Assembly (NCBI GenBank): GCA_016183065.1
Contig: JACPFF010000012.1
Span: forward strand, 1-29,025
DNA: 29,025 nucleotides
Direction of reading: 5' to 3'
DNA from: Deltaproteobacteria bacterium
GTDB lineage: Bacteria > UBA10199 > GCA-002796325 > JACPFF01
Shown here: piece after piece, positions 1-29,025 of the stretch
Position numbering within the stretch: the stretch's first letter is position 1
Layout: each line of letters starts with the position of its first letter
Position numbers and translations under genes: made by a program
The notes under the pieces: generated by a model
Database searches by the model: none
Seen by the model: only the letters and a program-made list of their open reading frames with translations
Told to the model about the DNA's origin: nothing

Positions 1-96
1 AAACACCAAGCGCTGTTCTGTCTTCGACGACCGAACCCAACCCTCTAAAATCCTACGGTCTTCTTCGGTCACCACTACCCTCGGGGCGTGTCTCAT
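1..96 (-). CDS. IS630-family transposase, N-terminal part, cut by the window edge
   Basis: A minus-strand reading frame begins at the ATG at 96-94, just after a purine-rich ribosome binding site (AGGGGGG), and stays open for 32 codons to the window edge. The peptide contains VVVTEEDRRILEGWVRSS and then KTEQRLVF. This matches the opening of IS630/Tc1-type transposases, where a short helix ending in a conserved Thr/Glu-rich segment precedes the first helix-turn-helix. The catalytic DDE domain would lie outside the window. The element end should lie between about 97 and 140, because recognisable phosphatase homology resumes near 141; TA dinucleotides, the usual IS630 target, occur there. I could not define the terminal inverted repeat from one end. 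Family assignment rests on a short stretch, so it is likely but not certain. Confidence 0.7.
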   Translation of the reverse strand, partial: MRHAPRVVVTEEDRRILEGWVRSSKTEQRLVF

Positions 97-140
97 CCCC
101 CCTGCTTATTACATAATAGAACTTTTGTCACTATATACTA

Positions 141-389
141 GATCGACACGTACAGCATCTCAGGGGAATACAGAGTCACCACATTATCGTCGCACACGCA
201 GAGGTCAACCGTACACTGTTAGGCAGGTGGTGTGGTCTGACTTTCACTGAATATCGCCGTATTGCCGTACCCGTCCACTATCTCTACATCCTACGTGAAC
301 AATCGGTTGTCTGTTTTGATGCTCTACGGATGCGCATTATCGCGAATGGTCTACAGTATGACGAGCAATGGATCTGGGACCATCCATGA
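141..389 (+). pseudogene. Histidine phosphatase (phosphoglycerate mutase-like) C-terminal remnant
   Basis: The frame is open from about 120 to the TGA at 387-389 and has no ATG until late in the gene. Its peptide contains HHIIVAHAEVNRTLLGRW, then a Gly-Leu-Thr turn and EYRRIAVP. This is the pattern around the second active-site histidine of the histidine phosphatase superfamily (usual form VVAHGGVIRALL...GLPL...YWRI), including alpha-ribazole phosphatase and phosphoglycerate mutase relatives. The N-terminal half with the RHG motif is missing, and an IS630-type element lies directly upstream, so the gene was probably truncated by that insertion. The stop codon overlaps the next ATG as ATGA (386-389), which suggests the original gene was translationally coupled to the ORF that follows. 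Confidence 0.5.
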
Positions 390-562
390 ACTGCGCGCAG
401 ACACATGGGCACCGATACTCACCCTCAATCGTCATTCCCTACGATACCGTCCATGCGCGATCTGTGATTTGTGTTGTCTTGGACACACACGGGCAGAATT
501 GTGCCACGCTATTGGCACAAGTCTCCCGATGGTTCCAACAACATGTGAAACGGGATGTGTAA
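386..562 (+). CDS. Unknown 58-residue protein upstream of the ATP-grasp gene
   Basis: A short frame begins at the ATG at 386, which overlaps the phosphatase stop, and ends with TAA at 560-562, two bases before the ATP-grasp start. The product is small, cysteine- and histidine-containing and has a basic tail ending QQHVKRDV. I recognise no family. Its tight packing between two other frames is the main argument that it is translated; an in-frame start further upstream at 368 is also possible. It could be a carrier or precursor peptide for the ligase, or a remnant of a larger gene damaged together with the phosphatase. Neither idea is supported by a visible motif. Confidence 0.4.
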   Translation: MNCAQTHGHRYSPSIVIPYDTVHARSVICVVLDTHGQNCATLLAQVSRWFQQHVKRDV

Positions 563-564
563 CG

Positions 565-1812
565 ATGGCCATTTTGATCTTCAACAGCAGAGGACTGACA
601 GACCGTCCATATTTTCGATGGCTGGATATATCCCACGAAGAGCTTGTTGTGCTTGCTGCAGCCGAGCCTTTGTCGGTTCACGAACAGCGACAGCTTGCCA
701 AAAAATATCCGCTTCTCGAATGGTATGAACAGTACAAGACGGCGGGGAGCGTGGTCCTTCGTGCATACGAGTTGGGGAAGCGAATGCATTTTTCTCGGAT
801 CATTGCGCTGGCGGAGTGTGATATCCTCCGCGCTGCAGATCTGCGAAAGGCGTTTGAGATTGCTGGACAACAGCCCCCGAGTGCCAAGGCCTACCGAGAT
901 AAGCATGAAATGAAACACTATCTGCACGCGTGCGGCATTCCCGTCGCAGCCGGAAGGCGTGTAGAATCTGCGCTCGACATTTTCGATGCTGCCCATGCCT
1001 ACGGCTATCCGATTGTCATCAAACCCATTCGGTCAACAGGGGCTCAGGATATCCACATTCTTCGCACCGAAGAGGCGCTCATAGGCTTTGTGCAGCAACA
1101 TTATGCACAGACATTCGTTTACGAACCCCATCTCCTCGTTGAACAGTACATTCATGGTCGATCATTTCATATTGATGGCCTAATCAGTGGTAAAACGGTT
1201 GTCATGATATGGCCAAGTGAGTATCTTTACGATCCGCTGTCTGTTCAGACCGAAGGCAATCCCTGTTGCAGCATGCTCCTCGATAAGAAGCATCTGCTTC
1301 GACACCCGTTGTGCGATCTCGTGACCCGTGCCATCACCGCGCTTCCGTCCCCCGAACACACTACGAGTTTTCATGCGGAGGCATTCGTGACCGACGATCA
1401 TTCAGTGATCTTCGGTGAAATCGCCTGTCGAACGGGCGGGGCCTATATAAATACCCTGTGGAGCAGGGCATTCGATGTCAATCTTGATGCCTATGCAGCG
1501 CGGGGACAAGCCGGTCTCGTTGATCCAATACCGAGTCTTGAGAGCCGACTCGACTCTCTCTACGGCGGGATGTGTATTCCGCCGCGCTTCGGCAAATTGC
1601 GACACATACCACGCACCTGTCCGCTCGGCTATGTGCATGAGTATCACCCAATGGGTGAACCGGGACGAGACTATACCCATCCGACAAAAACCACGGAGTG
1701 TATTGCGTCATTCCTCTTTTCAGGATCGACAACGCATCAACTCAAAGAACGGGCACGCGAAATCCGCCGGTGGTTTCATGACCATGTGCGGTGGTCGGCG
1801 ATCGCCTCCTAG
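565..1812 (+). CDS. ATP-grasp carboxylate-amine ligase-like protein
   Basis: The 415-residue product starts best at the ATG at 565. The frame is open back to 262, but that 101-codon extension is low-complexity and lies over two better frames. The N-terminal third (MAILIFNSRGL...) looks like the pre-ATP-grasp domain. The ATP-grasp core follows: a lid region after KHEMKHYLHACGIP, the nucleotide-binding strand YPIVIKPIRSTGAQDI, the strand LLVEQYIHGRSFHIDG, and a metal-binding segment near the C-terminus (FGEIACRTGGAYIN). This architecture is typical of L-amino-acid ligases and related peptide-bond-forming ligases that activate a carboxylate as acyl phosphate. The substrate cannot be read from sequence. 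Truncated phosphatase and small-ORF neighbours suggest a decayed biosynthetic cluster. The stop overlaps the convergent methyltransferase stop in a CTAG at 1809-1812. Confidence 0.8.
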   Translation: MAILIFNSRGLTDRPYFRWLDISHEELVVLAAAEPLSVHEQRQLAKKYPLLEWYEQYKTAGSVVLRAYELGKRMHFSRIIALAECDILRAADLRKAFEIAGQQPPSAKAYRDKHEMKHYLHACGIPVAAGRRVESALDIFDAAHAYGYPIVIKPIRSTGAQDIHILRTEEALIGFVQQHYAQTFVYEPHLLVEQYIHGRSFHIDGLISGKTVVMIWPSEYLYDPLSVQTEGNPCCSMLLDKKHLLRHPLCDLVTRAITALPSPEHTTSFHAEAFVTDDHSVIFGEIACRTGGAYINTLWSRAFDVNLDAYAARGQAGLVDPIPSLESRLDSLYGGMCIPPRFGKLRHIPRTCPLGYVHEYHPMGEPGRDYTHPTKTTECIASFLFSGSTTHQLKERAREIRRWFHDHVRWSAIAS

Positions 1813-2615
1813 CGCCTGGCAAGGCGCCGACCAATAAAAACCCCATGATGCCCGGCCACACGTACTGGCGTCTTCTCCCAGGCCGCGCGGAGAAATGCAC
1901 AAAAAGATGCATACTGATCCTTGGAAAGATAGCGTCCCAATGGTTGAGAATAGATCATCCATTGAAAATGCTGTTCATCATCGTCAAAGGGATTCCCCGT
2001 GATCTCCTCCGCGTTGGTGATGTCGAGACCGCTGTCGTGCATGATGGCCCGACTCTGCGCAAAGGAGACGACCGGGCGATGCAATGTCAGTGTGCGCGCT
2101 CTCAAAAATACGCGCAGTTGGGATTCCAGAAAATCCCGTGCCGCCTCGGCATTGCCAATCAGGGAATAGCGAAAGGCAAAGAGACCGTCACGCGACAGGT
2201 GGAGTGCGGTCCACTGAAGAACCGATCGAAGAGCCGCGAGGGTATCGAGCCAATGGAGCACCGCATTGGAAAAGATCAGGTCGTACAGGGATCGATCCTG
2301 CGCAATCCAGTCGGTGAGGGATCGACAATGCCACGTGAACGCCGCGCGACGGCCGAAACGCTTGCGCGCCGCCGCGATCATCCCCGTGTCACGATCCACG
2401 CCGATGACCCTGTGTGGTCGAGGCAAGAGTCGGCCAAAGAAATCATTGGTCAACACCCCATTGCCACATCCCATGTCGAGGAGTGTCCCGACCGGCGATG
2501 GCCGGTAGGGCAACGTGCGATCAATCAGCGCGAGTCCGTATTGTCGTTGATAGCGGCGTTGCAGCCGGGCATATCCCTGTGGATTCCATTCAAGAGACAT
2601 GGGCACGCTCCGCAC
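1809..2615 (-). CDS. Class I SAM-dependent methyltransferase
   Basis: This 268-residue protein carries the Rossmann-type motif I LLDMGCGNGVLT near residue 45, an acidic end of strand beta2 (VIGVDRDTGMIAAAR) and motif IV-like DLIFSNAVLHWL. That layout fits class I methyltransferases of the trans-aconitate/biotin-synthesis BioC-like group (Methyltransf_11/25). A C-terminal segment of about 100 residues probably forms the substrate cap. The acceptor molecule is not evident. Starts at 2615 or at the second methionine (2600) are both possible; the second directly precedes the family-like SLEWNPQGY segment. The gene converges on the ATP-grasp gene with a four-base overlap of stop codons, so the two share a 3' border but are not co-transcribed. 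Confidence 0.85.
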   Translation of the reverse strand: MRSVPMSLEWNPQGYARLQRRYQRQYGLALIDRTLPYRPSPVGTLLDMGCGNGVLTNDFFGRLLPRPHRVIGVDRDTGMIAAARKRFGRRAAFTWHCRSLTDWIAQDRSLYDLIFSNAVLHWLDTLAALRSVLQWTALHLSRDGLFAFRYSLIGNAEAARDFLESQLRVFLRARTLTLHRPVVSFAQSRAIMHDSGLDITNAEEITGNPFDDDEQHFQWMIYSQPLGRYLSKDQYASFCAFLRAAWEKTPVRVAGHHGVFIGRRLARR

Positions 2616-2699
2616 GGCCTTTCGTGATAGGCACGTCCAGCGACATCGATTCCCTCGTTCGTCGAACGTGTGCCTCTAAACATCCGCTGGTTCGTCGAC

Positions 2700-2986
2700 T
2701 CTGCAGGTCAAGGGTCATGCCCACGGCCAGGGTAATACCAGCGCAGAGATGCCAGTCGTGTCGTTCCATAGACGCAAAGTGCCCCACCGCATAGAGCCGA
2801 CTCCAGACAAGACCCCCCAATCCGCCACCAATGGTCGCAGCGCATCCGAAGTAATCCAAGACCACGATAAGCTTTTTCAACGTGTGACACCAGGCAATAG
2901 TCGGGATGCGGTCCCAAGACCACCTCGCCCACGGAAAACAACAAGATACTGACTGTAAATAACAGGCTAACGTATACGAGGGACAC
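2700..2986 (-). pseudogene. Frameshifted small membrane protein
   Basis: Reading leftward from a GTG at 2986, one frame encodes a clear membrane segment (SLVYVSLLFTVSILLFSVGE) followed by VLGPHPDYCLVSH. Near the five-A run at 2877-2873 (TTTTT on the plus strand) the sensible reading moves to the adjacent frame, which encodes KKLIVVLDYFGCAATIGGG and further hydrophobic sequence to about 2712. Joined across the homopolymer, the two halves make a protein of about 95 residues with two or three membrane segments. I recognise no family. It lies immediately after an IS3 remnant, so it may be decayed. A sequencing error in the A run is the alternative explanation for the frameshift. Confidence 0.35.
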
Positions 2987-2989
2987 CCG

Positions 2990-3164
2990 TACCTCACCGA
3001 ACACCTCCAAGCGTTCTCCAACACCTGTTGCTTTCAGTCCACAATCTGGTTTGCGTTAATATCGAATGCCGCAGACAATTCCGCCAGAGTCTTGTCCCCT
3101 CTCAACCCGCCACTGCGATTTTCGCCTTCAATCCCATTGTGTGGTTCCATCTCGGCCTTTTCAT
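2990..3164 (-). pseudogene. IS3-family transposase OrfA remnant
   Basis: A well-formed start lies at the ATG at 3164-3162, preceded by GCGAGGAG. The peptide opens MKRPRWNHTMGLKAKIAVAG, then after a shift of frame continues LRGDKTLAELSAAF and INANQIVD. A TGA stands where IS3-type OrfA proteins have Trp (NQI..WK), then KQQVLENA, another shift, and EVFGE. This is the helix-turn-helix OrfA of IS3-group elements, normally about 90-100 residues, with two frameshifts and one nonsense codon. No OrfB (DDE integrase) follows in either frame, so the element is a dead fragment. It lies back to back with the IS30 remnant that begins about ten bases to the right. Confidence 0.65.
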
Positions 3165-3174
3165 CTCCTCGCGG

Positions 3175-3876
3175 GACGGCGTGGAGCGGGGAAGTCGCTG
3201 CGGGAAATCGCCCGGATTTTGCTTCGTGCGCCATCCAGCCTTTCAATTTCAAGGTGATGGCACAGGAAGGCGCCGCTCATTCGGCGAGGGCGATCCCTGC
3301 CGCACACAGCCCACGCCCGGCACGAGCCCCGCAATCGGAAAAGAGCCTGGCGTTCACGGTTGAAGAGCGCAAAACACCGGCGATATGTGGGGCAACGACT
3401 GGCGGCGCTTCAGGTGCATGCGGTGCTGGGGAGACGATCCGATTTTTGCGCATCGTTCCACTATTAGAGGGGCTCGCGTACCCTGCGGCTCCGCCTCCGG
3501 GTACTCCCTCGTCCACCCGCTTCGCGGGTGCCCGGACTCGGTCGTCGCCACACCCCCCTCCAGCGGCACAGCCGGGTCAAGGCCCAGCTGTGCTGGGCCG
3601 CGAAGCAAAGTCGAAGACTTTGCGGAGTGTGATGGAGCCTCCCCCTCAGCGCCGCGGTGCGGCTGGGTCGTGGGGCCCCACAGCGGGGAGAAAGGCCCCG
3701 TTGAGAAGACGATCGGCCTGGTGCGACGATGGTTGCCGAAGCCAACTGATTTTGCTACGGGTCCGCATCGGCAGGTGCAAGCCATTGAGCGATGGCTGCA
3801 TCATCGGCCAAGAAAGTATCTGCACGACAAAACCCCGGCGGCACTCTTCCGTGCCGCTGTTGCACTGACTGGTTGA
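3175..3876 (+). pseudogene. IS30-family transposase remnant, internally replaced
   Basis: The left part (about 3180-3470) encodes GKSLREIARILLRAPSSLSIS, the helix-turn-helix start of IS30 transposases, then a stop, then AHARHEPRNRKRAWRSRL and KHRRYVGQRL, which matches the basic region that normally follows. The right part (about 3695-3876) encodes VEKTIGLVRRWLPKPTDF and RPRKYLHDKTPAALF, the conserved C-terminus of IS30 transposases (usual forms ENTNGLLRQYFPKGTDF and RPRK.L...TP...F). The central catalytic domain is absent; about 220 bp of hairpin-rich DNA occupies its place. The terminal TGA lies just before dsbD, so this remnant forms the upstream border of that gene. Confidence 0.65.
3479..3623. 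repeat. Cluster of perfect tri-loop hairpins (REP-like island)
   Basis: Three perfect hairpins, each with a three-base loop, lie within about 110 bp: CACCCGC-TTC-GCGGGTG (3514-3530), GGCCCAGC-TGT-GCTGGGCC (3581-3599) and GCAAAGTC-GAA-GACTTTGC (3605-3623). A fourth arm pair TACCC/GGGTA spans 3479-3503. The block sits between the two halves of the IS30 remnant and codes for nothing I recognise. It resembles an interspersed palindromic element, but only one copy of each hairpin is visible in this window. Confidence 0.5.
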
Positions 3877-3889
3877 AGGTGGGTTGGGG

Positions 3890-5539
3890 ATGCCTATGCC
3901 AAAACTCTCGATACAAAGAACGGTGTGGATCGCGGTCGGCGTCCTCTTCCTGACGTTGCTGCCAGGCGGCGCACCGGCCCAACGGGTGACCAGCCCGTTT
4001 TCCCATCTTTTGGAGCCGGACCACGTGACGACGCATCCCGGCGATCCGGTCACCCTCGAGGTGCTCGTGCGGGTCCCCCCGGGGCACTATCTCTATCAGC
4101 AAGAGACGACGGTGGCGTTTGACGCCGTCTCCTGGTGGCAGGGAGGCCAGGTCCACTATCCGGCGCCGACGGAAAAGTTCGATCCATTTTTCAAAAAAAT
4201 GGTTGCTCTCTATGAAACCGATCTGGTGATCACCGTGACCGGCACGATTGCCCCGGATGCGCATGCCGGAGGTCAGACGCTCACCGCGCGGCTCTTCGTG
4301 CAGGGCTGTTCTGAAAACGTCTGCTTCCGGCGGGAGACGCGACCCATCGCGTGGACCGTGCAGATTGTGCCGCGGGATGGTCTCCCCCAGGGGAACGCTA
4401 CCGTCGATGAGTACCCCCTCGATTATTTCCCGATTTCCATCACCACACCAACGGTCGACACGGGGGATTGGCGCGGGTGGTTGGCGCACCCGTCGATCGA
4501 TGACTTGGTGAACGGATGGTGGCCGGTGGCGTTTGCGCTCACCTTTGTGGGCGGTGTCTTGACGAGCTGTACCCCATGCGTTCTCCCCATGTTGCCGGTG
4601 ATTCTCCTGATCATCGGGATCCGGCCCGGTGCGCGCCGGCACAATCTCTTTCTCGCCGGGGCCTTGGCACTGGGGGTCGCCACGACCTCTGTCGCGGTCG
4701 GAGCGCTCGCGGCCTTTGCCGGTCTCCCCATGGCCTTTCTCTTTCAACAACGGTGGTTCGTCTGGGGGCTTGTCCTCTTTTTTACCGTCATGGCCCTTGC
4801 CATGTTCGGCCTCATTCCCGTGCGGGTGCCGCAACGCGTGTTGGGGACCGCGCAACGGTGGGGCGGGCGGGGTCCCAAGGGGGCCTATCTCGCGGGCATT
4901 TCGACCGGGATCCTCGCCACCCCTTGCGCCGGACCGGTCGTGGCCGCGCTCGTCGCGTACGTGGGGACCCGCGGCGATCCCGTCTTTGGCATGGCCCTCC
5001 TGGGGACCTATGCCCTCGGATTTTCGCTCCTCTTTCTGGTGGTTGGGACCTTCTATGCAGAACTGGCACAGCGAGTCCCCAAGAGCGGGGGCCTCGTCCG
5101 CGGGGCGAAAATCCTCTTGGGCGTCCTTCTCCTCATTCCCGCCAGCTACTATGCGTGGGTGGCGCTCGGCCCCACGAGGACCTGGCAGGCCGACCCGGCG
5201 CAGGCCTTTGCCACCGCGCAGACCACACACCGCCCGGTCCTGATCGAATTTACCTCGCGCAGTTGTCCCCCCTGTCTCGTCATGGAGCACACCACGTTCC
5301 GTGATCCCGCCGTCCTTGATGCCCTCGCAGAGCGCGTGGTGCCGCTCCGTCTCGACATGACCTTTCCGACGCCTGAAAACGACGCCATGGCCGATCGTTA
5401 TGGCGTCATCGGGTGGCCGGCCATCCTCTTGACCGATCCCATGGGGACCCCGTTTGATGACTTGCGCCTCCTGGGGGAGGTCGTCTCGGTCGAGACCCTG
5501 CTCCGACATATTGCCGAGGCTGAGCGCCGGGTCCGCTAA
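3890..5539 (+). CDS. dsbD: Thiol:disulfide interchange protein DsbD
   Basis: DsbD carries electrons from cytoplasmic thioredoxin across the inner membrane to periplasmic partners such as DsbC-type isomerases and the cytochrome c thiol-reduction pathway. The ATG at 3890 follows GAAGGTGGG; a TTG at 3884 and an ATG at 3896 are alternatives. Counting from 3890 (549 residues): signal peptide 1-31; periplasmic alpha domain with the Cys pair C140/C145; a membrane beta domain from about 212 to 427 with C227 (SCTPCVLP) and C346 (ATPCAGP), the two conserved membrane cysteines; and a thioredoxin-like gamma domain with SCPPC (C459/C462). All six redox cysteines are present and the length is normal. The ccm genes later in the window are a plausible functional partner, although unlinked. 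The gene stands alone, just after IS debris. Confidence 0.95.
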   Translation: MPMPKLSIQRTVWIAVGVLFLTLLPGGAPAQRVTSPFSHLLEPDHVTTHPGDPVTLEVLVRVPPGHYLYQQETTVAFDAVSWWQGGQVHYPAPTEKFDPFFKKMVALYETDLVITVTGTIAPDAHAGGQTLTARLFVQGCSENVCFRRETRPIAWTVQIVPRDGLPQGNATVDEYPLDYFPISITTPTVDTGDWRGWLAHPSIDDLVNGWWPVAFALTFVGGVLTSCTPCVLPMLPVILLIIGIRPGARRHNLFLAGALALGVATTSVAVGALAAFAGLPMAFLFQQRWFVWGLVLFFTVMALAMFGLIPVRVPQRVLGTAQRWGGRGPKGAYLAGISTGILATPCAGPVVAALVAYVGTRGDPVFGMALLGTYALGFSLLFLVVGTFYAELAQRVPKSGGLVRGAKILLGVLLLIPASYYAWVALGPTRTWQADPAQAFATAQTTHRPVLIEFTSRSCPPCLVMEHTTFRDPAVLDALAERVVPLRLDMTFPTPENDAMADRYGVIGWPAILLTDPMGTPFDDLRLLGEVVSVETLLRHIAEAERRVR

Positions 5540-5605
5540 CAGATGAATCCCATGCGGTTTTTTTGTCTGTTTGCGCAATCCGCCAAATGGACATGCAGGA
5601 ATCAA

Positions 5606-5669
5606 TAATTGGCTAGATTTCAGTTTTCGATAATGCGCCAATTACTCTATTTTCATTGTCTAATTGGCG
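5606..5669. promoter_or_regulatory. Triple TAATTGGC repeat, candidate operator of the AAA gene
   Basis: The octamer TAATTGGC occurs at 5606-5613 and 5661-5668, and its exact reverse complement at 5637-5644. The last two extend to a 9-bp inverted pair, CGCCAATTA (5636-5644) and TAATTGGCG (5661-5669), separated by 16 bp. The rightmost copy starts on the last base of the -35 box and fills half of the promoter spacer. A bound protein there would block transcription, so an operator is the simplest reading. The regulator is unknown. Confidence 0.45.
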
Positions 5670-5684
5670 TGTTTACGGTAGAAT
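5656..5684 (+). promoter_or_regulatory. Leaderless sigma70-type promoter of the AAA ATPase gene
   Basis: TTGTCT (5656-5661), a 17-bp spacer and TAGAAT (5679-5684). Only six bases separate the -10 box from the ATG at 5691, so transcription should begin at or next to the A of the start codon. No ribosome binding site is present. Confidence 0.6.
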
Positions 5685-5690
5685 ATTTCG

Positions 5691-7145
5691 ATGATCACGC
5701 CAAAGCGCATTGTGGAAAACCGGCATTTTTCCGGGCGAGACTTTGAAAGGAAAAAGCTGGCCCGTTTGGCGCATGCAGGAGAAGCCTCGATCATTGTCGT
5801 ATATGGACGGCGACGAGTCGGCAAGACCGAACTCATCGAACAGACCTATCGCAAACGGAATATTTTGAAGTTTGAGGGCATTGAAGGGGGGTCCGAGCAG
5901 CAACAGCGACAACAGGTTTTGTGGCAATTGTCGGAATATCTTCATGATCCGCTGATTGCCAAACTGCGGCTCACGACCTGGACGGAGCTCTTTCAACTGA
6001 TCTCCCAACAGACGGCCAAGGGCGTATGGACACTCTTCTTCGATGAAGTCCAATGGTTGGCCGCCTATCGGACACGATTTGTTGCTGAACTCAAATTTGT
6101 CTGGGACAATTATTTTCGCCAGAATTCCTCCCTCCTCTTGATCCTGTGCGGATCGTCACCATCCTTCATTATCAACAAAGTGCTCCATTCCAAGGCACTG
6201 TACAATCGATCGCAGCATGAAATTCCGTTGCAGGAATTTATCCTGGAGGACGCCAGGGCATTTCTCAAAAAACCTCGCTCACTCCGTGAAACCATGGATG
6301 CCATGTTGACCGTCGGTGGAATCCCGGAATATTTGAAGTATCTTGACGCAGACTCTTCTGTTTTTCTCGGGCTCTGCAAAGAAACCTTCACGCAGGGGGC
6401 GTTCTTTTCGAATGAATATCAACGCATTTTTTCCAGTAGTCTGGCAAATCATCCTGATTATATCAAGGTGATCCGCATGTTAAGCCGTCGACCTCACGCA
6501 ACACGGAACGACATTGCCCGGTCGCTTCGTACAACAACCGGCGGGTATTTGACACAGATCTTGCGCGACTTGGAGCTCTGCGGCTTCATCACAAAATACG
6601 TGCCGTTTCAACTCGGTGCAGAAAGTCTCGTTGTCCGGTACCATATCAGCGATGCCTATCTCCAGTTCTATTTCAAATTTGTGGAGCCTCACGTCGAGGA
6701 AATTCAGATGGGGCGATTCAATCAGAACCCCACACGTCCATTGAATCGGGAGACCTACGACCAATGGCTCGGATTTGGATTTGAGCGTTTTTGTCGCCGC
6801 CACCATCACCGTGTTGCCCATGTGCTCGGTTTTGACGCCGTGAGCTACACATCGGGTGCGTTTTTTAATCGAGAAGTCGACAGAGCGAAGCGAGGGTTTC
6901 AGATCGATCTGGTCTTTGAACGAAAAGACAAAGTCTATACGGTGTGCGAGATCAAATATGGTCGATCTCCGGTCACGAAAAGAGTGATTCACGATGTTGA
7001 GCAAAAGCTGCGACGCTTTCCAAATACGAGACGCTACACGCTCGAAAAGGTCCTGATTACCGCCCAGGGCGTCGAACCCGCCCTGGAAAGAGCCGCCTAT
7101 TTTGATCGTGTGATGACGTTGGAAGATCTCTTCGGATCCGTGTAG
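5691..7145 (+). CDS. AAA-type ATPase with DUF234-like C-terminal domain
   Basis: The 484-residue protein belongs to the family of stand-alone archaeal/bacterial ATPases (ATPase_2 plus DUF234). It has a Walker A motif VYGRRRVGKTELI near residue 40, a Walker B motif TLFFDEVQW near 108, and a sensor-like LLILCGSSPSFI near 150. A winged-helix region (TRNDIARSLRTTTGGYLTQILRDLE) follows near 270. The C-terminal part contains DRAKRGFQIDLVFERKDKVYTVCEIKYG, a PD-(D/E)xK-like core (D...E-I-K) as described for DUF234. The cellular role of this family is unknown; a nuclease-linked or mobile-element role is often suggested. Base composition is visibly less GC-rich than the genes on either side, which suggests acquisition by transfer. 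It is monocistronic and has a leaderless promoter with operator-like repeats. Confidence 0.8.
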   Translation: MITPKRIVENRHFSGRDFERKKLARLAHAGEASIIVVYGRRRVGKTELIEQTYRKRNILKFEGIEGGSEQQQRQQVLWQLSEYLHDPLIAKLRLTTWTELFQLISQQTAKGVWTLFFDEVQWLAAYRTRFVAELKFVWDNYFRQNSSLLLILCGSSPSFIINKVLHSKALYNRSQHEIPLQEFILEDARAFLKKPRSLRETMDAMLTVGGIPEYLKYLDADSSVFLGLCKETFTQGAFFSNEYQRIFSSSLANHPDYIKVIRMLSRRPHATRNDIARSLRTTTGGYLTQILRDLELCGFITKYVPFQLGAESLVVRYHISDAYLQFYFKFVEPHVEEIQMGRFNQNPTRPLNRETYDQWLGFGFERFCRRHHHRVAHVLGFDAVSYTSGAFFNREVDRAKRGFQIDLVFERKDKVYTVCEIKYGRSPVTKRVIHDVEQKLRRFPNTRRYTLEKVLITAQGVEPALERAAYFDRVMTLEDLFGSV

Positions 7146-7365
7146 CGCGTCGTTCCAAAAATGACCGCATCAATAGAGGCCAGACTCCAGATATCCACCA
7201 TTGAGAAGTTCAATATGTCGAATAATATCAGTCGCTTGATAGATCTGATGAAAAATCGAGCAACTTTTCGCAACGTTATCCGATAACCAATACGTAGAGC
7301 TGTAGAGACCTGTGGCGCCGTCCCAAGGGGAGGATGCGGTCGCACAGGGGGAGGAGGAACGGGTT

Positions 7366-8766
7366 ATGGGAGTGACAAAAGTCCTCTGGAACGATGTGAA
7401 ACAGGCCTGTGCCGATGGGGCGAGAAAGGGCTCTGGTGGCGATGCTGGAAAGGAAGCCAAAGCTGTGAAGGGGTGTCTAGATTTCTTTGATGACCGTACG
7501 TACCGTGCTGAAGGAGAGACCATTCGCCTCATGAAAGGCGGCATGACCCTGTCGACCGCCATTTCGCGCATCGAGGCCAAGGCGGCCGAGCTGGCCGGGG
7601 TCTTCCCGACAGCGCCGGACGCAGACACTGTCGAGGGGAAGGCGGCGGCATTTCTCAAGCGGATGGGTGACCTTTATACCCAGAACGCGATTGGGAGTTG
7701 GGGGACCACGAGTGAGACTGAGGATCCGATGACGAAGGAGGCCATCGATTACAATTCGGCCACTTATAGTCAAGATCTAGGCAGTGGAGATACCTGGCAG
7801 AAAAGGTTCAACAAACCCGAGAATATCACGGCCCTCACCACCTTCCTCTCCGACATCCAGCAAGCGACGGACGTCCTCGATGCGGGAAAGGCCGCCGACG
7901 CGCGGACGAAATCCCCCAAGGCCTGGCAGGTCGTCCAACGTCTCCGCTACGCGTCCACCAAAATCAGCGGGCACCCCGCCGATGTGCAGTCGAAGGTGAA
8001 TGCCCTGAAATCATTGCTCACCGGTGCGACGGCGGATACTACGCCAGCCGCCGCAGCCGCATCGAAATCGAAATCCGACTACTCAGCGCGAATACGCGTT
8101 CTTGCTGGTGCCGGCGGCGTTGGTGGTATCAACGTATGCGAAGAGGGGGCGCCGAGCAACTTTTGTAATCGTACCCTCACAGGTGGGAGCCAGGAAAATT
8201 CTACTACGCCTTTTTTGCGATGGGCGTTCTCAGTGACAGCGCTGCTCTTCGACAGTGACGTTGTTGATGTCGAGCTTGGAGGAGAAGTTGCGGGGGTGCA
8301 TGAAGGAACGCGTGATACGTTTCAAGTCGAGAATTCACAGAATCTGCAATTTATGAAGGATGAATCTGCGGGCTATGAAATCTGGGCAGACAGCTATTTT
8401 CTCTCTGCCGTCGCCCGTTTCATATTCTTCAATGACCATCTTGACGCGAGTCTGCGCTTTGGAGTTGGCTCCTCAGTTTTTTCTGCAAATGGCAAAACAC
8501 TCGTCATTGGAAATTCCGCAAGTCTCGTCAATGGACGACAAGCCACGGCGCGTGAGCTGACGCCTGAAAGCCTGTTGCTCCTTGTACTAGGCGGGGATCT
8601 CTGTGTGGGGCATAATTTCGGTGTTTTTGGTCTGCGCGTCTGTGGATTTGCTGAAGGGTATATCTATCCGAACCTCCCTGACATGATTTTGAATACGCAT
8701 AAGATAGAGCATCGACTTGACAGAGTTGGGGGGGGCGGAATGGGTGGTATTGAATTCAAGCTTTAA
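7366..8766 (+). CDS. Unknown protein: helical N-terminal region, barrel-like C-terminal region, no signal peptide
   Basis: The frame is open from a GTG at 7312, but the ATG at 7366 has a strong GGAGGAGGAA site and is the likelier start (466 residues). An in-frame TAG at 7303-7305 rules out a longer protein. Residues 1-230 are helical and Ala/Lys-rich. After an Ala-rich linker the remainder alternates hydrophobic and polar residues, with aromatic-rich strands, Gly turns and a final GGIEFKL, which resembles an outer-membrane barrel or a beta-rich secreted domain. Such a protein should carry a signal peptide, and none is encoded in any upstream frame. The gene has probably lost its 5' end, perhaps when the adjacent ATPase island arrived. 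It precedes the giant surface protein by 20 bp and is probably co-transcribed with it. I recognise no family. Confidence 0.6.
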   Translation: MGVTKVLWNDVKQACADGARKGSGGDAGKEAKAVKGCLDFFDDRTYRAEGETIRLMKGGMTLSTAISRIEAKAAELAGVFPTAPDADTVEGKAAAFLKRMGDLYTQNAIGSWGTTSETEDPMTKEAIDYNSATYSQDLGSGDTWQKRFNKPENITALTTFLSDIQQATDVLDAGKAADARTKSPKAWQVVQRLRYASTKISGHPADVQSKVNALKSLLTGATADTTPAAAAASKSKSDYSARIRVLAGAGGVGGINVCEEGAPSNFCNRTLTGGSQENSTTPFLRWAFSVTALLFDSDVVDVELGGEVAGVHEGTRDTFQVENSQNLQFMKDESAGYEIWADSYFLSAVARFIFFNDHLDASLRFGVGSSVFSANGKTLVIGNSASLVNGRQATARELTPESLLLLVLGGDLCVGHNFGVFGLRVCGFAEGYIYPNLPDMILNTHKIEHRLDRVGGGGMGGIEFKL

Positions 8767-8786
8767 CGCTATTGGAGGGAGTCACT

Positions 8787-11700
8787 ATGAAACGGGAACT
8801 CATCACATTCACGGGATGTCTCCTCAGCCTGACCTTGTGGGCGCCGGTGTATGCGGCCAAGGGGACATACTCTGCCAGCAAATGTATCACAGGGAATGAA
8901 TTCGATACGATGAATTCCAATGCCTCGATTCGCAAGTTCGAGTTTGCCTTCAATCAGAAGAAGGATGCAGACCGTGGGTGCAAGAAAACGATCACCCTCA
9001 AACACGATATCGTGCTCGACCACGGACTGGTCTTTCAGGGGAATTCTACGGGCGGGCTTACGATTGATGGTGGAGGGCATGAGCTCGACGCCTCGAAACT
9101 GACGGAAGAGGATCGATGTGTCATCGCGATCCAGGGGAGTGCGAGCGGTGTGACCATCACGAATCTGAAAATCACGGGAGACACAACCGCCCCCATCAGT
9201 GGCATCTGTCTCCTGACCAACGACAACAGGCTCCAGGGAGTCACCGTCAAAAAAATGGGGAAGGCCGGCATCGTGGTGACGGGAACGGGAAATGTGATCG
9301 AGAGAGATCCGAACAAAGAGGGTGAGTCGTCGGAAATCGTCGATAATAAAGGCCCCGGGATCTACATGACGAAGGGGTACTACGACAACGTGAACACCAA
9401 GGTGAGCATCGACACGATTGTCGTCCGGAATGCCGTGACCCAAGGGTCGGCGACCGACACCACCGACACCACCGACGAGGCGGAAGAGAGCGCAGCGGAT
9501 ATCTCGACGGAGGATCAGGACGGTGAGGCGCACCTCTATACTGCAGAGGCCGTTTCCGTCAGCGGGTATGATGAAGGCCAACAGATCTATGTCGTGAACG
9601 ACAAGACTGATTATATTTTTGACGCCATTCCGAAAAAAGGGACGTACACCTTGAAGGGGGATCTGGTGATTCAAAAAAATGGTGACGATGGAGTCCCACC
9701 GAGTACAGTCCTCCTGATTTTCAGTGCAAAGCCCCCCACGGGGAGCGTGACATTGCTGCAATCCCTCTTGGCCGTGGTGACGCAACTGGATGACGCGGAG
9801 TTGGATAGTCAATATCCGATGGTCACTGGTCCAGCGCTCTCCACAAAAATTTCGGGAAAGATGACCAAAAAGGGGAAGTTTAGTAACGTCAAGGTGTCGC
9901 AGTCGGACATCTATATGGTTGCCTATCCCTCACCAGATGCCATTGTGAGTTCCACGGCACCGATTCTCATGGGAGGAGAAAAGGCCGAGTATTGCTGGAG
10001 CGACAATGCGGTGGATACGAGCTGCACGACCTCCGGCCCAGGCGGGAGCGGAGGGGGATTCGGGAGCGACAGTGATTTCGATCCGTTTGCCGATGAAGAG
10101 GGCGAAGAGGGCGAGGGGACGACATCCGACAAATATGCGCAGCCGGCAGCCTACGATGCGAAATTGATCAAATGGGCAAGAGAGGAGTGCCAGTACGATC
10201 AGGAAGGGAACCCACAATACGACGATTATTACGACCGGGATAACGATAGCCTCTTCGATATTATCGAAGATAATGTGACGGCAGATTGTACCTACACCAA
10301 AGGGAGCAAAGAGACCGCCAGTCTCAATTACGATACCGATGGGGACGGGCTGGGCGACGGCGAAGAAGATAGTAACCAGAATGGCTACGTCGACTGCGCG
10401 GTCTATGCCGTGACGATCGATGGCAAGCAGGGGACAAAAAAATATGATCTCGTCCCGCGCCTGCGCGGCGAGGATGGCGATGGCAACGCCTGTTTTGCCG
10501 ATGAAGCCGACTGTACGGCGATCAGCGAGCTCCGAAAGGTCCCGCACCCGGAGAGTCTCGGCCTGGTGGCCTCCGGAGAAAACTGGCTTGGCGTACCGAA
10601 ATATAAGAAGAGCGGGGATGGTTTTACCGCGGCCGTCCTTGCGGCGGACGAGAAGGTCTTCTGTACCGAGACCGACCCCCGGGTGATCGACAGCGATGGC
10701 GACGGCTTGAGCGATGGGCAGGAGTCGCGCCACCGCTATGTCGACCTCTCCAAGCCGGCCCGGCTCTATCCGGTGGGGAGTAATTCGGCCATCAGCGACC
10801 AGGATTGCGGGCCGCAGTTGCTGACCGACGAGTCGTCCGGGCGTGCGGGGCGGACCTTTGTGGCGCTCGGGGCGAAAAGTGAGGACAGTGAGAAGCTGCT
10901 GCAGTGGTACGAATGTCGCTCGGAATCACTCTGGTGGGCGAGCGATTATACGGGAGGTGTTGAACCATTCACGGGTGAAACCAATCCGCGGTTGAAGGAC
11001 ACCGATGGCGATGGGTTGCCCGATCTCGATCCCAATGAAACGTGTCCGAACAATCCGGACCCCAACTGCGAGGCCGAGTGTGCCAAGGGCTGGCGCGTCT
11101 GGCAGATCGGGCAGATCGCCGGGTTCTCGGACAACAGCTATGGCCTCGATCTCGCGTCCCGGCAGGCGGCGTACAGCGATGCGCTCACGCAGATCGTTGA
11201 ATTGACCGGCAAGTCCGATATGGCCTCCCGGCAGCAGCTCGACAGCCTCGTGCAAAAGATTGGCGAGACCCAGGGCCACAGCGACAACGACGGCATTCCG
11301 GATCTGGTCGAGGCCCAGAACCCGCAGCTCTTTGCCCAGTATGACCTCGATTGTACCGGGACGGTCTTGAGTTACAACACCAGTCCGTTCAAGACCTGGA
11401 CCGATGGGACGCTGGAGAGCGGCGCCGGGACCACGGAAACGCTCCCCTTCAATGACAGCAACGATCCCTGTCCGGGGACCCCCTCGAAGAGCGGCAAATC
11501 GACGCCCGAGAGTGACATCGAAGGGTGTCTGGTGAAGCGACAATACAACAAGATGCGGATCTTCGCCTGTTACGTCGATCGCGACAACGACGGGCTCAAG
11601 GATTGTGAAGAGGACAAGGATGGCGATGGGGAGTTGGACGACGGCGAGACCTCGCCGCTCAAGAAATCGACCAACGATACCGGGGTCTCCGATGGGATCG

Positions 11701-13163
11701 CCGTGAACCTGCTCGCTCTCGACAAGCCTCTCTCCAATGACGATGACGGCGACGGCCTGCCGAACGACATCGAAGTGCTCGGTGGTGGAGCGACGTCCGC
11801 ACCGACCGGCGAGAGTTTCTACGCCGATGTGACGCTCAACGTCGGAACCTGCCGTGGGGTGGGGAGTGAAGACGCGTGGGTGAAACTCCCCACGGACGCC
11901 CCGCTGCGGAAGAAAGGCTTCGAGTTTGTCTTCGCCTTCAACACCGATCCGAAGAATCCCGATAGCGACGGCGATGGCTTGAGCGACGGCGACGAAGTCA
12001 AGTTCGGCTATGCCCCGACCAATGCCGATTCGGACGATGACGGGCTGTGCGATGGCGACGTCGACGTGCCGGGAATCTGTGTGGCAGGTGAGGATCTCAA
12101 CAAAGATGGGAAGACGCCGTACTGTACGGATACCAACAATGACGACATCTGTGACGATCCGGCGACGCTCTCCAACGGGGATCCCGGTGAGAGTAATCCG
12201 TGCGACTCCAACACCGATCACCATGGCAAGAGCGACTTCTCCGACGAATGCAAAAATGTCCCGAAAGATAACTGTCTCAAGGCCAATGCCTTCGGGACCG
12301 ATACCGATTCCGACGGGATCCCGGATCTGACGGAGATCGATACGACCAAGACCAATCCGTTTGAAGACGATACCGATGGCGATGGATTGATCGACGGGTG
12401 TCTGAAGGATGCGCAGACGGGGGAACCGGTCCTCGGCAAGGGCGAGTTGTGTAACCAGATGAAGGGGATCCAATTCTTCGATAACTTCGATGCCTTTAAT
12501 AGTCCGGATTGCGGCGGGAGCGCGGTGTCGTACTATGAGTGTGACACCGATCCGCTCAGTGCGGACACGGACAACGACGGGATGAGTGACAAGCTCGAGC
12601 GAACCTATCCCCTGAATCCATTCGTCAAGGATACCGACGGGGATTGTATCCCCGACGGGCTCGAGGATATGCACTTCACCAAAAATGCCGACGGCAGTTA
12701 CACTCCGATCGCGGACAGTATCGACGGGACGTTTGCGGGCTGCACCGAGCAGGCAGGCGGGATCGGCGGGGCGGTCGTCCGGATCTGTACGGAACTCAAT
12801 GCCGCCATGTGGGATACCGACGGCGATGGGCTGGGCGACGGGGTGACCGGCGGGCTGGGCGAGGACCTCAATTGCAACGGCGTGCAGGATATCCAGGCCG
12901 ACACGCTACTGGCGGTCGAGACGAGTCCGCTCACCTGGGACACCGATGCCGACGGCTATGGGGATCTCGCGGAAATGACGGCCCACGGCGGGTTCAATGC
13001 CGCGGGGAACCTTAATCGTGCGGTGACCGGACGCTCGGTCGGGTGCTCCATGCTGGCGACCGCGGTGCCGCAGGAACCCCGCAGTCACCTCCTCCTGGTG
13101 CTCATGCTGGGATTGCCAGTGGCCGTGCTGCTGCGAGAGCGGAAGCGGAGTTGCAGGACCTGA
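8787..13163 (+). CDS. Giant secreted protein: beta-helix domain, calcium-binding TSP3-like repeats, C-terminal sorting tail
   Basis: The ATG at 8787 follows GGAGGG by seven bases; the product is 1458 residues. Residues 1-25 form a Sec signal peptide ending VYAAK. Residues about 60-220 show short repeated strands with GLTIDGGGHELDA, GVTITNLKIT and GIVVTGTGNVI, typical of right-handed parallel beta-helices. After a linker come at least fourteen aspartate-rich loops of the DTDGDGLGDGEED type, spread to the end of the protein and separated by Cys-bearing inserts. These match thrombospondin type 3 / EF-hand-like calcium loops, which stiffen in Ca2+. The last 40 residues are tripartite: VGCSMLA, a hydrophobic stretch (LLLVLMLGLPVAVLL) and RERKRS. 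This is the plan of Cys-type CTERM sorting signals such as MYXO-CTERM, implying processing and surface anchoring. The ligand is unknown. Confidence 0.8.
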   Translation: MKRELITFTGCLLSLTLWAPVYAAKGTYSASKCITGNEFDTMNSNASIRKFEFAFNQKKDADRGCKKTITLKHDIVLDHGLVFQGNSTGGLTIDGGGHELDASKLTEEDRCVIAIQGSASGVTITNLKITGDTTAPISGICLLTNDNRLQGVTVKKMGKAGIVVTGTGNVIERDPNKEGESSEIVDNKGPGIYMTKGYYDNVNTKVSIDTIVVRNAVTQGSATDTTDTTDEAEESAADISTEDQDGEAHLYTAEAVSVSGYDEGQQIYVVNDKTDYIFDAIPKKGTYTLKGDLVIQKNGDDGVPPSTVLLIFSAKPPTGSVTLLQSLLAVVTQLDDAELDSQYPMVTGPALSTKISGKMTKKGKFSNVKVSQSDIYMVAYPSPDAIVSSTAPILMGGEKAEYCWSDNAVDTSCTTSGPGGSGGGFGSDSDFDPFADEEGEEGEGTTSDKYAQPAAYDAKLIKWAREECQYDQEGNPQYDDYYDRDNDSLFDIIEDNVTADCTYTKGSKETASLNYDTDGDGLGDGEEDSNQNGYVDCAVYAVTIDGKQGTKKYDLVPRLRGEDGDGNACFADEADCTAISELRKVPHPESLGLVASGENWLGVPKYKKSGDGFTAAVLAADEKVFCTETDPRVIDSDGDGLSDGQESRHRYVDLSKPARLYPVGSNSAISDQDCGPQLLTDESSGRAGRTFVALGAKSEDSEKLLQWYECRSESLWWASDYTGGVEPFTGETNPRLKDTDGDGLPDLDPNETCPNNPDPNCEAECAKGWRVWQIGQIAGFSDNSYGLDLASRQAAYSDALTQIVELTGKSDMASRQQLDSLVQKIGETQGHSDNDGIPDLVEAQNPQLFAQYDLDCTGTVLSYNTSPFKTWTDGTLESGAGTTETLPFNDSNDPCPGTPSKSGKSTPESDIEGCLVKRQYNKMRIFACYVDRDNDGLKDCEEDKDGDGELDDGETSPLKKSTNDTGVSDGIAVNLLALDKPLSNDDDGDGLPNDIEVLGGGATSAPTGESFYADVTLNVGTCRGVGSEDAWVKLPTDAPLRKKGFEFVFAFNTDPKNPDSDGDGLSDGDEVKFGYAPTNADSDDDGLCDGDVDVPGICVAGEDLNKDGKTPYCTDTNNDDICDDPATLSNGDPGESNPCDSNTDHHGKSDFSDECKNVPKDNCLKANAFGTDTDSDGIPDLTEIDTTKTNPFEDDTDGDGLIDGCLKDAQTGEPVLGKGELCNQMKGIQFFDNFDAFNSPDCGGSAVSYYECDTDPLSADTDNDGMSDKLERTYPLNPFVKDTDGDCIPDGLEDMHFTKNADGSYTPIADSIDGTFAGCTEQAGGIGGAVVRICTELNAAMWDTDGDGLGDGVTGGLGEDLNCNGVQDIQADTLLAVETSPLTWDTDADGYGDLAEMTAHGGFNAAGNLNRAVTGRSVGCSMLATAVPQEPRSHLLLVLMLGLPVAVLLRERKRSCRT

Positions 13164-13211
13164 AAAACGACAACAAGGAGTCTCCCCCAGGAGGTCCCGG
13201 GCGGTGATCGC

Positions 13212-13234
13212 AAGATCCCCCCGGGATCTTTTTT
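13212..13234 (+). terminator. Intrinsic terminator after the giant surface protein gene
   Basis: AAGATCCC (13212-13219), loop CCC, GGGATCTT (13223-13230), continuing into a run of T to 13234. It is a perfect 8-bp stem followed by a T tract, 49 bases after the stop codon and oriented for the plus strand. The next gene is convergent. Confidence 0.85.
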
Positions 13235-13249
13235 GAGGCTCACGTCGAG

Positions 13250-13453
13250 TCAGCGTTTGGCAAACCGATTGCGGAGATATTCCCGATTGGCAGCGGTTTC
13301 AGGATTCTTTTTCCAGATTTCGAACATGAATCGACGCAACTGGTCCAACCGGAATAACTTGGCTTCAGCGGGAAGCGACGCATAGAGACGCATCCGCTCC
13401 AAGTCTTGTGCGGTTGGCTTTACCGGGTTTTTGAAGTTATCGCTCGATCTCAT
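13250..13453 (-). CDS. Small basic protein, third gene of the brnTA operon
   Basis: This 67-residue protein starts at the ATG at 13453 after GGAGAAAG, 21 bases beyond the brnA stop on the same strand. It is basic and helical (LPAEAKLFRLDQLRRFMFEIWKK), with no cysteine and no membrane segment. I recognise no named family. Its position makes it part of the toxin-antitoxin transcript. A second antitoxin, a chaperone or an unrelated passenger are all possible; the sequence does not separate these. Confidence 0.6.
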   Translation of the reverse strand: MRSSDNFKNPVKPTAQDLERMRLYASLPAEAKLFRLDQLRRFMFEIWKKNPETAANREYLRNRFAKR

Positions 13454-13474
13454 CTTTCTCCAATAGGGCCATCA

Positions 13475-13693
13475 TCACGACGTCCATTTCAGCTGCAATT
13501 TTTTATGTTGCAGTGCGCAGTCTCTCAGATAAAGGTTGATGAGGTTCTGATATGGCATCCCGAGTTCGGTGGCCAAGGATTTAAAATACGCAACCGTCCC
13601 TTTATCGAGGCGAATGGTAATCGGCTGCTTGAGCTGAGAAACATAGGGGTTCCGTTCTCCCTTCATTGTTGCGAAATCGTAATGGGCTCGCAT
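13475..13693 (-). CDS. brnA: BrnA-type ribbon-helix-helix antitoxin
   Basis: The 72-residue product ends in a ribbon-helix-helix fold typical of BrnA antitoxins: the strand KQPITIRLDKGTVAYF is followed by two helices (KSLATELGMPYQNLINLYL). In the family the RHH domain binds the operon promoter and the remainder binds BrnT. Here it follows the toxin gene by three bases, with its GGAGG site inside the last toxin codons. Toxin-first order is the rule for brnTA. The protein lacks the longer N-terminal arm of some BrnA proteins but is otherwise complete. Confidence 0.85.
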   Translation of the reverse strand: MRAHYDFATMKGERNPYVSQLKQPITIRLDKGTVAYFKSLATELGMPYQNLINLYLRDCALQHKKLQLKWTS

Positions 13694-13696
13694 GAT

Positions 13697-13981
13697 TTAC
13701 CTCCAGTACGCTTTCTCTTCGCGCATGTCGGCCTTTCTCGCGGAAATAATCCGGATCACGGCCTCGTTTTTCCGAAAACAGTGGCAGACGACAAGGATGC
13801 GGAGCTGAAAACTGATTCCCAGCATGATAAAGCGGTCTTCATCCCCGGAATGATCTGGGTCGAAAAAACGGAGGGCCTTTTCATCGAGAAAGACTGTCTG
13901 GGCCTCCTCAAAATCGATGCCATGCTTTTTGATATTCTCCCGATTCTTTCCCTCATCCCATTCAAAGACCAATTGATTCAT
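13697..13981 (-). CDS. brnT: BrnT-type ribonuclease toxin
   Basis: The frame is open further upstream, but the real start is the ATG at 13981 (MNQLVFEWDEGKN), giving 94 residues, the usual family length. Family signatures are FEWDEGKNRENIKKHGIDFEEA at the N-terminus, DEDRFIMLGIS in the middle and VIRIISARKADMREEKAYW at the end. BrnT folds like RelE and cleaves RNA; the conserved Arg/Ser-Ala-Arg-Lys segment near the C-terminus belongs to its active site. All these blocks are present, so the toxin appears intact. Its promoter places the start of transcription at the ATG. The -35 box lies 6-11 bases beyond the nitrilase stop codon. Confidence 0.9.
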   Translation of the reverse strand: MNQLVFEWDEGKNRENIKKHGIDFEEAQTVFLDEKALRFFDPDHSGDEDRFIMLGISFQLRILVVCHCFRKNEAVIRIISARKADMREEKAYWR

Positions 13982-13987
13982 ATGTAC

Positions 13988-14016
13988 AGTATAAATATGT
14001 GACGGAAACGTGTCAA
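13988..14016 (-). promoter_or_regulatory. Leaderless promoter of the brnTA operon
   Basis: On the minus strand: TTGACA (14016-14011), a 17-bp spacer and TATACT (13993-13988), close to consensus. Six bases separate the -10 box from the brnT ATG (13981), so the mRNA should be leaderless. A direct repeat ATATGT (plus strand 13980-13985 and 13995-14000) flanks the -10 box and could serve BrnA autorepression. Confidence 0.75.
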
Positions 14017-14021
14017 GGTCC

Positions 14022-14846
14022 TCACCGTGTGGCAAAGCGGTCGTGCAGGGCAGGGAGACGGGTACGGCAGTGGTCCACACTGCGGAGATCCAGAGTTGCC
14101 ACGACAATGCCCGGCGAATCCGCGCGGCGTTCGGCGAGCACTCTCCCCCACGGATCGACGATCATGGTATGCCCGAAACTGCGCGTCGCCGATTTCATGC
14201 CGCATTGGGCCGGCGCAATCACGAAGGCCTGATTTTCAATGGCGCGCGCGCGGAGAAGCGTCTCCCAATGCGCCGCCCCGGTGAATGCGGTAAAGTTCGA
14301 GGGAATAGCGAGCAGCGTGGCACCGCGGCGCGCGAGCCGGCCGTACAGTTCCGGCATGCGGAGGTCATAACAGATCGAGAGGCCGAGTGTGCCGAACGGC
14401 GTCTCCGCCACGACAGACTTTCTGCCAGGGAGACTCTCTTCTCGAATCGATCGCCCGTTCGGCAATCGGCACTGAAACTGGTGGATTTTCCGGTAGCGCG
14501 CCGCGATGCTCCCATCGGGACGGATCACGAGGCTGGTATTGTAGTGCCGGTGTGGTGCGCCCTGCTGTGGTCTGCGCCGGGAACGTTCCTGCACCGATCC
14601 GACCAGTAACCAGACGCGATGGACCTGCGCAAGCGCACACAACGCGAGGACTTCGGGACTGCGAAGCGAGAACGTCGGTTGGGGATCGGGTCCGATGTAG
14701 AGGACATGCTCGGGGAGGGCGATCAACGAGACCTCGCTCCGTGCCGCCTGGCGGATCAACGTCGTGGCCTGCGCGAGGTTCCCCGTCACCTCCTCGCGGG
14801 TATCGAGTTGGACGGCCGCAATGCGCACATGACGGAGTGCCCTCAT
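14022..14846 (-). CDS. Nitrilase-superfamily carbon-nitrogen hydrolase (Nit1/Nit2-like amidase)
   Basis: The 274-residue protein has the complete Glu-Lys-Cys triad of the superfamily: E46 in ALPEHV, K120 in RYRKIHQF and C159 in SICYDLRMPELY. The block FTAFTGAAHWETLLRARAIENQ and the end FGHTMIVDPWGRVL match the Nit branch (deaminated-glutathione amidase and omega-amidase relatives), which hydrolyses small amides and often acts in metabolite repair. The exact substrate is uncertain because the usual KIHLFD continuation reads KIHQFQ here. It starts two bases after the bamB-like stop and so is the last gene of the yfgM-bamB operon, an unusual companion for those envelope genes. Confidence 0.85.
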   Translation of the reverse strand: MRALRHVRIAAVQLDTREEVTGNLAQATTLIRQAARSEVSLIALPEHVLYIGPDPQPTFSLRSPEVLALCALAQVHRVWLLVGSVQERSRRRPQQGAPHRHYNTSLVIRPDGSIAARYRKIHQFQCRLPNGRSIREESLPGRKSVVAETPFGTLGLSICYDLRMPELYGRLARRGATLLAIPSNFTAFTGAAHWETLLRARAIENQAFVIAPAQCGMKSATRSFGHTMIVDPWGRVLAERRADSPGIVVATLDLRSVDHCRTRLPALHDRFATR

Positions 14847-14848
14847 GA

Positions 14849-16003
14849 CTATTCAACCGTGGCAACCTGGAGTGCCATCAGTCGCGAGGCATTGGTGAGG
14901 AGATAGAGCCGATCCCCATCGACCACCGGGCGGCCGTAGGTGCCACTCCCGACGCGGTATTCCTGCAGGAGCGTTCCATCGCGCTCCCGCAGGAGATAGA
15001 GCGGGCCATCGGTCCCGACGACCACGACCATGTTGCCGATCAAGACCGGCGCGGAGACTTCCGATTCCGGGAGTGGTGTCCGCCAGCGCTGCGCCCCGGT
15101 GGGGGCATCGACGGCCGACACCACCCCCTCGCCGGCGACATAGAGCGTTGCTCCGGCCATGGCCATGGCATTGGGCGAGGCGATCCGTTCAAACCATGCC
15201 AGCTGGCCGGTCCGCGCCTGGACAGCGGCCAGCCCACCACCGACCGATGCGGCAATGATCCGGCCATCAGCGGGGAGCGGCACGGTGTCGACGTCGTGCA
15301 GGCGGGCCTGCCGGGGCGTAATCCGTTCCTCCCAGAGGATGGTCCCATCCGCGGGGCTATGGGCCGCGAGGAGGCCATCGGCATAGCCGACAATGATCTT
15401 TCCCTCATGGACGATCGGGTCTGCGGCCCCGCGCACCGTAAATGGCGCAATAATCAGGCGTTCGTTTGTGTGCCACAGGGGGACACCGGTCTCCCGTTCA
15501 AATGCCACCAATTGGCCGCGCATGGTGACGGCAAAGAGGCGATCGCCTACCACGAGGGGCTGGGCCATGACCTCGGCGCCGACGGTCGTCTGCCACAGCT
15601 CTCTGCCGGTGGCCGGTTCAAGGGCATAGAGGATCCCCTCGGCATCCACGGCAAAGAGGCGGTCGCCATCGAGTCGGACCGGGGCAAACACCGCTCCCAA
15701 GGTTTCATGACGCCAGACGACCTTGCCGTCGTTGCCGGAGAGGGCAAAGACCCCACCGCGGGCCGAACCGACATAGACCGTTCCCCCCGCGATCACCGGA
15801 GTCGCGAATTGATAGAGCCCGCGGCCATGCGCATGGCCGCCGGACAATCGGCGCGACCAGAGTGGGCTGACCAGATGGCGCTGCTCCATCCGCTCCACCG
15901 GCGTCCGCCGTATGGGTACCGCCTCGGCAGACGAGACGGCGCCACCCAGCAGCGAGAGAGCAGAGCAGATGCAGATTACGAGGCGGTATCGATGGTGAGC
16001 CAT
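14849..16003 (-). CDS. PQQ-repeat beta-propeller protein, BamB-like
   Basis: BamB is an outer-membrane lipoprotein scaffold of the beta-barrel assembly machine. The frame is open to 16111, but the ATG at 16003 begins a good signal peptide (RLVICICSALSLLGGAVSSAEA), giving 384 residues. At least seven propeller blades are visible, each with the pattern G.VYVGS..G.VFALS..DGKVVWR, as in PQQ-like and BamB propellers. No clear lipobox Cys follows the hydrophobic stretch, so membrane anchoring as a lipoprotein is doubtful. Gene order (after a yfgM-like gene, overlapping it by 28 bp) matches the yfgM-bamB pair of proteobacteria and supports the BamB reading. The der GTPase gene that often follows is replaced by a nitrilase gene. 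Confidence 0.75.
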   Translation of the reverse strand: MAHHRYRLVICICSALSLLGGAVSSAEAVPIRRTPVERMEQRHLVSPLWSRRLSGGHAHGRGLYQFATPVIAGGTVYVGSARGGVFALSGNDGKVVWRHETLGAVFAPVRLDGDRLFAVDAEGILYALEPATGRELWQTTVGAEVMAQPLVVGDRLFAVTMRGQLVAFERETGVPLWHTNERLIIAPFTVRGAADPIVHEGKIIVGYADGLLAAHSPADGTILWEERITPRQARLHDVDTVPLPADGRIIAASVGGGLAAVQARTGQLAWFERIASPNAMAMAGATLYVAGEGVVSAVDAPTGAQRWRTPLPESEVSAPVLIGNMVVVVGTDGPLYLLRERDGTLLQEYRVGSGTYGRPVVDGDRLYLLTNASRLMALQVATVE

Positions 16004-16734
16004 AGGCGCTCTTGCTCCTGGACTTTCGGATAGGTCTCGTCCGCATCCACGGGTGGTGGTTGGTTCAACACGGCCTCTGCCGCGGTCCGGTTGCCGGTGT
16101 GGAGATGGCATCGCACGGCATTACTGAGGGCCCGTGGATACGACATGCCCGCCCCACGAAGTCGCAGAATTTTTTCATAGTGCGTTGCGGCAGTTCCCCA
16201 CGCCGCTTCGAGTTCATAGGTGATCCCGAGGGTCTGGAGCGCCGCCGCTTGCAGGAGCGGCAGACGGGCTTCTTCGGCGAGCGGCGTCAGTAACTCCCGG
16301 ACGCGATCGCGATCGTTCATGGTCAGGGCCACCCGTGCCACATGGAGACGTGCCAGATCGGCGTACAGGGTCCCGTCGTATTGATGGATGACGCCCTGGA
16401 GGGCGAGCAGATCTGGTGCGGGTTCTGGCGACGGTGTTGCCGGGGCCTCTGGGGTCGCGGAGGTCTTATGTTCGTCTGCCGTGGCTGGTGGCGGCGTATG
16501 TGCCGTCACCGGAGCGGGGTGGAGGGCCTGGTAGAGAGCATAACTTGCCTCCGCAGCACGCCGGGATTGGGAAGACTGGTGCCACGTGAAGAGGCCAGCC
16601 GTGAGGACACATCCGGCGGCGATTACGACGAGGGGCTTCCAATGCCCGATGGTCCAATGGAGGGTCCGCTCGATCCGTCCCCCAACGCTCAATTCCCCAT
16701 GATCTGTGGTCGAGAACCGATGGTATTGTGCCAT
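15976..16734 (-). CDS. YfgM-like membrane-anchored TPR protein
   Basis: The 252-residue product has a cytoplasmic N-terminus, one membrane segment (PLVVIAAGCVLTAGLF, about residues 34-50), a Pro/Ala/Thr-rich linker and a helical region of tetratricopeptide type (YADLARLHVARVALTMNDRD; LLQAAALQTLGITYELE). This is the plan of YfgM (TPR_21 family), an ancillary SecYEG subunit that links translocation with periplasmic chaperones. The long low-complexity linker between membrane and TPR part is unusual. The overlap with the bamB-like gene implies co-transcription. Its promoter leaves only nine bases between -10 box and ATG. Confidence 0.75.
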   Translation of the reverse strand: MAQYHRFSTTDHGELSVGGRIERTLHWTIGHWKPLVVIAAGCVLTAGLFTWHQSSQSRRAAEASYALYQALHPAPVTAHTPPPATADEHKTSATPEAPATPSPEPAPDLLALQGVIHQYDGTLYADLARLHVARVALTMNDRDRVRELLTPLAEEARLPLLQAAALQTLGITYELEAAWGTAATHYEKILRLRGAGMSYPRALSNAVRCHLHTGNRTAAEAVLNQPPPVDADETYPKVQEQERLWLTIDTAS

Positions 16735-16743
16735 AAGGGAGCC

Positions 16744-16772
16744 AACATACCGGTCTTCGCGCCCGGACGCAA
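16744..16772 (-). promoter_or_regulatory. Near-leaderless promoter of the yfgM-bamB-nitrilase operon
   Basis: Minus strand: TTGCGT (16772-16767), 17-bp spacer, TATGTT (16749-16744). Nine bases separate the -10 box from the ATG at 16734, leaving a predicted leader of about two or three bases. Confidence 0.5.
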
Positions 16773-16861
16773 GTCCGTTCCATCAACGGGACCATCGGCA
16801 GAGAGCGCATCGCATGGTCGGCCAAGGCCCTCCCCGCCTTTCCCTCATTGTCGCATGGCCA

Positions 16862-17044
16862 TACTAAGGAGTACACAACCCCCTACACATCTGACTTCGG
16901 CTCATGGCCTACGACTGCGTCAGGCTTCAAGAAAAAATCCTCAACGTATCCGAGTGGATACGCCTCGGATTTTTTCTCTCGCCTTCCTGGTCTCGGCTCA
17001 TGATCCTGTGTCATCTGTAGTAGTGGGTTGTGTACTCCTTAGTA
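16862..17044. mobile_element. 183-bp palindromic MITE-like element with 20-bp terminal inverted repeats
   Basis: TACTAAGGAGTACACAACCC at 16862-16881 is repeated exactly in inverted orientation at 17025-17044. The exact centre of the element carries a second palindrome: GAAAAAATCC (16931-16940) pairs with GGATTTTTTC (16967-16976), and inside it CGTATCC pairs with GGATACG around a GAGT loop. The core has A/T tracts on both sides, like a bidirectional terminator. There is no coding capacity. Short direct repeats TCGGCTCATG (16897-16906, 16993-17002) occur in the arms. The element fills most of the gap between the divergent genes at 16734 and 17064. I see no second copy in the window and no clear target duplication. 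Confidence 0.6.
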
Positions 17045-17057
17045 AATCGCGTATGCT
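17028..17057 (+). promoter_or_regulatory. Leaderless promoter using a -35 box inside the MITE repeat
   Basis: TTGTGT (17028-17033) lies within the right terminal repeat of the palindromic element; after 18 bp comes TATGCT (17052-17057), and six bases later the ATG at 17064. The predicted mRNA is leaderless and half of its promoter is supplied by the element. Confidence 0.45.
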
Positions 17058-17063
17058 ACTCCT

Positions 17064-18209
17064 ATGGCCCGTGATCCACGTGACCCGATTGCCCCGATCG
17101 ATCGGCAGACCTCCCGCCAGACGCCCGTCGAACAAACGATCCCCAAGGGGAGAGCCCTCCGTCCCGAGGTGAAGGCGCAGGCCCCGCACTCTCCACCCGT
17201 ACCGCACGCCGACCAATTTCGGCCGACCGGGGCCCTCGATCGTTTTTTGGCCGCGATCGCCAAGCGGGTCGAGCAAGGGGTCGGATTTTATCACGTCATC
17301 CGATTACCAGGGCGGGGACGCGTGGTGCAAGATCGCCGCGGTGGCGAGCCAGAACCGCAGGGCGGGGCCGCGCGCGAGTCGTTGCCGCTACGTGAAGAGC
17401 ACGCGCAGGGACGCGCGGCGCCATCACGGCCCCATTTTTTCCATGATCGGCATACCGTGGTTCCGCAGCAACACCGTGCGCAATCACCGGGCGGCGACGA
17501 ACGCCCCGACTCGAAATTTGAACAGGAGGTGGTCGCGCGTTTCGAAAAGGGAAAAACGCTCGAGCAGGCTCCTCCCAACGGACGCGCGCATTTTCTGGTG
17601 AAGAGCGCCGTCGAATGGATGCAATTCTTTCGCCGTTTCCTCCATCGGACCGTGCTCCGGGAGATCTCGATCGAACAATTGGCGGACGAAATGCTCTTTC
17701 GCGGTCTCTTGCAACAGAAGGGAAAGGCGGGGAAAGGGGTCTTGGTGGGGGATTTGATCTTGAAAAACGGGGCGGTCGAAAAATTTGCGCGCGTGGACGT
17801 CGATCTGACGCGTCTCATGGCGCGCATGCAGGGTCTGGAACCAGGAACGACGCTGACGCGGCAACTCGTGGTCGAGACCATTCAGGCCGAGATCCTCCGG
17901 TACTTTGCGATCGGCCCAGCCAAAGGGGAAGCGACCCGTTTTGTCGGCGCGCAGGCGAGTGCCGGTATTTTTACCACCCGGCGCACGGAAGAGGCGGTCG
18001 CCCGGCGACTTGGTATCCGGCTCGACGGGGGGACTGCGAAAGGCCCGGAGGAACGCGGGGAGAATACTCCGGAAGAACGGTTTGTCCCCTGGTGGCGATG
18101 GGACCGCGAAGAGCGTGGGGGTCTGCGCCGCTGGTTTGTCCCCGTGACCCTGGGGACGCTCGTGGTCATCGGCATGGTCACCGTCTGGGTCCTCCTGCGC
18201 GGGGCGTAG
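17064..18209 (+). CDS. Unknown tail-anchored protein
   Basis: The product has 381 residues. The first 170 residues are rich in Pro, Arg, Gln and His and look disordered. A helical domain of about 150 residues follows (SAVEWMQFFRRFLHRTVLREIS; ADEMLFRGLLQQKG). The end has a Trp- and Arg-rich stretch (PWWRWDREERGGLRRWF) and one C-terminal membrane segment (VPVTLGTLVVIGMVTVWVLL) with three residues beyond it. This topology predicts a tail-anchored inner-membrane protein facing the cytoplasm. I recognise no family. It is monocistronic, divergent from the yfgM operon, and convergent with the aldehyde dehydrogenase gene. The start is supported by the promoter position rather than by a ribosome binding site. 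Confidence 0.7.
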   Translation: MARDPRDPIAPIDRQTSRQTPVEQTIPKGRALRPEVKAQAPHSPPVPHADQFRPTGALDRFLAAIAKRVEQGVGFYHVIRLPGRGRVVQDRRGGEPEPQGGAARESLPLREEHAQGRAAPSRPHFFHDRHTVVPQQHRAQSPGGDERPDSKFEQEVVARFEKGKTLEQAPPNGRAHFLVKSAVEWMQFFRRFLHRTVLREISIEQLADEMLFRGLLQQKGKAGKGVLVGDLILKNGAVEKFARVDVDLTRLMARMQGLEPGTTLTRQLVVETIQAEILRYFAIGPAKGEATRFVGAQASAGIFTTRRTEEAVARRLGIRLDGGTAKGPEERGENTPEERFVPWWRWDREERGGLRRWFVPVTLGTLVVIGMVTVWVLLRGA

Positions 18210-18211
18210 TG

Positions 18212-18243
18212 TACTGTAAAGAAGCGTTGGACGCACTACAGTA
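18212..18243. repeat. Hairpin between convergent genes
   Basis: TACTGTA (18212-18218) pairs with TACAGTA (18237-18243) around an inner GCGT-TGG-ACGC stem. It lies between the stop at 18209 and the convergent stop at 18271. It has no T tract on either side, so it may be a weak or factor-assisted terminator or an RNA 3'-end stabiliser. Confidence 0.4.
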
Positions 18244-18270
18244 GCACGCAGGCGGCCGGCCGGTGCAGCG

Positions 18271-19815
18271 TCACCATTTTTTCATCCGCCGTGACCGGAG
18301 GAGTCGGGGGAGTGCGGGGAGGCGCTGCCACCAAGGTCCCGTCACCCGGTGGGCCATCTGGACAAAGAGATCGTACACAGAACGATCATACGGGTACCAC
18401 CAGAGATCTTTGTGGGGGGGGCCGCAGTTCGTATGTCGGTGTTGCGGGACCACCATGTCGGAGAGACCGATGGCCCCATGGGTCCGACCGAGGCCGCTCT
18501 GTTTGCGACCGCCCCACGGTGTCTGACAGATGGCGTGGGTGTAAAGGCATTCATTGATGGTCACCGTGCCAACGGCGAGCTGCGCGGCCATGCGCTCAGC
18601 CGCGCGCCGATCGCGCGTCCAGATCGACGCGGTCAGGCCGTACGGAGAATCATTGGCCATGGTGATCGCTTCGTGATCGCTCCCCACGACCATGATCGGT
18701 AACACGGGCCCAAACGTCTCCTCCCGCATAATGCGGTCTGCGTGGGTGACGTCGGTGAGCACGGTCGGTCGGTAAAAGGTGCCGGCAAAATCCGCGTTGC
18801 GCGTTCCCCCGCATCGGAGCGTGGCGCCCCGCGCCACGGCCTCGGCGACATGACGTTCCACGGTGGCCAATTGTGTGGCCGTTGTCAGAGGACCGACCTC
18901 GACCGTGGGATCCGTTCCCGGCCCCTGCCGGAGTTGGCGGGTCTTGGCAACCACCTGGTCGATAAAGGGCCCGGCAATGCGGGCATCGACGTAACAGCGC
19001 TCGACCGAGGCGCAACACTGGCCGGCATTGGTGAATGCCCCCCAGACGGCCCCACTGCTCGCGAGGTCTAGGTCGGCATCGGCCCGGACGATCATGGCAT
19101 CTTTGCCGCCCAGTTCCAGCGTGCAGGGGATCGGTCGCGTGGCGCACGTCGCCATGATCCGTTGTCCCGTTGCCACGCTCCCGGTAAAAAAGACCTTGTC
19201 CACCGCGGCCTCCACCAGCGCGGCGCCGGCCGTGCCATCGCCAATCACGAGTTGGAGCACCTCTGCGGGAAGGCCGGCCGCGCGAAACATAGCCATGATC
19301 TGTTGCGCCGTGTGGAGCGCGTATTCCGAGGGTTTGAAGACGACGGTATTCCCCGTGACGAGTGCCATGGCAATGGCCCCCGCTGGAATCGAAAAAGGGT
19401 AATTCCATGGGGCAATGACGGCAACGACGCCATGGGGTTGATAGTGGAGGATCGATGTGCGTCGCAGCCAGGTCATCAGTCCGATCGGAATGCGGTGCGG
19501 TCGGAGATGCGCTCCCGTGTGATGGGCGAAATAGTAGAGGAGATCGGCCATGGGGTAGAGTTCCGCGGTGAGGGCCTCCAGACGCGGTTTCCCATTTTCC
19601 GCGGTGATGACATCGGCGATCTGGTCGAGATGCTGCAGCAGATATTGTCGGGCGCGCAGGAGTATGGCCCCGCGTTCGCGATAGGTGAGGGCCTGCCACG
19701 CAATCCCCGCCGCATCCCCCCGTTGCACGAGGCCGGCAATTGCGCCAAGCGGCGTCGCCTCATAGGTGGTAATGACCTCAAGGGTCGCCGGATTGCGGAC
19801 CGTGAACGTCGTCAT
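18271..19815 (-). CDS. NAD(P)-dependent aldehyde dehydrogenase
   Basis: A full-length 514-residue member of the aldehyde dehydrogenase superfamily, which oxidises aldehydes to carboxylates through a thiohemiacetal. Key elements are the catalytic cysteine C268 in TNAGQCCAS, the general base E234 in LELGGKDA, the oxyanion Asn in APWNYP (N138), the cofactor Lys in FKPSEYA (K161) and the Rossmann glycine turn FTGSVATG. The C-terminal oligomerisation region and the motif EETFGPVLP are present. It most resembles the succinate-semialdehyde / general aldehyde dehydrogenase group; the substrate is not resolved. A basic C-terminal tail (LPRLLRSRRMKKW) extends past the usual end. Its ATG overlaps the HIT gene stop (ATGA), so the two are translationally coupled. 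Confidence 0.9.
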   Translation of the reverse strand: MTTFTVRNPATLEVITTYEATPLGAIAGLVQRGDAAGIAWQALTYRERGAILLRARQYLLQHLDQIADVITAENGKPRLEALTAELYPMADLLYYFAHHTGAHLRPHRIPIGLMTWLRRTSILHYQPHGVVAVIAPWNYPFSIPAGAIAMALVTGNTVVFKPSEYALHTAQQIMAMFRAAGLPAEVLQLVIGDGTAGAALVEAAVDKVFFTGSVATGQRIMATCATRPIPCTLELGGKDAMIVRADADLDLASSGAVWGAFTNAGQCCASVERCYVDARIAGPFIDQVVAKTRQLRQGPGTDPTVEVGPLTTATQLATVERHVAEAVARGATLRCGGTRNADFAGTFYRPTVLTDVTHADRIMREETFGPVLPIMVVGSDHEAITMANDSPYGLTASIWTRDRRAAERMAAQLAVGTVTINECLYTHAICQTPWGGRKQSGLGRTHGAIGLSDMVVPQHRHTNCGPPHKDLWWYPYDRSVYDLFVQMAHRVTGPWWQRLPALPRLLRSRRMKKW

Positions 19816-20165
19816 GATCGCGTCGAGAGCATGGGGCCGAGCGGGGCGCCCCCGAGCACATGCCAGTGGACGTGGAAGATCTCCTGGCCGGCATCGGCAT
19901 GCGTATTCACAATGAGTCGATAGCCGGATTGATCGATCCCCGCACGTTGTGTCACCTGATGGATCGCCAATGTCATCTCCGACAAGAGCGCCGTCGCATT
20001 GGCGGGGACGGCGTTCCAGGTCGGAAGATGTTCGCGCGGGATGATCAACAGATGGACCGGGGCCTTGGGATGGAGATCGGGAAAGGCCACCACCAACGGA
20101 CCTTCATAGAGGAGCGTGGCAGGGATCGTCCCGGCGGCAATCTTGCAGAAAATACATTCGGACAT
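19812..20165 (-). CDS. HIT-family (HINT-like) nucleotide hydrolase
   Basis: The 117-residue protein starts at the ATG at 20165 after AAGGAGGG. It has the Hint-branch zinc motif CIFCKI at the N-terminus and the histidine triad HVHWHVLGG (H98, H100, H102) near the C-terminus. HINT proteins hydrolyse adenosine phosphoramidates and lysyl-AMP adducts through the middle histidine. All catalytic histidines are present and the length is normal. It lies 19 bases downstream of the HisA-like gene and overlaps the aldehyde dehydrogenase gene by four bases, so the three form one operon. No functional link between them is obvious. Confidence 0.9.
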   Translation of the reverse strand: MSECIFCKIAAGTIPATLLYEGPLVVAFPDLHPKAPVHLLIIPREHLPTWNAVPANATALLSEMTLAIHQVTQRAGIDQSGYRLIVNTHADAGQEIFHVHWHVLGGAPLGPMLSTRS

Positions 20166-20184
20166 CGATCCCTCCTTGAACGGG

Positions 20185-20949
20185 TTATTCGGGAATGAGG
20201 GTGGCCTCATCCGAGGCGATGTTCAACTCATGTTCCTTGGTCATGGTGATGAGCGAGACCAGATCGAAACGGTTCTCGTAGAGCGACCGCCCCAAGATGG
20301 TCCCCATGACGCCAAACTTTTCCAGATGGAGCAATTGGCGGAGTTGGTCGAGTGATTCCAGGTCGGTGCTCTGGATCACCGGCACGCCTGCGCGTTCGGC
20401 AAACGTACGGATCCTGGCCACATTGTCGGTCGTCAGCGTCCCGACTTCATTGACATCCGAGTAGAGGACAAACGAGATCCCTTGTTCACGAAAACGGGCG
20501 AGGTATTCCGCAGCGCTCTTGTTGGCGGCGACCGTCCATCCCTTGATGGCCACCTTGCCATGGCGGACCGTGATTTCGACACCGACCTTGCCGGGGAATT
20601 GCGCGGCCACGGCCTCCGCAAATCGGGGCTGCTGATATGCCAGTGTGCCGAGCACGATGCGGGCAATGCCGGTCTGAAAATAGTGGCTGATGGTCTCGAG
20701 GGCGCGCGTCTTCGCGCTCAACTGACAATGAAATCCGCACTCCTGTGCCAACAGTCGGATGACAGGCTCATTGGGGCTGTGGCCCGCGGCCGATGGGGCC
20801 TCGATGTCGATGAGATGGAGCATTTCCACTCCGGCGGCGCGCAAAAAATCCCCTGCGGCCTGCGGATCTGCGGGAATGGGCGAGGGTTGCTCTTGGGCGA
20901 GGTTCGCGATGCGCTGCTGGCGGAGATAGAGCGTTGGGATAATAAACAT
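20185..20949 (-). CDS. HisA-like TIM-barrel protein lacking both catalytic aspartates
   Basis: The 254-residue protein aligns along its length with HisA (ProFAR isomerase of histidine synthesis), with the characteristic GKVAIKGW segment, the phosphate loop IVLGTLA and the C-terminal GTILGRSLYENRFDL. The two aspartates that do the acid/base chemistry in HisA (Asp8 and Asp127 of the Thermotoga enzyme) are Tyr8 and Thr127 here at exactly equivalent positions, and Thr164 is Ser. The first catalytic strand reads IPTLYLRQQ instead of IPAIDLKDG, and the usual SGG phosphate loop reads STD. It is therefore probably not an active ProFAR isomerase. No other his gene is nearby. It is the first gene of an operon with hinT-like and aldehyde dehydrogenase genes. 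Confidence 0.8.
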   Translation of the reverse strand: MFIIPTLYLRQQRIANLAQEQPSPIPADPQAAGDFLRAAGVEMLHLIDIEAPSAAGHSPNEPVIRLLAQECGFHCQLSAKTRALETISHYFQTGIARIVLGTLAYQQPRFAEAVAAQFPGKVGVEITVRHGKVAIKGWTVAANKSAAEYLARFREQGISFVLYSDVNEVGTLTTDNVARIRTFAERAGVPVIQSTDLESLDQLRQLLHLEKFGVMGTILGRSLYENRFDLVSLITMTKEHELNIASDEATLIPE

Positions 20950-20956
20950 GGCGTCT

Positions 20957-20986
20957 GCTGTACCATGTCGCGCTGCGACAAGTCAA
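20957..20986 (-). promoter_or_regulatory. Leaderless promoter with a palindrome filling its spacer
   Basis: Minus strand: TTGACT (20986-20981), 18-bp spacer, extended -10 TGG-TACAGC (box at 20962-20957), then seven bases to the ATG at 20949. A perfect inverted repeat TGTCGC-GCT-GCGACA (plus strand 20966-20980) lies immediately inside the -35 box, where a repressor would compete with RNA polymerase. Confidence 0.5.
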
Positions 20987-21149
20987 TTTGACGGACAACA
21001 GCAGGGCTATGATCGGTGTGCCCCATGGTCGGCGGGTTCTCCGATCGGCACGTTCCGAGCCGTTCCTCCGCGAACGCTCTCCGGTCGTGGGGAGATCGCC
21101 ATACTCCCCGGTTGTCCCAGGCACTGAGAGACCGCATCGGATTCTCGCG

Positions 21150-21178
21150 TTGACATCACGTGTCAACTATCATATTGT
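21150..21178 (+). promoter_or_regulatory. Promoter and 17-bp inverted repeat upstream of the HNH operon
   Basis: TTGACA (21150-21155), 17-bp spacer, TATTGT (21173-21178), then twelve bases to the ATG at 21191. The -35 box is also the left half of TTGACATCACGTGTCAA (21150-21166), a 6-bp inverted repeat with a five-base centre. A short AAGGA lies at 21183-21187. Confidence 0.6.
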
Positions 21179-21190
21179 TATCAAGGACTT

Positions 21191-21787
21191 ATGCTATCAA
21201 GCGCCGTACTCGTTCTGAATCGTTCCTTTTTCCCGGTCCACGTGACCACGGTCCGTCGGGCCTTTGTGATGTTGTATCAGGGCCTCGCCAAGGCCGTCGA
21301 TCGTGAATACCAAACCTTTACCTTTGCCTCGTGGTCTGATCTGGCCGCATCGGCAGACGACGAGACGGTGGGGTTGATCAATCGGATGATTCGCGTACCA
21401 CGGGTCGTCTTGCTCACGGTTTACGATCGCATTCCGAAACGAGCCATCCGGTTTTCGCGCCTCAACCTCATGATGCGTGACCGCTATCAGTGCCAGTATT
21501 GCGGTCGGCAGACCGCAGCCCATGAACTCAATCTCGATCACGTCATCCCCCGTTCGCGTGGAGGACTGACGACCTGGGAGAACATTGTGACGAGCTGTCA
21601 TCACTGCAATCGGCACAAGGGAGGACGGACGCCGGACGAGGCGCATATGCATCTCATCCGGCGTCCCTATCGACCCACCTCGCTCCCATTCCTCCATCTC
21701 CACCTGAAGCAGTTTCGCTATGACGAGTGGAAGCCATATCTCAATGTGGTCGATTTCAGTTATTGGAACGTCGAGCTTCTCCCGTGA
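21191..21787 (+). CDS. HNH endonuclease family protein
   Basis: A 198-residue protein of the widespread cyanobacterial/proteobacterial single-domain HNH family. The HNH module spans about residues 95-145: zinc pair C101/C104 (CQYC), the catalytic DH in NLDHVIPRSRGG (D116, H117), N131 in WENIV and the second zinc pair C136/C139 (CHHC). The N-terminal 90 residues (VLNRSFFPVHVTTVRRAFVMLY) match the conserved family leader. These proteins are intact nucleases by motif, but their biological role is unknown and they are usually found among housekeeping genes, as here. The stop overlaps a GTG of the pseudouridine synthase gene (GTGA at 21784-21787). Confidence 0.9.
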   Translation: MLSSAVLVLNRSFFPVHVTTVRRAFVMLYQGLAKAVDREYQTFTFASWSDLAASADDETVGLINRMIRVPRVVLLTVYDRIPKRAIRFSRLNLMMRDRYQCQYCGRQTAAHELNLDHVIPRSRGGLTTWENIVTSCHHCNRHKGGRTPDEAHMHLIRRPYRPTSLPFLHLHLKQFRYDEWKPYLNVVDFSYWNVELLP

Positions 21788-21801
21788 CGCACGCATCAGC
21801 G

Positions 21802-22761
21802 ATGCAACTCATCGTTCCTGGGCGTGCTGCTGGGGAACGGCTTGATCGGTATCTTACCCGCGTGTTGGCGCAACATTCTCGCGCGACCATTCAACGGTGG
21901 ATTCGGGAGGGGCACGTCACGGTGGATGCCGGCCAGGCCGTGCCGCATCGGGTGGTGCGGGCCGGCGAGGTGATTGTCGTGAGGCCGCCCCCGGTGGTCC
22001 CCAGTCCTCTGGTGGCGCAAGTCCTCCCGCTCGCGATCCTCTACGAAGATGCGGACATCCTCGTGCTCAACAAGGCCGCTGGGATGGTGGTCCATCCGGG
22101 CGCGGGGCAGTTACAGGGGACGGTGGTCAATGCCTTGCTCGCGCATATCCCGGACCTTCGGGGAGTTGGTGGGGTCGAACGCCCCGGGATTGTGCACCGC
22201 CTCGATAAAGGGACTTCCGGCGTGATGATCGTCGCAAAACATGATGCGGCCCATCTGGCCCTGACACGCCAGTTTCACGATCGACACGTCAGCAAGACCT
22301 ACCAAGCGCTCTGCATTGGGCAGGTGCGAGCCAGTGGTGTGATTGAGGCCCCGATCGGTCGGCATCCGACCCATCGGACGGCCATGTCCACGGAGAGTCG
22401 CCGGGGGCGGCCCGCCATGACGCGCTGGCGGGTGCGCGAGGTTTTTGCCACCGCGGTCTCGCTGGTGGAGGTCGATCTCCTCACCGGGCGTACGCACCAG
22501 ATTCGCGTCCATATGAGTGCCGCGGGTCATCCGCTCGTGGGCGATGGTGTGTATGGCAAGCGTGCGACAGGTCGACACCTGTTGCCCGCCTGGCGATTGC
22601 TTCTGGCAGAGGCGCGGCGTCCCATGCTCCATGCCTGGCGTCTGGCATTGGCGCATCCCTGCACGGGTCTCCCCATGGCGTGGGAGGCCCCGTGCCCCGA
22701 GGATTTTTCGACGATGGTCCGGCAGATGCGTCTCTTGGCGAGAGCGGGGGAGGCGGTATGA
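21802..22761 (+). CDS. rluD: RluD-type 23S rRNA pseudouridine synthase
   Basis: The 319-residue enzyme has an N-terminal S4 RNA-binding domain (GERLDRYLTRVLAQHSRATIQRWI) and a RluA/RluD catalytic domain with the motif HRLDKGTSGVMIVAK; D135 is the catalytic aspartate that attacks uridine. The C-terminal motif GRTHQIRVHMSAAGHPLVGD is complete. RluD converts uridines 1911, 1915 and 1917 of 23S rRNA helix 69 in E. coli; RluD and the related RluC/RluA cannot be told apart with certainty by reading. The start may instead be the GTG at 21784 that overlaps the HNH stop, adding six residues. The pgeF ATG overlaps its stop (ATGA). The RluD-PgeF pair is a conserved gene order in bacteria, which supports both names. 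Confidence 0.9.
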   Translation: MQLIVPGRAAGERLDRYLTRVLAQHSRATIQRWIREGHVTVDAGQAVPHRVVRAGEVIVVRPPPVVPSPLVAQVLPLAILYEDADILVLNKAAGMVVHPGAGQLQGTVVNALLAHIPDLRGVGGVERPGIVHRLDKGTSGVMIVAKHDAAHLALTRQFHDRHVSKTYQALCIGQVRASGVIEAPIGRHPTHRTAMSTESRRGRPAMTRWRVREVFATAVSLVEVDLLTGRTHQIRVHMSAAGHPLVGDGVYGKRATGRHLLPAWRLLLAEARRPMLHAWRLALAHPCTGLPMAWEAPCPEDFSTMVRQMRLLARAGEAV

Positions 22762-23549
22762 ACGAGGGGGGCTTCTGCGAGCTCACCCGCGGTGCGGACG
22801 TGGGAAGGCCGTGCTATCTGGTGCCACGATGGCGTGCGCTCCCCTGCCGCCATGGATTTGGGATTCGCGATGTCTCATTGGCGGCCTATGTGGGACCGGG
22901 CGTGTGGAAGATGCCTGAGACACGACAGGTCCATGGCACGACCGTGCATCGATTGACCCGCCATGATCCCATCCAGATCCGCGTGGGCGATGCCTTTGTC
23001 ACGGATATTCCGGGAATGGTCTGCGCCGTGCGGACGGCTGATTGCGTGCCGATCCTCCTCTGTGCGCCGCCGCGTGGTGTCGTCGGTGCAGTGCATGCCG
23101 GATGGCGCGGCGTGGCTGCGGGCATTGTCACCGCCACCGTGAGCGCGCTGGCCGCGTGGTTTCACGTGCTCCCATCACAGCTCGAAGTGGCGATCGGCCC
23201 GGCCATTGGCAGGGAGGACTATGAAGTCGATCACGCCGTCCATCGCGCGCTCCGTGCCACAGGCCTTGAACTCGAGGCGGCGCTCACGCCATCGCGTCAG
23301 GGGCATTGGTGGTGCGATCTGCGGCAACTCCTCTGCCAGGAATTGATGCGACTCGGTGTGGCACCGACGTCGGTGACGTGCTCAACGCTCTCCACGTTTC
23401 AGCGCCCCGGCGAGTTTCACTCCTATCGCCGGACACCGTTGCACACGGGACGTCAGGTCAGTTTCATCACCTGGTCCGCGTTACGTTCAACTTTCGATAC
23501 TGCTGCTGGGCCGTCGGGCCGTCCAGATCGAGGGGTCCGCCGTTGGTGA
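22758..23549 (+). CDS. pgeF: Purine nucleoside phosphorylase / peptidoglycan editing factor PgeF (YfiH)
   Basis: The 263-residue protein carries the three zinc ligands of the DUF152/Cu-polyphenol oxidase family: H59 (RQVHG), C96 (TADCVPIL) and H113 (AVHAGWRG). Family members correct mis-incorporated serine in muropeptide precursors in E. coli, and many are purine nucleoside phosphorylases / adenosine deaminases. The frame is open upstream to 22680, but the ATG at 22758 overlaps the rluD stop and is preferred. The family normally ends soon after the FHSYRR...GRQVSFITW block. Here a further 24 residues follow, and they lie over the 3' end of the convergent gene (83-bp overlap). This is probably a drifted stop codon rather than a functional tail. 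Confidence 0.88.
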   Translation: MNEGGFCELTRGADVGRPCYLVPRWRALPCRHGFGIRDVSLAAYVGPGVWKMPETRQVHGTTVHRLTRHDPIQIRVGDAFVTDIPGMVCAVRTADCVPILLCAPPRGVVGAVHAGWRGVAAGIVTATVSALAAWFHVLPSQLEVAIGPAIGREDYEVDHAVHRALRATGLELEAALTPSRQGHWWCDLRQLLCQELMRLGVAPTSVTCSTLSTFQRPGEFHSYRRTPLHTGRQVSFITWSALRSTFDTAAGPSGRPDRGVRRW

Positions 23550-24447
23550 AGGGATCCGGGCCGGCATATGCGGGGAGTGGGAGCTTGCGCTGAGGGCGCG
23601 CCGGAGCCGAGGCGATCGATTTGGTCGGGGCACTGGCGGCTGCGGCGGGAGGGGTCTGTGGCGCGGGCGCGGTGGCGACCGGCGCTGCAGTGACTGCTGC
23701 GGTATCGACCGGTTCAGCGGCTGGCGGCATCGTAGGTGGTCGTGTGGGGTCGAGCGCTGCCGTAATGCCAATCGACGTCGTCACCGTGATTCCGGCAATG
23801 GGGGCGGTTGGTGCGGCCGCGACAGCCGTCGGTGACGGCGTGGTCGTCTCCGGCGTTGCGCTCCTTGCTGACGTCGCACTCGGTGCGGACGGCGCTGGGG
23901 CACTGACGGACGCGTCAGACGCCGATGGGGCACTGGCCATCTCGGTTGCGGCCGTCCCCGGTTCCACAGCGGCCGATGCGGTCACGATCTTCGGAGTCTC
24001 CTCTGCCGGGGCTCGACTCCCTGATGCGTTCGCCGTCTCGGTCGGTTCTTCGGTCTGTGTGGCAGCGCCTGCGGTACTTTGTGCTACCTGCGATGCAGGG
24101 GGATTCCGGGTCAACCAGTTCGCGCCAATGATGAGACCGATGATGATGACAACGATGGCGATATTCTGTGTGTTCGATTGCACAGTGGTTTTCCCTCCGC
24201 GGAAGAATGCTTCGAGATGATCAAAGAGATCTGCGCCTTCTGGGCCGACATCGGCACGGCGCGATCGGCGTGCGCTGCGTCGGATGCCCGACGACGAGCC
24301 CTCTGAGGCGGATTTTCGCCGACGGCGTTGGAGCGATGGTTCAGGGGGCGTCGGTGCAGGAGGCACTTCCAATTCCGCGAATGCCGGAACGACCGACTCG
24401 GTAATTGTCGGCCCGTCGGGCTTTTCAGGGGGATGTTCATTTGCCAT
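23467..24447 (-). CDS. Unknown single-pass membrane protein with Ala/Pro/Thr-rich periplasmic region
   Basis: The start is the ATG at 24447 (MANEHPPEKPDG), giving 326 residues; a longer frame to 24525 runs through the promoter. Residues 1-95 are charged and cytoplasmic, with a run of Arg/Lys (RRRRKS) and a short amphipathic helix (ADLFDHLEAFFRG). One membrane segment follows (NIAIVVIIIGLIIGANW). The next 170 residues are low-complexity Ala, Pro, Thr and Ser, then a short conserved-looking end (KLPLPAYAGPDPFTNGGPLDLDG). The layout recalls TonB-like or pilus/secretion bridging proteins that cross the periplasm, but no diagnostic motif is present. It lies directly downstream of the candidate structured RNA on the same strand, with its own promoter. 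Confidence 0.7.
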   Translation of the reverse strand: MANEHPPEKPDGPTITESVVPAFAELEVPPAPTPPEPSLQRRRRKSASEGSSSGIRRSARRSRRADVGPEGADLFDHLEAFFRGGKTTVQSNTQNIAIVVIIIGLIIGANWLTRNPPASQVAQSTAGAATQTEEPTETANASGSRAPAEETPKIVTASAAVEPGTAATEMASAPSASDASVSAPAPSAPSATSARSATPETTTPSPTAVAAAPTAPIAGITVTTSIGITAALDPTRPPTMPPAAEPVDTAAVTAAPVATAPAPQTPPAAAASAPTKSIASAPARPQRKLPLPAYAGPDPFTNGGPLDLDGPTAQQQYRKLNVTRTR

Positions 24448-24456
24448 AGGGCAAGA

Positions 24457-24486
24457 ACTATAAGAATGACGGCGTCTCGCAGTCAA
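24457..24486 (-). promoter_or_regulatory. Near-leaderless promoter of the gene at 24447
   Basis: Minus strand: TTGACT (24486-24481), 18-bp spacer, TATAGT (24462-24457), then nine bases to the ATG at 24447. The predicted leader is about three bases. The -35 box begins a few bases after the U tract of the upstream terminator. Confidence 0.65.
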
Positions 24487-24487
24487 T

Positions 24488-25262
24488 AACAAAAAGGCCC
24501 CCGGTTGGAAACCGAGGGCCCGCACCGCTTTGCTCCTTGTAGAACCTGGCTCATCGCTTAGGGGCAGGCTTGCGTTTCTTCAGAGTCCTCGACGCCCTCT
24601 GGCCGAACCTCTTTCGAGGCCGCATACTTCCCTGTGGTTACTCCGTTCTTCCGTGGGGAAGGGGAGCTCCGCTTCGAAGTGTTGCACCAAGGGGACGCTA
24701 CAACGACTTTTGTACCTGGGATGGGTGCTTCTGCCGTTGTGCCTCTCGTGAAATTTCCCCACCTCTATGGATATTTCCTCAGCGATTATAGGCTGCTTCC
24801 AGCCCACTCCGCGTGTTGACTTGACCCATGCACCCCTTACGGCGCGCTGACGTCGGTCATGTCGCGTATTGCATCGGGAGAGGAGAGCCGTTTCCCTTGC
24901 GGTACTTTCGGCGTCCATTTTGGTGTTTCATCCGCTGTGTCCTGAACCCTTAAGTGGGGCGGCTCCGTTGCGTTCACTCCGCAGAAGGCGGCAGGTGTTG
25001 TCACCAACCCTTGCACGTTCTGTTGAACGGTCACCGGTACACTGCCTAACGGGGGCCCAGCGATCAGGTCGGGGCGCCTCCCTAAACGATGAACCAGCAA
25101 GTTCTCAAAGAGCCAACGCCGTCCTACAGGTGCGCTTAGACCATAGGCCGCGATACCCGCTCAATGGGTGGGATGATCTACCTGCCGCAAAGGTGCGTCC
25201 AGTCTGGCAGGAAAAGGTGAGTGGAAAAAAATCACCTCCTGTGGATAACTCTTTTCTTGTTC
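24488..25262 (-). ncRNA. Candidate structured noncoding RNA of about 0.78 kb
   Basis: This stretch has no convincing protein gene on either strand, yet it is GC-rich, ends in an intrinsic terminator on the minus strand and has an AT-rich upstream region with a possible -10 box (TATAGT, 25275-25270). Local hairpins are dense. In minus-strand order they include GGUGA/UCACC (25236-25216), CCUGCC/GGCAGG (25211-25181), CGUUC-AACA-GAACG (25029-25016), GUUG-GUGA-CAAC (25008-24997), CCGC-CUUCU-GCGG (24991-24979), GGCUG-GAAG-CAGCC (24804-24791) and CCUC-GAAA-GAGG (24619-24608). Two loops are GNRA tetraloops. I looked for signatures of RNase P RNA, tmRNA and SRP RNA and found none. The 5' end is uncertain. 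It may be an unrecognised known class or a new large RNA. Confidence 0.45.
24491..24520 (-). terminator. Intrinsic terminator of a minus-strand transcript
   Basis: Read as minus-strand RNA: GGCCCUCGGUU, loop UCC, AACCGGGGGCC, then UUUUUGUU. All eleven pairs form when one G-U is allowed. The plus-strand version has a C-A mismatch and no U tract, so the hairpin is built for the minus strand. No protein gene precedes it on that strand within 700 bp. Confidence 0.85.
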
Positions 25263-25396
25263 GAACTACACTATATTCATATGTATTTTTATGTCGTTAG
25301 ATAAATATCTCTCAAGAAACAGATGGAAAACATGCGCGCTCGTATTGAAGAAAAAACGAAATACTCACACTCCAGAAAAAAACGAGAGACCGCCGT

Positions 25397-25425
25397 TTGA
25401 CACGCTGACGAAACCACGGTAGAGC
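25397..25425 (+). promoter_or_regulatory. Probable promoter of the ccm operon
   Basis: TTGACA (25397-25402), 17-bp spacer, TAGAGC (25420-25425). The -10 box is weak. The expected leader to the GTG at 25453 is about 20 bases. It lies in the AT-rich gap between the candidate RNA gene and ccmA. Confidence 0.45.
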
Positions 25426-25452
25426 TCGCCCAATTTTCGGGGCATACGTACT

Positions 25453-26088
25453 GTGGTCATTACCTGTGATGCGGTCTTGAAGGTCTTTCCGCCGGGGACA
25501 CGCGCGGTCGACGGAGTTTCGCTCTCGCTCCCGCCGCGCACAGTGGCGCTCCTCTCCGGAGGGAATGGCGCGGGGAAGTCGACGCTGCTCCGCTGCATCG
25601 CACGGCTCCTCCGTCCGACCCGCGGGTCCGTCCGCTATGGCTGGGATCTGCACGCACCTGGACTCCCTCCACCGCTCACCTATCTCGGCGAGGCCGATTA
25701 CCTCTACGGGACGGCCACAGTGGGAGAAAACCTCCGGATCGCGCAGCGCTTGGTGCACGCGCCGGCGCAGCATTTGGAGCAGAGTGTGACCCTCTGGGGG
25801 CTCGATCGTTGGTGGCAGCGACCGTGCCACGAGCTCTCCCGCGGTCAACGGCGCCGGGTGGCCTTGGGACGCGCCTGGCTTGTGGCCACGAAGGTGCTGT
25901 TGCTGGATGAACCATTGGTCGGTCTCGATCCCGCAGGTGCTGCGCAATTCCACGCGGCCGTGCGGGCCGTCGTGAACGAGGGGCGGGCCGTGATCGTGGC
26001 TTCACAGACCGCCGAGGCGTTTCAGGGCCTCTTGGCCATGGAATGGCAGATGGAGCAGGGACGTGTGGTCCACACTGTGGCGCATTGA
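25453..26088 (+). CDS. ccmA: Haem exporter ABC ATPase CcmA
   Basis: CcmA is the ATPase of the CcmABCD complex, which releases holo-CcmE after haem attachment in system I cytochrome c maturation. The 211-residue protein has Walker A SGGNGAGKST, the signature LSRGQRRRVALGRAWL, Walker B VLLLDEPLVGLDP and a Q-loop region (YLGEADYLYG). Its small size and the ARLLRPTRGSVRYG block fit CcmA rather than general transporters, and the three following genes confirm the assignment. The start is a GTG at 25453; no strong ribosome binding site is visible. The 3' end overlaps ccmB by 26 bp. Confidence 0.93.
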   Translation: MVITCDAVLKVFPPGTRAVDGVSLSLPPRTVALLSGGNGAGKSTLLRCIARLLRPTRGSVRYGWDLHAPGLPPPLTYLGEADYLYGTATVGENLRIAQRLVHAPAQHLEQSVTLWGLDRWWQRPCHELSRGQRRRVALGRAWLVATKVLLLDEPLVGLDPAGAAQFHAAVRAVVNEGRAVIVASQTAEAFQGLLAMEWQMEQGRVVHTVAH

Positions 26089-26713
26089 AAGTCGCGGAAT
26101 CCGGCGCGACGTGATTGGCGTGGCCGAGTTGATCGGTTTTGTCGTCCTCTCCCTCCTGATTTTTGCCTTTGTTACGCGGGCTGTTTCGATCCCCGCACCC
26201 CTCATTTTGTGGGTTACTCTTCTTTTTGGTGGCGTCTTGTATTTGGGACGGAGTTTTGACCGGGAGTGGGCCAGTGACGGGTCGCGCGTCCTTGAAGGTC
26301 TTCGGATGATTCCCGGGGCGATTCCACGACTCTTTTGGGTCAAATGGGGGAGCAATTCCCTGGTATTGCTCCTGGTCTCGCTCCTTGCCACGGGCCTCCT
26401 GATGCTCTTTCTGGAAGAGCCAGGGGGATGGTTGGCGTGGAGTTGGTTGCCGCTGGTCATTGGTTTGTGCGGTTTTTCCGCGCTCGGGACCTTGTTTGCC
26501 GCCGGTGTGGTGATGCAGACGCGGCGGGAATATCTCCTGGCCATTCTTTGTTATCCGCTCGCTATTCCCCTGATTTTGGCCGTCTCTCAATGCCTGACCA
26601 ATGGCCTCGCTACGGGGCGTGTCGACCCGGTCTGGATCAAATTGACAGCAGGCTGTGCCCTTCTCTATATCACGGTTGCGTCGTTACTCTTTCCCTATCT
26701 GGTGGAGGAATGA
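26063..26713 (+). CDS. ccmB: Haem exporter permease CcmB
   Basis: A 216-residue integral membrane protein with six hydrophobic segments, including ELIGFVVLSLLIFAFV, LILWVTLLFGGVLYL and LVLLLVSLLATGLLMLF. The cytoplasmic stretch SFDREWASDGSRVLEGLRMIP is the conserved CcmB loop that contacts the CcmA ATPase. Length and hydropathy are normal for the family. Translation starts at a GTG inside ccmA (26063), and the stop overlaps the ccmC start in AATGA, which indicates coupled translation of the three subunits. Confidence 0.93.
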   Translation: MWSTLWRIESRGIRRDVIGVAELIGFVVLSLLIFAFVTRAVSIPAPLILWVTLLFGGVLYLGRSFDREWASDGSRVLEGLRMIPGAIPRLFWVKWGSNSLVLLLVSLLATGLLMLFLEEPGGWLAWSWLPLVIGLCGFSALGTLFAAGVVMQTRREYLLAILCYPLAIPLILAVSQCLTNGLATGRVDPVWIKLTAGCALLYITVASLLFPYLVEE

Positions 26714-27375
26714 TGATCCGTCTCTGGACGTTTGGCGTGGTGATCGTGGCGATGGCCAGCGGATATTGCATCCTCTATGTGGCACCCCCGGAGGCGATGC
26801 AGGGGTACGTCCAGAAAATTTTCTACATCCACATCAGTTCGGCCCTCTCGATGTATGTCGGATTTCTCTCGGCGGGTGTGGGGAGTCTCCTCTATCTCCT
26901 GCGGCGTGCAGAGTGGGCTGATGCCTTGGCGGTCGCGGGTGCGGAGGTGGGGGTCGTCTTCTGTACCATTGTCTTGACCACCGGCCCGATCTGGGCACGG
27001 CCGATCTGGGGGGTCTGGTGGACCTGGGATCCGCGGCTGACGAGCACGCTCTTTTGCTGGCTGATCTTCGTCTCGTATATTCTCGTGCGGCATGCGCTGG
27101 AAAACCCCGAGCGCCGTCGCTTGGTCAGCGCCGCCGTGGCGATCATCGGTCTCCTCGATATTCCGATCATCCATTTCGCGGTGAAACTTTGGCGTGGCGC
27201 CCACCCGTCGGTCAAAGGGACGAAAGATGCAATGCCGATGGAGATGTACACGACCCTCTATCTGACGATGACCGCGGTGATCGGTCTGGCCACGCTGTTG
27301 ATCCGACTCCGGTACCTCATTGAACGGCGCAGAGAGACCGGGAACTTCCTGCAGGAGGGGATGCCGTATGCCTGA
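26710..27375 (+). CDS. ccmC: Haem-handling protein CcmC
   Basis: CcmC presents haem to the chaperone CcmE at the periplasmic face. The ATG at 26710 overlaps the ccmB stop and follows GGTGGAGG; the frame is open further upstream but that part lies over ccmB. The 221-residue protein has six membrane segments, the tryptophan-rich WWD signature GVWWTWDPRLTS between segments three and four, and conserved periplasmic histidines flanking it (YIHISSALSMY and IIHFAVKLWRGAHP). All these features are diagnostic of CcmC in the haem-handling protein family. ccmE and ccmF are not in the window and must lie elsewhere. Confidence 0.95.
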   Translation: MMIRLWTFGVVIVAMASGYCILYVAPPEAMQGYVQKIFYIHISSALSMYVGFLSAGVGSLLYLLRRAEWADALAVAGAEVGVVFCTIVLTTGPIWARPIWGVWWTWDPRLTSTLFCWLIFVSYILVRHALENPERRRLVSAAVAIIGLLDIPIIHFAVKLWRGAHPSVKGTKDAMPMEMYTTLYLTMTAVIGLATLLIRLRYLIERRRETGNFLQEGMPYA

Positions 27376-27526
27376 TACGCTGGGCCAGGCCCTCCTGGGC
27401 TATGCCGTCTTTGGCGTCATTCTTGGCGGATATGTGATCCGCCTGCTCCGTTTGTGGCGGTCGACTCATCCGAAACCGGGATCCGGCCTCACATCCTCCG
27501 CAGAATGGAGAGGGCACGCGGGGTGA
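27368..27526 (+). CDS. ccmD: Small membrane subunit CcmD
   Basis: A 52-residue protein starting at an ATG that overlaps the end of ccmC by eight bases. It has one membrane segment (LLGYAVFGVILGGYVI) followed by a basic stretch (RLLRLWRSTH), the usual CcmD layout. CcmD stabilises the CcmC-CcmE-haem complex and helps release CcmE. Sequence similarity in this family is weak, so the call rests on size, topology and position after ccmC. The last 38 bp overlap the convergent mtgA gene. Confidence 0.8.
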   Translation: MPDTLGQALLGYAVFGVILGGYVIRLLRLWRSTHPKPGSGLTSSAEWRGHAG

Positions 27527-28169
27527 GGCGATAGCCCCGCGGGCCGTACCGGCGCGGATTGGGGAGGATCGAGGCCAAAAACGCCGCCTGCGAGGCAGTG
27601 AGGGTCTTCGCGGAGCGGTGAAAATAGTGCTGTGACGCGGCCTCGGCCCCATAGATCCCTTCACCCCATTCCACGACATTGAGATAGAGTTCGAGAATGC
27701 GGTCCTTGGAGAGTTCCTGCTCAAGGCGGAGCGCGATCAAGAACTCCTGGATCTTTCGCAGGGGGGTTTTATGTGGGCTCAGGAAGAGGTTCTTGGCCAA
27801 TTGCTGGGTAATGGTACTGGCCCCAAAGGCAAGCCGCCTTCGGCGCCAATTGATCTCGATGGCCCGTTTGATCGCTCCCCAATCAAACCCGGGATGGTGA
27901 TAAAATTGGTCATCTTCGGCGACAATCACCGCGCGTTGCAATGCCGGCGCAATGGCACTGCGCGGGACCCAGTGGTAGTGGATCCGGGCCGGGGTCGCAT
28001 GGCGCATGAAAGTGGTCATGACCGGTGGCGTCTCCTTGAGCGAGGCCACGTTCGGGAGCGTCACGGTATTATAGACGGTCAGGAGCCACCAGAGGCCGAT
28101 GGCGATACCGAGGAAACCGAGCCAGCGGGGGATGGGCGACTCAGCGGTTTTTGTTTGCGTCTTCTCCAT
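27489..28169 (-). CDS. mtgA: Monofunctional peptidoglycan glycosyltransferase MtgA
   Basis: MtgA polymerises lipid II into glycan strands. The ATG at 28169 (MEKTQTKTAES), preceded by GAGGAAGGG, gives 226 residues; a longer frame to 28265 runs across the divergent dcd gene. A membrane anchor occupies about residues 16-33 (GFLGIAIGLWWLLTVYN). The family-51 glycosyltransferase motifs are complete: motif 1 VAEDDQFYHHPGFDW with the catalytic E85, motif 2 GASTITQQLAKNLFL, motif 3 RKIQEFLIALRLE and motif 4 ELYLNVVEWGEGIYGAEAA. No transpeptidase domain follows, so it is monofunctional. Only 21 bp separate it from dcd, which is transcribed the other way. Confidence 0.93.
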   Translation of the reverse strand: MEKTQTKTAESPIPRWLGFLGIAIGLWWLLTVYNTVTLPNVASLKETPPVMTTFMRHATPARIHYHWVPRSAIAPALQRAVIVAEDDQFYHHPGFDWGAIKRAIEINWRRRRLAFGASTITQQLAKNLFLSPHKTPLRKIQEFLIALRLEQELSKDRILELYLNVVEWGEGIYGAEAASQHYFHRSAKTLTASQAAFLASILPNPRRYGPRGYRLTPRALSILRRM

Positions 28170-28190
28170 CCCTTCCTCTACAAGGGGCCC

Positions 28191-28751
28191 ATGGGTGTCC
28201 AACCGGATCGCTGGATTCAGACCATGGTCGAACAGTACCAGATGATCGAACCCTTTGTCGATCATCAGGTCAAGGGTGGGATCTCCTATGGGCTCTCGTC
28301 GTATGGGTACGATTTTCGCCTAAGCGAGTGCTTTCAGGTCCCGAGCGGGTCGGCACGCGACCTCATCGATCCAAAACGGGTCGCTGCCGCGCAATATGCC
28401 GTGATCCAGGCCCCGTGGTATGACCTCCCTGCGGGGAACTATGTCTTGGGTCGCACGGTGGAATATTTTCGGATCCCGCGCGATGTCCTGACAATTTGCA
28501 ACGGCAAATCGACCTATGCCCGGTGTGGGGTCACCGTCTATGTAACGCCGTTTGAACCGGAGTGGGAAGGATATGCCACCATTGCCATTGTGAATAGCGC
28601 GGGGCGGCCGGTGCGGATCTATGCCAATGAAGGGATCGCCCAACTGATCTTTTTATCAGCGACCTCGACATGTGCCGTCTCCTATGCTGATAAAGCGGGA
28701 CGCTATCAGGGGCAACAGGAGATTACCCTGGCGAAAGGCTCCGGAACGTAA
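28191..28751 (+). CDS. dcd: dCTP deaminase (Dcd) with Ala in place of the catalytic Glu
   Basis: Dcd turns dCTP into dUTP on the way to thymidylate. The ATG at 28191 follows AAGGGG and gives 186 residues, the length of the longer Dcd type found for example in chlamydiae. The conserved blocks YGLSSYGYDFRL, GRTVEYFRIPR, GKSTYARCGV (Ser107, Arg111), TPFEPEWEGY and YANEGIAQLIF are all present. The family reads T-I-E-I/L after WEGY, where the Glu (Glu138 of the E. coli enzyme) activates the attacking water. Here the codons ACC ATT GCC ATT give T-I-A-I, so residue 132 is Ala. Unless the sequence is wrong at GCC (GAG/GAA expected), the enzyme should be inactive or strongly altered. It is followed directly by the DUF2203 gene. 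Confidence 0.88.
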   Translation: MGVQPDRWIQTMVEQYQMIEPFVDHQVKGGISYGLSSYGYDFRLSECFQVPSGSARDLIDPKRVAAAQYAVIQAPWYDLPAGNYVLGRTVEYFRIPRDVLTICNGKSTYARCGVTVYVTPFEPEWEGYATIAIVNSAGRPVRIYANEGIAQLIFLSATSTCAVSYADKAGRYQGQQEITLAKGSGT

Positions 28752-28752
28752 G

Positions 28753-29025
28753 ATGCGACGACACAGTTATTTTTCGCTCGAAGAAGCCAACGCATTACTC
28801 CCCACGCTCGAACACTTTTTCCGGGAGCTGGCGCTTGTGCGCCGCGAGCTCCTCGACGTCCGTGAGGCATTGGCCCGCCATGGGGCCACCGTCCATCCCG
28901 AGGGGATCGCTCTGCCGCGCATGGCCAAAAAGAGTGGAAAAACGTTGGTGGCCCGCTATCAACGACTCTGCGAGGACTATGATGTCTTGATGGAAGAGCT
29001 GGTCGGTCTCGGCGTGGAGCTCGTC
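28753..29025 (+). CDS. DUF2203 family protein, cut by the window edge
   Basis: The ATG at 28753 lies one base after the dcd stop, and the frame is open for 91 codons to the window end. The peptide opens RRHSYFSLEEANALLPTLE, the typical beginning of DUF2203 proteins (YFTLEEANALLP), and continues with a long charged helix containing VRRELLDVREALARHG and YDVLMEELVGLGVEL. Members are small, mostly helical cytoplasmic proteins of unknown function of about 120-150 residues, with a conserved C-terminal GWR/LCWR-type segment that would lie beyond the window. Co-transcription with dcd is likely. Confidence 0.8.
   Translation, partial: MRRHSYFSLEEANALLPTLEHFFRELALVRRELLDVREALARHGATVHPEGIALPRMAKKSGKTLVARYQRLCEDYDVLMEELVGLGVELV

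Follow-up and report, generated by a model that had tools for sequence, protein, structure and literature searches.

The window, by which we mean the whole stretch of 29,025 nucleotides analysed here from a Deltaproteobacteria bacterium, encodes a structured RNA on its minus strand at positions 24490-25128, identified by covariance models, alignment and folding (Table 1). Across 24490-25250 on this strand there is no credible gene; the open reading frames there are merely mechanical, and none is conserved. The minus-strand RNA folds more stably than shuffled sequence (z = -3.5), and the excess over shuffles is weaker for the plus strand (z = -1.9). A first-pass annotation had described a gene-free stretch and proposed that the minus strand encodes a large structured RNA, possibly new, that ends at an intrinsic terminator of its own. 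The gene-free stretch is real, as is the terminator, which is broken in its plus-strand version, and the proposal as a whole is strongly supported by homologues, covariation and the lack of an Rfam match. The most telling features of the locus are nevertheless ones that this annotation overlooked: a long-range helix (P1), a boxA motif and a DnaA box.

Divergent from the RNA gene, at 25453-27375 on the plus strand, lie an ABC-transporter ATPase gene, CcmB and cytochrome c assembly genes, which form a cytochrome c maturation cluster. To the right of the window, the same contig (G000:C21) carries a 6S RNA (L058 7890-8084) and, from L058 13582 onward, the start of an rRNA operon with 16S, two tRNAs and a 23S gene cut by the contig end. 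In the related genome G001, the 23S rRNA gene on contig C23 contains a group I intron (L059 8287-8556, minus strand).

Table 1. Features of the RNA locus in window coordinates, in order of transcription. Alignment A7 and models R1-R3 are described in the text.
Feature	Position	Strand	Sequence or details	Basis
DnaA box	25240..25248	-	TTATCCACA, perfect, the sole such box in the window; P1 lies about 150 nt downstream	
Putative promoter	25135..25164	-	-35 TTGAGC (25159-25164), 18-nt spacer, TG-type -10 TCTAAG (25135-25140)	
boxA antitermination motif	25102..25114	-	GGCTCTTTGAGAA	motif match beside P1
P1 5' arm (leader strand)	25080..25106	-	core UUCAUCGUUUAGGG at 25080-25093; helix 1	
Domain 1	24932..25072	-	helices 2-5	A7 consensus, covariation
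Domain 2	24760..24925	-	helices 6-10; conserved GGAAGC hairpin	R2 abutting R1, covariation
Domain 3	24575..24753	-	helices 11-20; most conserved domain	R1/R3 models, covariation
P1 3' arm (trailer strand)	24541..24563	-	CCCUAAGCGAUGAGCCAGGUUCU	helix 1 covariation
Intrinsic terminator	24496..24521	-	12-bp stem, then T run; -22 kcal/mol, z = -4.1	

Homologues and the covarying fold

The blastn search that the first-pass annotation had suggested, run against 99 related genomes, yielded two pairs of short collinear islands, in G001 (same family) and G002 (same order). When the window, G001 and G002 are aligned, the islands stand at near constant spacing. A covariance model of the 3' domain built from these three sequences only (R1) identified 28 copies; they occur in 24 of the 46 species genomes examined for the phylum ('Deltaproteobacteria' MAGs), and the same 46 genomes were examined for the class. 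R1 E-values were near 1e-50 to 1e-55 for the seeds and 3e-28 to 9e-9 for new members. Matches across the 24 genomes range from 9e-9 to 2e-55, and the E-values of all three models are rough because calibration was short. A middle-domain model built separately from R1 (R2) hits the stretch immediately 5' of the R1 match at nearly every locus, though the loci were picked by R1 alone.

A refined model (R3), which like R1 is based on domain 3, was run over 385 genomes and recovered the same 24 genomes plus one outside the phylum, G223. The small phylum to which G223 belongs has a second positive genome, G385, with two dispersed copies. R2 abuts the R3 matches in this second phylum (E 2e-8, 1.5e-4 and 0.012), which makes distant homology likely. 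In G223 the first R3 match is followed downstream by another, weaker one (L132 1022-1284, minus strand), and the RNA in this genome may be larger, with a duplicated domain. In G396 (L147), a marginal R3 match (E 1.5e-4) has no full-length R2 match adjoining it. Neither R1 nor R3 matches in 22 of the 46 phylum genomes, including near-complete ones in families f9 and f14. With no match in about half of the phylum, the RNA is either not essential everywhere or has diverged past the reach of the models.

The full-length alignment (A7) contains 24 sequences with a median pairwise identity of 51% (range 43-87%), and its consensus has 100 base pairs in 20 helices. Although the controls leave some effects of shared ancestry, the margin of covariation is very wide: 92.1% of alignment cells are paired, compared with 71.7% in shuffled alignments and 36-50% in slid structures; 87 of the 100 pairs have changes on both sides, with 545 such cells against 180 in shuffles; and the covariation score is 0.64, compared with 0.10-0.19 for slid structures. 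Three of the four hairpins named in the first-pass annotation lie within helices supported by covariation, namely CCUC-GAAA-GAGG (helix 20), GUUG-GUGA-CAAC (helix 5) and GGCUG-GAAG-CAGCC (helix 10); the fourth, CGUUC-AACA-GAACG, is present but lies in a variable region.

The fold is closed by P1, a leader-trailer helix of 13-18 bp in most copies that encloses a core of about 570 nt in three domains (about 140, 165 and 180 nt for domains 1, 2 and 3). P1 was first seen as two reverse-complement islands, UCAUCGUUUAGGG and CCCUAAGCGAUGA, about 530 nt apart. In A7 this helix (helix 1) has 15 pairs, 13 of them with compensatory changes, and 93% of its cells are paired. Its outer part varies in sequence with pairing kept in each of the three sequences compared (for example, GGGAAUCAC/GUGAUUCCC in G002). 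The P1 span is just 436 nt in G012 and about 510 nt in G016, and both have a gap in the domain 1 region.

Transcription signals and DnaA boxes

We tentatively read the -35/-10 pair in Table 1 as a promoter; comparable TTGNNN-16/18-TNTAAN pairs are found 5' of boxA in many homologues. Transcription would then start near 25128 and yield a transcript of about 640 nt, rather than the ~780 nt originally estimated. A TATAGT box (25270-25275), previously noted as preceding the RNA, is probably not the promoter: homologues do not share it, and the better conserved pair common to them is about 130 nt closer to the RNA. At the other end of the unit, most homologues have a T run within 120 nt 3' of P1.

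Just 5' of P1 lies the motif GYTCTTTGANAA. The published boxA consensus, which is gamma-proteobacterial, is GYTCTTTAANA (PMC5725501). Of 27 copies, 19 have a strict boxA motif next to P1; the background frequency of this motif is 23 in 1.94 Mb of strands. In G031, the RNA leader and the 16S leader share one boxA sequence, GCTCTTTGAAAA. In the window's genome, the leader of 16S contains GTTCTTTGAAAT. The window's boxA departs a little from the consensus of the family, with GAGAA in place of GAAAA.

Upstream of these elements are perfect matches to the DnaA box consensus, TTATCCACA/TGTGGATAA (PMC8203912, PMC12371093). We counted perfect sites in zones of 270 bp upstream of P1 at 24 loci and found 26 in 6.4 kb of zones, compared with 1 in the other 67.6 kb of flank; the zone was chosen after the boxes were first noticed, and the contrast is far beyond the effect of such a choice. 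At least one perfect box, in either orientation, is present at 17 of the 24 loci, and several loci have two or three. At most of these 17 loci, about 130-160 nt separate the nearest box from P1, a conserved spacing that is consistent with a DnaA-controlled promoter. A perfect box is missing at the remaining seven loci (four in family f5, plus G020, G025 and G042). Because the boxes occur in both orientations, they point to a DNA site rather than an RNA motif. Perfect boxes are scarce genome-wide, with just 10-26 per genome in five genomes checked. The dnaA locus of the window's genome has a single perfect box, immediately 5' of the probable dnaA start codon.

Tight double DnaA boxes were also seen in family f3, which lacks the RNA, beside mnmE-mnmG-like or HU-like genes; those at G003:C59:22099 and G005:C28:1245 are 5' of an HU-like gene.

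The presence of DnaA boxes beside an AT-rich stretch raised the question of whether the locus is oriC, which is ruled out by GC skew on long contigs. In G031, the skew changes sign near 740 kb and the RNA is at 240 kb; no skew switch occurs at the RNA locus in G016, G002 or G000 (the window's contig). The locus could still be chiefly a DNA element, that is, a DnaA-titration, DnaA-reactivation or origin-like site (cf. datA, DARS), with an RNA that is secondary or that modulates DnaA binding in cis. The strong enrichment of boxes upstream of the RNA, and their two- or threefold occurrence at several loci, would fit such an element. We nonetheless consider it unlikely: a DNA site has no need of covariation through an RNA of about 570 nt, one box region serves four RNA copies in G041, some loci have no perfect box, and the skew data just described speak against an origin. 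The boxes instead resemble those of DnaA-regulated promoters, at which DnaA acts as an activator or a repressor (PMC8203912, PMC12371093), in that they lie at the putative promoter of the RNA. Our searches of the open-access literature turned up no account of a large structured RNA with a conserved DnaA-box promoter, of an RNA family of this kind, or of boxA paired with DnaA boxes on a structured RNA, and a report that we did not see is possible.

Genomic context and known RNA classes

The RNA is mostly present in single copy, with tandem copies in G041 (four) and G044 (two). The units of the G041 array are spaced at 617-638 nt (L126 3103-5221, G041:C341). Each tandem copy in these genomes has its own boxA and P1, and DnaA boxes are found at the first copy only, which suggests that an array is made as one long precursor that is cut into units. 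The G041:C341 contig ends near the first of the four copies.

No reading frame is conserved across the family. Every sense frame is interrupted by stops, most gaps have lengths not divisible by three, and the codon periodicity that the first-pass annotation had named as a possible refutation is absent. A protein gene is rejected on these grounds. Neighbouring genes are kept within families and differ between them; by our reading of their sequences, they are RdgB-like in f19, HisG-like in f13, and TsaE- and HesB-like in f15. The membrane protein gene downstream of the RNA in the window had been suggested as a partner, in analogy with OapA. This idea is rejected, since the flanking genes vary by family and the downstream ORF matches no Pfam family. 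Given the lack of a conserved frame and the variation of neighbours between families, we conclude that the RNA is a free-standing gene of its own.

Differing neighbours would also be expected of a mobile or selfish RNA element, whether ribozyme-driven, retroelement-like or phage-derived, moving from site to site. The tandem copies in G041 and G044, the dispersed copies in G385 and the patchy presence of the RNA are compatible with this explanation. However, copies are mostly single and neighbours are kept within families, the RNA has its own boxA and terminator with no associated ORF, and no phage, plasmid or viral contig matches the family; spread by such vehicles was looked for and not found. 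We regard a mobile element as improbable, about on a par with the DNA element considered above.

It is much less probable still that the RNA is a divergent member of a known large class (OLE, GOLLD, ROOL, RNase P, tmRNA, an rRNA fragment, or a group I or II intron), even though its size and ornateness are near those of OLE, which is about 600 nt (PMC9723947). The cmscan search proposed at first pass covered the window and 16 further sources and gave no Rfam 15 match at gathering score; at relaxed E-values, no meaningful match appeared for the window (E up to 10) or for homologues. No SSU, LSU or 5S rRNA model matches the window or the homologues, and the OLE, GOLLD and ROOL covariance models do not match at either threshold, so the earlier comparison with these three classes does not extend to membership in any of them. 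RF00010 (RNase P RNA) has no match at the RNA locus, and RNase P RNA was located elsewhere in all nine genomes tested. There is no tmRNA within the window (ARAGORN, Rfam) and no tRNA (ARAGORN).

The family shares with OLE (RF01071) a length of about 600 nt, a chromosomal location, an ornate structure, phylogenetic depth and a function that is not settled. It differs from OLE in the absence of a covariance-model match and of a conserved OapA-type neighbour, and in its clade. We know of no description of boxA or DnaA boxes for OLE. Like GOLLD and ROOL, the RNA is large and ornate and has no obvious protein partner; those RNAs come from phage and prophage genomes, frequently close to tRNA islands (PMC12286853), whereas this family resides among housekeeping genes, and its lack of phage, plasmid or viral-contig matches sets it apart. 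Least probable of all, the locus could be a long cis-regulatory leader belonging to the downstream gene, or else a protein gene in decay: a 352-aa ORF does lie on the same strand 22 nt past P1, but the intrinsic terminator separates it from the RNA, the downstream gene is different or on the opposite strand in most homologues, and a codon signature is absent.

A predicted transcription unit resembling pre-rRNA

The boxA of rRNA recruits an antitermination complex; after it comes the leader strand of a leader-trailer helix, which is essential for 30S formation (PMC10250234). The family resembles pre-16S and pre-23S rRNA (PMC10250234, PMC5725501) in having boxA about 8-22 nt from the leader strand of a long leader-trailer helix. 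As in pre-rRNA, this helix encloses a multi-domain, untranslated and highly structured RNA, and the boxA is the same as in the 16S leaders of its own clade. The order of elements is also that of rRNA: putative promoter, boxA, leader strand, folded body, trailer strand and terminator. Unlike pre-rRNA, the unit matches no rRNA model, has a core of only about 570 nt and its own terminator, and lies apart from the rRNA operon, with 16S about 38 kb away on the same contig. Judged by a boxA directly before a leader-trailer helix, the unit would work like an rRNA-type transcription unit and is not a member of rRNA.

We favor, with a probability of roughly 0.6, a new family of large structured noncoding RNA, encoded by a free-standing gene and made as a precursor built like pre-rRNA. 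RNA polymerase would initiate at a promoter located about 100 nt downstream of the DnaA boxes. The boxA in the short leader would recruit the Nus/S10 antitermination complex and allow the long untranslated RNA to escape Rho, as expected from established knowledge of Nus factors. The transcript would fold into P1 around the three multi-helix domains and end at the intrinsic terminator. Within a tandem array, a single DnaA-box region upstream would serve several units. Since each tandem unit has its own boxA and P1, P1 is probably also a processing stem, of RNase III type. The placement of the predicted DnaA sites suggests that RNA output is tied to growth or replication via DnaA. Because conservation is deep and there are no conserved neighbours, we think it most likely that the gene yields a stable and abundant RNA that acts in trans, as an RNP scaffold or a ribozyme.

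The novelty resides in the RNA family and in the architecture of its expression; the loose label 'large ornate RNA' is not itself new. Large structured bacterial RNAs without an assigned function are few, and new phylum-conserved classes are rare. Our analysis supplies a covariance model for the family and a defined candidate transcript. More speculatively, and with less confidence than we place in the family itself, the RNA could be a machine of the standing of RNase P or OLE, a ribozyme or RNP scaffold that is ancient (at least two phyla), made at rRNA-like rates by way of boxA and coupled to replication by DnaA. The rRNA boxA and the DnaA boxes are two built-in clues that would link an RNA outside the ribosome to the two great growth-linked systems of the cell, ribosome synthesis and the initiation of replication.
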